Part shown: in pieces, positions 1 to 64,000 of the stretch
Layout of the letters: each line of letters begins with the position of its first letter
How positions within the stretch are numbered: position 1 is the stretch's first letter
Source: Bacillota bacterium
GTDB taxonomy: Bacteria; Bacillota; UBA4882; UBA10575
NCBI GenBank assembly: GCA_012727425.1
Contig: JAAYHQ010000079.1
Location: 25,752 to 89,751 of the forward strand
Direction of reading: 5' to 3'
Length of the DNA stretch: 64,000 nucleotides
Translations under genes and position numbers: made by a program
The notes under the pieces: model-generated
What the model was told of the DNA's origin: nothing
Database searches by the model: none
Seen by the model: only the letters and a program-made list of their open reading frames with translations

Positions 1-431
1 ACAATCCGGAGACGTGGGATCCCCAGGGGGGACAGCGCCTGACCGTCGATGAAGTATGGCGCCGGTTACGTTACAACCCGTTGCTTTCGGGCATTACCTT
101 AAGCGGTGGGGAACCGTTGGCCCAACCGGAAGGGGCGCTGGCCCTGGCCCGGCGCGCGCGGGCGGCCCGGGGGAATGTGGTGATCTATACGGGTTATAAT
201 TGGGAAGAGATCGCCCGGATGCACACGCCCGTCATTACCGAACTGCTGAAAGTGACGGATCTTTTGGTGGACGGCCCTTTTTTGCTGGCGGAGAAGGATG
301 AATCCTTGCCGTTCCGGGGTTCACGCAACCAACGGATTATTGATGTCCAAGCTTCATTAGGGAAACCGCGCCCGGTGTTATGGGTGCCGAACGGAGGTCT
401 AAAGCATGGCCTGGGAAATACAGGAGAGTAA
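1..431 (+). CDS. nrdG: Anaerobic ribonucleotide reductase activating protein (NrdG-like radical SAM), 5'-truncated by window edge
   Basis: Open frame from position 3 reads NPETWDPQGGQRLTVDEVWRRLRYNPLLSGITLSGGEPL, typical of NrdG-type radical SAM activases. Confidence 0.8.
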   Translation, partial: NPETWDPQGGQRLTVDEVWRRLRYNPLLSGITLSGGEPLAQPEGALALARRARAARGNVVIYTGYNWEEIARMHTPVITELLKVTDLLVDGPFLLAEKDESLPFRGSRNQRIIDVQASLGKPRPVLWVPNGGLKHGLGNTGE

Positions 432-1152
432 CGGGGTCCGGTATTGCCGTTCCCAATTATTGGCGGCTTTTCCTTGGCTCAAACAGGGTTTTTCCACCCG
501 TTGTCCGGTACCGGAGACGCGGGCGGAAGCCGAAGCCGAGCAGGAATACCGCCGTCGCTTTTTAGCGCTTTTCCAACTTACTCCGGACCAAACGCAGTTG
601 GTGAAGCAAGTCCATGGGGATACGGTTCTGATTGTGGCGGAGCCGCGGCCGGGGCAGGAGCTGCCGGAGGCGGATGCCATGATCACCAACCGTCCGGGGG
701 TGGGGCTGGCGACGGTTCATGCCGATTGTGTCCCCGTGGTGCTGGTAGACCCGGTTCACCGGGTGATCGCCGCGGTTCATGCCGGATGGAAAGGGACGCT
801 GGCCGGGCTTGTCCGGAAAACGGTGGCCCGGATGGGGGCCGAGTACGGAAGTGTACCGGAGGAATGCTACGCCGCCATCGGTCCGGCGATCGGTTCCTGT
901 TGTTACCGGGTGCCGCCGGAGCGGATCGCTTTATTTACCGAAAAGTGGCCCGAATTTGCGTTTGCCGTTTCCCGGCAGGAAGCCACGTTGGACCTGCCGC
1001 TGATCAACCAAAAGTTCTTGGAAAATTGTGGTCTCCGGCCGGAACATATTGATAACGCCCGGCTCTGCACCGCCTGTCACCATAGGGATTTTTACTCCTT
1101 CCGGCGGGAGCAGGCCACGGGCCGGATGCTTTCACTGGTGGTGATGAAATAA
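406..1152 (+). CDS. pgeF: Peptidoglycan editing factor PgeF / YfiH (laccase-domain, polyphenol oxidase family)
   Basis: Motifs HADCVPVVLVDP, AAVHAGWKGTLAGLV, AAIGPAIGSCCYRV; overlaps the end of nrdG. Confidence 0.9.
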   Translation: MAWEIQESNGVRYCRSQLLAAFPWLKQGFSTRCPVPETRAEAEAEQEYRRRFLALFQLTPDQTQLVKQVHGDTVLIVAEPRPGQELPEADAMITNRPGVGLATVHADCVPVVLVDPVHRVIAAVHAGWKGTLAGLVRKTVARMGAEYGSVPEECYAAIGPAIGSCCYRVPPERIALFTEKWPEFAFAVSRQEATLDLPLINQKFLENCGLRPEHIDNARLCTACHHRDFYSFRREQATGRMLSLVVMK

Positions 1153-1242
1153 AAGCAAAGAATGGGGGGAAAGCAGGAAAAAAGTAGAACATTAACGAAC
1201 TAATTAATTTTAAAGGGAATTCCAACGACCGGGAGGTCGAAG

Positions 1243-2391
1243 GTGGGATCGTTTTTGAAACGTTATACTTTGCGACCGGATTCGTTCTTAGCAAGTCTAC
1301 TCAGATTTTTGTCCTATTGCCGCCTTCCGCTCCTGATCACCCTTGTACTCCTGCTTTTGCTCCTTTTTTCCCAGTTGGTTTATACCGGGGTCGGTTACCT
1401 TTTTCCCCGTGTCCGCGTGGTGGACTGGGGGACGATCGAAGATGGACAATGGGTGGATGTCTTGGTCCTGCGTTCGGAATCGGTGCTGACGGCTCCGTTC
1501 AGTGGTGAAGTCTGTCTCCTGGTGGAAGAAGGAACCCGGGTCCGCACCGGGGAGGCGATTGCCGAATTGGTGAGCACCGAAGCCCAGTCGAGGCTCGGGG
1601 CCGACGAACGTATGGCGTTACGGACGATTGTTCACCGTCTTTACCACCTCGAGCAAGAAGTGGCACAGATCGACAAAGACCTTGCTTTTCTGGCTAAGCA
1701 CAACCGTGGTTTGGCCGGTGAAAAAGAGGAGGAGCGTTACCTTTCGCAACGAAAAGCCCAGTTGTTAACGGTCCGTAATCAACTGCGCAAGAACGCCGCG
1801 GCGGTTTGTGTTGATTGGCAGGACTGTTACCACCTGGTCGTCGCGGACCAGCCGGGCATCTTCAGTACCAAGCTGGACGGGGGGGAAGGGTTTGACCTCC
1901 TGGAGCATGCGCAACCAAAGGCCTCGCTGGCGCGGCGGTTGACCAGTAACCGTAGTTTCAACACCAAGGTTAGAGCGGGCGAGCCCTGGGCGAAATTGAT
2001 TACGGAGTATACCCAAACGCTGGTTTGCCAGTTGCCGGAGGACGTAAACCTGGAACCTCCGGCAGAAGCAGTGTTACTGGTGAACGGGAAGCGTTTCAAG
2101 CTTTCTTTTTTGGCGACTGACCACACCAATCGCTGTTGGTATTTTACGGAGCATACTTTAGCGCCGGAGTTCCTGGAAAAGCGAAGTTTTTCGGCTTACT
2201 TGATCTACAGTTCGGTAACGGGTTTACGGGTGCCGACGCCGGCCTTGGCTTACGAGGAAGAGGCCGGTTGGACCGTCACGACGTCGGTCAAGGGGGAGAA
2301 ACGGGCCACCAGGGTGGAAGTGGTGGCAATGAATGAGCAATGGGCAATTGTGGAAGGGCTTTCCTTGGGGACGACGGTCTATTACCGGTAA
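1243..2391 (+). CDS. HlyD-family efflux adaptor-like membrane protein
   Basis: N-terminal TM segment, biotinyl-lipoyl-like GEVCLLVEEGTRVRTGEAIAEL motif; located in the ylm/div neighbourhood. Confidence 0.7.
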   Translation: MGSFLKRYTLRPDSFLASLLRFLSYCRLPLLITLVLLLLLLFSQLVYTGVGYLFPRVRVVDWGTIEDGQWVDVLVLRSESVLTAPFSGEVCLLVEEGTRVRTGEAIAELVSTEAQSRLGADERMALRTIVHRLYHLEQEVAQIDKDLAFLAKHNRGLAGEKEEERYLSQRKAQLLTVRNQLRKNAAAVCVDWQDCYHLVVADQPGIFSTKLDGGEGFDLLEHAQPKASLARRLTSNRSFNTKVRAGEPWAKLITEYTQTLVCQLPEDVNLEPPAEAVLLVNGKRFKLSFLATDHTNRCWYFTEHTLAPEFLEKRSFSAYLIYSSVTGLRVPTPALAYEEEAGWTVTTSVKGEKRATRVEVVAMNEQWAIVEGLSLGTTVYYR

Positions 2392-2407
2392 GAGAAAAAG
2401 CTGTCGT

Positions 2408-3127
2408 ATGCTGGGGGTGAATAATGTGGCTTTAGCCGAAAACATTGCAGCCGTCCGTGCACGGATTAACGAAGCACTAGCCGTCGCCGGCCGTCACCCG
2501 GCGGATCTGACTTTGGTTGCGGTCACGAAGTATGTTGATGCTTTGACCATTAAAGAGTTGCTGGCCCATGGGGTAGAGCATATCGGAGAAAACCGTCTCC
2601 AGGAAGCGGTGCGGAAACAGGCGGTTTTGGGCGACTTTAAAAATAGATTTAAATGGCATTTTATCGGGAGCTTGCAAACGAACAAGGCGCGTCAGGTGGC
2701 GGCCAAGTTCGACCTGATCCATTCCTTGGACCGGATGAACCTGGCGGAAGCGCTGCAGAAAGCGAGCCAAAAGTTGAACAAGGAGATTCCCGTCTTGATC
2801 CAGGTTAATGTCTCCGGGGAGCAGACCAAGCACGGAGTTGACCCGGCGGAAGTGGGGGCCTTTTATGCCGAGGTGCGGAAACTGCCCGGATTGTGTCCGG
2901 TCGGCCTCATGACCATGGCGCCTTATACCGAAGATCCGGAGACCAGCCGACCGGTCTTTCGGGAATTGCGCCTCCTTTTCGAACGGATTAAGCGGGATTA
3001 TAATCCCGGACCCCAGTGGCGTGAATTGTCCATGGGGATGAGCAACGACTATGTGGTTGCCATTGAAGAAGGGGCAACGATCGTACGGATTGGCAGTGCC
3101 ATCTTTGGCGCCGAAACGGAGGGATAA
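2408..3127 (+). CDS. yggS: YggS-family pyridoxal phosphate-binding protein (PLPBP)
   Basis: LTLVAVTKYVDALTIKELLAHGVEHIGENRLQEA, HFIGSLQTNK, SMGMSNDYVVAIEEGATIVRIGSAIFG. Confidence 0.95.
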   Translation: MLGVNNVALAENIAAVRARINEALAVAGRHPADLTLVAVTKYVDALTIKELLAHGVEHIGENRLQEAVRKQAVLGDFKNRFKWHFIGSLQTNKARQVAAKFDLIHSLDRMNLAEALQKASQKLNKEIPVLIQVNVSGEQTKHGVDPAEVGAFYAEVRKLPGLCPVGLMTMAPYTEDPETSRPVFRELRLLFERIKRDYNPGPQWRELSMGMSNDYVVAIEEGATIVRIGSAIFGAETEG

Positions 3128-3129
3128 CT

Positions 3130-3615
3130 ATGAAAGCACCGGGTAATGAAGAATGGACCGAGGCGGAAGGGAAGAAAAGTTTCTTGGAACGCTTGATGAA
3201 CCTTTTGGGTTTTGAGACCCAGATCGAATTGGAAGAGGTTTATGATGACCCTGCTCCGGGGGTAAAGGACACCAATGCGGGCAAAGGCCGGGGGAAGGTG
3301 GTCAGCCTCTCCAGTCCGAATAAAACCACGCGGCTTGTTGTCTACGAACCGCGCAGCTTTGATGATGTCCAGTCTATTGTGAACCAGTTAAAAAACAAAC
3401 GGCCGGTCATCCTGAACCTGGAAGAGACTGACAAAGCGATTGCCCGCCGGATTACCGATTTTGTCGGTGGTGCGGTCTATGCCTTGGATGGCGGCGTACA
3501 GAAAGTCAGCTCGTCAATAATGCTCTTTACCCCGATGAATGTGGAGGTTTCTTTCCCCTTGCGTTCCGATACGGAACGAAATCCCTATTTCAACTCGGAT
3601 TTTTTAGAACGTTAG
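3130..3615 (+). CDS. sepF: Cell division protein SepF
   Basis: VVYEPRSFDDVQSIVNQLKNKRPVILNLEETDKAIARRITDFVGGAVYALDGGVQKVSSSIMLFTP. Confidence 0.95.
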   Translation: MKAPGNEEWTEAEGKKSFLERLMNLLGFETQIELEEVYDDPAPGVKDTNAGKGRGKVVSLSSPNKTTRLVVYEPRSFDDVQSIVNQLKNKRPVILNLEETDKAIARRITDFVGGAVYALDGGVQKVSSSIMLFTPMNVEVSFPLRSDTERNPYFNSDFLER

Positions 3616-3625
3616 GAGGAGAGCC

Positions 3626-4435
3626 TTGGGTGCGTTAGGTTTAATTGGCGGTGGCCTGATGGGCACGGCCTTAATCAAGGGCTTATTGAAGCAGGGTTAT
3701 CCGGCGGACACCATCTACGTGGCTGAACCCGACCCGTCCCGCCGCCAGCTCCTGGCCGAACTGGGGGTGGAACTCTTTGCCGACAGTCAAGGGATGCTGG
3801 GCGCCTTAACCCGGAGGAAGGCGGACGGGGTGATCTTGGCGGTCAAACCGCAGAACGTCCCGGAGGCCGTGGCGGGTTTAAACTTGGCGGGCCTTCCGCT
3901 TCTTTCCATTGTTGCCGGTTATAAGGTGGCGGCCTTGGAGGCGTTACTGCCCGCCGGTACCAAGGTGTTAAGGGCCATGCCCAACACGCCGGCACTGATC
4001 GGGGCGGGGATTACGGCCTTGGCCCTGGGGGCGGAAAGCGGCACCGCCGAACAAGCCTGGGCAGAAAAGATCCTCCGCAGTCTGGGCCGGGTGGTCTTGG
4101 TTCCGGAAAGCCTGATGGATGCGGTGACCGGGCTGTCGGGGAGCGGGCCCGCGTATGTTTATCTACTGATCGAAGCTTTAATTGACGGCGGAGTCCTGGC
4201 CGGGCTGCCACGGACCTTGGCCCGGGAGCTGGCGGTTGCCACGGTTCTGGGGAGTGCGCGGATGGTCGCCGAGACCGGGGAACACCCTGCGGTCCTGCGG
4301 GATATGGTGACTTCCCCGGGGGGGACGACCATTACCGGCCTCTATGCTTTGGAAGAGGCGGGCTTTTCCGGGCAGGTGATGAAGGCTGTGTTGGCGGCAG
4401 CGGAGCGCTCCAGGGTTTTGGGCGAAAAGAAATAG
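3626..4435 (+). CDS. proC: Pyrroline-5-carboxylate reductase
   Basis: GLIGGGLMGTALIKGL, LRAMPNTPALIGAG, GLSGSGPAYVYLLIEALIDGGV; TTG start after AGGAGAG. Confidence 0.95.
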   Translation: MGALGLIGGGLMGTALIKGLLKQGYPADTIYVAEPDPSRRQLLAELGVELFADSQGMLGALTRRKADGVILAVKPQNVPEAVAGLNLAGLPLLSIVAGYKVAALEALLPAGTKVLRAMPNTPALIGAGITALALGAESGTAEQAWAEKILRSLGRVVLVPESLMDAVTGLSGSGPAYVYLLIEALIDGGVLAGLPRTLARELAVATVLGSARMVAETGEHPAVLRDMVTSPGGTTITGLYALEEAGFSGQVMKAVLAAAERSRVLGEKK

Positions 4436-4555
4436 GTTGGCCCTCACGCTGGCCAGTTGGGGCATTTGAGCAGCGCGTTGTCTTGGTCAAGTTTTTCGCA
4501 AAACCAGCGACGAACAGCGAGCAAATAGCGACGAGCAACAAGAAGAGGAGTAAGC

Positions 4556-5365
4556 ATGGACAGAGAACGATTTTTGGCCTCCCTGGAAGGGGAAGACCGG
4601 GAACTGGTGGCCCGGGTCCTGGACCAGGTGGAATTGGCCTTAAAACGGACCACCCCGGTGGCAACGGATTTTCTTGACCCCCGGGAACGGAGCCTGTGTG
4701 GCGAAGTAACCCATTTTCTCCCGGAGGTCAAAACCCTCTATTTCGGTGGTTACCGGGGGGCGGAGCGGCAACGTATGGTGATCATGCCCGCTTTTTACCT
4801 TGCGGAAGCCGTGGAACCCCCTTTGGCCTATTTAGCCATTAAACCGCCGGGGAAAAGCGGGAAGGCCGCGGCGGCCGCGACGGAACCTTTTCTTAATCAC
4901 CGGATGGTGTTAGGCAGCCTGATTGGTTTAGGGCTGAAACGGGGCAAAATCGGCGATCTTCTTTTGAGTACCGACGAAGCCCAGGTGGTGGTTGCCGCGG
5001 AGGTTGCCGAATATATCCTGACCAACCTGAATAAAGTTGGTTCCGTGCCGGTAGCGGTGGCGGCCATTGACCCGGAACAGTTGAACACCCCGGTGGAAAG
5101 GGTCAAAGAGATCAAAAGCACCGTCGCTTCACCGCGGCTGGATGCCGTGGCCGGGCTGGGGTTTGGTGTTTCCCGGAGCCGGATGGCCCGGGAGATCAAA
5201 ATGGGGAAGGTTAAGGTGAACTGGCAGGTGGCCATGGACCCCGACCACAAGGTGGACGCGGGTGATGTCCTTTCAATCCGGGGCCGGGGCCGGGTGGTGG
5301 TGGATGAAATTGGGGGAGAAACGCGTAAAGGGCGTTTGTTTGTAAAACTAAAGCGCTTGTTATAA
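4556..5365 (+). CDS. ylmH: YlmH-family S4 domain RNA-binding protein
   Basis: C-terminal S4 domain RMAREIKMGKVKVNWQ...GDVLSIRGRGRVVV; synteny sepF-proC-ylmH-divIVA. Confidence 0.9.
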   Translation: MDRERFLASLEGEDRELVARVLDQVELALKRTTPVATDFLDPRERSLCGEVTHFLPEVKTLYFGGYRGAERQRMVIMPAFYLAEAVEPPLAYLAIKPPGKSGKAAAAATEPFLNHRMVLGSLIGLGLKRGKIGDLLLSTDEAQVVVAAEVAEYILTNLNKVGSVPVAVAAIDPEQLNTPVERVKEIKSTVASPRLDAVAGLGFGVSRSRMAREIKMGKVKVNWQVAMDPDHKVDAGDVLSIRGRGRVVVDEIGGETRKGRLFVKLKRLL

Positions 5366-5410
5366 AGCAACAGCAGAATCATTTTACCTAGCATAAGGAG
5401 GTTTGGTCCG

Positions 5411-6145
5411 ATGTTTACACCGGTTGATTTGGAGACCATGGTTTTTCGCCGGGGATTCCGCGGCTACAAGACCAAAGATGTTCAAGACTTCATGCGGAAG
5501 CTGATTGTGGATTATGAAAAATTGTATAAGGAAAACATTGACCTCCGGGAAGAGTTGGAAAGGCACAAAGATTTACTGAAGAACTACCAAGCAATGGAAG
5601 AGACCTTAAAAAACACCCTTTATCTCGCCCAAGGGACCGCCGATGAGATTAAATCCGCCGGGGAAAAACAAGCCGAGATTATCCTCCGGGAGGCACAGAA
5701 CCGTGCCGAGCAGATGCGGTTGAAAGTCCGCGAGGAGATCCAGGCCGAACTCCAACAATTGGCCAATCTTAAGCAACAAGTGGATATGTTCCGGATCCAT
5801 TTCGTTGGTTTTTTACAATCCTTGATTGAAATGGCCGAGAAACGCTTGGATATTGAGGATATTTGGGAGCAAATGGCCAATCTTTCCCGTTATGGGGTGA
5901 CCACAAAGCCGGAAGAGAAGAAAGCGGAACCGGCGAGAGCGGAAAGCCCGGAGAAACCGGAGTCCTTCACTAAATTGGAGCCGGATAATTTAGGGAAGAA
6001 TTTGGGCCAAATAGAGCAGCGGGAGAAGATCGAGAAGTTTGAGCCGATCACAGCCGTAAAGAAACCGGCGGCGGGGCTTGAGGATGATCTGTTGGCGGCT
6101 GCGAAGGCGAAGGCGGCTAGCCTGTTTGAAACCACCGAGTTATAA
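5411..6145 (+). CDS. divIVA: DivIVA domain protein
   Basis: MFTPVDLETMVFRRGFRGYKTKDVQDFM plus a coiled coil. Confidence 0.93.
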   Translation: MFTPVDLETMVFRRGFRGYKTKDVQDFMRKLIVDYEKLYKENIDLREELERHKDLLKNYQAMEETLKNTLYLAQGTADEIKSAGEKQAEIILREAQNRAEQMRLKVREEIQAELQQLANLKQQVDMFRIHFVGFLQSLIEMAEKRLDIEDIWEQMANLSRYGVTTKPEEKKAEPARAESPEKPESFTKLEPDNLGKNLGQIEQREKIEKFEPITAVKKPAAGLEDDLLAAAKAKAASLFETTEL

Positions 6146-6641
6146 GGACTGCGGTGCTAAAGGCGGCCAGATCGCCGAGGAGCCCCATGCTGACCAAATG
6201 TCTCGGACGGCTGATACCGACGGCCCCGAGGTAAACCGTTAAGACATAGAAAGTGGTCTCCGATCCCCCGGCGATAATTGAAGCCATCATACCGAGCAGG
6301 GAATCGGGGCCATGTTTCTGTGTTAAGTCGGCCATGAAGCCAATCGTGCCCGAACCGGAAAGCGGTTTGACCAGGCCTAACGGGAGGATTTCTTCGGGAA
6401 TTCCAAAGAGGCGGGCCAGTGGTGTCGTGAGGCGGCAGAACAGAGTGAGGGCGCCCGATGTTTTAAAGACCGCCAACGCCCCGAAGATGGCCAGGAAATA
6501 GGGTAAGAGTTGGAATCCGGTTTTTAAACCGGTGCCGGCCCCTTGGATAAAGGTTTCATACACTTTAACCCCTTTATACTCGCCGTAGGCAAGCACAACC
6601 AGGATAAAGAGGGGAATAGCCCAAACCGAGAGTATTTTCAT
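6117..6641 (-). CDS. spmB: Spore maturation protein B
   Basis: PLGLVKPLSGSGTIGFMADLTQKHGPDSLLGMMASIIAGGSETTFYVLTVYLGAVGI. Confidence 0.95.
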   Translation of the reverse strand: MKILSVWAIPLFILVVLAYGEYKGVKVYETFIQGAGTGLKTGFQLLPYFLAIFGALAVFKTSGALTLFCRLTTPLARLFGIPEEILPLGLVKPLSGSGTIGFMADLTQKHGPDSLLGMMASIIAGGSETTFYVLTVYLGAVGISRPRHLVSMGLLGDLAAFSTAVLITRWFQTG

Positions 6642-7243
6642 TTTTTACTCTCCTTTCGGGTTTTTTTTATGATAAAATGCGTTAAAAGGGCGACGGTGGT
6701 TCCGATTAGCGAAACGATAAGGATGGGGAGGATCACCACTGTCGGTTGGACCGAACCGGCACGGGAACGAACGGCGATGATGGTGGACGGAACGAAGGAG
6801 ATCCCGCCCAAGATTAAAGCCAGGTATACGGCCATCTCGTCGGAAACTTCACCGGGGGAAGGATTGACCTTTTCCAGTTCCTGCATAGCTTTAATACCCA
6901 GCGGAGTGGCGGCGTGGCTCAAGCCAAGCAGATTGGCGGCCAAACTGAGGGTGATGGCGCCGATAGCGGGGCTGTTGGCCGGAAGACGGGGGAAAAGGCG
7001 GCGGAGAAGCGGGTAAAGGGCCCGGGCCAGTTTTTGGGTCAGGCCGGCGGCTTCAGCGATTTTTAACAGGCCGGACCAGAAGGCGAGAAAGCCGATCAGG
7101 CCCAGGGTGAAATTGACGCTCTCCTCCATGGCGGCGAGGAGGGCCATGGTTGTCTCTTCGACGCGTCCGGTCGCCCCGGCTGCTAAAAAGCCGAGAAAAA
7201 AAAGGGCAAACCAGATTTTATTAATGGCAAACACCTCCCCCAT
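6638..7243 (-). CDS. spmA: Spore maturation protein A (start uncertain; possible ATT start at 7225)
   Basis: INKIWFALFFLGFLAAG, GLIGFLAFWSGLLKIAEAAGL, ANLLGLSHAATPLGIKAMQEL; ATGA overlap with spmB. Confidence 0.9.
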   Translation of the reverse strand: MGEVFAINKIWFALFFLGFLAAGATGRVEETTMALLAAMEESVNFTLGLIGFLAFWSGLLKIAEAAGLTQKLARALYPLLRRLFPRLPANSPAIGAITLSLAANLLGLSHAATPLGIKAMQELEKVNPSPGEVSDEMAVYLALILGGISFVPSTIIAVRSRAGSVQPTVVILPILIVSLIGTTVALLTHFIIKKTRKESKK

Positions 7244-7322
7244 GGATCTATATATACGGCGGCGGGGCGGCTTTATGCCCAATCCGCGGCCAACGGATGG
7301 CAGACGATGGGAGCGAAGTAGC

Positions 7323-8276
7323 GTGGGGACCTATTCACAACAGACGAAGGAAGAGCTGGCCCGGAAATACCCGGCGCAAAAATGTTGCGTTAAAGCGGAA
7401 CTGGCGGCGATTGTCCGCGCTTGCGGCAGTCTGCATTTACGGGCCAACCACTCATATATGGTAACGATCAGCAGCGAGAGCGCGGCTTTGATCCGGAAAA
7501 CCCGTCTACTCCTGAAGAAATATTTCCAGCTTTCCGGAAGGATTATTGTCGAAGATAGCGGACGGTTTAACCGGCGCCGCTACCGTTTACAACTGATTGG
7601 GGCCCGGAACGTGAAGCGGGTCTTGGCTGAGCTGGAGATCTTGGCGGACGGGATAAACAGTGGCATTCCGTCCACGTTGGTCCGGACCGATTGTTGCCGG
7701 GCGGCTTTTCTCCGGGGCGCTTTTTTGGCCCGCGGTTCGATCACCGATCCGCAGAAACAGAACTATCATTTGGAAATCACCACGGAAAATGAGGAGTTTG
7801 CTTTAGGTTTACATTACTTGATGAACCTGTGCGGATTCCGGGCGGGCACGCACCAGCGGAAGGAATATACGGTCTACCTGAAGGGTGCCGAAACGATCGG
7901 CCGGTTTATCAGTTTCATTGGTGCCCATGGTGCCTTTTTGGCCATGGAAGAGGTGCGTGTGTTCAAAGAGATGCGGAATGAAGTCAACCGCCTGGTCAAT
8001 TGTGAGACGGCCAATTTGGAGAAATCGGTGCGGGCGGGTTTGGAGCAAGTGGAGGTGATTAAGGCTTTAAAAGCTTGGAATGTGCTGGCCAAACTGCCAG
8101 CCAGTCTTCAGGAGATTGCCCGGCTCCGCCTGGAACATCCCGAAGCCAGCCTGCGGGAGCTGGGCGAGTTGGCCAATCCGCCCTTGAGCAAGTCGGCGGT
8201 GAACCACCGGATGCGGAAATTGTTAAAAATTGCCGAAACTTTTGTCGGCCGGGAGGAAATGAATTCTCCAGGATGA
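7323..8276 (+). CDS. whiA: DNA-binding protein WhiA
   Basis: GTG start: YSQQTKEELARKYPAQKCCVKAELAAIVRACGSLHL; C-terminal HTH HPEASLRELGELANPPLSKSAVNHRMRKL. Upstream part of the ORF-track ORF rejected. Confidence 0.93.
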   Translation: MGTYSQQTKEELARKYPAQKCCVKAELAAIVRACGSLHLRANHSYMVTISSESAALIRKTRLLLKKYFQLSGRIIVEDSGRFNRRRYRLQLIGARNVKRVLAELEILADGINSGIPSTLVRTDCCRAAFLRGAFLARGSITDPQKQNYHLEITTENEEFALGLHYLMNLCGFRAGTHQRKEYTVYLKGAETIGRFISFIGAHGAFLAMEEVRVFKEMRNEVNRLVNCETANLEKSVRAGLEQVEVIKALKAWNVLAKLPASLQEIARLRLEHPEASLRELGELANPPLSKSAVNHRMRKLLKIAETFVGREEMNSPG

Positions 8277-8416
8277 AGCATTATTGCGGGCTGAATTTAG
8301 CCTAAGCAAACGCGTTTTTCCGGCACCACCCAATTTTCTCCAATACTTACGGTCAAGTTGTAAAAACTGTTAATGATAGTTATAGCTTGATCGGGAGATA
8401 ATTCCAGTAGTGATGA

Positions 8417-9523
<1,107 letters not shown>

Positions 9524-9569
9524 GTGTTTACACAAAAAACCCGAGAAACAAGCAAGGAGTGGTGTGCAG

Positions 9570-10757
9570 ATGAAAAAGATGACGATCAAGGATCTCGAGG
9601 TGAAAGGGAAAAGGGTCTTAGTCCGGGTCGATTTCAACGTGCCGGTTGACGACAACGGGCAAATCACCGATGACCGGCGGATTCAGGCGGCATTGCCGAC
9701 CATCAACTATCTGGCCGAGCAAGGGGCGAAAGTAATCCTGGTCTCCCATTTTGGCCGGCCGAAAGGGGTCGACGAAAAATACCGGATGGACAATATCGCC
9801 CAGCGCCTCCGGGAACTCAGTGGCCGGAAGGTGATCAAGGTCAACGACTGTATCGGCGAAGAACCGCAAAAAGCCGTGGCCGAAATGGCGGAAGGCGACA
9901 TCATGCTCCTGGAGAACGTGCGCTTTTATAAAGAAGAGACCGCCAACGATCCGGAGTTTGCCCGGAAATTGGCGGCCGTGGCCGATCTCTATGTGAACGA
10001 CGCCTTTGGGACGGCCCACCGCGCGCACGCTTCGACTGCTGGGGTGACTGCCTACTTGAAGCCGGCCGCTGCTGGGTTCCTGATCGAAAAAGAACTGGAG
10101 ATTATGGGTAAGGCCATCAGTGACCCCGAACGGCCTTTTGTGGCCATCTTGGGCGGGGCGAAAGTGGCCGATAAATTAGGAGTGATCACCAATCTCCTTA
10201 ACAAGGTGGATACCTTGATCATTGGTGGCGGGATGGCTTATACTTTCTTAAAAGCGAAGGGGCTCGAGATTGGTAAATCCTTGGTTGACGAGGAAAAGAT
10301 TGACTTTGCCCGGGAGATGATCGCCCAAGCAGAAGCGAAAGGGGTGCAATTGTTGCTTCCGGTGGATGTGGTGGTGACCGACGACTTTAAGAACCCCACC
10401 ACCCATCGGACGGTGGCGGCCGACGCGATCCCGGCGGATATGCAAGGAGTGGATATCGGGCCGGAGACGATCAAGCAGTTTGCGGCGGCGATCAAAGCGG
10501 CGAAGACGGTGGTTTGGAACGGGCCAATGGGTGTCTTTGAGAATCCCACCTTCGCCGTGGGGACCAATGCCATTGCCGAAGCCATGGCGGAAGCCGACGC
10601 GACGACGATTGTCGGTGGCGGTGACTCGGCAGCGGCCGTCGAGCAACTGGGCTATGCGGAGAAGATGACCCATGTCTCAACCGGTGGCGGAGCCTCCCTG
10701 GAGTTCCTGGAAGGGAAAGTGCTTCCGGGGGTTGCTGCCCTGACCGATAAAGAATAA
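9570..10757 (+). CDS. pgk: Phosphoglycerate kinase
   Basis: [65 protein letters not shown]. Confidence 0.98.
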
Positions 10758-10769
10758 GAGGTGGTAACG

Positions 10770-11516
10770 ATGAGAAAACCGATCATTGCAGGAAACTGGA
10801 AAATGTACAAGACCAACACTGAAGCAAAGGCATTGGTCAACGGCTTAAAAGAGAAAACGATGCCGGCCGCGGTGGAAGTGGTGCTTTGCCCGCCCTTTAC
10901 CGCGCTGTCGACCGTGGCGGAGCTTCTGCGGGGCACCGAAATCGGCCTTGGGGCCCAAGATTTGTTCTGGGAGGACGAGGGGGCCTATACCGGGGAAGTG
11001 TCACCGGTAATGCTCAAGGAGTTGGGCTGCTCCTATGTGATTATCGGCCATTCGGAGCGGCGGCAGTATTTTGGTGAAACCGACGAAACGGTGAACAAAA
11101 AGGTAAAAGCGGCCCTACGGCACGGCTTGAAACCCATCATCTGTGTGGGTGAAAGTTTACAGCAGCGGGAAGCCGGTGACACCAACGCGTTTGTCGCGGG
11201 GCAAGTGGAAAAAGCCCTGGACGGCTTGGCACCGGAGAGTATACCGCAGGTGGTCATTGCTTACGAGCCGATCTGGGCCATCGGCACCGGCCGTTCTTCC
11301 AGCGGGACCGATGCCAATCACGTGATTGGTTTGATTCGCCGGACGATCGCCAGCAAATTCCAGCCGTACTTGGCGGATCAGGTGCGGATCCAGTATGGCG
11401 GGAGTGTCAAGCCGGGGAACATTAAGGAATTTATGGACCAACCGGAGATCGACGGTGCTTTGGTTGGCGGCGCCAGCTTGAAAGCGGAGGACTTTTACGG
11501 GATTATCTCCTACTAA
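10770..11516 (+). CDS. tpiA: Triose-phosphate isomerase
   Basis: [51 protein letters not shown]. Confidence 0.98.
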
Positions 11517-11562
11517 GAATGGAGTAAGGCAAGTTAGGCAGCGTGGAACGGAGAGATGAAAG

Positions 11563-13113
11563 ATGGAACTGAAATACAGACCGGTTGGCTTGATTATTTT
11601 GGATGGGTGGGGTCACAATCCCGACCCCACCTATAATGCGATTAAAGCGGCCCGGACCCCCTTTTTGGACCGGATGACTGCGGAAAACCCCCATGCCTTG
11701 GTTGAAACTTCCGGGGAAGCGGTCGGTCTGCCGGCCGGCCAGATGGGCACCTCGGAAGTGGGTCACCTGAACATGGGGGCCGGCCGGATCGTCTACCAAA
11801 GTCTGGTCCGGATCAGTAAAGCGCTGAAGAACGGCGAAGTTAAACAAAACCCGGTCTTTTCCGAACTCATCCAATACCTGGTGGACAACGAAAAACCACT
11901 GCATTTCATGGGGTTGGTCTCGCCCGGTGGGGTCCACAGCCACACGGAGCATTTGTACGCCTTTATCCGGTTGGCGGTGGAAATGGGCGTGAAAGATATT
12001 TATGTCCACGCGTTTCTTGATGGCCGTGATACCCCGCCGGCCAGCGCCAAGGAGTATTTGGCAGAGCTGGAAGCGGAGCTGCAAAAGATCGGGGCCGGGC
12101 GGATTGCAACTGTAGCGGGCCGGTATTATGCGATGGACCGGGATAAACGGTGGGAACGGGTGGAAAAAGCCTATGCCGCCATGGTGGACGGCGAAGGGGA
12201 AAGGGCCCCAAATGCGCTGGCGGCGGTGGAAGCATCGTACCAAAAGGGTATCTATGATGAGTTTGTGGTGCCGACCGTGATTGAAAACGACGGCAAACCG
12301 GTGGTGACCATTCAACCCGGCGACGGAGTGATCTTTTTCAATTTCCGTCCCGACCGGGCCCGGGAGATCACCAGGGCCTTTGTGGTTGAAGACTTTGCCG
12401 AGTTTCCACGGAAAAAAGGCTTTCTGGGTACGCGCTTTGTCTGTTTGACCCAATACGATGAGGAACTGGACGTTCCGCTGCTTTTCCCACCGGAGGAAGC
12501 GATGGAGAACATCCTCGGGAAATACCTCAGTGCGCTGGGGCTGAAACAGCTCCGGATCGCGGAGACCGAGAAATACGCCCATGTAACTTACTTTTTTAAC
12601 GGCGGGGAAGAGGTTCCCTTCCCCGGGGAAGAACGGATCCTGATCCCCTCGCCGAAAGTGGCGACTTATGACTTAAAACCGGAGATGAGTGCCGTGGAGG
12701 TTACCGACCGGGTCCTGACCGAGATTGCCGCTGACCGCTTTGATGTGATTATTATGAACTACGCCAACGGCGATATGGTTGGTCATACCGGGGTTTGGGA
12801 GGCGGCGGTGAAAGCGGCGGAGACGGTCGACGCCTGTCTCGCACGGGTGGTCCCGGCGATCCTGGAAAAGGGCGGGGTGGTGCTGATCACGGCCGACCAC
12901 GGGAACGCTGAGTTAATGGTGGATCCCGTGACGAAAGAGCCCTGGACCGCTCATACCACCTTCCCGACGCCGGTGATCCTCATTGGCTACGAAGAGAGAT
13001 GCCGGTTAAAGAACGGGATTTTGGCGGATATCGCCCCGACCGTGCTTGAGCTTCTGGGTCTGCCCAAGCCGCCGGAGATGACGGGCAACTCTTTAATTGA
13101 ACACCTGCCCTAA
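11563..13113 (+). CDS. gpmI: 2,3-bisphosphoglycerate-independent phosphoglycerate mutase
   Basis: [54 protein letters not shown]. Confidence 0.98.
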
Positions 13114-14484
<1,371 letters not shown>

Positions 14485-14507
14485 ACGGAAACGGTGGGAC
14501 GGAGATG

Positions 14508-14540
14508 GTACGGAAGGTTGACTGGACCAACCTTCCGTAC
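14508..14540. repeat. 13-bp perfect inverted repeat (hairpin) between eno and secG
   Basis: GTACGGAAGGTTG (14508-14520) / CAACCTTCCGTAC (14528-14540), 7-nt spacer, no T-tract. Confidence 0.8.
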
Positions 14541-14637
14541 GGCTTAAAAAGCGGCATGACAAAAATCGCCCACAGCCCTTGTTAAGGGTGGACAACTTTG
14601 ATACAATAAGAACAGCAACCCAGCAGGGGGTGAAGAT

Positions 14638-14853
14638 GTGAATATCTTTTCGGTCCTTTTATTGATTGTTTCCTTGGCTTTGATTGTCCTAATTACGATT
14701 CTGCCGAGCAAAGAAGAGGGTTTGGGGGCATTGGGTGGCGGGTCCTCCCGGTTTTTTGGTAAAAACAAAGGGTTGGAAGCACTCCTGACCAAAATAACGG
14801 CCGGATTAGGGGTGGCTTTTTTCCTGTTGGCGATCATTGCCAACCTGGTTTAA
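14638..14853 (+). CDS. secG: Preprotein translocase subunit SecG
   Basis: GTG start; two TM segments flanking GLGALGGGSSRFFGKNKG; position downstream of eno. Confidence 0.9.
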   Translation: MNIFSVLLLIVSLALIVLITILPSKEEGLGALGGGSSRFFGKNKGLEALLTKITAGLGVAFFLLAIIANLV

Positions 14854-14874
14854 CTCCCGAAGGGGAGTTTTTTC
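14852..14874 (+). terminator. Rho-independent terminator after secG
   Basis: AACTCCCgaaGGGGAGTTTTTT. Confidence 0.8.
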
Positions 14875-15077
14875 GTGTCCCAACGGTAGTTCCAATCGGG
14901 ATCTTTGCCCGAGAAATAAGGCGTTAAACGGAAATGGTGGTTGTTGAGGGCAATGAAGACCATTGCCAATGGTGGTTTCATCCACTTTCCACGCGGAGGA
15001 AGCAGGATAAAACTACCCCGACGTAGAATACAAACATAGTTCCGGGAGAGTATTTAGGCCACAGGGAGGGGTTCCTT

Positions 15078-16568
15078 TTGGAATTTATTAGTATAAAAAG
15101 ACGCCTATTACTTTGGCTTATTCCATCGTTGGTTATAGTGCTTCTGCTCAGTAATCTCTTGGGAAATCTAATCTCCAGCATCTTTTTTCGTATTCTCCTC
15201 AATTTGCTGATGGTTGTGGGGTACTATAAATTAGCAGAAGGGTTTTTTAACCAAGGGGTACTTAAACCAATTTATCAGATCAACAAAGTCGCCGAGGAAG
15301 TCGCCGAGAACAACTTGAGTAATGAAGTCGAGGTTCTGACCCGTGACGAGTTTGCTGTTCTCGGTCATAATATCAACCGTATGCTTGAAAACCTCCGTCG
15401 TATTCTCCAAGAAAACTTGGAAGCGGCGGAGAAATTAACGTTGGCGGCTCATGATATGTCGACCATGGCGGAACAGGCGAATCTTTCCTCGCAAGAAGTG
15501 ACGCGCTCAATCGACGTCATTGCGCAGGGGACCGAAGAACAGTCCCACCATGTGAAACAATCATCCCTGGCCGCTCAACAGATGGCGTCAACCGCTCAAG
15601 AAGTGGCCGCTGAATCACAAAAAGCGGCTTCCTTTTCAAGTAAAGCTTCCGAGCGGGCGAAAGCCGGCGGTGAAATCATTCAGACCGTACGGGCCAAAAT
15701 TCTCCAACTCAAAGAGACGGTTGACTCATCGGCCGATACCGTTCGCCGTCTCGGACAGCGTTCGCAGGAGATCGGGAAGATTACCGACGTGATCCGGGGG
15801 ATCTCCCGCCAAACCAACCTTCTGGCTTTGAATGCCGCCATTGAAGCGGCCCGGGCCGGGGAGCACGGACGCGGTTTCTCTGTGGTGGCTGATGAAGTTC
15901 GGGCGCTGGCTGAGCAAACCACCCAATCAACCGGCCAAATTGTGGAAATGATCGATGAGATTCAGAAAGAAACCCAAGCGGCCGTTGCGGCCATGGAGCT
16001 GGGGAAAAACGTCGTTGATGAAGGCGCCGCTTTAGCTATTCAGGCCAATGAAGCCTTCACTGAAATTGTGAACGCCGTTACCGAAACCGTCCAGACGATC
16101 CAGGAGATTGCCGCCGCTTCACAGGAACAGGCGGCCAGTAGTGAAGAGATGACCAGCACGATGACGGGTATGGAGGAGATTGCCCAGCGGAACGCCAACG
16201 CGGCCCAACTGGTGGCCTCCGCGACCGAACAACAAAGGGCCGTTATGGAACAGTTGGCCAAATCCTCCAGCGCTTTGGTGGAGATGGCGGAGCACTTAAC
16301 TTCGATGGTGGGCCGGTTTAAGGTCAGTTCCGACTTCCAACGTTGCTGGCGGGTCCATGATTGTAACTGGGTTGATTGCCCGGCCTACCAATCGAAAGAG
16401 GAAAAATGCTGGTTGATTCCCAACACCTTACAGCGTTGTGGCATTCCCGCCGGGTCGGTGGAGGAGAAACGTGCCACGTGCCACCAGTGCGAAGTCTTTA
16501 AGATTAACACCCAGACTCTGGAGCGGACAAGCCATAAACGGCAGTTGTCCGAAGATGAGGAAGGTTAA
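15078..16568 (+). CDS. Methyl-accepting chemotaxis protein with C-terminal Cys-rich domain
   Basis: HAMP-like segment then QTNLLALNAAIEAARAGEHGRGFSVVADEVRALAEQT; C-terminus CWRVHDCNWVDCPAY...CW...C...CHQC; TTG start. Confidence 0.93.
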   Translation: MEFISIKRRLLLWLIPSLVIVLLLSNLLGNLISSIFFRILLNLLMVVGYYKLAEGFFNQGVLKPIYQINKVAEEVAENNLSNEVEVLTRDEFAVLGHNINRMLENLRRILQENLEAAEKLTLAAHDMSTMAEQANLSSQEVTRSIDVIAQGTEEQSHHVKQSSLAAQQMASTAQEVAAESQKAASFSSKASERAKAGGEIIQTVRAKILQLKETVDSSADTVRRLGQRSQEIGKITDVIRGISRQTNLLALNAAIEAARAGEHGRGFSVVADEVRALAEQTTQSTGQIVEMIDEIQKETQAAVAAMELGKNVVDEGAALAIQANEAFTEIVNAVTETVQTIQEIAAASQEQAASSEEMTSTMTGMEEIAQRNANAAQLVASATEQQRAVMEQLAKSSSALVEMAEHLTSMVGRFKVSSDFQRCWRVHDCNWVDCPAYQSKEEKCWLIPNTLQRCGIPAGSVEEKRATCHQCEVFKINTQTLERTSHKRQLSEDEEG

Positions 16569-16733
16569 GGAAAAGCAATGAGGTCTAAAAAGCGAAGCCA
16601 GTGTTATACTGGCTTCCTCTTATGCCTGTGGTTCAACGGCACAACAATAGGAGGTGATGGTTAAAGCAAAGGTGATTTTCGCTCAGTTTTCCGGTGCTGA
16701 AAGGAGAAATAATCAAGAAAGGGGATGCGTACG

Positions 16734-17933
16734 ATGAATATATTGGTGCTCAACAGTGGTAGCTCTTCGCTGAAGTATAAACTTTTTTCCGCCGCAAAAG
16801 AGGAAGTATTAGCCTTCGGATTGGTTGAAAGGATCGGGATGCCGGGCGGACTGGGCAAGATCACCCACCATGTTCAAGGTAAAGGGAAATACGAGGCAGA
16901 AAAGGAGATCTCCAACCACCAACAGGGTTTACAGCTGGTTTTAGATCTGCTCACCGATGAGCAGTGGGGTGTACTGAGTGACCTCAAGGAGATCGACGGT
17001 GTCGGACACCGAGTTCTGCATGGTGGTGAGTACTTTAAGGAATCAATCCTGGTAACGTCCGAGGAAATACGGAAGATGGAGGAATTGATTGAGCTGGGTC
17101 CCTTACACATGCCGGCCAACCTGATGGGAATCAAGGCGTGTGCTGAATTAATGCCCGGCGTTCCCCAAGTTGCGGTCTTCGATACCTCTTTCCACCAAAC
17201 GATGCCGAAGAAGGCTTATCTCTACGCTCTTCCTTATGAAATATATGAAAAACACCGGGTGCGTCGGTATGGCTTCCACGGTACTTCCCACCGCTATGTG
17301 TCAGCCCAAGCGGCGAAGTTGCTGGGGTGCCCCTTGGATAGTTTAAAGATGATCACCGCCCATCTCGGCAACGGGAGTAGCCTTGCCGCCATTGATGGGG
17401 GGAAAGTTATTGATACGTCGATGGGTTTAACGCCCCTTGAGGGCTTGGTGATGGGGACCAGATCCGGTGACCTTGATCCGGCCATCGTACCGTTCATCGG
17501 GAGCAAGTTAAACCTGACTCCGGAAGAGGCCGATGAGTTTTTGAACAAGAAAAGTGGCTTTGTGGGGATGACCGGGTACTCGGATATGCGTGATATTCAG
17601 CGGGAACGCAAAGCAGGTAATCCGCGCGCCCAGGAAGCTTACGATCTGTTTATTTATCGGATCACCAAGTACATCGGGGCTTACATGGTGGCTTTAAAAG
17701 GCCTTGACGTGCTGGTCTTTACCGCCGGAATTGGTGAAAACGACTGGCAAACCCGGGCCGACATCTGCCGGGAACTGGAGTTCCTCGGGGTTAAACTGGA
17801 TTATGCCAAAAATCAGCAGCTGCGTGGGGAAGAAGCCATTTTAAGCCTGCCCGAGTCAAAAGTTAAGGTCTTACTGATCCCGACCAATGAGGAATTGGTG
17901 ATTGCTAGGGACACGATGGCCCTGATTTCGTAA
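16734..17933 (+). CDS. ackA: Acetate kinase
   Basis: MNILVLNSGSSSLKYKLF, FDTSFHQTMPKKAYLYALPYE, YGFHGTSHRYV, FTAGIGEND. Confidence 0.98.
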   Translation: MNILVLNSGSSSLKYKLFSAAKEEVLAFGLVERIGMPGGLGKITHHVQGKGKYEAEKEISNHQQGLQLVLDLLTDEQWGVLSDLKEIDGVGHRVLHGGEYFKESILVTSEEIRKMEELIELGPLHMPANLMGIKACAELMPGVPQVAVFDTSFHQTMPKKAYLYALPYEIYEKHRVRRYGFHGTSHRYVSAQAAKLLGCPLDSLKMITAHLGNGSSLAAIDGGKVIDTSMGLTPLEGLVMGTRSGDLDPAIVPFIGSKLNLTPEEADEFLNKKSGFVGMTGYSDMRDIQRERKAGNPRAQEAYDLFIYRITKYIGAYMVALKGLDVLVFTAGIGENDWQTRADICRELEFLGVKLDYAKNQQLRGEEAILSLPESKVKVLLIPTNEELVIARDTMALIS

Positions 17934-17947
17934 ACAACTCCTATTTC

Positions 17948-17976
17948 TTGACATCTGCGACGGACCCGGATATAAT
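17948..17976 (+). promoter_or_regulatory. Sigma-A-type promoter for smpB
   Basis: TTGACA (17948-17953)-N17-TATAAT (17971-17976). Confidence 0.75.
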
Positions 17977-17998
17977 GTAAGATGACGACTTTGAGGAG

Positions 17999-18469
17999 TT
18001 GGCACTTTTGGAGATCAGGAAAATTGCCACCAATCGTCGGGCCCGACACGAATACTTTATTGAGGAGACGATCGAAGCAGGAATAGTTTTAACGGGGACC
18101 GAGGTGAAGGCGTTACGACTTGGGAAGGGAAACCTTAATGACAGTTATGCACAGATTAAAGCGGAGGAAGTCTTTCTTTACAACTGTCATATCAGCCCAT
18201 ATGAATATGGGAACCGGTTTAACCATGATCCTTTGCGTCCCCGCAAACTGCTTTTGCATAAGGCGGAGATTCGAAAATTAGCGGCGAAAATTAAAGAAAA
18301 GGGTTATACTTTGGTCCCGCTCAGCATGTATTTTGACCGTAAGAACCGGGTTAAGGTCGAGTTGGCGTTGGCCAAAGGTAAGAAACTCTACGATAAACGC
18401 CATGACCTTGCCAAGCGGGATGCGGCACGGGAAATGGCCAGAGCGTTAAAGGGAAAACCTGAATATTAG
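17999..18469 (+). CDS. smpB: SsrA-binding protein SmpB
   Basis: [61 protein letters not shown] start. Confidence 0.97.
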
Positions 18470-18501
18470 GGGTCTTGGCGGTTATGCGGCCGCAAGGCGA
18501 T

Positions 18502-18531
18502 TTGCCAAAACCCAGTGTCTTGCGGTATAAT
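18502..18531 (+). promoter_or_regulatory. Promoter for ssrA
   Basis: TTGCCA (18502-18507)-N18-TATAAT (18526-18531) about 24 bp upstream of the RNA 5' end. Confidence 0.7.
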
Positions 18532-18554
18532 TAAGGAGAGACCAATAACCCACT

Positions 18555-18904
18555 GGGGGCGACTGGTTTCGACGGGGAGTATGATGACAGGGGTAGCGGG
18601 TCGAGGTGCTGTGGCCTCGTTAAACTGCAGCAAGCACAATAAGTGCCGATAACAATCTCGCTTTAGCTGCTTAATTTAAAGCAGCCGTCCAATCCGGACT
18701 TAACCTGGGAGTCCGGCACGGGCGTCACTTAAACCAGGTTGCTCACCGGCCAATTCTCGGAGGCCGGTGCTAAGACCATCGAGATAGTCGTAGTCCAGTT
18801 TGTCCGTAGACGGGACCACGGCGAAAATAAAATACGGACTGCACCCGGAGAGACTCCTGTGGTCATCTTTTCGGACGGGGGTTCGATTCCCCCCGCCTCC
18901 ACCA
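18555..18904 (+). ncRNA. ssrA: Transfer-messenger RNA (tmRNA)
   Basis: 5' GGGGGCGACTGGTTTCGACGGGG pairs with 3' CGCCTCC-ACCA; tag GCC GAT AAC AAT CTC GCT TTA GCT GCT TAA (ADNNLALAA) at 18645-18674; GGTTCGATTCC T-arm. Confidence 0.98.
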
Positions 18905-19039
18905 TTAAAACGTGCAACTAGGTAAAGCCACCAGGGCTTTGAGAAAGAAAAGATAAACAAGATTACCACCAAAAGATCTACCGGTGTCACCGTTAACTGG
19001 CAGGCAGTACTCGCAATTAACCGTAGGAAAGGAGACGTT

Positions 19040-19237
19040 GTGCTGATGAACCATGCGATATCTTCGGCGATTGGCGAAATCCTGGAAGCCCAGGGTACTT
19101 CCCTGTCGGCGGCTGAAGTGATCGCCAAACTCAAGGAACGTTTTTCTGATGCTGAGTTGGATGAGTTTTATAAAGCTTTGAATTTTAGCAGTCTTGAACA
19201 AGCAGTCCAAGCGATAATCAATGACATCAAAGGATAA
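19040..19237 (+). CDS. Small protein of unknown function (65 aa)
   Basis: GTG start 5 nt after GGAG; ends at a strong terminator; no recognised family. Confidence 0.6.
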   Translation: MLMNHAISSAIGEILEAQGTSLSAAEVIAKLKERFSDAELDEFYKALNFSSLEQAVQAIINDIKG

Positions 19238-19261
19238 CCCCGTACGGGGTTGTTTTTTTTT
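19236..19261 (+). terminator. Rho-independent terminator
   Basis: AACCCCGTACGGGGTT followed by GTTTTTTTTT. Confidence 0.9.
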
Positions 19262-19317
19262 ACCTTTTTGTTGCTTCCGGGCAAAGTGAAATTAACTGTG
19301 TCTTGCTACAATAAAGA

Positions 19318-19501
19318 CAGACAAACAAACAACCTTTTTTCATTTTCCTCCTTAATTTATAACACGGGGTTTGTCCACATAACCCGTAATGGCCGAGTAA
19401 GCGGGGGCTTTATACCCGCTGACGATGTGGAGCTTTAAACTTGAGCCGGTCTTAGGTTCTAAGGCCGGAAAAGAAACAGCGCCGAACGGCGCTATTTTTT
19501 T
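19318..19501 (+). ncRNA. Candidate structured small RNA with own promoter and terminator
   Basis: Extended -10 TGcTACAAT (19304-19312); hairpins AGCGGG/CCCGCT (19400-19420) and CCGGTCTTAG/CTAAGGCCGG (19446-19468); CCACAT (19375-19380)/ATGTGG (19425-19430); terminator AGCGCC-GAAC-GGCGCT-ATTTTTTT (19478-19500). Confidence 0.5.
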
Positions 19502-19573
19502 CAGTGATGGGAACAAACAAGGATAGAAAACGTTATCCCTTATATCACCTCCTTTTTATATATATTCCTCTCT

Positions 19574-19596
19574 TCCCCTCGTTGAGGGGATTTTTT
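19574..19596 (+). terminator. Second plus-strand rho-independent terminator
   Basis: TCCCCTC-gtt-GAGGGGA-TTTTTT. Confidence 0.75.
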
Positions 19597-19599
19597 CGT

Positions 19600-20121
19600 T
19601 CAGGCGAGGAGGAGACCACAAAGGGCGGATAAGAAAATAACTGGAATCGGGTGGAGACGCCATTTAATTAACATGAAGAGGGCACCGAGAAAGATGAGAA
19701 TGGATCTGTAATCGATCAATGCCGCGCTGCCTAGACGCCAAAGGGCAAAGCCAATGAGACCGATGACCGCCGGCTTCACGCCGGTAAAAAAGCCTTTCGC
19801 CCAGGGTAAGTCCGTCAAACCACCGAAAAAACGGGCGATTACGAGAATGATCAAAAAAGAAGGGAGGACCACGCCTAAAGTGGCAAACGTGGACCCCAAA
19901 AGGCCCGCCGTGCGGTAACCGACAAAGGTGGCGGTGTTGACGGCAATCGGACCCGGTGTCATCTCGGCGATGGCAATGACTTCCAGGAATTCTTGCTGTG
20001 TTAACCAGCCGTGTTTATAGATCACGGCGTCCTGAATCAGTGGGAGCATGGCGTAACCGCCACCGAAGGTAAACGCCCCAATCTTGAAAAAGGTGAAAAA
20101 CAGGTCAACCAAGAGTTTCAT
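19600..20121 (-). CDS. Chromate transporter, short-chain (CHR) subunit
   Basis: FFTFFKIGAFTFGGGYAMLPLIQ, AEMTPGPIAVNTATFVGYRTAG. Confidence 0.92.
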   Translation of the reverse strand: MKLLVDLFFTFFKIGAFTFGGGYAMLPLIQDAVIYKHGWLTQQEFLEVIAIAEMTPGPIAVNTATFVGYRTAGLLGSTFATLGVVLPSFLIILVIARFFGGLTDLPWAKGFFTGVKPAVIGLIGFALWRLGSAALIDYRSILIFLGALFMLIKWRLHPIPVIFLSALCGLLLA

Positions 20122-20251
20122 GGTGGAGATCGCTCCTTCCGGGATGTTGGTTTCATTCTTCCGGGGACAGCGGCGAGCTGCGCATGACCGGCTTCGACAG
20201 TTTCCGGGCTGATCGGCCCCCGGGCGTTGGATTTATTGTCGGGACATCAGC

Positions 20252-20815
20252 TCAATCTTCCGGTTTTCGCTTGTGTTCCAGGGGACGGGAATAAAGGATT
20301 CCCGCCCCGGCCGCCAGGAGAAGCGCAGGAATGGGCGGAATCTTCAATAAGAGTTGCACCAGGAAGACACCGAGGGCAACCCAAACGGCGAAGGAGTTGG
20401 TCAATACCTTACGGCCTAGATTGTAAATGGCATAGCCGATTAAAGCGACGACCGCCGGCCGGACACCGTAAAATATCCGTTCGGCTACTGGGTAACGGGT
20501 AATCCAGGGCAGAAAAATAGCGATGCTCAAGATGATGAAGAAGGAGGGGAGGACAACCCCCAGGGTCGCGGCCACTGCGCCGCGAACGCCGCTGGTCCAG
20601 TACCCGACAAAGGTGGCGGTGTTGACGGCGATCGGCCCCGGTGTCATCTCGGCAATGGCCAATAACGTGGTGAACTCCTCCGTGTCCAGCCATTGCCGGT
20701 GCTCGATGACCTCTTTTTGGATCAGGGGAACCATGGCGTAACCACCGCCGATGGTAAAGGCACCAATTCTAAAGAAGGTGAAAAACAGGTCAAAAAGCGT
20801 AGTTTGTTTCTTCAT
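20252..20815 (-). CDS. Chromate transporter, short-chain (CHR) subunit
   Basis: FFTFFRIGAFTIGGGYAMVPLIQKEVIEH, AEMTPGPIAVNTATFVGYWTSG. Confidence 0.92.
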   Translation of the reverse strand: MKKQTTLFDLFFTFFRIGAFTIGGGYAMVPLIQKEVIEHRQWLDTEEFTTLLAIAEMTPGPIAVNTATFVGYWTSGVRGAVAATLGVVLPSFFIILSIAIFLPWITRYPVAERIFYGVRPAVVALIGYAIYNLGRKVLTNSFAVWVALGVFLVQLLLKIPPIPALLLAAGAGILYSRPLEHKRKPED

Positions 20816-20929
20816 GGTTGTACACCGTCCTCTTCTCAGACGTTCCTGCGTTGAACACGAAAGGGCAAGTCTTATTGCCGGTCCTGTACCGGTACAATAA
20901 GTCGCTCTCTTATGCAGTGGGAAGAAGGC

Positions 20930-20963
20930 GAAAAAAGAACCTGGGGGAAAGCCCAGGTTCTTT
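20930..20963 (-). terminator. Terminator downstream of tkt
   Basis: AAGAACCTGGG / CCCAGGTTCTT with a T-run on the minus strand. Confidence 0.75.
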
Positions 20964-20977
20964 TCTTGTACCTTAAT

Positions 20978-22945
20978 TTACCAGCCAAAATGCTCTTTGA
21001 TCCGTGCGGCGACGGCCTCCGGGGTAAAGCCGAAGAGTTTTTGCAAGTCACCCGCCGGGGCGCTGGCGCCAAAACGGTCAATGGAGATCACCAGGCCGGT
21101 GGGGCCGGTCAGTTGAAACCAACCACAACCTACCCCGGCTTCAATCGTCACCCGGGGCAGATCAGTGCCGAGCACGCGATTGATGTAGGATGCTTCCTGG
21201 GCCATAAAGAGTTCGCGACAAGGCATGGAGACCACCCGGGCCTTTTTCCCGGCGGCGGCTAATTTTTCCGCAGCGGCCAGCGCCAGGGCGACTTCGCTGC
21301 CGGTAGCGATGATGACCAGGTCGGCCCCGTCCTCCGGTTCGCTGATGATGTAACCGCCCCGTTTAAACCCGTCCAGATTAGTTCCGGCCAAAGTGGGTAC
21401 ATTTTGCCGGGTCAAGAGTAGGGCGGTCGGACCATCGGTCCGCTGCAAGGCCAGCAACCAGGCCCAGGCCGTTTCATTGGCGTCGGCCGGGCGGATGGTG
21501 CGGAGTCCAGGAATGATCCGTAGCGCTTCGGCATGTTCCACCGGTTGGTGGGTGGGTCCGTCTTCACCCACATAGAAAGAGTCGTGGGTAAAGACAAAAA
21601 TGACCGGCTGTTTCATGAGGGCAGCCAAACGGATTGTCGGTCGCATGTAGTCGGAGAACACAAAGAAGGTTGAACCATAAACCCGGAACCCACCATGGAG
21701 AGCTATTCCATTTATGATGGCGCCCATTCCGTGTTCGCGGACACCAAACCGGAGGTTTCGCCCGCTGTAATCCTCACCGCTGACATCGCCCGCCCCGTTG
21801 AGATAAGTTTTGGTGGACGGAGCCAAGTCGGCCGAGCCACCAACCAGTTCGGGTAGTTTCGCGGCTAAAGCGTTTAGAACTTTACCCCCGGCTTCGCGGG
21901 TGGCAAAAGAAGTCCCCACTTCAAACTTGGGCAGATGGGATTCTAGATCGGCGGGGAGTTCCTGCCGCATAATCCGGTCCCACTCCGCCTTTAATTCGGG
22001 GTGCGCGGCGGCCCAGGCCGCAAAGCGGTTCTCCCATTCCTGACGTTGTTTGGTCCAGACGGTCTGTTTTTCTTGGAAGAAACGCTGTACTTCCGGGGGA
22101 ATATAAAATTCTTCTTCCGGCAGCCCCAGGTTCTTTTTGAGAGCGACCACGTTTTCTTTCCCCAAGGGTGCACCGTGGACCTTGGGATCACCCGCGAGGG
22201 GGCTACCGTAACCAATTTCAGTTTTGGCCATGATTAAGCTTGGGCGGTCCAGATCGGCTTTGGCTTCGGCAATGGCCTTGCGGATCTGGTCCGGATCGTG
22301 ACCATTAATGCGCAAAACCTGCCAACCGTAAGCTTCAAACCGTTTGGCTACATCTTCACGGAAGGCCAGGTCAGTCGAGCCCTCAATTGTGATCGCATTG
22401 TCATCATAAAAAACGATTAGTTTGCCCAGTTTCAGGTCGCCCGCCAGGGAGCAGGCTTCGGCTGCCACTCCTTCCATCAAACAGCCGTCGCCGGCGATCA
22501 CGTAGGTATAATGGTCGATGATCTCATGTCCGGGCCGGTTGAAACGGGCGGCTAACATTCTTTCGGCCAAAGCCATTCCTACAGCGTTGGCGAGGCCTTG
22601 CCCCAAGGGTCCGGTGGTGGTTTCGATGCCGGGAACTTCCCAGAATTCGGGATGACCAGCGGTTTTGGAGTTTAATTGACGGAAACGTTTCAGTTCTTCC
22701 ATCGGCAGGGGGTAGCCGGTCAAATGTAACAAGCTATAGAGGAGGGCGGAACCATGTCCGGCGGAGAGAACAAAACGGTCACGGTCCGCCCACTCGGGTT
22801 TGGTCGGATCATGCTTTAAGGCTTCGGTATAGAGAACAGCGGCCAGATCCGCCGTACCCAGGGGCATGCCGGGGTGGCCGGAATTAGCTTTTTCAACCAT
22901 ATCAGCGGCTAAACCTCGAATCGTATTGGCAATTGTGGTAATCAT
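20978..22945 (-). CDS. tkt: Transketolase
   Basis: [61 protein letters not shown]. Confidence 0.98.
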
Positions 22946-23059
22946 GGCGTAAACTCCTTTCCTGTTTTTTTGAGTAAGAACCCAAAATTATTATTTCTTC
23001 TTTATACAGTAGCAATCCTGTCAAAAGTGATGTTACGATATGAAAAAAGAAATTGGCCA

Positions 23060-23971
23060 TCAATTTTCAAACCCGAAAAGCCCAAGTTGAGGCAGTAATA
23101 CTTCGAGATCCGGCGGCAACGGAGCGCGGAACTTGATCCGCCGTTGGTGACGGGGATGAATGAAACTAAGGATGAACGCGTGGAGCGCCGGACGGGGAAA
23201 TTCCGGGTCGGGCTGTCCGTAGAGGAAATCGCCCCATAGAGGGGCCCCCAGATGCGCAAAGTGAACCCGGATCTGATGGGTGCGCCCTGTGATGAGCTTG
23301 ACCAGGTGAAGCGCGGCTCGGTCCGAGCGCTGAAGCGTCCGGAAACGCGTCCGGGCGGGTTGGCCGTCCGGCGCGATGAACCGTTTGACTCCCGTGGCGC
23401 TTTTTTTGATGGGGGCGGCGATCAGGCCGTGGGAAAGCGGGGGAACCCCGTCGGTGACCGCCAGGTACAACCGGTTGATTGTTCCGTTCTGCAACTGCAA
23501 AGAAAGTTGTTGCTGGGACCAGGGACTTTTTGCGATCAAAAGTAAACCGGAGGTTTGTTGGTCCAAACGGTGCACCGGATGGAAAGCAGCAGCAGACCCC
23601 GTTTTCTGCCAGTGGTAAGTTAAGGCATTGGCCAAAGTTCCGGAACGGTGAAAACGGACGGGATGGACCAGCATTCCGGCGGGTTTATTCACCACGATCA
23701 GATCGGGATCTTCATAAATAATCTCCACGTCAATCTTTTCCGGGTTGATCTTCTGGGGACTCGGAGGCGGAAACCGGACGAGAAGCTCTTCGCCTCCCCG
23801 CAGGCGGGTTTTCGCGTAGACGGGAACACCATTTAAAATGATCCCGTTCCATTTTTTCAGGGCAATAATTTGCCGGCGGGAGAAGGAAAACTCCTGACGG
23901 AGTACGGATTCGATGGTCCGGCCCCGCCACGCGCGGCGGATGTTGATCCGGAGGGGAGGTGGTTGGGACAT
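23060..23971 (-). CDS. RluA-family pseudouridine synthase
   Basis: VVNKPAGMLVHPVRFHRSGTLANAL, HPVHRLDQQTSGLLLIAKS, GRTHQIRVHFAHLGAPLWGDFLYG; ATG at 23971 has an AGGAGG RBS. Confidence 0.93.
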   Translation of the reverse strand: MSQPPPLRINIRRAWRGRTIESVLRQEFSFSRRQIIALKKWNGIILNGVPVYAKTRLRGGEELLVRFPPPSPQKINPEKIDVEIIYEDPDLIVVNKPAGMLVHPVRFHRSGTLANALTYHWQKTGSAAAFHPVHRLDQQTSGLLLIAKSPWSQQQLSLQLQNGTINRLYLAVTDGVPPLSHGLIAAPIKKSATGVKRFIAPDGQPARTRFRTLQRSDRAALHLVKLITGRTHQIRVHFAHLGAPLWGDFLYGQPDPEFPRPALHAFILSFIHPRHQRRIKFRAPLPPDLEVLLPQLGLFGFEN

Positions 23972-24171
23972 GAGCGACCTCCTAAAATGCGTAATCGTTT
24001 CTATTATAACACAGTCACAGGCGCTTGTTACTTGTACCTTCTGCCCGGGGACAAATAGTTTGCCCGCCGAATATGCTAAATTGAAAACGGTTGAAGATAC
24101 TGTAATCATCATGGGAAGGTAGAAGAAAGCTTTGTGGTCAAGATTTTGTTTCGCAGTAAGGAGGGAGAAGT

Positions 24172-24843
24172 ATGTATGTCAAGGACGGAATAGAAGGAGA
24201 AGGCCACCATCCTCCTCTGGTGCCGCCTTTTTGTCCCCACGGACAATTATACACGGTGGTTGCCGGTGATACGCTGTTTTTTATTGCACAGCGCTTTGGT
24301 GTAACCTTAGAAGCACTCCTGGCCGCTAACCCGCAAATCACCAACCCGGATGTGATCTTTCCGGGACAAGTGATCTGTTTACCGCCGGTACCGCCGCCGT
24401 CCCCGGCATGCCCGACCGGTCTGACTTATCTGGTGACCCTCGGGGACACGCTCTTCAGCATTGCCCAGAGGCTGGGGGTTACCGTCGAGGCGCTTTTGGC
24501 CCTCAACCCACAGATCTCCGACCCCAACCGGCTCCAAGCCGGGGAAATGCTCTGTGTACCGTTGCCCATGGTACAGCCTTGCCCGCCGCCACCGCCAGCG
24601 CCTTGTCCACCGCGGGAAGAGGAGCGGTTCCACCCGGCACCGGAAAAGCCTGTGGATCCGATTCCCTGCCCGCCGCGGGTGCAAGAACGCTATCCCAGTG
24701 TAGCCGGGGTACCAATGCCGGAGCCCTATTACCTGGGGTCCTTTGTTTACGCCAGTCCCCAGGTGCCGTGGGCGGAGTGTCCCTACCGTACGCGTCGTAC
24801 GCGCCGGCGCCGACGGCTCTGCCGGGGAAGAAGGTTATTCTAA
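24172..24843 (+). CDS. LysM-repeat protein with Pro-rich linker and Arg-rich C-terminus
   Basis: Two LysM repeats (LYTVVAGDTLFFIAQRFGVTLEALLAANPQI; TYLVTLGDTLFSIAQRLGVTVEALLALNPQI); C-terminus YRTRRTRRRRRLCRGRRLF. Confidence 0.88.
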   Translation: MYVKDGIEGEGHHPPLVPPFCPHGQLYTVVAGDTLFFIAQRFGVTLEALLAANPQITNPDVIFPGQVICLPPVPPPSPACPTGLTYLVTLGDTLFSIAQRLGVTVEALLALNPQISDPNRLQAGEMLCVPLPMVQPCPPPPPAPCPPREEERFHPAPEKPVDPIPCPPRVQERYPSVAGVPMPEPYYLGSFVYASPQVPWAECPYRTRRTRRRRRLCRGRRLF

Positions 24844-24844
24844 A

Positions 24845-24867
24845 GAAAGGAGGCAAAGCCTCCTTTC
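24845..24867. terminator. Stem-loop between the convergent LysM and GH3 genes
   Basis: GAAAGGAGGC-aaa-GCCTCCTTTC; weak T-run. Confidence 0.5.
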
Positions 24868-24915
24868 TCTGGGCTCTCTCCATAAGAGCCGGTTATTACG
24901 CTTTTCAACTTGTGC

Positions 24916-27111
24916 TTAAGGGGCTAACGGTTGGCCGGGCCCGGACAGGACCAACGTCGCTTCTAAAACCTCGGTTCCGGTTAAAGCGCGGCTGCGGGGA
25001 TCCGGTTGCCGTCCCCCGACGTATAAGCGGATCGTACCGGGTTCCAACCGGAAGGTGCCGGTCTCATCAACCACCGCCAGTTGCCGGGGGTGGAGGATGA
25101 ACGCGACGGTCTGTTTTTCACCGGGAGCCAGGGACAAGCGTTTAAAGCCCTGCAGCTCGTAGTTGGGGGTGACCACCTTGGCGTCAAGGTGTTTCAGATA
25201 AAGCTGGGCCACTTCATCGCCGGCAACGGGTCCGGTATTTTCCACCTCCACGGTGATTTTGATCTCTTGGTCCTGACCGATGGCAAACGCGGTCTTGTCA
25301 AGCGTCAGGTTACGGTAGGTAAAGGTTGTATAACTAAGGCCATAGCCAAAGGGGTATAAGGGTTCTTCCTGCATATAGCGGTAGGTGCGACCCTGCATGC
25401 TATAATCGGTAAAGGGCGGGAGTTGGTCAAGGGACTTGACAAAAGTCACCGGTAACCGGCCACCCGGATTATAGTCGCCAAAGATCACTTCGGCGAGGGC
25501 GGTGCCGCCTTCCTCCCCGGGATACCATGCCTCAATGATGGCCGGGATATTCTCCTGGGCCCAGTTAATGGCGACCGGACTGCCGTTGAAGAGAACTAAA
25601 ACAATGGGTTTGCCCAGTGTGGACACGGCTTTGAGCAGTTCTTCCTGCATGCCCGGCAACTCCAGGCGGTTCCGGTCGCCGCCGCCGTCGGAGTTGGCGA
25701 CTTCCCCTTCTTCACCCTCCAGTTTCGGGGATAGACCCAGGCAGAGGATGGCCACATCCGCCCGCTCGGCGGCGGCCAAGGCCTCGGCAAACCCGCTGGT
25801 GGGCGCTTCACCCCAAAAACCAGGTTCCGTGGTTACCAGGTCACAACCGGGGGCATAGATCACCTGTACTTCCGGACCGACGTGGGCCCGGATCCCGGCG
25901 AGGGGCGTAACATACTGGGCCGGAACACCAAAGTAATTTCCGAGGAGAACATCTTTGGAATCGGCATTTGGCCCGATGACCGCGATCTTTTTGATTTTTT
26001 TCCGGTCCAACGGGAGCAAATTGTTTTCATTTTTCAACAAGACCATTGATTCGCGGGCCGCTTGTAAAGCCAACTGGCGGTGTTCCGGACAAGCATTGAC
26101 TTCATAAGGGATATTCGTATAGGGGACAAGCTCCGGTGGATCGAACATGCCCAGTTTAAACCGGGTCTTAAAGAGCCGCCGTACCGCCTGGTCAATTGTT
26201 TCTTCGGTAATTAATCCCCGTTCGACGGCTTTTTGCAGCGCCGTAAAAACCCGTCCGCAATTGAGATCGCAACCGTTGTTCACCGCCAGGGCCGCTGATT
26301 CTTCCGGCGAGGAGGTGCATTTGTGGTGTTCATGAATGTCCTGAATGGCCCCGCAGTCGGAGACCACATGCCCGGTAAAGCCCCATTCTTCCCTGAGGAT
26401 CTTCTGCAGGAGCGTTGGCGAGGCACAAGCGGGTTCACCGTTGACCCGGTTATAGGCGCCCATGACCGCTTCGACTTTTGCCTCGACGACGGCGTCACGG
26501 AAGGCGGGCAGATAAGTCTCCCGGAGGTCTTTGGGTCCAACCACGGCGTTAAACTCGTGGCGCAGGGTCTCCGGTCCACTGTGAACCGCAAAGTGTTTGG
26601 CGCAGGCCGCGACCTTCAAATACTTGGGGTGATCGCCCTGTAGACCGCGGATGAAGGCGACGCCCAGGCGACCGGTGAGATATGGATCCTCACCGTAGGT
26701 CTCCTGTCCCCGTCCCCACCGCGGATCCCGGAAGATGTTGATGTTTGGAGACCAGAAGGTTAATCCCTTATAAATCCCCCGGTCGCCTTGTCGGGCAAAC
26801 TCATGGTGTTTGGCCCGGGCCTCATCGGCGATGACGGAGGCCACTTTGTACAGTAAATCCTGGTTGAATGAGGCGGCCATGCCGATGGCTTGTGGAAAGA
26901 CAGTCGCCACCCCGGCGCGGGCGACCCCGTGCAAGCATTCGTTCCACCAATTATACTCCGGTATACCCACACTGCTCAGGGCGGAGGAAAAGTAAAGCAT
27001 CTGGCTGATCTTTTCTTCCAGGGTCAACCGGGAGAGGAGATCGTCCACGCGTTCGTCCAAGGTCCGGTTAGGGTCTTTGTAAATGGGCAACGATGCATCT
27101 TTTTTTGCCAT
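24916..27111 (-). CDS. Glycoside hydrolase family 3 (beta-glucosidase/beta-xylosidase-like)
   Basis: SPNINIFRDPRWGRGQETYGEDPYLTGRLGVAFIRGLQG, GFTGHVVSDCGAIQDI, YPFGYGLSYTTF. Confidence 0.95.
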   Translation of the reverse strand: MAKKDASLPIYKDPNRTLDERVDDLLSRLTLEEKISQMLYFSSALSSVGIPEYNWWNECLHGVARAGVATVFPQAIGMAASFNQDLLYKVASVIADEARAKHHEFARQGDRGIYKGLTFWSPNINIFRDPRWGRGQETYGEDPYLTGRLGVAFIRGLQGDHPKYLKVAACAKHFAVHSGPETLRHEFNAVVGPKDLRETYLPAFRDAVVEAKVEAVMGAYNRVNGEPACASPTLLQKILREEWGFTGHVVSDCGAIQDIHEHHKCTSSPEESAALAVNNGCDLNCGRVFTALQKAVERGLITEETIDQAVRRLFKTRFKLGMFDPPELVPYTNIPYEVNACPEHRQLALQAARESMVLLKNENNLLPLDRKKIKKIAVIGPNADSKDVLLGNYFGVPAQYVTPLAGIRAHVGPEVQVIYAPGCDLVTTEPGFWGEAPTSGFAEALAAAERADVAILCLGLSPKLEGEEGEVANSDGGGDRNRLELPGMQEELLKAVSTLGKPIVLVLFNGSPVAINWAQENIPAIIEAWYPGEEGGTALAEVIFGDYNPGGRLPVTFVKSLDQLPPFTDYSMQGRTYRYMQEEPLYPFGYGLSYTTFTYRNLTLDKTAFAIGQDQEIKITVEVENTGPVAGDEVAQLYLKHLDAKVVTPNYELQGFKRLSLAPGEKQTVAFILHPRQLAVVDETGTFRLEPGTIRLYVGGRQPDPRSRALTGTEVLEATLVLSGPGQPLAP

Positions 27112-27136
27112 GGAAAAGCCTCCTTGTCGTACAAGA

Positions 27137-28015
27137 TTACCCCTTCAGTGCGCCCGCCAGGGTGCCCTGGATAATCCACCGGTGACCGATGATATACAAG
27201 ATGACGGTGGGGGCGGCGGCAATAATGGTGGCCGCAGCATAACGGGGCATGTGGTCCACACCGTATTGGTTCATAAACGATGCGATCCGTAACTGCATCG
27301 TGTAGTTCTTGGCACTGTTGATCATGATTAAGCTCAGCAAGTAATCGCTCCAGGCCCCCATAAACACAAGCAGGGTGGCCAGGACGGTGGCTGGTTTGGC
27401 GAGGGGTAACATAATCCGGAAAAAGATGTTGGCATGGCCGGCACCGTCAATCCGGGCCGCTTCGGCCAGTTCATTCGGTAAGCCGGTGAAAAAGGAGCGG
27501 TAGATGATGGTCCAAAACGGGATCCCAAAGGCGGTCATCGGCAAAAACAGCCCGGGAAGGGTGTCGGTGATATTCAATAGTCCGCATAATTGATAAAGCG
27601 GAATTAAAACCATCTGGACCGGGACAAAATAACCGGCGAGAACGAAGTAAAAGAGTACCTCCGTCACTTTAGTGCGGTACCGGGCAAAGATGTACCCGGC
27701 CATGGCTGCGGTCGGTACGGTACAGGCAATGGCGCCCAAACAAACGTAAAAGGTGTTTAAAAGCCCTTCTCCAATCCGGATGGCCCGCCAGGCCTCGATA
27801 AAGTTAATCCAGCGAATTTCCGTCGGCCAACCCCAAGGATTGTAGTTGTACTCGAGGCGGGTCTTGAAGACGAATAAGAAAGGGAGGACCAACGGCAAAA
27901 TTACGGCCAAAGCCAGTAAAATCAGGATTGCGGTGACTACGATCTCCGTTAATTTGGACCGGACCGGATAGGCTCTTCCCAGCGGAACGGAGATAGTCGG
28001 TTGATTTCTCATCAC
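27137..28015 (-). CDS. Carbohydrate ABC transporter permease (MalG type)
   Basis: Six-TM permease with ELAEAARIDGAGHANIFFRIMLPLAKP EAA loop. Confidence 0.93.
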   Translation of the reverse strand: MMRNQPTISVPLGRAYPVRSKLTEIVVTAILILLALAVILPLVLPFLFVFKTRLEYNYNPWGWPTEIRWINFIEAWRAIRIGEGLLNTFYVCLGAIACTVPTAAMAGYIFARYRTKVTEVLFYFVLAGYFVPVQMVLIPLYQLCGLLNITDTLPGLFLPMTAFGIPFWTIIYRSFFTGLPNELAEAARIDGAGHANIFFRIMLPLAKPATVLATLLVFMGAWSDYLLSLIMINSAKNYTMQLRIASFMNQYGVDHMPRYAAATIIAAAPTVILYIIGHRWIIQGTLAGALKG

Positions 28016-28950
28016 AGATCACTTTCCTTTCTCTGTAAGGAAAATTGGATGATGGTGAAGAACAGAGAGAGCAGGAAGATGACCACCCCGACGGCGGCGG
28101 CCCGACCATATTGCCAGTTGACAAAGCCGCTTTTATAGAGCACAATCCCCAGGGTGGACGTGGCGTAACCCGGTCCGCCGGTTGTCATCAGCCAAGGCAG
28201 GTCAAAGATTTTCATACTACCGACGATGCATAAGATAGAGACAATCCGGATGGCATAGGAGGTCATCGGGATCACGATATACCGGGCGTATTGCCATGGT
28301 GTGGCCCCGTCCAGTTGGGCGCTTTCCCGAATATCCTTAGGAATCTGTTCAATGTTCGCCATCAAATAGATCACGTAAAATCCGCAATAGGCCCAAGTGG
28401 CAACGGCAAAGATTGACCAGAAGGCCAGTTTCGGATCGCCTAAAAAGTCAATCCGCGCCAGCCACTGCCAGTTAAACTTGTTGGCCAGCGAAGGAATGAC
28501 CCCATGGCGGGGAGCAAAGACGAAACGACCGAGCATGGCGGTGATCGCCGAGGGCAGCACGTTTGCCAAGTAATAGATGACCCTTAGCGGTTTGGTGATG
28601 CGGTTTTTAAAGACCGATAAGCTGAAGGCGATGAAAAAGGAGAAGGGAATTTGGATCACGACACTCCAAAAAGCCCACCGGAGGACGTTTTTTAAACCCA
28701 TCAGAAACTCTTCGTTCTGAAAGAGCCGGACGTAATTCTGGAAACCAACAAAGACGGTCGGGCCCAGACCGGTCGAACGCGTCATGGAGAGGCGAAAGGT
28801 TTCTTCGATCGGATAATACATAAAAACGACCAGGAACAAGACGGCCGGGGTGAGGAGGAGTGTTTTGAAGATCAGCTCATTCCAGTCCCGCTTCTTCTTG
28901 CTCCTGTTTTTGCCAGGCATTATCGCAAAAGTTTTGGCGTTTTTGTGCAC
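28012..28950 (-). CDS. Carbohydrate ABC transporter permease (MalF type)
   Basis: DIRESAQLDGATPWQYARYIVIPMTS EAA loop; GTG at 28950 lies 8 nt after GGAGG; ATGA overlap with the next permease. Confidence 0.92.
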   Translation of the reverse strand: MHKNAKTFAIMPGKNRSKKKRDWNELIFKTLLLTPAVLFLVVFMYYPIEETFRLSMTRSTGLGPTVFVGFQNYVRLFQNEEFLMGLKNVLRWAFWSVVIQIPFSFFIAFSLSVFKNRITKPLRVIYYLANVLPSAITAMLGRFVFAPRHGVIPSLANKFNWQWLARIDFLGDPKLAFWSIFAVATWAYCGFYVIYLMANIEQIPKDIRESAQLDGATPWQYARYIVIPMTSYAIRIVSILCIVGSMKIFDLPWLMTTGGPGYATSTLGIVLYKSGFVNWQYGRAAAVGVVIFLLSLFFTIIQFSLQRKESDL

Positions 28951-29064
28951 CAAAAACACCTCCAAATCAAGATAAATTCGATTTAAGCTGGACAAAGTTG
29001 ACCAGGGCCGAACCTGGACCCACGCACATCAGACGTCACGGGAAAGATGAAAGTGGAGTTCGGC

Positions 29065-29109
29065 AAAGACAAGCGGGGGCGGAAGACCCTTCGCACCCCC
29101 GCTTGTCTT
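29065..29109 (-). terminator. Intra-operon stem-loop between the solute-binding-protein gene and the permease genes
   Basis: AAAGACAAGCGGGGG (29065-29079) / CCCCCGCTTGTCTT (29096-29109). Confidence 0.8.
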
Positions 29110-29121
29110 ACTTTTCCGGTC

Positions 29122-30384
29122 TTACCGGGCCGGACCGACGAACTCTTCGACGATCATTTCGTAGTTGGTTAAGAGCTGTTTCACGTTGCTGTTGGGCAGT
29201 AAGAACTGCTGCAGGGTGTCGTTGAGCGGCGAAGTAATCGACGGAGCGAGGTCCTGATCCCACCAGAACTGGATGGCCTCGGCTTTGGCAAAGACCGCGG
29301 ACGCCATCTCGGTCAGCCGGTTCGGGGCCTTGACTCCCGGAACCGAACAGATCCGGCCTAGTTCGGCCGAGCAGGCTTCGACGCTCATGGCATATTTCAT
29401 GAAGCGAACAACGGCATCTTTGTTCTCCGCAGCCATTCTGGTGGCGGCGAACCCGATGTCGGTCATGCCCATGACGTCGGTGGCTTTACCCTTGCCGCCT
29501 TCCAGGACAGGGAAGGGATAGAAGCCGATCTTCTGGTCGGTAAAGCTGGGATCGCCGTACTGGGCGCACATCCAGGAACCGGTTACGTGCATGGCTGCTT
29601 TACCGGTCGCCATAAGTTGCTGGGCATCACCATAGGCCTCACCCAACGGGGTCGGACCGAAGTAACCTCTCTTCGCCCATTCTTGATACAACTGGGCGGC
29701 TTTGACCATGGGTTCCGAATCGAAACGGGCTTTTCTGGCTTGAGCGTTATCGAAAGCTTCCATGCCGCCAAACCGGTTGACCAAGTACATGTACATGGCC
29801 AGGACCGGCCATTTATCCCGGGCGCCGACGGCGAAGGGTTGGATGCCGTTGGCTAAAAGGGTGTCGGCGACTTTTTCCATCTCCGCGATGGTGGTGGGCA
29901 CTTTTAGGTTGTACTTTTCAAAGATGTCTTCGTTCACGAAGACGCCGGCGATGGCAAAGAAGGGGGCCACACCGTAGATCTTGCCTTTCCAGGTCATGGC
30001 CTGTTGGGCGGCGGCGCTGCCCGGAATATCCTTCAATTCAGCGGTCAAATCATACAACCGGCCCGCGTCGGCGTAACCACCCATCACCGAACCGCCCCAG
30101 CTTTGGAAGATATGGGGGAGGTCACGGTTATTGGCCATTGCCACTTTCGTCTTATCCATCAGACCCGGATCCCCTAACGCCAGGTATTCCAGGTCGATAT
30201 CGGGGTTCTTCGCTTGAAAACCTTCGATCAATGCTTTAATATAGGCGTGTGCCGGGTCATCATCGGGCAGATCCCGACCCCAAACCACCAGTTTTACTTT
30301 GCTGGCGGCGGTAACCGAAAACATCCCTACCAGCATGGCAACAACGAGTAACAGCGCCAAGAAGGCCTTTTTGGATTTGAACAA
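29122..30384 (-). CDS. Extracellular sugar-binding protein of ABC transporter
   Basis: Signal peptide MFKSKKAFLALLLVVAMLVGMFSVTAA; sugar-binding-protein motif GKAAMHVTGSWM. Confidence 0.93.
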   Translation of the reverse strand: MFKSKKAFLALLLVVAMLVGMFSVTAASKVKLVVWGRDLPDDDPAHAYIKALIEGFQAKNPDIDLEYLALGDPGLMDKTKVAMANNRDLPHIFQSWGGSVMGGYADAGRLYDLTAELKDIPGSAAAQQAMTWKGKIYGVAPFFAIAGVFVNEDIFEKYNLKVPTTIAEMEKVADTLLANGIQPFAVGARDKWPVLAMYMYLVNRFGGMEAFDNAQARKARFDSEPMVKAAQLYQEWAKRGYFGPTPLGEAYGDAQQLMATGKAAMHVTGSWMCAQYGDPSFTDQKIGFYPFPVLEGGKGKATDVMGMTDIGFAATRMAAENKDAVVRFMKYAMSVEACSAELGRICSVPGVKAPNRLTEMASAVFAKAEAIQFWWDQDLAPSITSPLNDTLQQFLLPNSNVKQLLTNYEMIVEEFVGPAR

Positions 30385-30516
30385 AACAATCCCTCCTTAA
30401 AATAATCAGTAGTGATTAATAATCAATGTTCAAGGCGTCCGTACAGCCTTGCGGGGAAAATAATCCCTCGGGTCCTCACCTCCTTATCAACCTTTGTTTC
30501 CCTACTCACGAGCATT

Positions 30517-30532
30517 TCACAAACGTTTGTGA
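30517..30532. promoter_or_regulatory. LacI-family operator candidate
   Basis: Perfect 16-bp palindrome TCACAAACGTTTGTGA between the lacI-type gene and the solute-binding-protein gene. Confidence 0.8.
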
Positions 30533-30554
30533 TAATCTGAAAAACAGTCTGGTG

Positions 30555-31547
30555 TTAGGCGGAATTTCGGACGACTAATTCAAAAGGGAGACAAAGGTTA
30601 ATGCCATTTTTTTCCTTACCTTGGAGGATTTTAGATAATATTTGCATCGATTTTTTTCCCATTTGGTAACGGGGTTGCCGTATGGTGGTCAAGGGAGGAT
30701 TGGTAAACGCGGAAAATTCCAAGTCATCAAAGCCGACGACAGCAATATCTTTCGGTACGGCAAGACCCGCTTCGTGGATGGCTTGTAAAGCACCGTAAGC
30801 CATGCTATCGTTGGCGACAAAAACCGCGGTACAGTCGGGATGCATGCTTAAGATCGCTTGCATGGCACGGTAACCGTCTGCACAAACAAAGTTACCCTCG
30901 AAAACCAAACAGTCCGCTTTGGGAAGGCCACTTTCCTTCAAAGCCTCCTCATACCCGGCCAGGCGGTCGATGGCCACCTGGTTTTTCAGATTTCCGGCGA
31001 TATGGGCAATTTTGCGATGCCCTTTTTCGATCAGAAACTTTGTGGCAGTGTAGGCGGCTTTTTTATTGTCAATCCAGATGCAATTGACCTTTTCGTGCTG
31101 TATATTCCGTTCGATCAGAACAAAGGGGATCTTTTTCTCCAACAGGAGATCGGTGAAACCTGTGTCCTGCCGGTTACTGCCGACAATGACCAGACCATCG
31201 ACGTTTTCGGTGATGATCATTTTTTGTAAAACGTTTGTTTTTTTCAGGTTGTCGTAGGAGTTGGAAAATAATAAGGTATATCCGGCTTGGCTGGCCACGT
31301 ACTCCATGCCTTTGATGATCTGGGTGTAGAAAGGTTCCGAGATGTCGGCCATCATTACGCCGATCATGTCCGACTTCCGGGTCACCAGGCGACGGGCGGC
31401 GGCGTTTGGGTAATAATTCATCTCCCGGGCGATGGTTTTAATTAACTGTCTGGTACTTTCTTTAACCCCGTATTTGTTGTTTAAAGCCCGTGAGACCACA
31501 CTCGGACTCACCCCGGCACGGCGGGCAATATCTTTGATTGTTACCAT
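30555..31547 (-). CDS. LacI-family transcriptional regulator
   Basis: MVTIKDIARRAGVSPSVVSRALNNKYGVKESTRQLI; periplasmic-binding fold C-terminus. Confidence 0.95.
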   Translation of the reverse strand: MVTIKDIARRAGVSPSVVSRALNNKYGVKESTRQLIKTIAREMNYYPNAAARRLVTRKSDMIGVMMADISEPFYTQIIKGMEYVASQAGYTLLFSNSYDNLKKTNVLQKMIITENVDGLVIVGSNRQDTGFTDLLLEKKIPFVLIERNIQHEKVNCIWIDNKKAAYTATKFLIEKGHRKIAHIAGNLKNQVAIDRLAGYEEALKESGLPKADCLVFEGNFVCADGYRAMQAILSMHPDCTAVFVANDSMAYGALQAIHEAGLAVPKDIAVVGFDDLEFSAFTNPPLTTIRQPRYQMGKKSMQILSKILQGKEKNGINLCLPFELVVRNSA

Positions 31548-31806
31548 GAACAGACTACCTCCATTGGCCCTCTGTAGCTTTGTTGGTAGTGGTTACTTCT
31601 TTTACGAAGAAGTAGGAAGAAGGGCCAAAAGCCATTCCTTACAACGTATGTTAATGATGCGTAAAAGATACTTAACTAATTAGTTCGTACTGTTTTCCAT
31701 TAATCCTTCTTTTATTTTGCAAAAGGATGAGGTGTTTTGTTGTTGTCGGCGACCGCTTCTGTGCATAATCCCGCCTTTACCTTATATTAACAACTTTCTA
31801 TGTAAG

Positions 31807-31827
31807 TTTTGAAAAGAATTTTCAAAA
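31807..31827. repeat. AT-rich 9-3-9 perfect inverted repeat
   Basis: TTTTGAAAA-GAA-TTTTCAAAA. Confidence 0.8.
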
Positions 31828-32053
31828 GTATTTATTGATGATTTCGCCCTTGATCCGTATTTTCCTGCTGAACGTAAAAAAAATATTTATTTTTTTTGGT
31901 CTTCAAGTTACAAATGGGAACCGAAATTGGTGAAAACAAATTGACGTAGCTATTGAAATATAGTAATATGAAACCACATTAGCAAAAGAGTCATGAATGA
32001 ATGAACGGACAAGACGGCTTTGAATAAAATTAAGGAGAAAAGGAGGACGGAAG

Positions 32054-32389
32054 ATGAAAAAATGGCAATGTGGTGTTTGCGGGTATATCCATGATGGGGA
32101 GCAAGCGCCTGCGGCTTGCCCAAAGTGCGGGGCGGCGATGGAGAAGTTTGCCGAACTGCCGGCGGAAAAAAGCGCCCTGATCGACCGGTCCCGAAAGACC
32201 AACCAGATTTATATGGAGGTCTCCGCCTTACTGGAACAGGTGAGGGAGCTATCCGAGATTGGCCGGGACGATGAACTGGATCCGGCTTGTGTTGTCCTCT
32301 TCAAAAAAGCGATCGGTTATACGATTGAACTGCAACAAGCAATCAAGGCGGAGCTGGCCACCCATATGGGGAAAGGGAAATGGGGTTAA
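32054..32389 (+). CDS. Rubredoxin-like domain protein with C-terminal helical extension
   Basis: WQCGVCGYIHDGEQAPAACPKCGAAMEKF (CxxC...CxxC). Confidence 0.82.
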   Translation: MKKWQCGVCGYIHDGEQAPAACPKCGAAMEKFAELPAEKSALIDRSRKTNQIYMEVSALLEQVRELSEIGRDDELDPACVVLFKKAIGYTIELQQAIKAELATHMGKGKWG

Positions 32390-32390
32390 C

Positions 32391-32415
32391 AAAAAGGGCT
32401 CAACGAGCCCTTTTT
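32391..32415. terminator. Bidirectional terminator
   Basis: AAAAAGGGCT-caacg-AGCCCTTTTT. Confidence 0.85.
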
Positions 32416-32429
32416 GTTGTCTAGCCGGT

Positions 32430-32738
32430 TTACCCCATGAGGAACTGGTAAAGGTAGACCGCCAGGGAAGCACAGAGGGCTACAGTCATCAACCCTTTTT
32501 CGTAGAAAGCCAAGAGGAGGGCGACGCTGAAACCAACTAACGCCGAAGCCGTGTCCCCGGTAGCGCTGAGGATGGCGGGAAAGGTCATTGCTCCCAAGAC
32601 GGCGTAGGGTACGTAGTAAAGGAAGGATTGGAGAAAAGGGGATTTGATCTTTTGACGTAAAAAAGCCAAGGGTGTCACCCGTGGGAGGTAAGAGACCAGT
32701 GCCATTAAAAAGACAGCCAGTAAGGTACGGCCCATCAT
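32430..32738 (-). CDS. azlD: AzlD-family branched-chain amino acid transport protein
   Basis: MMGRTLLAVFLMALVSYLPRVTPLAFL...; ATGA overlap with azlC. Confidence 0.88.
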   Translation of the reverse strand: MMGRTLLAVFLMALVSYLPRVTPLAFLRQKIKSPFLQSFLYYVPYAVLGAMTFPAILSATGDTASALVGFSVALLLAFYEKGLMTVALCASLAVYLYQFLMG

Positions 32739-33493
32739 TGAACCTCCTTCCGTGGGAAGAAGTAAGCGCCGCCGAGACAAGCAATGATGGTGGCGATCAT
32801 GATCCGCCAACCGGCGGAGAGTTGTCGCAATCCGGGAAGCCAGGTGAGGGCGGAACTGAGTCCAACTGCCACCCCGACGATCCAGCGGACGGCAGTGGAT
32901 TTTTTGGCCGGGGGTACTACCAAAGCAATGAACATGGCATACAGCGTGATCCCCAGAGCGTTTTGGAGGTTGTTGGGCAGCAGTGTGCAGACGACCCCTC
33001 CGAGGAGGGTTCCGGTGCCCCAACCGGCATAGGGCCCAAGGATCAATCCGATCATATAATGAAAGGAGATTTCTGTTCTTTCCAGCGCGGCGACGGTGAA
33101 GGTCTCGTCGGTAATGCCGAAGGCCATCAGGCACCGTTGGCGCCAAGTCAGGCCGGGGGTTAGTTTTTGCCCGAGGGACAGGGACATTAGTAAATAGCGA
33201 AGATTAATAACCAAGGTGGTTAGGGTAATTTCAAGCAGGGAAGCTCCGGCCAAGATCAGGTTTGTCCCGGCGAACTGTCCGGCCGAGGTTAGATTGGTGA
33301 GCGAGATTAGCGTGGCCACCCAGGCGGGAAGACCGCCTTTAACCGCCAGGAGCCCGAAAGCGAAGGAGACCGGAAGGTAACCTAGGGCGATGGGCAGTCC
33401 GTGGCGGAGACCGAGGTTAAACTCCTGACGAGGCCGGTTTTTGGCCGGTGTTGGCGGCTGGTCAGTTAATGTTGATAATGAAGAAGTCAGCAC
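32735..33493 (-). CDS. azlC: AzlC-family ABC permease
   Basis: GLRHGLPIALGYLPVSFAFGLLA, TSAGQFAGTNLI, LRYLLMSLSLGQ, TDETF. Confidence 0.93.
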   Translation of the reverse strand: MLTSSLSTLTDQPPTPAKNRPRQEFNLGLRHGLPIALGYLPVSFAFGLLAVKGGLPAWVATLISLTNLTSAGQFAGTNLILAGASLLEITLTTLVINLRYLLMSLSLGQKLTPGLTWRQRCLMAFGITDETFTVAALERTEISFHYMIGLILGPYAGWGTGTLLGGVVCTLLPNNLQNALGITLYAMFIALVVPPAKKSTAVRWIVGVAVGLSSALTWLPGLRQLSAGWRIMIATIIACLGGAYFFPRKEVQ

Positions 33494-33683
33494 GTTTCGT
33501 CCCTACCTTTTTACAATTTTGCGTATAGAGTCAAGGCCAGACCCATACTATATAATAATAATATATAGGCCGGTCCCAAACCCGCGCGTTGGTTTAAGAC
33601 CAGATTAACACCCATAGCCGGAAAAGCGATGGCCGGGTTTGGCATTTGCGTTTTTCGCGTATTTATGATAAACTATAAATCCT

Positions 33684-34092
33684 GGTCCCAACCGAACCGG
33701 GTAACCGCGGGCGTCAGGCCGCAAGGCTGCGCCTGAGGAAAGTCCGAGCTCCATAGGGCAGGGTGCTGGATAACGTCCAGTGAGGGTGACCTCAAGGAAA
33801 GTGCCACAGAAAAGGAAACGCCGACTGGAGACCGGGAGACCGGCCCAGGGCAAAGCTGAAAAGGTGCGGTAAGAGCGCACCAGCGGTTAAGTGATTAACC
33901 GGCTTGGCAAACCCCACCTGGAGCAAGACCAAATAGGAGGGGGCGTCTGCCCGGCAGACGCAAGAATGGCCCGTTCTTCCCTCGGGTATGGTCGCATGAG
34001 GCGGCAGGTAACTGTCGTCCCAGATAAATGGTTACCGCCGGCTGCCGTGCGTAGCCGGTACAGAACTCGGCTTATAGGTTCGGTTGGGAACA
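33684..34092 (+). ncRNA. rnpB: RNase P RNA (bacterial)
   Basis: GAGGAAAGTCCGAGCTCCATAGGGCAG...GTGCCACAGAAA...AGGTAA...ACAGAACTCGGCTTATAGGTTCGGTTGGGA; 5' TCCCAACCGAA pairs with 3' TTCGGTTGGGA. Confidence 0.98.
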
Positions 34093-34096
34093 GTAG

Positions 34097-34130
34097 AAAA
34101 GAAGCTATCCCTATGGATAGCTTCTTTTTT
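34097..34130 (+). terminator. Terminator after rnpB
   Basis: AAAAGAAGCTATCC-ctat-GGATAGCTTCTTTTTT. Confidence 0.9.
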
Positions 34131-34132
34131 GC

Positions 34133-34831
34133 TTAATCCTGGTTCACCAGACCCAAGGCGGCATTGACCGGAAGCGAGAAACAGATCCCGCGACCGCTCG
34201 TGTTCAACCCGGCGTCGTGGGTGATTTTCTCCATGATCTGGGGTTTTTTCGCTTGTGGGACCAGAATCAGGATCACATCTTTTTCCGGTTGGATCGTGAT
34301 GCCCAGAAATTTTTCCGCTTCTCTCGAACCCAACCCCAAACCGTGCAGCAGCGTCCCGCCGGTGGCGCCGGCCGCTTTGGCGGCGGTCATCACCAGATCG
34401 GAGTGGCCGCGGTCGACAATGGTGACAATTAAAGCATAAGGTTTCTTTTCTTCCATGGTCTGATCCTCTCTTCCCGCATAGGTATTATCCTGATCCGCCT
34501 GTTGGCAGATCTGCCAAAGGATGCTGCTGGAACTATCCAAAGGAATGGTAAAGGCGATCCCCGTGCCGGCCCGGTACAGATCGATCCGTTCGCGGAGGCG
34601 CGCCAGGATCTGCTGTGTTAAACTAGTACTTTGGATACTGAGCGCGATTAATTTCTTGGGACTGCCGAAGCCGAGCAGGTCATAAATATCCAAAGTGGCG
34701 GAGCCATACCCGTGACTTAGGATATAAAAGGGTAGCTCATCCCGCTTATATAACTTTTTCAACTGGTGAGCTAGACTATAATCGACGATGGTTATTAATG
34801 CTTCCAAGCTGCGCTCCATTTTTTTTGCCAT
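34133..34831 (-). CDS. PII-like protein with two tandem PII-type domains
   Basis: Internal repeats HGYGSATLDIYDLLGFGSPKKLIALSI / HGLGLGSREAEKFLGITIQPEKDVILILV and GTGIAFTIPLDSS / GRGICFSLPVNAA. Confidence 0.7.
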   Translation of the reverse strand: MAKKMERSLEALITIVDYSLAHQLKKLYKRDELPFYILSHGYGSATLDIYDLLGFGSPKKLIALSIQSTSLTQQILARLRERIDLYRAGTGIAFTIPLDSSSSILWQICQQADQDNTYAGREDQTMEEKKPYALIVTIVDRGHSDLVMTAAKAAGATGGTLLHGLGLGSREAEKFLGITIQPEKDVILILVPQAKKPQIMEKITHDAGLNTSGRGICFSLPVNAALGLVNQD

Positions 34832-34919
34832 TGATTCGTACCCCCTGTTCCCCTCGCTAAGGATTGTCGGCCACCGACATGCGTGTTTGTAGCGGTAGGA
34901 TCTTCTTTCTTCACCGCGT

Positions 34920-36446
34920 TTATTGCTTGGGTGCGTATTCCTCATTATCATATAAAATAATCGAGTCTTCGGCAACCGGAATTTCCATCTCTTTCTCGGC
35001 CCGTCTGGCTTTCATCCGGTAAATCAAGCCAAAACACTGGATGGTGAGCACCGGCGTTAGTGCTACCAGCGTCACAATGCCGAAGGCCTCCGTAAAAATG
35101 TTCCCCCCGCTGGTTTCACAGGCCCCAATCGCCAGTGGTAAGAGAAAGGTGGCGGCTAATGGCCCCGAGGCAACGGCACCGGAGTCAAAAGCAATCGCCG
35201 TAAAGAGGGGCGGGACAACCAGCGCCAGCAGGAGGGCGATAATGTAACCGGGGATCACGATATAGAGCAAAGAGGTTTCGGTTAAGATCCGGAACATGGA
35301 GAGCCCCACGGAGATAGCCACCCCAATGGAGAGGGCAACCCCCATGGCCCGCCCGGAAATGGCACCGTCGGTAATGTCTTCAACCTGCTCTTTCAGCACA
35401 AAAACGGCCGGTTCGGCGGCGACGACAAAATAACCGGTGACCAACCCAATCAGGATCAGGGCCCAGGGTGGGGCATTCGTGATCAAGGAGCCCCCCAGTT
35501 GGTATCCGGCGGGCATAAACCCCACATTAACACTGGTGAGGAACAAAACAAGCCCCGCGTAAGTATAGATGGTCCCGACTAAAATGGTCAGCAATGTTTT
35601 TCGCCGGAGACGCAGGGCGACCAGCTGAAAGATGATAAAGAGCACAAGAATCGGGAAGAGGGCAATGGCCACTTGCCCAAAAAAAACGGGGAAATTCGCC
35701 AGATAAAGATGGAGGATATCGCCCAGCGCAAGCAGTTCGGGAATGGCCAGGACGCTCCCGCCGGACGGTTCGAAAAAGAGGCCTAAGATTAACATCGTCA
35801 GGATGGGCCCGAATAGGCAGAAGGCGACCAAACCAAAGCTGTCCTCTTCCGTGGTTTTATCACCCCGGACCGAGGCCAGTCCAAGGCCCAGGGCCATCAC
35901 AAAGGGGACCATAATTGGACCGGTGGTGACGGCTCCCGCTTCCCAAGCAATGGAAAGAAAGTTTTTGCTGGTAAAACCCGAGAGGATAAAAGCCAGCAAA
36001 TAACAGGCGGCAAGGATGGCAGAGAGCCGGACCTGGAACAGGATGCGGAGAAAGGCACCGACCAGCGCCAGCCCGACCCCAACCGAAACGGCAAAGATAA
36101 TGACGGGGTCGGGTATGCCGCTGACTTGGCGGGCTAAAACGTGAAGATCCGGTTCGGCAATGCTGATAAAGGTGCCGATCACAAAGGTCAAAACGACGAT
36201 TAACTTTAAGTTTTTACTTTTTACCAACCCGGAGCCCACATGCTCCCCGATGGGCATCAAAGAAACATCAACCCCGAGATTGAACAGGGTGATGCCAAGG
36301 ATCATCAGCATTGCGCTCACCAAAAAAAGAACCAAACTGTAAAAGGGCATGGGGGCGATTGTTAGAGCCAAAACGAGAACAATCACAATAATCGGCAGGA
36401 CCGATAAAAAAGATTCTTTGAATTTTGTCCAGAGTAGTTTTTTCAT
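34920..36446 (-). CDS. DUF1538 family membrane protein with internal duplication
   Basis: Duplicated motifs GVDVSLMPIGEHVG/SVNVGFMPAGYQLG, AEPDLHVLARQV/AEPAVFVLKEQV, AGAVTTGPIMVPF/SGAVASGPLAATF. Confidence 0.8.
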   Translation of the reverse strand: MKKLLWTKFKESFLSVLPIIVIVLVLALTIAPMPFYSLVLFLVSAMLMILGITLFNLGVDVSLMPIGEHVGSGLVKSKNLKLIVVLTFVIGTFISIAEPDLHVLARQVSGIPDPVIIFAVSVGVGLALVGAFLRILFQVRLSAILAACYLLAFILSGFTSKNFLSIAWEAGAVTTGPIMVPFVMALGLGLASVRGDKTTEEDSFGLVAFCLFGPILTMLILGLFFEPSGGSVLAIPELLALGDILHLYLANFPVFFGQVAIALFPILVLFIIFQLVALRLRRKTLLTILVGTIYTYAGLVLFLTSVNVGFMPAGYQLGGSLITNAPPWALILIGLVTGYFVVAAEPAVFVLKEQVEDITDGAISGRAMGVALSIGVAISVGLSMFRILTETSLLYIVIPGYIIALLLALVVPPLFTAIAFDSGAVASGPLAATFLLPLAIGACETSGGNIFTEAFGIVTLVALTPVLTIQCFGLIYRMKARRAEKEMEIPVAEDSIILYDNEEYAPKQ

Positions 36447-36707
36447 GACCCGACCGCCTCCAACTTTGTTCTGCTCCTAACACGTAACAAGTCAGAATAT
36501 GGTGCTTTTCCCAACCCATTGCTCAAAAGGTCCAAAGAAAAATTGTATAACTAATCGTAATTACTAATTAATTATATATTATCTTCGACCGACCATTCCA
36601 GCAATTTAAACTAATCTTTAGGATCTTTAAGCATTATGGCTGATGGCGGCGGGTTATGATTAAAAATTTGACCGGTGCTTTTGCGGACGTTTGTTTTTCA
36701 GAGGTGT

Positions 36708-37649
36708 TTACCACCGGATGGCGGCGGCGGCCCAGGACAGGCCGCCCCCAAAGCCAATCAGAAAAAGGTAGTCCCCTTTGGCAAAGCGCTGTTCGGCCCA
36801 GGCCTCTTTGAGGGCCAGCCCGATGGAGGCGGCCGAAGTATTTCCGTACTTGCTGATATTCGTGATGATCCGTCCCTCCGGAAGGCGTTTGTTCCGGGCG
36901 ACGGCTTCTAATATCCTGCTGTTGGCCTGATGCGGAATGACGAAATAGCGGTCATCATCCGTGAGGTCCAGGCGGGATTTTAAGCGGTCGATCAGGCTGC
37001 CCATTTTTTCCACGGCGAACTTAAAGACGTTGCGCCCGTCTTGGCGGAAATAATACTCATCGCCGGGGCCGCCCATCACGACCAGATCGGCTCCGCTCGG
37101 GTCGGCGCCCAGTTCAACGGCGAGGATCTCATGTTCGGGCGCGTCCGCGCTGAGGAGCAAGGCCGCACCGGCATCGCCAAAGAGGACACAGGTGGCGCGG
37201 TCCTGATAGTCGACAAAGCGGGAGAGTTTTTCCCCGGCGGTGATTAAGGTATGGTCGTAACCTTCGGTCCGCATTAAACTCCAACCGACAGCCAAGGCGT
37301 AAACCAAACCGGAACAGGCGGCATTTAAGTCAAAAGCGGCTAAGTTGGAAAGGTTTAATTTCTGCGCGACGAGGCTGGCCTGGTTCGGCACATTTTTCTC
37401 CGCAGTACTGGTGGCGGCGATAAGCAACTGTGGCTGGTAATGAGTGGGTGCCTGGGCCAGACACTCGGCTGCGGCCTTGGCGGCCAGGTCGGAGGCGTGC
37501 ATTTGGTCGGGGGCAATCCGCCGTTCTTTGATTCCGGTGCGGGTTGTGATCCATTCATCGGTGGTATCAACCATTCTCTCCAAATCTTGGTTGGTGAGTT
37601 TTTGTTCCGGCACATAAGTGCCGACGGCGACAAGTCCGATCTTCCTCAT
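36708..37649 (-). CDS. fabH: 3-oxoacyl-ACP synthase III
   Basis: MVDTTDEWITTRTGIKERRIA, FDLNAACSGLVYAL, FVIPHQANSRILEAV, FGGGLSWAAAAIRW. Confidence 0.93.
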   Translation of the reverse strand: MRKIGLVAVGTYVPEQKLTNQDLERMVDTTDEWITTRTGIKERRIAPDQMHASDLAAKAAAECLAQAPTHYQPQLLIAATSTAEKNVPNQASLVAQKLNLSNLAAFDLNAACSGLVYALAVGWSLMRTEGYDHTLITAGEKLSRFVDYQDRATCVLFGDAGAALLLSADAPEHEILAVELGADPSGADLVVMGGPGDEYYFRQDGRNVFKFAVEKMGSLIDRLKSRLDLTDDDRYFVIPHQANSRILEAVARNKRLPEGRIITNISKYGNTSAASIGLALKEAWAEQRFAKGDYLFLIGFGGGLSWAAAAIRW

Positions 37650-37682
37650 TCTCGGTCCCTTCTTTTCGCTGGTTTCAAATTA

Positions 37683-37700
37683 TTAGAACCAGGTATTAAT
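37683..37700. promoter_or_regulatory. FapR-like operator upstream of fabH
   Basis: TTAGAACCAGGTATTAAT, just downstream of TTGCCC-N17-TATAAT on the minus strand (37740-37712). Confidence 0.5.
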
Positions 37701-37835
37701 ATTTACTACTAATTATAATTGATTTTTCCCCCGAGGGCAAGAGTTATACGGAAAGATTTGCGAAAAGAAGAACCGCCCGCGGTGAACCGGCGAACGGGAC
37801 CGTCCGGACCCGGGAAAATTAACGGTACAGTAAGA

Positions 37836-38855
37836 TCACGTGATCCGGAACTGCTCCAGATCAAGCGCCCCTTGCTCCTTCGCCACTGAAACGGTCGTCC
37901 GGTGATGTTCTTGGCCACTGGCCAAAATCTTGACGGTCACCGGCGTCGTCCAGGGATGATCGCTATAACGGGCGGTGATCCGGGCCAGAGTCTTCAGGTC
38001 ATCGGCGGTGGGCTTACCCAAACCCAGCGTTAAGGGGCCGGGTGCGCCCAAAGCCTTGAGGAGATAAACCCCTTCCGTGTGGCGCTGCTGATAAAAATAA
38101 CGGAAGAGGGTGCGGTTTTCCCGGAGGTTGCGACCGACGATCGCTTTAAAGTGCGGACTTAAGCGAAAGTGGCGGCCGATCCGCAGTAAACGGAGGCCGT
38201 CAACGGTCAAGTGCCCGTCGGCCTTGATCAGGTCTTTTACTTTCCGGCCGTACTCCACATTGGTGAGGAGACAACCTCCGGCCGGCGCTTCGTACTCCAA
38301 ACCGTACTTAGCGGCCAGTTCCAATTGGATTTTGCGTTGCCGTCCTTGGATCGACGGGCAGTGGTCCAGGGAAATCCAGCCTTTTTCTTCCGGGATTGTA
38401 GGAGGGAGCAGGCGGGCAGAGAGGGGGCGCACGATCAAACCAGCCAGCCCGGTTTCCTCGTCGATCTTGGGGAAGGCCCCCCGGTATTGGGATTTGGGCC
38501 GTTGCCCGACAACTTCCCCGGTGACTAAAAACGCCGCGCCCAGTGCGTCCATCATCTCCCCGGCTTTGCGGAGGAAAAAGATATGACAGTCCAAACAGGG
38601 ATTGGCTGCTTTGCCGTAACCGTGTTTCGGGCTTTCCAGGATCCGGAGATAATCCTCGCCGAGGCGGACAATATGCAGTTTTACTCCCAACTGCGCAATG
38701 AGTTTTTGGAGGTGGGCCAGGCGTTTTTCTTCTTCGGCGGGCGTGAGAAAAGGTTGGAGGAAGTTAACCGCCTCCACTTCCACTCCGGCTTCTTGGATCA
38801 GTTTAATCGCCAGCAAACTGTCGAGCCCCCCCGAAAAAAGGGCGAGTGCTTTCAA
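37836..38855 (-). CDS. ThiI/MnmA-like ATP-pyrophosphatase (tRNA thiolation-type) protein
   Basis: N-terminal PP-loop ALALFSGGLDSLLAIKL; NPCLDCHIFFLRKA; C-terminal extension. Confidence 0.75.
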   Translation of the reverse strand: MKALALFSGGLDSLLAIKLIQEAGVEVEAVNFLQPFLTPAEEEKRLAHLQKLIAQLGVKLHIVRLGEDYLRILESPKHGYGKAANPCLDCHIFFLRKAGEMMDALGAAFLVTGEVVGQRPKSQYRGAFPKIDEETGLAGLIVRPLSARLLPPTIPEEKGWISLDHCPSIQGRQRKIQLELAAKYGLEYEAPAGGCLLTNVEYGRKVKDLIKADGHLTVDGLRLLRIGRHFRLSPHFKAIVGRNLRENRTLFRYFYQQRHTEGVYLLKALGAPGPLTLGLGKPTADDLKTLARITARYSDHPWTTPVTVKILASGQEHHRTTVSVAKEQGALDLEQFRIT

Positions 38856-39051
38856 CAGGGATCGCCTCCTTCGGTTCTTTTTGCGTAAATATAGATTATT
38901 CCGGGTTTACCCTTGTTTTCCTGCCGGTTTCTGCGGGCTTCCGCGGTTCGATCCATTTCGATTATAAATTGATTACAATCTGATTACTTCTTGCTTCCGG
39001 TGTTGATTTCAGTACAAAAAAATGATAATCTAATTTCAACATCAGGGCATG

Positions 39052-39068
39052 ACATAATATTATTATGT
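39052..39068. promoter_or_regulatory. Fur/PerR-type operator
   Basis: Perfect 8-1-8 inverted repeat ACATAATA-T-TATTATGT directly upstream of the Fur-family gene. Confidence 0.75.
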
Positions 39069-39077
39069 TAATAAAGG

Positions 39078-39539
39078 TTGGTATTAACTTTGGAAAGAAG
39101 TCTGAGGGAAAAAATAACTGAAATCAGTGAATCTTTACGCCGCAAAGGCTACCGGCTGACCCCGCAACGCGAAGCCGTTATTAAAACGCTTCTGGAAAAC
39201 CCCAACCAGCATTTGACGGCCGAGGACATCTACGTGATGGTCCGGAAGTCCCATCCGGAGATCGGGATGGCCACTGTCTACCGGACACTGGATCTGTTGA
39301 GCAAAGAAAAGATCATCAACCAGTTAAGTAGTGGGGAAGGGCAATGCCGTTACGAATTGGAAAGTCAAGCCCAGCGTCACCACTTAGTCTGTCTGAAATG
39401 CGGGCAAATTACCGAAGTTAACATCCAACTTCTTGAAAAAATGCAGGAGGCGCTCGCTGCCGAGCATGGCTTCCAGATTGTGGGGCATCTTTTGAAGTTC
39501 TACGGTTATTGTGCGCAGTGTGCCCCGGTTGAAGAATGA
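39078..39539 (+). CDS. Fur-family transcriptional regulator
   Basis: RKGYRLTPQREAVIKTLLENPNQHLTAEDIYVMVRKSHPEIGMATVYRTLDLL; CLKCG and CAQC metal motifs; start may be TTG at 39090. Confidence 0.95.
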   Translation: MVLTLERSLREKITEISESLRRKGYRLTPQREAVIKTLLENPNQHLTAEDIYVMVRKSHPEIGMATVYRTLDLLSKEKIINQLSSGEGQCRYELESQAQRHHLVCLKCGQITEVNIQLLEKMQEALAAEHGFQIVGHLLKFYGYCAQCAPVEE

Positions 39540-40303
39540 AACCGCACCTGCCGAAGGTCTATAACCAAAAAATTTTACGGGCGATCCGTGAGTTTACCCT
39601 GATCGAACCCGGCGACCGGATTTTAATTGGTTTTTCCGGCGGGAAAGACAGTGCGTTGTTGGTTTGGGCCCTGGGTTTAATGGCCCGGTACCGGATTATT
39701 CAGGCGGAAGTCGCAGCGCTCACCCTTGATCTAGGGTTTGAACCCCGAGTCGATCCTGCTCCTTTGCGGGAGTTGTGTGCCCGGGTCGGGGTGGCTTTTC
39801 ATTACCTTCCCACGGAGATCGGTCCGGCGGTTTTGGCGACGGATGACCCTTGTGCAACCTGTTCGTTTCTGCGCAACGGACGGTTGAACCGGTTTGCCAA
39901 CTCCCACCGGTTTAATAAAGTTGCCTTAGCCCACCACCATGATGATGCGGTGGAGACCTTTTTGATGAGCATCCTTTATTCGGGTCAGATCCGTACTTTT
40001 CTGCCCAAAACCCACCTGGACCGGACGCAGGTTACGGTGATCCGCCCTTTGGTCTACCTCCGTGAGGAGGAGATCAAAGCGGCGCTGGGCTTTATCCCTT
40101 ATCGGCCGGTGGCGCGGAGTTGTCCCTACGACGGGTATACCTACCGACAAAAGGTGAAGGATTTAATTGCGGCCTTAACTAAGGAAAACCCCTTGGTTTA
40201 CGCGAATTTAAGCCAAGCGATGCGGGCCGGGCGGCCCCTTCGGTTGTGGCCGCCGGCGCCGGCCGCTTCCCCCAAAGAGGTACCAAAAGGGTTAAAAGAG
40301 TGA
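39536..40303 (+). CDS. TtcA-like tRNA 2-thiocytidine biosynthesis family ATPase
   Basis: ILIGFSGGKDSALLVWAL PP-loop; CATCSFLRNGRL; HHHDDAVETFLM; ATGA overlap with the Fur-family gene. Confidence 0.82.
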   Translation: MKPHLPKVYNQKILRAIREFTLIEPGDRILIGFSGGKDSALLVWALGLMARYRIIQAEVAALTLDLGFEPRVDPAPLRELCARVGVAFHYLPTEIGPAVLATDDPCATCSFLRNGRLNRFANSHRFNKVALAHHHDDAVETFLMSILYSGQIRTFLPKTHLDRTQVTVIRPLVYLREEEIKAALGFIPYRPVARSCPYDGYTYRQKVKDLIAALTKENPLVYANLSQAMRAGRPLRLWPPAPAASPKEVPKGLKE

Positions 40304-40333
40304 GGTCGATTGGTTAATGTTGGGCGCCGGTTC

Positions 40334-40363
40334 TTGACAGGCGACCATGATCATATCTATAAT
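40334..40363 (+). promoter_or_regulatory. Promoter for the T-box-cysE-cysS transcript
   Basis: TTGACA-N18-TATAAT. Confidence 0.75.
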
Positions 40364-40391
40364 CGAAGCAAAGATGCGGATTAATAAAAAA

Positions 40392-40634
40392 TAAGAAGGC
40401 GAAGAACGGGAGAGTAGTTTGGACGGGAAGGACAGAGAGGGGAGACCGGCGGCTGGAAGTCTTCCTCCGGAACCACAAATGAAATGCACCCGGGAGCCGT
40501 GGGGCCGAAGGGCGAGTAGGTCTTAACGGGAACGCCCGTTACAGCGTGGCTTCGAGTGGGACCGCAGGTGCGGTCCAACCAGAGTGGAACCGCGAGGTGA
40601 GAACTTCGTCTCTGTCGAGAGGCGAAGTTTTTTT
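40392..40634 (+). promoter_or_regulatory. T-box riboswitch (predicted Cys-specific) with terminator
   Basis: T-box AGAGTGGAACCGCG (40581-40594); candidate specifier TGC (40485-40487) in GAAATGCACC; terminator AACTTCGTCTCT-gtcg-AGAGGCGAAGTT-TTTTT. Confidence 0.93.
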
Positions 40635-40657
40635 ATCTATAAGAGGGGGGTGTCGCG

Positions 40658-41320
40658 ATGTTTACCTATTTACGTGAAAGTATTAAAGCCATCTTTGAAC
40701 GGGATCCGGCGGCCCGTAGTTTATGGGAAGTGATCCTTTGTTATCCTGGTTTCCACGCTTTGCTGGCCTACCGGATTGCCCACTGGTTTTATCGGCATAG
40801 ATTATTCCTGATCGCACGGCTTATTTCCCAAATTGCCCGGTTTTTTACCGGGATTGAGATTCATCCGGGGGCCAAGATCGGAAAGGGCCTCTTTATTGAC
40901 CACGGGATGGGAGTCGTCATTGGAGAAACAACGGAGATCGGCGACAACGTCACCATTTACCAGGGGGTCACCCTTGGGGGAACGGGTAAAGAGAAGGGGA
41001 AGCGTCACCCCACGATCGGTAACAACGTGATCATTGCGGCCGGCGCAAAGGTTTTAGGCTCGATTACCGTGGGGGACAACGCCAAAATCGGGGCAGGCGC
41101 CGTGGTGATCCGTCCGGTCCCGCCCAATTCGACGGTGGTCGGGGTGCCCGGCCGGGTGGTGGTGCAGGACGGGGTACGGGTCGGCCCTCCCGACCTGGAA
41201 CACGGGAAATTACCCGATCCCATGCTGGCTTTTTGCGAAGAGACGAAGAAACGGCTCGAACAGATCGAAGCAAAGCTCGGGCTTAAAGGAGGTTGTGCTG
41301 ATGGCAATAATGGTGTATAA
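40658..41320 (+). CDS. cysE: Serine O-acetyltransferase
   Basis: [60 protein letters not shown]. Confidence 0.97.
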
Positions 41321-42734
41321 CACCATGACCAGACAGAAGGAGGAGTTTGTCCCCCGCGAACCGGGGAAAGTCAGTATTTATGTCTGCGGGGTCACTCCTT
41401 ATAATTACGCCCACATCGGGAATGCCCGGCCGCCGGTGGTCTGGGATTGTATCCGGCGTTTTCTGCGCTACCGGGGGTATGAGGTGACCCTGGTCCAAAA
41501 CTTTACCGACGTGGATGACAAGATTATCAAGCATGCGCACCAGACCGGCGAAGAACCCCTGGCGCTGGCTGCCCGCTTTGCCCGGATTTACCTTGAAGAC
41601 ATGGCGGCGTTGGGGGTGGAACCGGCGACCCATTATCCGAAGGTCTCTGACCATATCCCCGAGATCATCAAGATGGTACAGGGATTGATTGAAAAAGGCT
41701 ATGCCTACCAGATCGACGGGGACGTCTATTTTGCCGTGGACGCCTACCCGGAATACGGCAAACTTTCGGCCCGTCCGTTGGATGAGATGTTAAGCGGCGC
41801 CCGGGTGGAGGCGGATGAACGGAAGCGCAACCCGATGGATTTTGCCCTGTGGAAGGCGGCGAAAGCCGGAGAGCCCGCTTGGGATTCGCCGTGGGGGCCG
41901 GGCCGTCCCGGCTGGCACATTGAATGCTCGGCCATGTCCCTGAAGTATCTGGGGAGCGGCTTCGATTTTCACGGTGGGGGAACGGATCTGGTCTTTCCCC
42001 ACCATGAAAACGAGATTGCCCAAGCTGAAGCCTATTGTGGGACCAAACCCTTCGTCCGCTATTGGCTCCACACCGCCTTTATTACGATGCGGGGCGATAA
42101 AATGTCCAAATCCCTGGGGAATGTGGTGACCATCCGGGAGGCCTGCGCTCGTTTCTCCCCCAAAGTGGTCCGTTTTTGGTTGCTGGGGACCCACTACCGG
42201 AACCCCTTGAGTTACGGCGAAGAAGAATTGACGGCGGCCGCCAATGGGCTGGCCCGCTTGGAAACGGCCCGGGCCAACTGGCGGCATCTGTTGTCCACGC
42301 CCGTGCAGGCGGGGGAAGAAGAGGCGCCGGCGGCGCTGACGGCCTTGGTCGCGGCGGTGCGGGACCGGTTTATCGCCGCGATGGAGGATGATTTTAATAC
42401 CGCATTGGCCCTGGGAGTCCTTTATGAGCTGGTACGCGAGGTCAATAAATGGGCGTTAAGTGAAGACTTTGTTTTGACCGCCCCTCGGCAAAAGGTGCTT
42501 GGTGAGGCCTTGTCCTTGCTGGAGGAGTTGGGCAACGTGCTGGGGATCTGGTTTGCCGCCGAACCGGCGGCGACGGGGCTTAGTGACGAGGAGGTCAACG
42601 TCTTGGTGGAGCAGCGGCAAAAGGCTCGCCAAAACCGGGATTTTAAAACCGCCGACGCGATTCGTGACACTTTAAAGGAAGCCGGGATCGTGGTCGAGGA
42701 TACACCCCATGGGGTACGTTGGCGCCGGATCTGA
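41301..42734 (+). CDS. cysS: Cysteinyl-tRNA synthetase
   Basis: [60 protein letters not shown]. Confidence 0.98.
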
Positions 42735-42754
42735 AGTGATGGGGGTTGGCTTGG

Positions 42755-42784
42755 AAAAAGACCGCCTTTAGGGGCGGTTTTTCT
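42755..42784. terminator. Bidirectional terminator between cysS and the CPBP protease gene
   Basis: AAAAAGACCGCC-tttag-GGGCGGTTTTT. Confidence 0.8.
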
Positions 42785-43712
42785 CCGCCGGTGGGGCCGG
42801 TGGGAACGAACGCGCCAGGCGCGCCAGGGCGCGCCGCCGGTGGCTCCCATAGAGGAGCGTGGTGCCGGTGGCCAGGCCGAGCAGAAGCAGACCGGCCAGG
42901 CCGGCTTCAGGACCAAAGGCCCCGCCGGTCCACAACGGCGGACCGGTCAGCTCCAATTGGAATAGGGTGGGGAAGGCGAAACCGCTGACCCGAAAACCAA
43001 AGAGGTTTTGCCAAAAGTTCCAGCTAAAATGGAGCGCTACTGGGAGATAAAGCGCGCCGGTTTCGAGGTAGGCGAGGGCAAAAAGCACTCCGGCGATTAA
43101 AACGGCGAACAAACCGCCAAAACTAAGGTGCGGGTTGTTCAGGTGCGCGAGGCTGAAGAAAAAAGCGGAGAAAGCGATGGCCGGGGAGAGGCCCCAGTGG
43201 ACGGTGAAGACCGGTAAATGGAGGCCGCGGTAGAACAACTCTTCACAAAGGGCCGCCACGATAAAGGTCAGCGTCGTCCAGAACAGATCGGCTGAAATGC
43301 GGAGCGGTTCGGCGGCCAACCGGATCCAGCCCAAGCCGAGGAAGGCCAGGAAAAGCAGGGCAAAAAGAAAAAAGCCCAGGGCGAAGCCGAAACAAAGATC
43401 CCGGTGCGCCATTGGCGTGGGCGGAAAGAACCGGGGCAGAAAACGGTGGCGAAAAAAGAATTTTTCCGCCAAATGGAAGGCGGCCAGGAGCGGGAACAAA
43501 CCCAGAAACAGCTGGAACCAAAAATTTGGCCGGACAACCTCGCCCGTTAATTCCGGTAATTTCTCCACCGCCGGCAGCAGGGGACGGAGGAAACGGCCGA
43601 GAAATATAAAAAGGGTTTGGTTGCAAAGATATAGAGTATATACGACGGCGATCACCCAGAACGGATAAAGGATGCGGCGTAATTTGGAGAGTTTGGTCTG
43701 CATCGTCCACAA
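42768..43712 (-). CDS. CPBP-family intramembrane metalloprotease
   Basis: CEELFYRGLHLP, FFFSLAHLNN, multiple TM segments. Confidence 0.87.
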   Translation of the reverse strand: MWTMQTKLSKLRRILYPFWVIAVVYTLYLCNQTLFIFLGRFLRPLLPAVEKLPELTGEVVRPNFWFQLFLGLFPLLAAFHLAEKFFFRHRFLPRFFPPTPMAHRDLCFGFALGFFLFALLFLAFLGLGWIRLAAEPLRISADLFWTTLTFIVAALCEELFYRGLHLPVFTVHWGLSPAIAFSAFFFSLAHLNNPHLSFGGLFAVLIAGVLFALAYLETGALYLPVALHFSWNFWQNLFGFRVSGFAFPTLFQLELTGPPLWTGGAFGPEAGLAGLLLLGLATGTTLLYGSHRRRALARLARSFPPAPPAEKNRP

Positions 43713-43827
43713 AACCTCGCTTATTGAATTTACTGGGGATCTTTTCGTGATAAAAAAGAGGAATCCTTTTCTTTGGTAGAGAAGTTTTTCTGCAGAAAAC
43801 GGTGATCATGGGTGAAAACTGAAGCTG

Positions 43828-44895
43828 GTGACGGAATTGATCAAGACAGAAATCATCACGGTTAACCCGGAAGCGATTGACCAGACGGCGCTGGCCCGGG
43901 CGGCGACGGTTTTGCGCCGGGGCGGGCTGGTCGCCTTCCCCACTGAGACAGTATATGGCTTGGGGGCCGTCATTTATAACCGGGAGAGTGTAAAAAAGAT
44001 TTTTACCGTCAAGGGGCGGCCGGGCGACAACCCGTTGATAGTCCATATTTACCAGTGGGAACAACTGATGGAGCTGGCCCGGGAAGTACCGGAAACGGCC
44101 CGGATCCTGGCACAGCGGTTTTGGCCCGGCCCGCTCACTTTGGTACTGCCGAAAAAAGAGGCGATCCCGGTGGAGGTCAGCGCCGGTCTCCCTACGGTTG
44201 CGGTGCGCTTGCCCGCCCATCCGGTGGCCCAGGAGTTGTTGCGCCAGACCGGGCAGCCGGTCGCCGCGCCCAGTGCCAATACTTCCGGGCGGCCCAGTCC
44301 TACCAGGAGCAGCCATGTGATTGCCGATTTGGACGGCAAAATTGAGTTGATTATTGATGCCGGCCCTACCGGGGTGGGGGTGGAATCGACCGTGCTTGAT
44401 CTGACCGGTCCGAAGCTGCGGATTCTCCGCCCCGGCGGGGTCACCCGTGAGATGCTGGAAGCGGTCTTTGGCCCCGAATTGGTGGAGGCTCCCCCGCAGA
44501 TCAATTGCGAACGGCCGTTGGCCCCCGGGATGAAGTACCGGCATTATGCCCCCCGGGCCCCTTTACGTCTGTTGACTGGTGACCCCGAGCTCGTCCGCCG
44601 TTTTCTCCTGGAGGGGGCCGCCGCGGCGCGGGCACAGGGGAAAAAGATCGGGATCATTGCTTACGACGAGGACCAAGACCCGGCTTTTGCAGTAACCGGG
44701 GTCACCTTTTTCTCCTTGGGTCGGCGGGCGAACCCGACGGAGGGGGCCGCCCGGTTGTTTCATCTCCTAAGACTCTGCGACCAGGCCGGAGTGGATAAAA
44801 TATATGCGGTAGCTCCGCCCCGCCAGGGGGTGGGGGAGGCGGTCTTTAACCGTCTGTATAAAGCTGCCGGTGGGAAAGTTGAGGAGATAAAATGA
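43828..44895 (+). CDS. sua5: L-threonylcarbamoyladenylate synthase (Sua5 type)
   Basis: GGLVAFPTETVYGLGA, VKGRPGDNPLIVH, SANTSGRPSPT plus a C-terminal Sua5 domain. Confidence 0.95.
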   Translation: MTELIKTEIITVNPEAIDQTALARAATVLRRGGLVAFPTETVYGLGAVIYNRESVKKIFTVKGRPGDNPLIVHIYQWEQLMELAREVPETARILAQRFWPGPLTLVLPKKEAIPVEVSAGLPTVAVRLPAHPVAQELLRQTGQPVAAPSANTSGRPSPTRSSHVIADLDGKIELIIDAGPTGVGVESTVLDLTGPKLRILRPGGVTREMLEAVFGPELVEAPPQINCERPLAPGMKYRHYAPRAPLRLLTGDPELVRRFLLEGAAAARAQGKKIGIIAYDEDQDPAFAVTGVTFFSLGRRANPTEGAARLFHLLRLCDQAGVDKIYAVAPPRQGVGEAVFNRLYKAAGGKVEEIK

Positions 44896-45644
44896 GCAAA
44901 GCCCGTGGTTACTGTGGGATCGTCCTGCTGATCCTGGTGGTTCTGCTGGCGGGCCGCCCGGCGGTTTACAGCCAGGAGCAGGGGTTAAAGGGGCTGGTGG
45001 TGGGAGAAACCCTGGGATACCAGGTTTTTCTTAAAGGCCTGCCCGTTGGCGAGCAGACGCTCCGGATCGTGCGGGAAAAGATTTACCAGGACCGTCCGGT
45101 GTTGGAAGTGCGGATGCGGATGCGGAGTTATGCCGCCTTTGCTTTCCTCTTCACCTATGAGGAGGACAACCTTTTATACCTGGATATTGCGACGCGCACC
45201 CCGGTTTATCTGCGCAGAACCGTTAAGGAGCAAGACCACTCTTGGGAGGAGGAATTTCATTTCGGAGCGGAAACGGTCGAAAAACGGGTGACCACTGCGG
45301 GCGAAGAACCGGAGATCCGCCAATACGAGGCCAAGCATCCGCTGCTGGAGAATCTTTCCCTCGTCTACTACCTCCGGCAACGGCCCTGGCGGCAAGGGGA
45401 GAAGCAGATTTATTATTTAACCCGCCGCGGTCCGCAAGCGGTCACCTGCCAACTGCGGGGGACCGAACGAATCCGGGTTTTATCCGGCTACCAGCAGGCG
45501 GAGGTGGTATACGATCCCGTCTCCGAGGTCACCATCTGGTTTTCCAAAGATGAAGCGGTTTATCCTTTACGGATCAAAGCCAACAGTAATGTGGGGGCTT
45601 TGACCGCCCGTTTGGTCAAGATCAGCTTTGATCCCGGTGAATGA
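44892..45644 (+). CDS. DUF3108-like secreted protein
   Basis: Signal-like N-terminus; GETLGYQVFLKGLPVGEQTLRI...; ATGA overlap with sua5. Confidence 0.65.
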   Translation: MSKARGYCGIVLLILVVLLAGRPAVYSQEQGLKGLVVGETLGYQVFLKGLPVGEQTLRIVREKIYQDRPVLEVRMRMRSYAAFAFLFTYEEDNLLYLDIATRTPVYLRRTVKEQDHSWEEEFHFGAETVEKRVTTAGEEPEIRQYEAKHPLLENLSLVYYLRQRPWRQGEKQIYYLTRRGPQAVTCQLRGTERIRVLSGYQQAEVVYDPVSEVTIWFSKDEAVYPLRIKANSNVGALTARLVKISFDPGE

Positions 45645-45672
45645 TTGTCGTGACGGAGAACAGGAGGAGAAA

Positions 45673-46635
45673 ATGGTCCGGAATATACTCTTTGTTTGTA
45701 CTGGAAATACCTGCCGCAGTCCGATGGCGGCGGCCTTGCTTCGTCAACTGTTGAATGAGCGCGGTGGCAAGTTGGAAAGGATTCGTGTTTCCTCGGCCGG
45801 ACTTTACGCCCATCCCGGCGCACCGGCCTCACCTGAAGCGGTTGAGACGATGCGTGGCTACGGAGTGGATCTTGCCAACCATTTGGCCCGGGAACTGGCC
45901 CGGGAAGAGTTGGCGGCGGCCGATTTGATTTTAACGATGACCAACGCCCAGAAAAACCAGATTTTGAAGATTTACCCCGAGGTCAAAGACCGTACTTATG
46001 TTTTAAGGGAGTACATCAGCAAGGATCGGCCGGCCGGTCCCGACCAATGGGACGTGCCGGATCCGTTCGGACAACCGTTGGCGGTATACCAGCAGTGTGC
46101 CGCCGACCTGGAGAAGGATCTGCGGGTCCTCATCGATATGCTGGCGTCCGCTGTGAAAGGAGGCGACGCTGACCAGGGGAAAGGGGGGGAGAAGATGCGG
46201 ATTGCTTTAGGCGCCGATCATGCCGGTTTTCATTTGAAAGAGGAGATAGCCAAGTATTTACGGGACAAAGGTTATGAATATAAAGACTTCGGTGTTTTCT
46301 CCACCGAAGCGGTGGATTACCCTGATCAAGCGGCGATTGTGGCGAAAGCGGTGGCAAGAAAGGAGTTTGATCAGGGGATTCTTATCTGTGGAACCGGAAT
46401 TGGGGTTTCGATTTCGGCCAATAAGATCAAAGGCGTCCGTGCTGCGCTGTGCCATGATGTCTTTTCGGCGCAAATGGCGCGGGCCCATAACGACTGTAAT
46501 ATTTTGGCGCTGGGGGCCCGGGTTATCGGACCGGGGTTGGCGCTTTCCATTGTCGAGGCCTACCTGACCGGAGAGTTTGCGGGCGGACGTCATCAGCAAC
46601 GGGTTGAAAAAATAATGCGACTGGAAGACGAATAG
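45673..46635 (+). CDS. In-frame low-molecular-weight (YwlE-like) phosphatase plus ribose-5-phosphate isomerase B
   Basis: NILFVCTGNTCRSPMAAALL (LMW phosphatase P-loop), then IALGADHAGFHLKEEIAKYL...ILICGTGIGVSISANKIKGVRAALCHD (RpiB) with no stop between. Confidence 0.92.
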   Translation: MVRNILFVCTGNTCRSPMAAALLRQLLNERGGKLERIRVSSAGLYAHPGAPASPEAVETMRGYGVDLANHLARELAREELAAADLILTMTNAQKNQILKIYPEVKDRTYVLREYISKDRPAGPDQWDVPDPFGQPLAVYQQCAADLEKDLRVLIDMLASAVKGGDADQGKGGEKMRIALGADHAGFHLKEEIAKYLRDKGYEYKDFGVFSTEAVDYPDQAAIVAKAVARKEFDQGILICGTGIGVSISANKIKGVRAALCHDVFSAQMARAHNDCNILALGARVIGPGLALSIVEAYLTGEFAGGRHQQRVEKIMRLEDE

Positions 46636-47280
<645 letters not shown>

Positions 47281-47315
47281 GCGGTTGGCAGTGGTAAAAT
47301 CGTAACGCGGAAGGG

Positions 47316-48392
47316 GTGGGTGGATTGCAATGGTCGGTTTTCGGTTGGCATCCGGCTTTGCTGACAGCAATTGGCTTTGGCTTGGCGTTCCTCCTGACCG
47401 CCTTCTGGACCAAGAAAGGCGCCGCCTGGGGACTGATGGATCTGCCGCGGGAACGGCGGGTTCACGCCACGCCCCGTCCCTACACGGGGGGAATGGCGAT
47501 TTTTCTTGCTTTTAATCTGGCTCTCTTGCTCACCGGTGGTTTGCACTTTCCCCACCTGGGGCCGATCGGCAGCGGAGGGCTGGTCATCTTTCTTTTGGGG
47601 CTGGTTGATGACAAGTATGACCTGTCCTCCGGGATAAAACTGGTTGTCCAGTTTCTGGTGGCCGCCTTCATTGCGGGGGCGGGGATTCGCATCGGCTACC
47701 TGACGAACCCCTTCGGGGAGATGGTGGTGTTAGGTTGGAAGGGTTACCCCCTGACCATTTTATGGTTGGTCCTGACGATCAACGTGATCAACCTCATTGA
47801 CGGGCTGGACGGGTTGGCGGCCGGGGTTGCGGCGATTGCCGGTCTGAGCCTGATGGTGATCGGGCTTGGGCTCGGACAGTCGGCGGCAGTGTTTTTGTGT
47901 GCCATTTTAGTTGGAGTTTTACTCGGGTTTCTCCCTTATAACTTCTATCCGGCGCGGGTCTTTATGGGGAATTCCGGCGCTTACTTCCTGGGTTATCTGT
48001 TGGGTGTCATTTCGGTGATCGGGGCCCTGAAGTTGCCGACCGCTTTAGCCCTGGCGATCCCGGTGTTCGCCATGGGGATCCCGTTTCTTGATACTTTTTG
48101 GGCGGTCTGGCGGCGCTGGCGGAATGGGGAGCAGATTATGCGGGGCGACCGTTACCACATTCACCATCTGTTGCTCACCTCTGGACTGGGGATGAAAGAA
48201 TCCGTCCTGATCCTTTACGGTTTAAGCCTGGTCTCAGGACTGGCCTCCATCTTTCTTTCCCGGGCCACCCTCCTCCTGGGTTTTCTGATTGTCCTGGCCG
48301 GTCTTGGCCTGCTCTTCCTCTGTCTTTATGGTTTGATGGTGTTGCAAAGTACTGTTCAAGACCGGGAAGAAGAGGAAAAGCGGTCTTGGTAA
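47316..48392 (+). CDS. Undecaprenyl-phosphate N-acetylglucosaminyl 1-phosphate transferase (WecA/TagO family)
   Basis: DLPRERRVHATPRPYTGGMAIF, NVINLIDGLDGLAAGVA, FMGNSGAYFLGYLLG, RGDRYHIHHLLL. Confidence 0.93.
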   Translation: MGGLQWSVFGWHPALLTAIGFGLAFLLTAFWTKKGAAWGLMDLPRERRVHATPRPYTGGMAIFLAFNLALLLTGGLHFPHLGPIGSGGLVIFLLGLVDDKYDLSSGIKLVVQFLVAAFIAGAGIRIGYLTNPFGEMVVLGWKGYPLTILWLVLTINVINLIDGLDGLAAGVAAIAGLSLMVIGLGLGQSAAVFLCAILVGVLLGFLPYNFYPARVFMGNSGAYFLGYLLGVISVIGALKLPTALALAIPVFAMGIPFLDTFWAVWRRWRNGEQIMRGDRYHIHHLLLTSGLGMKESVLILYGLSLVSGLASIFLSRATLLLGFLIVLAGLGLLFLCLYGLMVLQSTVQDREEEEKRSW

Positions 48393-48400
48393 GGGAGGTG

Positions 48401-48805
48401 ATGGCGATCTGGCGGGAGTTGTCCTTAAATACCCGGGCGGCGACGGATTTTGTGGACATCACCGGGATTTTAGCGGCTGACCTGCAGAAATCTGGAGTGC
48501 AAACGGGGATGGGGACGGTTTTTGTTCCCCATACGACGGCAGGGGTGATGCTGAATGAGAATGCCGACCCGGACGTGCTTTACGATTTAAAGCGGGCCCT
48601 TGACCAAATCTTCCCGGATTCCTTAAACGTGGCCCACGGCGAAGGGAACTCGGCCGCTCATTTAAAAGCGGCTTTGATCGGTGCCTCGGTCAATTTGCCG
48701 GTGGTGGACGGCCGCTTGAAGCTGGGGACCTGGCAAGGCGTTTATTTCTGTGAATTTGATGGGCCCCGCCGACGAAAGCTATGGGTTAGATGGGAAGGGA
48801 AATAA
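48401..48805 (+). CDS. YjbQ-family (secondary thiamine-phosphate synthase) protein
   Basis: VFVPHTTAGVMLNENADPDV, HGEGNSAAHLKAALIGAS, LGTWQGVYFCEFDGPRRRKLWV; ATG at 48401 after AGGGAGGTG. Confidence 0.92.
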   Translation: MAIWRELSLNTRAATDFVDITGILAADLQKSGVQTGMGTVFVPHTTAGVMLNENADPDVLYDLKRALDQIFPDSLNVAHGEGNSAAHLKAALIGASVNLPVVDGRLKLGTWQGVYFCEFDGPRRRKLWVRWEGK

Positions 48806-48820
48806 AAACGGGGTGATCGC

Positions 48821-51523
48821 ATGCCCGCTTGGTACCGGAAGAGCATTAATGAGACCGCCGCCGAACTGGGGACGGATTTAGCGGCCGGATTAACCCGGAG
48901 CGCTGCCGCGGCCCGGCTGGATAAGTACGGCCCGAATGAGCTGCAGGAGCAGCCGGGGCCGACGGTTTGGCAAAAGGTTCTGGGTCAGCTCACCGACTTC
49001 CTGGTCCTGCTCTTGCTTGGCGCGGCCGTTATTTCCCTGTTTCTGGGTGAGACTGGCGATGCCATCGTCATTCTTTTGGTTGTTGTTCTCAACACGGTGC
49101 TGGGGGTGGTCCAGGAGTTAAAGGCCGAAAAGGCCCTGGCTGCTTTAGCAGAACTTGCCGCCCCGCTGGCCAAGGTTTACCGGGAGGGGCAGACCCGTGA
49201 GGTGCCCGCCAGGGAACTGGTGCCGGGGGATCTGATCCTGCTGGAGGCCGGTGATTTTGTCCCCGCCGATGCCCGGCTGGTGGCGGCCGAGAGTTTGCAG
49301 GTGAATGAATCGGCGCTGACCGGTGAGTCGGTGCCGGTGGCCAAGGATGCGGAGTTTATTGCCGGGGACGATCTGCCGGTGGGCGACCAGAAAAATATGG
49401 TCTTCAAAGGGACCATTGTCACTTTTGGCCGGGGGCGGGCGCTGGTCACCGGGACCGGGATGGACACCGAACTGGGCCGGATTGCCGGACTGCTCCAGAG
49501 CGGACCGGAGGAGAAAACGCCGCTCCAGAAGCGTTTAGACAGTTTTGGGAAGCAGATTGGGCTCATGGCGCTCGGAATCTGCCTCTTTATTTTCCTCGTC
49601 GGCCTGTTCCGGGGGAACCGTTTTTACGAAATGTTTTTGGTTGCCGTCAGTCTGGCGGTGGCCGCGATCCCTGAGGGTTTACCGGCGATCATCACCATCG
49701 TTCTGGCTCTGGGGGTCCAGCGGATGGCCGCGCAAAAGGCGATCATCCGCCGGTTGCCGGCGGTGGAGACGTTGGGTTCGGCTACGGTGATCTGTTCCGA
49801 TAAAACGGGCACCCTCACCCAAAACGCCATGACCGTCCGGCGGATTGTCACTGGAACGGCGGACTATGAAGTAACCGGAGAAGGGCTCAAAGCGGAGGGG
49901 GAGTTTCGACGGAAAGGGACGACAGTGACCATTGAAGAGGACCCCCTGCTGGACTTGATTCTGAAGATCGGCGCCCTCTGTAATGACGCCGAATTTATAC
50001 CGGAGGAAGCCCGGATGGTAGGCGATCCGACCGAGGGCGCGTTGGTGGTGGCGGCCGCCAAGGCGGGTTTGTCCCGGAGGGAACTGGAGGCCGCTTATCC
50101 CCGGCAGCGGGAATACCCCTTTGATTCGGTACGGAAGCGGATGAGCACGGTCCACCAGGGGAATCTAGCCCCGCGATTGCTGGCGGGCAGTGCCGACCGC
50201 CGCTGGCTCCTGGTGAAAGGTGCGCCCGATCTGGTTCTGGAGAATTGCCAATGGTGGTTGGGGGAGGACGGACCCCAGGAACTGACCGCGGCGCGGAAAG
50301 CGGAGTTTCTGAAGGTGAATCACCAGTTGGCCACCGAAGCACTGCGGGTTTTGGCCTTTGCCTACCGCCCGGATCCGCCGTCCACTGCGGAGACGGGTGT
50401 GGAGGTGGAAAAGGATCTGACCTTTGTGGGCTTCATGGGGATGATCGATCCGCCCCGTCCCGAGGCCCAAGCGGCCCTGCGGGTCTGTCAGGAGGCGGGA
50501 ATTGCGGTCAAGATGATCACCGGGGACCACCGGGATACGGCGGTGGCCATTGCCCGGCAGTTGGGTTTGGCCGGACCGGAAGCTCCGGTCCTGGTCGGGG
50601 CTGAATTGGAAGCGCTGAACGGCGATGAACTGGCGGCGCAAGTGGCGAAGGTCCCTGTTTTTGCCCGGGTATCGCCGGAACATAAAGTCCGGATTGTCGA
50701 CGCCTTAAAGCGGAACGGAGCGATCGTTGCCATGACTGGTGACGGGGTGAACGACGCCCCGGCGCTGAAGAAGGCGGACATTGGTGCCGCCATGGGTCAG
50801 ACCGGTACCGATGTGGCGAAGGAAGCGGCTGACATGGTCCTGGCTGATGATAATTTTGCCACCATCGTCCGGGCGGTGCAGGAAGGCCGGGTCATCTTTG
50901 AGAACATTAAAAAAACCGTCTATTTTCTCCTCTCCTGTAATTTGGGCGAGATCATCACCATTTTTACGGCGATTCTGTTGGGGTGGCCGGTTCCCTTGTA
51001 TCCCATCCAGATCCTCTGGGTCAATCTGGTCACCGATTCGTTACCCGCGTTGGCGCTGGGGGTGGATCCCCCGGAGGGGGACATCATGAAAAGGCCACCG
51101 CTCCATCCAGACCAGGGTCTTTTTGACCGGAAAGCCCGCCTGAAGCTGGTGGCTTTCGGCCTTTTCATCGCCGGGGTGACATTGACCGCTTTCCGGTTCG
51201 GGTTAAGAGAGACGGTGACGAAAGGGGAGACGATGGCCTTTGCCACTTTGGGCCTCTGCCAACTGGTCCACGCCTATAACTTCCGTTCACTCACTGCCAG
51301 TCTGTGGCAGCGGGGAATCTTCCGGAACAAGCAGCTCCTCTGGGCTTCCCTTGGGTCAGCCCTTTTACACCTGATCGTCTTTTTCGTTCCTGGGCTGCGG
51401 GGGATCTTCCGGACCGCGCTTTTGCCCGTGGGCGATTGGTTGATCGTTTTTGGGCTGGCGTTGACCCCGCTGCTGCTGGGCGAGCTTTTGAAGTTGGTGG
51501 CGAGGAACGGCAAACCGGGGTAA
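48821..51523 (+). CDS. Cation-translocating P-type ATPase (Ca2+-type)
   Basis: ICSDKTGTLTQNAMTV, TGESVPV, AMTGDGVNDAPALKKADIGAAMG. Confidence 0.97.
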   Translation: MPAWYRKSINETAAELGTDLAAGLTRSAAAARLDKYGPNELQEQPGPTVWQKVLGQLTDFLVLLLLGAAVISLFLGETGDAIVILLVVVLNTVLGVVQELKAEKALAALAELAAPLAKVYREGQTREVPARELVPGDLILLEAGDFVPADARLVAAESLQVNESALTGESVPVAKDAEFIAGDDLPVGDQKNMVFKGTIVTFGRGRALVTGTGMDTELGRIAGLLQSGPEEKTPLQKRLDSFGKQIGLMALGICLFIFLVGLFRGNRFYEMFLVAVSLAVAAIPEGLPAIITIVLALGVQRMAAQKAIIRRLPAVETLGSATVICSDKTGTLTQNAMTVRRIVTGTADYEVTGEGLKAEGEFRRKGTTVTIEEDPLLDLILKIGALCNDAEFIPEEARMVGDPTEGALVVAAAKAGLSRRELEAAYPRQREYPFDSVRKRMSTVHQGNLAPRLLAGSADRRWLLVKGAPDLVLENCQWWLGEDGPQELTAARKAEFLKVNHQLATEALRVLAFAYRPDPPSTAETGVEVEKDLTFVGFMGMIDPPRPEAQAALRVCQEAGIAVKMITGDHRDTAVAIARQLGLAGPEAPVLVGAELEALNGDELAAQVAKVPVFARVSPEHKVRIVDALKRNGAIVAMTGDGVNDAPALKKADIGAAMGQTGTDVAKEAADMVLADDNFATIVRAVQEGRVIFENIKKTVYFLLSCNLGEIITIFTAILLGWPVPLYPIQILWVNLVTDSLPALALGVDPPEGDIMKRPPLHPDQGLFDRKARLKLVAFGLFIAGVTLTAFRFGLRETVTKGETMAFATLGLCQLVHAYNFRSLTASLWQRGIFRNKQLLWASLGSALLHLIVFFVPGLRGIFRTALLPVGDWLIVFGLALTPLLLGELLKLVARNGKPG

Positions 51524-51555
51524 AGCGTATACACCAAGGTAAAGAGGGATGATTG

Positions 51556-52002
51556 ATGGAGAAGGAAGCTTGGGTTGTTGATGTGAGCGGGGACGAAGTC
51601 CGTTTGCGTTACACACGCCATTCGGCCTGTCGTAAGTGCGGTGCATGTCTGGTCTTTGGCAACAGCCATGGTGAACAGGAGCTTGTCCTGCCCAAGGACC
51701 GGGTGGAAGTGGCCAAAGGGGACCGGGTGTTGGTTGGCTTGAAGGATAGTTCCATCCTCCAGGCCAGCTTTTTGGTTTATGCTCTGCCCCTCTTCTTTTT
51801 TCTACTGGGGTACTTGGGTGGAGCGCGCTTGGGGACCATCTTCCAGGGTGAAGCCTGGGCGGAAGGGGGCGGGTTGCTTGGAGGGGTTTTCGCCCTGGTC
51901 CTCGCCTATGGCGGACTCAACCGGTATGACCGGCGGCTCCGGAAAACCGACCGCTACCAGCCGTACATCGTGCGGGTGCTGGAGCGGGCGCGGCCGGAAT
52001 GA
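51556..52002 (+). CDS. RseC/MucC-family (SoxR-reducing system) membrane protein
   Basis: HSACRKCGACLVFGN Cys cluster, GLKDSSILQASFLVYALPLFFFLLGY TM region. Confidence 0.8.
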   Translation: MEKEAWVVDVSGDEVRLRYTRHSACRKCGACLVFGNSHGEQELVLPKDRVEVAKGDRVLVGLKDSSILQASFLVYALPLFFFLLGYLGGARLGTIFQGEAWAEGGGLLGGVFALVLAYGGLNRYDRRLRKTDRYQPYIVRVLERARPE

Positions 52003-52010
52003 AACCGGCG

Positions 52011-53132
52011 CTACATTGTGTAGCCGGTCTGGGCCAGGTAGGTGGCCAGCACTTCGGCAAAGAGCTCAAGGGAATAACTGACTTCTTCCCAGGTTGATTT
52101 GTCGTCGCCGAACTCGACGATGATGGACCGGGGATGGAGATGTTGGTTATAGCGGGCTTCGGCGAGAATCACCCCGTGGGCGAGATTGGGGTATAAAAGG
52201 TCCATTACTTCCAGGAGACCATTGGCAAAACGGTGATTCTTTTCCCAATGGGGGTGGGGCAACCCCAACCGATCGGAACCGACGACGAGGATAATCTTGG
52301 CGGCGGTTTTTCCTCTAATGGGGACTTTATGGTTGAGCCCGGGAGTGGCATCCCGGTGGAGATCGAGGACCACGTCGATCTGGGGGTGCTCGGCCAAGAG
52401 TTGCTGGACGGTTTCGGCCGATCGTTGGTAGGCATCACGAAAGGGATAGTGATCGTGGATGGTATCACAATGCAAGGTTTTCAGACCGTATTTTTCGTTA
52501 AGAAGCTGGGCAAGCAATGCTCCGGCCCGGACAATGTCCCCGCGACCGTTGTGGATATGGGTCTTGCCGCTCACGGGAAGGTAAGATTCGGAAGTATGTG
52601 TATGGTAGATGAGAATCCGGGGCGGTTCGGTCCGCGGCGACTGGACGGGCGGTGCAGCCGGGGCCGGACGCGCCGGCGGGAGAGGCACCGGACGCGGGGT
52701 GGCCGGTGCCGGGGTGGGCCGGTGGGTGACGGTCGGGCGCAGGGTGTAGGTTTTCACCAGTTCTTGGCGGGCAAGAAGAGGAAATTGAGTCTTGAACATT
52801 TCCTGCGGGGACGGGTTGCGGATGTTGACCAGAAACCGCAGGAACAGATCGGCGGCTTTGGTGTCAAGGATAAAATCGGGATCATCTTCCAACCGGTAAC
52901 GTTTGAAACCAGGAATCACTTGGGAAAAAAAACGGCGCCCCACTTTGGAATCAAGGTGATAAAGGCGTTTCAGGTAGGCAAGGGGATAAGAAGAACCTTG
53001 TTGCTTTTCAAGGTCGACCAGGTAAACCCCGATGGCGATGAAAAAAGTGAAGAAAGTCAGACCGATCACCAAGAGATAACGGAAGCGTTCCGGTGGCAGC
53101 GATTGGCGCGGGAGAGTATCCATTGCCGACAA
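52011..53132 (-). CDS. spoIIP: Stage II sporulation protein P
   Basis: PRILIYHTHTSESYLP, LDLHRDATPG, RSIIVEFGDDKSTWEEV. Confidence 0.93.
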   Translation of the reverse strand: MSAMDTLPRQSLPPERFRYLLVIGLTFFTFFIAIGVYLVDLEKQQGSSYPLAYLKRLYHLDSKVGRRFFSQVIPGFKRYRLEDDPDFILDTKAADLFLRFLVNIRNPSPQEMFKTQFPLLARQELVKTYTLRPTVTHRPTPAPATPRPVPLPPARPAPAAPPVQSPRTEPPRILIYHTHTSESYLPVSGKTHIHNGRGDIVRAGALLAQLLNEKYGLKTLHCDTIHDHYPFRDAYQRSAETVQQLLAEHPQIDVVLDLHRDATPGLNHKVPIRGKTAAKIILVVGSDRLGLPHPHWEKNHRFANGLLEVMDLLYPNLAHGVILAEARYNQHLHPRSIIVEFGDDKSTWEEVSYSLELFAEVLATYLAQTGYTM

Positions 53133-53317
53133 GCCCCCTATCCTTCAAAAATGCATCTTGACCCGCCGTGGGGTGGTGTAGACTCTTGCTTTATTGTAGA
53201 ATTATATGCCAAGGGTCGGCTTTTTAAAACCGGGGGCGGAGACCGGCCAGACGGCGGGAGCAGGAATGTCCGGTTCAACGTCGAAGGGGGATTATATCAA
53301 AATAAGGAGGGAATCCC

Positions 53318-53977
53318 GTGCGACAACGCCGCGTACCCGATGTGGTCATCAATCGTTTGCCTTTATATCTGCGTGTTTTATCCGGGATTGATGTGGAGCA
53401 AACACCGATTATTTCCTCCTACGAACTGGGTGAAAGAACGGGGATCACCCCGGGGCAGATCCGGAAGGATCTAAGCCTGTTCGGCGTCTTTGGGAAACAG
53501 GGCGTGGGTTATGAGGTGAACATTTTACGGGGGGAGTTGCGCCGTATTCTTAAACTCAACCGTGTCGTCAATGTGGGGTTGGTTGGTGTGGGGAGCCTGG
53601 GACAGGCCTTCCTCCGTTATGGTGCCGACCGTCAACGGGAGATCCTCAACCGGGAAGGACTACGGATGCGCGCCGCTTTCGACCGGGACGAGCGGAAAAT
53701 CGGGCGGCGGATTGGCGCGGTGGAGGTTTATCCGGTAACGCGGATGCCGGAGTTGATTAAGGAATTGGATTTAAAAATTATGATCCTGACCGTCCCCGCG
53801 GGGGTGGCCCAGGAAACCCTGGAACGGTGTGTGGCCAGTGGGGTGAAGGCCTTTCTCAATTTTGCCCCGGTGAAGTTGACCGTCCCCGCGGGGGTCCGGG
53901 TCCACCACGCGGATTTTACTTTACAGTTGGAAGCGCTGGCTTATTATAGTAAAGAATGGGAAGACCATGAAGAATAA
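53318..53977 (+). CDS. rex: Redox-sensing transcriptional repressor Rex
   Basis: VVINRLPLYLRVLSGI, GITPGQIRKDLSLFGVFGKQGVGYEV, VGLVGVGSLGQAFLRYG. Confidence 0.97.
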   Translation: MRQRRVPDVVINRLPLYLRVLSGIDVEQTPIISSYELGERTGITPGQIRKDLSLFGVFGKQGVGYEVNILRGELRRILKLNRVVNVGLVGVGSLGQAFLRYGADRQREILNREGLRMRAAFDRDERKIGRRIGAVEVYPVTRMPELIKELDLKIMILTVPAGVAQETLERCVASGVKAFLNFAPVKLTVPAGVRVHHADFTLQLEALAYYSKEWEDHEE

Positions 53978-54533
53978 GCAAACATCGAATCGGGAACGGA
54001 TTAATACCATTACCCGGATCAGCGTTTATATTGCGTTGGGGGTTGTTCTCAACCTGTTGGAGACTTTTTTGGTCCCCCTGGGTTTGGTGGTGCGGATCCC
54101 GGGGGCCCGGATCGGGTTGGCGAACGTGGTAACGCTGGTTCTACTCGTCACGGAGGGACCGGGGATGCTTTGGGGGGTAACCGCCGGACGGATCGTGTTG
54201 GCCGCCCTTTTAACGGGGACCTTGTTCTCGGTCCCTTTTGCTTTGAGTGTCGGAGGCAGTATTGCTGCTCTGTCGGTCATGGGTTTTTTGTGGCGGCACT
54301 TGCCGCGGGTCTTTAGTCTGAGCGGAATTAGTGTGATCGGCGCCGTCGCTCATAATTGTGGACAACTTTTTGTTTTATATCTCCTAATCCCCGGAACACG
54401 GATCTCTTATTTGTTGCCCTGGGCTTTGCTTTTGGCGCTGCCCTCCGGTTGGTTGACCGGTTATTTAGCCCAACGGATCGTTGATCAGAAGCCATGGGCG
54501 GGGGAAGGGGGGGACAACCTTGGCCGAACTTGA
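53967..54533 (+). CDS. Gx transporter family membrane protein
   Basis: GVVLNLLETFLVPLGLVVRIPGARIGLANVVTLVLL... Confidence 0.83.
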   Translation: MKNKQTSNRERINTITRISVYIALGVVLNLLETFLVPLGLVVRIPGARIGLANVVTLVLLVTEGPGMLWGVTAGRIVLAALLTGTLFSVPFALSVGGSIAALSVMGFLWRHLPRVFSLSGISVIGAVAHNCGQLFVLYLLIPGTRISYLLPWALLLALPSGWLTGYLAQRIVDQKPWAGEGGDNLGRT

Positions 54534-56685
54534 AGGCATTGTCGAACGGATTACTTTTTATAATGAAGAAAACGGCTATATGGTGGCCCGTTTTAAAACC
54601 AAAACGGAGCAATTGACCATTGTCGGGGTTCTCCCCAGGATCAGTGCCGGTGAAAGTCTGCGTTTGCGTGGGGAGTGGACGGTGCATCCCACCTATGGAC
54701 GGCAGTTTAAGGTGGAAACCTTTGAGGTTATCCCGCCGGTGACGCTGGAGGGGCTGGAGCGGTATCTGGGGTCCGGTCTGATCAGGGGGATCGGTCCGGT
54801 GACAGCCAAAAAAATCGTAGCCGCCTTCGGCCTGGAGACCTTGAAGGTGATCGAAGAGACCCCCGAGCGCCTCCAGGAAGTGGAAGGAATCGGACCCCAG
54901 AAGGCGGAGAAGATCCGGACGGCCCTGGCGGAACAGAAAGAGATCCAGCGGATGATGGTTTTTTTACGGGGAATTGGGATCACCCCCGCCCTGGCCACCA
55001 AGATCTACCGCCATTATGGGGAGCAGGCCGCGACGGTGATTCAGGAAAACCCTTACCGGCTGGCGGACGAGCTTTTCGGGGTGGGCTTTAAAACCGCAGA
55101 CCACATTGCCGGTCTGCTGGGGCGGAAGGACCCGGCCGCCTTGGAACGGGTACGGGCCGGTGTGCTCTATTTTCTCCGCCGGGAGACCGAAGAAGGCCAC
55201 GTCTATGTGCCGTTGGCCGAGTTTGTGGCCGCGGTCAGCAAAGAACTAGAAGCCCCGGAAGCGGTGGTGCAGCGGGTAATCAGCGGTTTGGAAGAGGAAA
55301 AAGCGGTGTATCTGGAAGCGGAACGGTTGTACTTGGCCCCGTTCTACTGGTGTGAACGGAAGGCCGCCGAGAAACTGCTTTTGCTTTTGAACGCGCGTCC
55401 CGCGGTGGAACGGCCGCTGCTTTTTCCCGCGGCCGAACTGGACACGCTCACCTTTGAACAACGTTTGGCCGTGGAGAAAGCCTTGCAGGAAGGGGTATTA
55501 ATGATCACCGGCGGACCGGGGACCGGAAAGACGACAACGGTCCGAAGCTTGATCCGCCTGTGCCAATTGCGAGGAGAGAAAGTCTTGCTGGCGGCCCCCA
55601 CCGGACGGGCGGCCAAACGACTGATGGAAGCCACCGGGGAAGAGGCCAAGACCATCCACCGGTTACTGGAGTTTGGCTATACTCCGGGGCGGGGTTTAAA
55701 CTACGGACGGAACGAGGCACAGCCGCTGGAGGCTGATGTGGTCATCATCGACGAGGTCTCCATGGTCGATCTTCCGCTCTTTTACCAACTGCTCAAAGCA
55801 CTGACCCCCGGGACCCGGCTGGTTTTGGTTGGGGACCAGGACCAATTACCCTCGGTGGGGCCGGGCTCGGTCCTCCGGGATTTAATCGCCTCGCAGGTGA
55901 TTCCCGTTGTTCGCCTGCAGACCATCTTCCGGCAGGCCCAAGAGAGTAAGATTGTCACCAACGCCCACCGGATCAATGCGGGGAAAATGCCCGTCTTTCA
56001 GCGGGCCGGCGACTTCTTCTTTATCAATGCGGCCGCACCGGAGCAGATTGTGGAAGAGATCATCCGCTTGGTGACGGTGCGGCTCCCCCGTTACTTGAAA
56101 TGTGACCCGATCGAAGATATTCAGGTCCTTTCTCCGATGCACAAGACCGTAACCGGCGTGGAGAATCTCAATACCCTTCTCCAGCAAGCTTTAAACCCGG
56201 GTGGGAGTGGGGTGGTCGAGGTGCGCTTCGGGGACCGCGTCTTTCGCTGCCGGGATAAGGTAATGCAGATCCGGAATAATTACAGCAAGATGGTCTTCAA
56301 CGGCGATCTGGGGCGGATTGTGCAGATCGATCCGGAAGAACAAGTGGTGACCGTGGCGTTCACCGATGAACAGGAAGAGCGGCTGGTGAATTACGCCTAT
56401 GAGGAACTGGACGAGTTGGTTTTGGCCTATGCCATCTCCGTCCATAAGAGTCAGGGCAGTGAGTACCCGGTGGTGATTATGCCGGTCACGACCCAACATT
56501 ATATTTTGTTGCAACGGAATCTATTGTACACTGGGATTACACGGGCGAAAAAAATGGTGGTGCTGGTGGGCACAAAAAAGGCGCTGGCGATTGCTGTGCA
56601 AAACAACCGGATTGACAACCGGTACTCCTGGTTGGCGCCGACCATCGCCGAACTGGCGGTAAAAACGGGGCGGGCCGGAAGTTGA
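54520..56685 (+). CDS. recD2: RecD2-type ATP-dependent DNA helicase
   Basis: LEGIVERITFYNEENGYMVARF, MITGGPGTGKTTTVRSLI, IDEVSMVDLPLFYQLL, ISVHKSQGSEYPVVIMPV; TTG start. Confidence 0.95.
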   Translation: MAELEGIVERITFYNEENGYMVARFKTKTEQLTIVGVLPRISAGESLRLRGEWTVHPTYGRQFKVETFEVIPPVTLEGLERYLGSGLIRGIGPVTAKKIVAAFGLETLKVIEETPERLQEVEGIGPQKAEKIRTALAEQKEIQRMMVFLRGIGITPALATKIYRHYGEQAATVIQENPYRLADELFGVGFKTADHIAGLLGRKDPAALERVRAGVLYFLRRETEEGHVYVPLAEFVAAVSKELEAPEAVVQRVISGLEEEKAVYLEAERLYLAPFYWCERKAAEKLLLLLNARPAVERPLLFPAAELDTLTFEQRLAVEKALQEGVLMITGGPGTGKTTTVRSLIRLCQLRGEKVLLAAPTGRAAKRLMEATGEEAKTIHRLLEFGYTPGRGLNYGRNEAQPLEADVVIIDEVSMVDLPLFYQLLKALTPGTRLVLVGDQDQLPSVGPGSVLRDLIASQVIPVVRLQTIFRQAQESKIVTNAHRINAGKMPVFQRAGDFFFINAAAPEQIVEEIIRLVTVRLPRYLKCDPIEDIQVLSPMHKTVTGVENLNTLLQQALNPGGSGVVEVRFGDRVFRCRDKVMQIRNNYSKMVFNGDLGRIVQIDPEEQVVTVAFTDEQEERLVNYAYEELDELVLAYAISVHKSQGSEYPVVIMPVTTQHYILLQRNLLYTGITRAKKMVVLVGTKKALAIAVQNNRIDNRYSWLAPTIAELAVKTGRAGS

Positions 56686-56778
56686 AGAATCCCTTTCCGC
56701 TTTATATTTTGAAATGCCCGGTTGCAACAGGAAGGTGGACAAACACCGCAATAAACAGGGCGCAGAGGAGGAATTCCG

Positions 56779-58560
56779 ATGTTACCGGCGGTGTACTACC
56801 CGGTCATCTTCGAAAAAAGGGGGGAGTGGACGGTTAACCTGACGCCCGATCCCGGGCTGGCCTGGTGGTGGGCGCAGAGGAATAGATACGACCGGGTTTG
56901 GTCGTGGGACCGGCCTTTTCCCTTATGGCTGGCGGAGCGGCTCCGGGCCGAGCTCGTCCAACACGCCCGCGCCGGGAAGGCCGGTTTTTCACTGCGCCGC
57001 TTGGGGCGGGTACTCGCCAAAACCGCCGGCCGCTACGGCTGGGACGGAGGAGGGAACTGGCTCCCGGTGAAGGAGGCCGGCACCGCCCGGTCCTGCTTTC
57101 TGGCCGCCAGTGCGGAAGAGAACACGCCGCCTTTGGGAACGATGCTTCCCCAAATTATGCTCGGGCGGGCCTTGACCCCGCAAGAACTCCAGCGGGCGCT
57201 CGACCGGAACGGGGTGAGGGTACCTGTTCATCTCTTAACCGCGGCCCTCCAGGAACTGGTCCTAGCCGGAAAGCTGGAACTGACGGCGGCGGTTGGACTG
57301 GACCAGTGGGGCCGTTTCTACTGCCGCCGTTGTGGCGAACGGGAGCGGATCTTCACGGAAAGACTGTTCGGATCCCCCAAACCCAGTCGGATCTGTTCCG
57401 CCTGCCGGGAGTTGGGGGCCTTGACTGACCAGACCCCGCTCTACCACTGGCGGGACCAACAGCCCGGAAGTGAGCCGCCGCCTTCCCCGCCGGCATTGGT
57501 GCTTCCATCCTTAACCAGTTGGCAGGAGCAGGCGGTCACCGACCTCATGGCCTTCTGGCACGATCCCGGGGTCCGGACCATGTTGGTCTGGGCGGTCTGC
57601 GGGGCGGGCAAAACGGAGGTGGTCTTTCCGGTGATCCGGGCCGCTTTGGCCGCGGGAAGACGGGTCCTCCTCACGGTTCCGCGGCGGGAGATCGTCCGGG
57701 AGTTGGGCACCCGGATCAAAAATTGCTTTCCCGGTTTGCCGTTCAGCCTGTTATACGGCGGCCACCAAGAAGAAGTCCCCGCTTCATTACTGGTGGTGGC
57801 CACCACCCACCAACTGCTCCGTTTTACCTCCTATTTCGACCTGGTCATTGTTGATGAGGCGGATGCTTTCCCTTTATACAACAACCCGATGCTGGAAGCC
57901 GCGTTGGACCGGGTGGTCCGCCCGGCGGGCAAACAGATTTATCTGACCGCGACCCCCGACCGGTCCTGGCGGCGCCGGGCGGAGCGGGGGACGATTGCCG
58001 TGACCAAGATTCCCCTCCGCCACCACGGCCGGCCCCTTCCCGTCCCCCGTCTGGTTCGTGCTGTTTTGCCGGAGAAGGAAGACCGGCCCATTCCGGCGGT
58101 GGTCCGCGACTTTATTCTTACACGGAAAGCCCAAGGGCGGAAGGGGCTGATCTTCCTGCCGACCGTGGAAGCGGTCGAAGCGTTTGCGGACCGCCTGAAA
58201 AAAGCCTTGCCCACTGAAGCCCCCTACATCCAACATATCCACGCCCGGGATCCGCTCCGCCGGGAAAAGGTCGAACGCTTTTCCGCCGGTGCCCTCCGGC
58301 TTTTGGTTACGACCACCCTTTTGGAGCGGGGGTTGAATTTCGACCGGTTAGACCTGATGGTCCTGCACGCCGACCAAGAGGCGATCTTTTCGGAGGAGAC
58401 CTTGATCCAGATTGCCGGCCGTGTGGGTCGGAAAGCCGACGACCCCGGTGGTGATGTTTACTTTGTGGCGTCCCGGATCACCCCAACCATGAAAGCTGCG
58501 CGGAACGCGATCTGCCGGATGAACCAAGCCGGAGCTAAAGTCCGGCACGGGCCCAAATGA
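56779..58560 (+). CDS. comFA: ComFA-like DEAD/DEAH helicase
   Basis: CRRCGE...CSACREL Zn motif, WAVCGAGKTEVVFPVI, VIVDEADAFPL, TTTLLERGLNF. Confidence 0.92.
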   Translation: MLPAVYYPVIFEKRGEWTVNLTPDPGLAWWWAQRNRYDRVWSWDRPFPLWLAERLRAELVQHARAGKAGFSLRRLGRVLAKTAGRYGWDGGGNWLPVKEAGTARSCFLAASAEENTPPLGTMLPQIMLGRALTPQELQRALDRNGVRVPVHLLTAALQELVLAGKLELTAAVGLDQWGRFYCRRCGERERIFTERLFGSPKPSRICSACRELGALTDQTPLYHWRDQQPGSEPPPSPPALVLPSLTSWQEQAVTDLMAFWHDPGVRTMLVWAVCGAGKTEVVFPVIRAALAAGRRVLLTVPRREIVRELGTRIKNCFPGLPFSLLYGGHQEEVPASLLVVATTHQLLRFTSYFDLVIVDEADAFPLYNNPMLEAALDRVVRPAGKQIYLTATPDRSWRRRAERGTIAVTKIPLRHHGRPLPVPRLVRAVLPEKEDRPIPAVVRDFILTRKAQGRKGLIFLPTVEAVEAFADRLKKALPTEAPYIQHIHARDPLRREKVERFSAGALRLLVTTTLLERGLNFDRLDLMVLHADQEAIFSEETLIQIAGRVGRKADDPGGDVYFVASRITPTMKAARNAICRMNQAGAKVRHGPK

Positions 58561-58564
58561 TTAT

Positions 58565-58591
58565 TAAGAAATAACGGAGATTAACCGATAT
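58565..58591 (+). promoter_or_regulatory. Sigma-28 (SigD)-type promoter candidate upstream of comFC
   Basis: TAAG (58565-58568)-N15-ACCGATAT (58584-58591). Confidence 0.5.
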
Positions 58592-58607
58592 AAATTGGGG
58601 GATTTCT

Positions 58608-59351
58608 TTGCGGATTCTTTGGCAAACACTCGTTAAACTGCTCTATCCCCCGCTGCCTTCCTGTGTGGCCTGCGGGGAAACTTTTACGTCCGTTTATCCC
58701 CTGGCGTTTTGCCAGGGCTGCTTGGACCGGATTCCCTTTATCACCAAACCGGTCTGTTCCCGTTGCGACCGTCCCTTGCGTGGTGGCGAAAGTGACCCCT
58801 GCCGCGAATGCAGGGGCGAATCCTATTTTTATGACCAGGCCATGGCGGTCGCCGTTTACGACGGTTACATGCGGGAGTTGCTGCATAGCGCAAAATATGA
58901 TTTCCGGCCCGATCTGGCCCGGGGTTTGGGCACGATTTTGGCGGTTTGGGCCGAAAACGAAACGCGATTGGAGGGGATTGATGCGGTTATACCAGTTCCC
59001 CTGCACCCGGAGAAACTGGCCGCCCGTGGTTACAACCAAACGGAATTGATGGCGGAACCGTTGGCCGCGGCTTTACATCGCCCGTTATATACCGGGGTGT
59101 TACAGCGGATCAGGCCGACGGTGAGCCAAAGCAAGCTCAGCCGCCGGGAGCGGAAGGAGAACACCAGGAACGCTTTTGCGGTTATTGATTGTGCGGCCAT
59201 AGCCGGGAAAGAGGTGCTATTGGTTGATGACATCCGCACGACGGGGTATACCCTCTCCGCCGCCGCCCGTGTGCTGCTTCTGGCCGGTGCGCGCCGGGTG
59301 AAGGCGCTGACCATGGCGGTGGGGGTGACGACCGGGTCGTGGGAAAGATGA
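58608..59351 (+). CDS. comFC: ComFC-family phosphoribosyltransferase-like protein
   Basis: PSCVACGETF...CSRCDRPLRGGESDPCREC; GYNQTELMAEPLA, LLVDDIRTTGYTL; TTG start. Confidence 0.95.
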   Translation: MRILWQTLVKLLYPPLPSCVACGETFTSVYPLAFCQGCLDRIPFITKPVCSRCDRPLRGGESDPCRECRGESYFYDQAMAVAVYDGYMRELLHSAKYDFRPDLARGLGTILAVWAENETRLEGIDAVIPVPLHPEKLAARGYNQTELMAEPLAAALHRPLYTGVLQRIRPTVSQSKLSRRERKENTRNAFAVIDCAAIAGKEVLLVDDIRTTGYTLSAAARVLLLAGARRVKALTMAVGVTTGSWER

Positions 59352-59478
59352 GGATAAAACAGGTGAATTGGAGGGTAAAACTGATTCCTGGTTGCAGAAC
59401 GGTAGAGAGTGATGAGGTGTTAAGGTGTAAAACGGTGTCCTTCTAAGGGATGGAACAAAAAGGCAGGAGGGGTCTTCT

Positions 59479-59808
59479 TTGAGTCTAAAGAACTGCAAAC
59501 GCTGCGGAAAACTCTTTAATATCCGGGGTTATACGTATAATGTTTGCAAAGATTGTTTGGAAAAGGACAATGCCGATTTTGAACGGCTCCGGCAATATAT
59601 CTTAACCCATCCGTACGCTTCGGTCCTGGAATTAAGCCAGGAAACGGGGGTGGAACCGGCGGTGATCACCCGTTTCCACCGGGAAGGCCGGTTCATCAAC
59701 CGTGAGAAACAGGAAGGGAACCTCTTATGTGCCCAGTGCGGCGCACCGGTTCCCGCCGGGCAGTTTTGTAAAGAGTGTGGAACGCAAACGCCTCGAAAAA
59801 ACAGATAA
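59479..59808 (+). CDS. Flagellar-region protein YvyF family
   Basis: NCKRCGKLFNIRGYTYNVCKDCLEKD...CAQCGAPVPAGQFCKECG; position between comFC and flgM. Confidence 0.87.
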   Translation: MSLKNCKRCGKLFNIRGYTYNVCKDCLEKDNADFERLRQYILTHPYASVLELSQETGVEPAVITRFHREGRFINREKQEGNLLCAQCGAPVPAGQFCKECGTQTPRKNR

Positions 59809-59818
59809 TAAATACCAC

Positions 59819-59846
59819 TAAACATCTCTTCGGGGTCAACCGATAT
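59819..59846 (+). promoter_or_regulatory. Sigma-28-type promoter candidate upstream of flgM
   Basis: TAAA (59819-59822)-N16-ACCGATAT (59839-59846). Confidence 0.6.
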
Positions 59847-59893
59847 AACCCTTGAGAGAAGATCCTAAGGTTGGGAGAAAGGGGTATAGGTCA

Positions 59894-60196
59894 ATGCTCA
59901 TCTCAAATCAGCAGGTTAACTCGGTAATTAAAGCCTATGAAGTGACGAGAAACCAAAAAAACCGGACTATTCAAGCGACGGAGTCCGTTCGACGGGGTGA
60001 TTCCTTGTTACTGTCACCGGAAGCAAGAGAGCTTCATCTGATCCGAAAAAATATAGCGCAAGCACCTGAAGTCCGTTCCGAACTTGTGGCTGAGCTTCGC
60101 GAATCGATTGCCAAAGGTGAATACAAGGTGACCAGTGAACAAGTGGCCCACCGGATGCTGGTCCGGAGTTTGGTCGACCGGATTGTGGGGGGATGA
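59894..60196 (+). CDS. flgM: Anti-sigma-28 factor FlgM
   Basis: Short protein upstream of flgN/flgK; C-terminal VRSELVAELRESIAKGEYKVTSEQVAHRML. Confidence 0.93.
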   Translation: MLISNQQVNSVIKAYEVTRNQKNRTIQATESVRRGDSLLLSPEARELHLIRKNIAQAPEVRSELVAELRESIAKGEYKVTSEQVAHRMLVRSLVDRIVGG

Positions 60197-60609
60197 CCGT
60201 GTCCGCGGAAGCGCAAAGCCGGATGGCGGAAGAACTTGATCTCCTCCAGCAATTGGTAGATTTGGCCGTCGCCAAAAAAGCGGCGCTTTTTGAAAACGAT
60301 TTGGAAGCTTTAAGGCAGATTATCGACGGTGAAGAAAAAGCCTTGGCCAAAGCCGAAGCTTTACACCTCCACCATGAGGAAGGGCTTGACAAAACGCCGG
60401 AAGGTCGACAGTTGCTGCAGAAAAGGGCCGCCTTGATTGCCAAGCTTAAGGAGGTTAATCTTTTAAACCAACAATTACTGGAGGATGCTTTGGCCCTCGT
60501 GGATTATTCCTTACGCCTGATCCATGGTGCGGAAGAAAGTGACCTGTACGGTTCCTCCGGACGGGTTGAAACCGTGGGTAACCGTTCAATACTGAACTGG
60601 AGAGGATAA
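60193..60609 (+). CDS. flgN: FlgN-family flagellar chaperone
   Basis: Helical protein between flgM and flgK; ATGA overlap with flgM. Confidence 0.87.
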   Translation: MTVSAEAQSRMAEELDLLQQLVDLAVAKKAALFENDLEALRQIIDGEEKALAKAEALHLHHEEGLDKTPEGRQLLQKRAALIAKLKEVNLLNQQLLEDALALVDYSLRLIHGAEESDLYGSSGRVETVGNRSILNWRG

Positions 60610-60611
60610 AC

Positions 60612-62036
60612 ATGCGTTCCACATTTGGCGGTATCGAAACAATGTTGCGGGGATTGCGGGCCCAGCAGTTGGCTCTGGATACGACCGGGCATAACATCAG
60701 TAACGCCAACACCCCGGGTTATTCCCGGCAAACGGTGGATATGACGGCGACTGATCCGTATGCGGTGCCGACGATGAACCGGTATCAGATTGCCGGTCAG
60801 ATCGGAACCGGCGTTACGGTGACCCAGATTCGCCGGTTGCGGGACCTGTTTGTGGACCGGCGAACCCAATATGAGAATGCCGCGCTGGGTTACTGGGATG
60901 CGCGGCAGCGTAACTTCAGCCATTTGGAAGTGACGTTGGCCGAACCGGCGGAACTCGATACCGGGTCCAGTATCGGTTATCACCTTAATGAGTTCTGGTC
61001 GGCCCTGCAACAACTGGGGAATGCCAACCGGGCCGACAATATTGCCGTCCGCTCGGTGGTCCGGGAGAAAGCAAACAACCTCTGTGACTCGATCCGCAGT
61101 ACCTACCGGCAGCTGACTACTTTGCAAAAGGACCTCAGTGCGGAGATTGCGGTGAAGATCGGACGGATTAATTCTTTAGCCGACCAGATTGCCGGATTGA
61201 ATGCGGAGATTGCCAAGATCACGGCGGTGGGGGACAACCCCAATGATCTGCTGGACAAGCGGGAAGTTTTGGTGGGCGAGCTCTCCACCTTGGTTTCCAT
61301 CTCCATCCAGAGTGATGAGCGCAGTCAGTACAACATTAGTATCGCAGGGATGCTTTTGGTTGCCGGGGACATGTCATGCCACATGGATGTCCTGGATGAC
61401 GGCCGTATCGTCTGGGCCCACAACGGGCTGGATGTTCAATTTACCAACGGTGAGATCAGAGGCTTGCTGGAGATGCGGGACGTGGAAGTTCAGTATTATG
61501 TGGATTCGTTAAACGATTTTGCCACCACGCTGATCACCGCGTTTAACAACCAGCATAGCCTGGGAACAGATTTAGATGGAAACACCGGAAATAACTTTTT
61601 TGCCGGGACTGGTGCGGCGGATATTACCCTCGACAATGCAATTCTGGCTGATGACGGGCTGCGCCGGATCGCCGCTGCTTTGATTACAGGCCCTTGGGAT
61701 AATCAAGTTGGTAACGGCGACAATGCGTTGGAACTTGCCCGTGTGCTCAAAGAAGTGCCTTTAATTAACGGTAATACCTTGTCGGATTTCTACGATAGTT
61801 TAATTGCGAAATTAGGGGTGGATGCGGAAAAGGCAAAGGTGACCCATGACAACCAGAAGACGCTGGTTGGGCACCTCAAAAACATGCAGGAATCGGTGGC
61901 CGGGGTCTCCCTTGATGAGGAGATGGCTAATTTAATCAAGTTCCAGAATGCTTACAACGCGGCCGCCCGGATGATGACCGCCATCGATGAGGTTTTAGAT
62001 CGCTTGATCAACGGCACCGGCATCGTCGGCCGGTAA
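60612..62036 (+). CDS. flgK: Flagellar hook-associated protein 1
   Basis: GIETMLRGLRAQQLALDTTGHNISNANTPGYSRQ; C-terminal VSLDEEMANLIKFQNAYNAAARMMTAIDEVLD. Confidence 0.97.
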   Translation: MRSTFGGIETMLRGLRAQQLALDTTGHNISNANTPGYSRQTVDMTATDPYAVPTMNRYQIAGQIGTGVTVTQIRRLRDLFVDRRTQYENAALGYWDARQRNFSHLEVTLAEPAELDTGSSIGYHLNEFWSALQQLGNANRADNIAVRSVVREKANNLCDSIRSTYRQLTTLQKDLSAEIAVKIGRINSLADQIAGLNAEIAKITAVGDNPNDLLDKREVLVGELSTLVSISIQSDERSQYNISIAGMLLVAGDMSCHMDVLDDGRIVWAHNGLDVQFTNGEIRGLLEMRDVEVQYYVDSLNDFATTLITAFNNQHSLGTDLDGNTGNNFFAGTGAADITLDNAILADDGLRRIAAALITGPWDNQVGNGDNALELARVLKEVPLINGNTLSDFYDSLIAKLGVDAEKAKVTHDNQKTLVGHLKNMQESVAGVSLDEEMANLIKFQNAYNAAARMMTAIDEVLDRLINGTGIVGR

Positions 62037-62065
62037 GGTAATTTCGGTCCAAGGAGGGGTTTGCC

Positions 62066-62953
62066 ATGCGTGTTACGGACAGCATGATCCACATGGGCGT
62101 GCAGGATAATATCCAGAGGGCCATGCAACGTTTGAACAAACACTACAATCAACTGACCACCGGGAAGATGATCAACCGGCCTTCCGATGATCCGGTCGGG
62201 CTGATTTTGGGCATGCGCCTCAAGAAAGGGATTACTGAGAACGAGCAATACAAGGAGAACGTGAACGCTGCCTTGGCGTTGTTGAACGGTTCGGACTACG
62301 CCTTGGATGAGATGACCAAAGCCTTGCAACGTTTAGAAGAATTGGCGGTTCAAGGGGCGAACGGGACGCTTGATGAGATTTCTTTGAACGCCATCGCCAA
62401 TGAAGTGGAAGAATTGCGCAACCATTTATACCAGATAGCCAACACCAAACAGGAAAATACCTACATCTTTGGTGGAGAAAAAACAACCACTCCCCCTTAC
62501 GAGCTGGATACCACCACAACACCGCCGGGGGTGAATTGGCAGGGTTCTTTAAATCCGCTCAAAGCGGAGGTGGGACCGGGGATTGTCATGGAGGTTACGG
62601 TTCCTGGCGACCGGATTTTTGGCACTTTCTTTGATGAGTTGGCGCAGTTCATCGATAATTTACGGAACGGGAACTTCCGTGACATCTCGGCCAATGACAT
62701 TACCAACATCCAAAACCGTTTGGATGAAGTTTTACAGATCCGTGGTGAGATTGGCGCCAAGGTGAACCGGTTGGAGAAGAATGTGGATCGGATGGAACTG
62801 ATGGATATTAACTTCCGGGAACTCCTCAGCAAGATCGAAGATACGGACTATGCCGAGGTTACTATGAACCTGATGATGCAAGAAAGCGTTTACCAGGCTG
62901 CTCTGGCCACCAGCGCCCGGATAATGCGCAGCACCCTCGTTAATTACATATAG
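62066..62953 (+). CDS. flgL: Flagellar hook-associated protein 3
   Basis: MRVTDSMIHMGVQDNIQRAMQRLNKHYNQLTTGKMINRPSDDPVG. Confidence 0.97.
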   Translation: MRVTDSMIHMGVQDNIQRAMQRLNKHYNQLTTGKMINRPSDDPVGLILGMRLKKGITENEQYKENVNAALALLNGSDYALDEMTKALQRLEELAVQGANGTLDEISLNAIANEVEELRNHLYQIANTKQENTYIFGGEKTTTPPYELDTTTTPPGVNWQGSLNPLKAEVGPGIVMEVTVPGDRIFGTFFDELAQFIDNLRNGNFRDISANDITNIQNRLDEVLQIRGEIGAKVNRLEKNVDRMELMDINFRELLSKIEDTDYAEVTMNLMMQESVYQAALATSARIMRSTLVNYI

Positions 62954-62991
62954 GTTAGTTAGGACGCCCGTTGAAGTAATGAGGTGGAAAA

Positions 62992-63447
62992 ATGAAGATA
63001 AAGACCAAGTTTTTCGGCGAAATTGAAGTTCCTGCGGAAGAGATCATTCATTTTCCCAGTGGATTGCCGGGTTTTGAATCGGAAAAGGAATTTGTCCATT
63101 TACAACCGGAAGATTCGGTCTTTGGTTGTCTCCAATCCTGTCATCAACCGGCGACGGCCTTTATTGTACTCTCTCCGTACCAGCTCTGCCCCGACTATGA
63201 GTTTGAGTTGGATGAGGAGAAACGGGAGGCTTTGGCTGTTGCGAAGCCGGAAGAGGTAAAAGTGCTGTCCATTGTCACTATCCCGCCGGGAAAACCGGAG
63301 GAGGCGACGGTAAACCTCTATGCGCCGATTGTGATCAATACCACCGCGAAAAAGGGGATGCAAGTCATTCTCAGCGAAAGCGGTTACCCCTTGCGGTTTA
63401 AACTCTGGGCCCCAAAAGGGTCGTCTTCCACGGCCGCGGCCAAATAA
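62992..63447 (+). CDS. fliW: Flagellar assembly factor FliW
   Basis: TKFFGEIEVPAEEIIHFPSGLPGFESEKEFV; APIVINTTAKKGMQVIL. Confidence 0.97.
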   Translation: MKIKTKFFGEIEVPAEEIIHFPSGLPGFESEKEFVHLQPEDSVFGCLQSCHQPATAFIVLSPYQLCPDYEFELDEEKREALAVAKPEEVKVLSIVTIPPGKPEEATVNLYAPIVINTTAKKGMQVILSESGYPLRFKLWAPKGSSSTAAAK

Positions 63448-63621
63448 GCCGGCCGTCGCGGCAGGATCTTCCTTGGTTTTGGCGAACATAGCAGAAGAAT
63501 TATTTGAAGTATGATTTAAAGAAAACGGGGCAGCTTATTCTAAGGCAAGCCCATAATCCACTGGAACGCGAGGCCGGAGGGTTCCGGGGGCAAGTGAGAG
63601 GTAGAGTCAAGGAGGATTTAA

Positions 63622-63855
63622 ATGCTGGTATTGACCAGAAAAACCAACGAAAGCATCATCATCGGCGACGATATTAAGGTAACCGTGGTAGAAGTCAAGG
63701 GCGAACAGGTCAAACTGGGGATCAGTGCGCCCAAACGGATTCCGGTCCACCGGGAGGAGGTTTACCTGGAGATCCAGAGGGAGAACCAAAAGGCCGCGGC
63801 GGCGGGAGTTGGCATCGACGAGTTGAACGTGCTGTGGAGCAAAAAGACAGAGTAA
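63622..63855 (+). CDS. csrA: Carbon storage regulator CsrA
   Basis: [48 protein letters not shown]. Confidence 0.98.
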
Positions 63856-63879
63856 AGACCCGGGTCTTTACTCTTTTTA
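63849..63879 (+). terminator. Terminator overlapping the csrA stop codon
   Basis: 26-bp palindrome AGAGTAAAGACCCGGGTCTTTACTCT followed by TTTTT. Confidence 0.9.
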
Positions 63880-63941
63880 TCCCAATTCCACCCTCCTTTT
63901 ATGATTAATAAATTAATAATGGGTAATTTCCAGGCGGCCCT

Positions 63942-63968
63942 TAATTTTTATCCGGATTTTGCCGATGA
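63942..63968 (+). promoter_or_regulatory. Sigma-28-type promoter candidate at window edge
   Basis: TAAT (63942-63945)-N15-GCCGATGA (63961-63968). Confidence 0.55.
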
Positions 63969-64000
63969 CTTAATGTAGCTGGGAAATGTTAGTTTTGGGG

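Follow-up and report, generated by a model that had tools for sequence, protein, structure and literature searches.

PII-type transporter partners and the DUF1538 family

In textbook accounts, PII proteins sense nitrogen and carbon status, and their canonical representatives, GlnB and GlnK, are homotrimers of one-domain subunits. Two of their partnerships with membrane proteins are close to the case described here: GlnK-AmtB, a PII-gated ammonium channel, and SbtB-SbtA, in which a PII-like protein without canonical 2-oxoglutarate sensing is paired with a transporter. The superfamily also contains enzymes, the SAM and SAM-AMP lyases. The residues of GlnK that bind the ATP phosphates and 2-oxoglutarate include Gln39, Lys90, Arg101 and Arg103 (PMC8395244), SbtB is treated in PMC10991534, and the T-loop of SAM-AMP lyase ends with the catalytic Glu71 (PMC12255297).

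For DUF1538 (PF07556), the only functional study found in our search of the open-access literature is that of UmpA and UmpB from Halomonas zhaodongensis, which jointly confer Na+(Li+,K+)/H+ antiport on E. coli KNabc (PMC5484666). The clone was a 4.2-kb insert whose listed open reading frames include no PII gene, and PII is not mentioned in the study (PMC5484666); since UmpAB is active in E. coli from such an insert, a PII partner is not required for basal transport. DUF1538 is also among the genes predictive of growth pH, alongside components of the Mrp, Kdp and Trk systems (PMC13255231). A sequence-only reading of the locus described below had called the substrate of DUF1538 proteins unknown, which was too pessimistic given the antiport activity of UmpAB.

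A fused DUF1538 protein and its tandem PII-like neighbour

The window, a 64,000-nucleotide stretch of a Bacillota genome, carries on its minus strand a gene for a 508-aa DUF1538 membrane protein (34920..36446) and, 88 bp downstream, one for a 232-aa soluble PII-like protein (34133..34831, start ATG at 34831), the same-strand pair and spacing that the sequence-only reading had reported. That both proteins are internally duplicated, as it also proposed, is borne out. By Pfam, the membrane protein has two DUF1538 domains (E 5.6e-122), at 35775..36392 (N-terminal) and 35022..35651 (C-terminal), and its halves align at 29% identity over 223 aa (E 1e-23). The halves of the soluble protein align weakly with each other (E 1e-5, BLAST), and PF00543 (P-II) is recognised in the C half (28.2 bits against a curated cut-off of 25), while membership of the N-terminal domain is detectable only via relatives: with a profile that takes in only single-domain PII genes, none of them from this genome, the N half reaches 43 bits, where the best of 1486 scored shuffled copies has 5.5 bits. 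Together, the half-against-half alignments and the excess of the N-half score over the shuffles indicate that both duplications are real.

Like UmpAB, the window protein contains the same Pfam domain twice, and its halves match the first and second genes of split pairs: the N-terminal domain is closer to the first gene (202 vs 139 bits) and the C-terminal domain to the second (215 vs 152 bits), from which we read the protein as a fused heterodimer, UmpA-like followed by UmpB-like. UmpAB differs in being encoded by two genes rather than as one fused polypeptide, and no PII partner has been described for it. Against the NCBIfam UmpA and UmpB equivalog models the window protein scores 142 and 111 bits, where the cut-offs are 490 and 500; with scores this far below them, its ion specificity may differ. 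The AlphaFold2 model (mean pLDDT 89.7) has two helical repeats, with helix breaks predicted at two corresponding Ala-Glu-Pro motifs, aa 97-99 in the N domain (36150..36158) and aa 344-346 in the C domain (35409..35417), and also close to the N domain's TTGP-type motif. Of the two motif glutamates, Glu345 does not vary among 65 DUF1538 sequences, and Glu98 hardly does. The protein has no sequence match in the PDB, and a structure search of the PDB returned no reliable fold match (best, CLC, E 5.8e-3, probability 0.35), for which reason we claim no fold.

For the PII-like protein, AlphaFold2 predicts, from an alignment of 56 relatives, two ferredoxin-like beta-alpha-beta-beta-alpha-beta domains (mean pLDDT 79.5, with lower confidence in the loops and the linker); plasmid loci were excluded from the alignments used for structure prediction. 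Foldseek matches the model to solved PII and GlnK chains, one domain per chain, at probability 1.00 and a best E of 2.4e-5, with CutA1 also among the matches, as expected of the PII superfamily. A structure prediction that gave the soluble protein some other fold would have spoken against the sequence-only reading; the model gives the PII fold.

The N-terminal PII-like domain (34511..34807) is degenerate: Lys60 is kept, conservation is lower, and the position of Glu183, invariant in the C-terminal domains of tandem proteins, is in most cases taken by Lys or Arg. A relation of this domain to the c-di-AMP receptors (YaaQ/DarA) was considered and rejected, the match not being significant (E 0.72). 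The C-terminal domain (34160..34432) carries Gly158-x-Thr160, a short T-loop, Glu183-Lys184 and a B-loop GxGIxF, a loop set (Gly158, Thr160, Glu183, Lys184, GxGIxF) that is strongly conserved in C-terminal and single PII domains. The canonical ATP-phosphate and 2-oxoglutarate set of Gln39, Lys90, Arg101 and Arg103 is not retained: in an alignment with Thermus PII, Lys90 is replaced by Ile216, Arg101 by Gly227 and Arg103 by Val229, with the same pattern across the subfamily. Compared with Thermus PII, the T-loop is short by about 5 residues, and it lacks the conserved tyrosine (Tyr51) that is uridylylated in the long canonical loop. With these side chains replaced and the T-loop shortened, GlnK-type Mg-ATP/2-oxoglutarate sensing, and thus canonical nitrogen sensing, is unlikely as judged from the alignment. 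Other counterparts are kept, namely Thr29 as Thr160, Lys58 as Lys184 and Phe92 as Phe218, of which Thr160 and Phe218 correspond to adenine-contacting residues in GlnK. A different ligand in the inter-domain cleft is possible, and the three retained residues make an adenine-containing ligand other than Mg-ATP/2-oxoglutarate our first guess.

Around the pair, a class A RNase P RNA gene (33689-34090, plus strand) is convergent with the PII-like gene and ends 43 bases short of it, and an AzlC/AzlD branched-chain amino acid transport pair lies downstream on the same strand as the module (32430-33493, minus). The window also contains a tmRNA gene (18555-18904, plus; tag ADNNLALAA) and a T-box leader (40393-40616, plus). 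Across the 67 sources searched with Rfam, only rnpB, tmRNA, T-box and unrelated matches were obtained and none forms a leader on the DUF1538 gene, so we rejected control of the module by a riboswitch or other RNA. A phage or defence role was likewise rejected, with no match in PHROG or PADLOC.

Conservation, architecture and co-inheritance of the pair

When close relatives were searched for, 43 loci were obtained from Bacillota genomes, clostridial ones among them; in 42, a PII-like gene follows directly 3' on the same strand, and the remaining locus is cut by a contig end. Against the bias of sampling close relatives, we searched 399 evenly drawn Bacillota genomes with the DUF1538 family and a PII profile, counting PII as present at E below 1e-15. 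Both genes occur in 133 genomes, DUF1538 only in 2, the PII subfamily only in 3 and neither in 261 (the Fisher p is tiny, kinship being ignored). Of the two DUF1538-only genomes, G052 has a gene that has decayed and is interrupted by stops, and in G278 the gene lies where its contig ends. The PII gene lies directly downstream in 153 of 158 DUF1538 clusters, a count slightly biased by the roughly ten clusters that were retrieved via PII; of the other five, three are at contig ends, one (L091) is a 108-aa fragment and one (L140) is a real exception with its PII on another contig. The linkage on which the sequence-only reading staked its proposal is thus strongly conserved, and the pair almost certainly constitutes a real, conserved module. 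The median gap between the two genes is -4 bp, with overlap in 83 of 152 cases as estimated from the nearest start codon. In two alphaproteobacterial plasmids, of Methylocystis and Chelativorans, the order is DUF1538 (umpA-like), DUF1538 (umpB-like), P-II, and three loci (L131, L142 and L128) carry two complete modules in tandem. We found no third conserved operon member: the most frequent other neighbour family, ABC ATPases, reaches 22 of 154 loci and was rejected as a candidate for its mixed positions. No natural DUF1538-PII fusion protein was found among the open reading frames searched. Gene linkage alone is compatible with direct binding or with mere co-expression.

The complete loci fall into a series of architectures: one DUF1538 gene with one PII domain (n=10), two DUF1538 genes with one PII domain (n=27), two DUF1538 genes with two PII domains (n=24; 9 as two genes, 15 fused), a fused DUF1538 with two PII domains (n=92; 3 as two PII genes), and a fused DUF1538 with three PII domains (n=2). 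One of the last (L242, 5537-6619) encodes, downstream of the fused DUF1538 gene, a single protein with three PII-like domains, which could form a trimer-like unit inside one chain. No fused DUF1538 with only one PII domain occurs among the complete loci, and the two seeming instances (L006 and L031) are both cut by contig ends. In a tree of 145 loci, made with a quick method and with long branches flagged, DUF1538 fusion maps to one change, against at least 4 for the number of PII domains. The rule that a fused DUF1538 goes with two or more PII domains therefore rests on one event, and we rejected correlated fusion as independent evidence on stoichiometry.

Across 89 fused loci, the distance matrices of the two proteins correlate at r 0.94, and their two deep clades correspond 48/41 with zero exchanges. 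As vertical inheritance of a tight operon would produce this correlation, we take it as a sign of stable pairing, not of contact. The genome of the window holds one module from each deep clade, with paralogue identities of 42% and 28%; the second, deeply diverged DUF1538-tandem PII module is L005 (G000:C60:26000-40000, 5413-6090 and 6074-7672, minus).

Proposed control of antiport and the alternative readings

To the known pairs, the module compares as follows. As in GlnK-AmtB, a small PII-fold protein is encoded beside one membrane transporter, to which it seems to be dedicated, and in this design the analogy drawn by the sequence-only reading holds. It fails at the sensing site, where the ATP-phosphate and 2-oxoglutarate side chains are missing; the window pair further departs from GlnK-AmtB in its tandem PII domains, its shorter T-loop and a target that belongs to an antiporter family, in a genome without detectable AmtB (no PF00909 ammonium transporter was found in this approximately 96% complete genome, and 14 of 14 control genomes were matched). 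Compared with SbtB-SbtA, the transporter family is another one, no C-terminal redox loop was noted, and the PII partners have one to three domains per polypeptide. DUF1538 and PII are each of a known kind, and adjacent entries for the two genes are already named in RefSeq, where the PII product is called 'P-II family nitrogen regulator'; their dedicated pairing appears undescribed, as no description was found in the open-access papers searched.

We consider it probable that the DUF1538 protein is an UmpAB-family cation/proton antiporter controlled by its PII-like partner, with the contact, the ligand, the ion and the direction of control proposed as follows. UmpA and UmpB would be fused into one antiporter polypeptide with a dedicated soluble PII-like partner, the two genes forming one module; the DUF1538 protein would exchange Na+, K+ or Li+ for H+, the PII-like protein would assemble on its cytoplasmic face, and a small ligand in the PII-like inter-domain clefts would turn transport up or down. 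In favour of this reading we count the co-occurrence and gene order in Bacillota and on the alphaproteobacterial plasmids, the lack of a third conserved neighbour, the matching clades, the antiport activity of UmpAB, the failure to find AmtB, and the neighbours of the other PII genes described below. The PII-like protein would then be a dedicated control partner of DUF1538 and not a nitrogen regulator, the PII fold being used here to control ion/proton exchange.

That the operon contains a canonical nitrogen PII by chance is hardly credible: the PF00543 match of the PII-like protein exceeds the cut-off and its relatives bear the RefSeq nitrogen-regulator name, but the ATP-phosphate and 2-oxoglutarate residues are not kept, no ammonium transporter was found in the genome, and the conserved neighbour is DUF1538 rather than amtB or glnA. 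Nor do we give much weight to an enzyme, comparable to the SAM and SAM-AMP lyases, with which the antiporter is merely co-expressed. The short T-loop of tandem C domains does end in an invariant glutamate, Glu183, recalling Glu71 of SAM-AMP lyase (PMC12255297), yet this likeness is only a lead because a glutamate occupies the position in only 67% of single-domain copies; moreover, no sequence match to SAM or SAM-AMP lyases was seen, and an enzyme would not explain why the pairing with a single transporter is obligate, all of which makes this reading very improbable.

Two other alternatives deserve more attention, even if we regard each as unlikely. The PII-like protein may be a ligand-free structural subunit or assembly factor, a fixed accessory of the antiporter, as its near-obligate linkage, the overlapping reading frames, the loss of the canonical ATP/2-oxoglutarate side chains and the degeneracy of the N-terminal domain would allow; against this, conservation of the loop set is to be expected of a site that binds a ligand, not of a scaffold, and UmpAB is active in E. 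coli from an insert lacking a PII gene. Alternatively, the DUF1538 protein may be a PII-controlled transporter whose substrate in this clade is not Na+, K+ or H+ but, for example, an organic acid or an anion. Its low similarity to the UmpA and UmpB equivalog models, the single DUF1538 pair ever assayed (PMC5484666) and the occurrence of the PII subfamily beside MFS and ArsB/NhaD-type genes speak for such a substrate, and the antiport activity of the assayed members, together with the prediction of growth pH by DUF1538 alongside Mrp, Kdp and Trk parts (PMC13255231), against it.

Returning to the control of antiport by PII-like partners, PII genes outside the module are also found beside transporters. 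Exactly three PF00543 genes occur in the genome of the window, two with DUF1538 and one, of another PII subfamily, directly beside a PF00999 Na+/H+ exchanger gene (G000:C66; L221, 3925-5121 and 5147-5524, minus). This CPA-linked subfamily scores about 23-36 bits against the module profile, where module members score about 100 bits. Ten of its loci were collected as weak PII-profile matches, not selected for exchanger neighbours, and nine, the window genome included, adjoin a Na+/H+ exchanger, the tenth (L214) a CLC gene. As in the module, a PF00543 protein is thus encoded directly beside a cation/proton antiporter, whereas the PII subfamily is a different one and the transporter family (PF00999) is unrelated. 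As for module-type PII genes, two genomes that lack DUF1538 have one adjacent to the gene of an ArsB/NhaD-type (CitMHS) transporter (L232, 5649-7589; L233, 5878-7743); a single-domain one neighbours a PntB-like transhydrogenase subunit gene (L248, 2408-5547), and a stray one an MFS gene (L241). In the genus g165, a tandem PII gene occurs away from DUF1538 (L235 and L238) with a 455-464-aa neighbour that is membrane-protein-like and has no Pfam match. Tentatively, PII-like proteins may be a general control device for ion/proton antiporters, with separate subfamilies recruited to DUF1538, to CPA Na+/H+ exchangers, to the ArsB/NhaD type and perhaps to CLC and the proton-pumping transhydrogenase; in some anaerobes, the window organism among them, all PII proteins would then serve this purpose and none nitrogen control, those of the DUF1538 module having been duplicated and fused to reach up to three domains per chain.

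PII partners with one, two or three domains form a natural series of use for studies of stoichiometry and structure. If PII partners do gate cation/proton antiporters, the annotation 'P-II family nitrogen regulator' would be misleading for a whole subfamily, DUF1538 antiporters would gain a regulatory subunit that was overlooked in their only functional study, and the pH and sodium homeostasis of many anaerobes would become directly testable as a ligand-controlled process.
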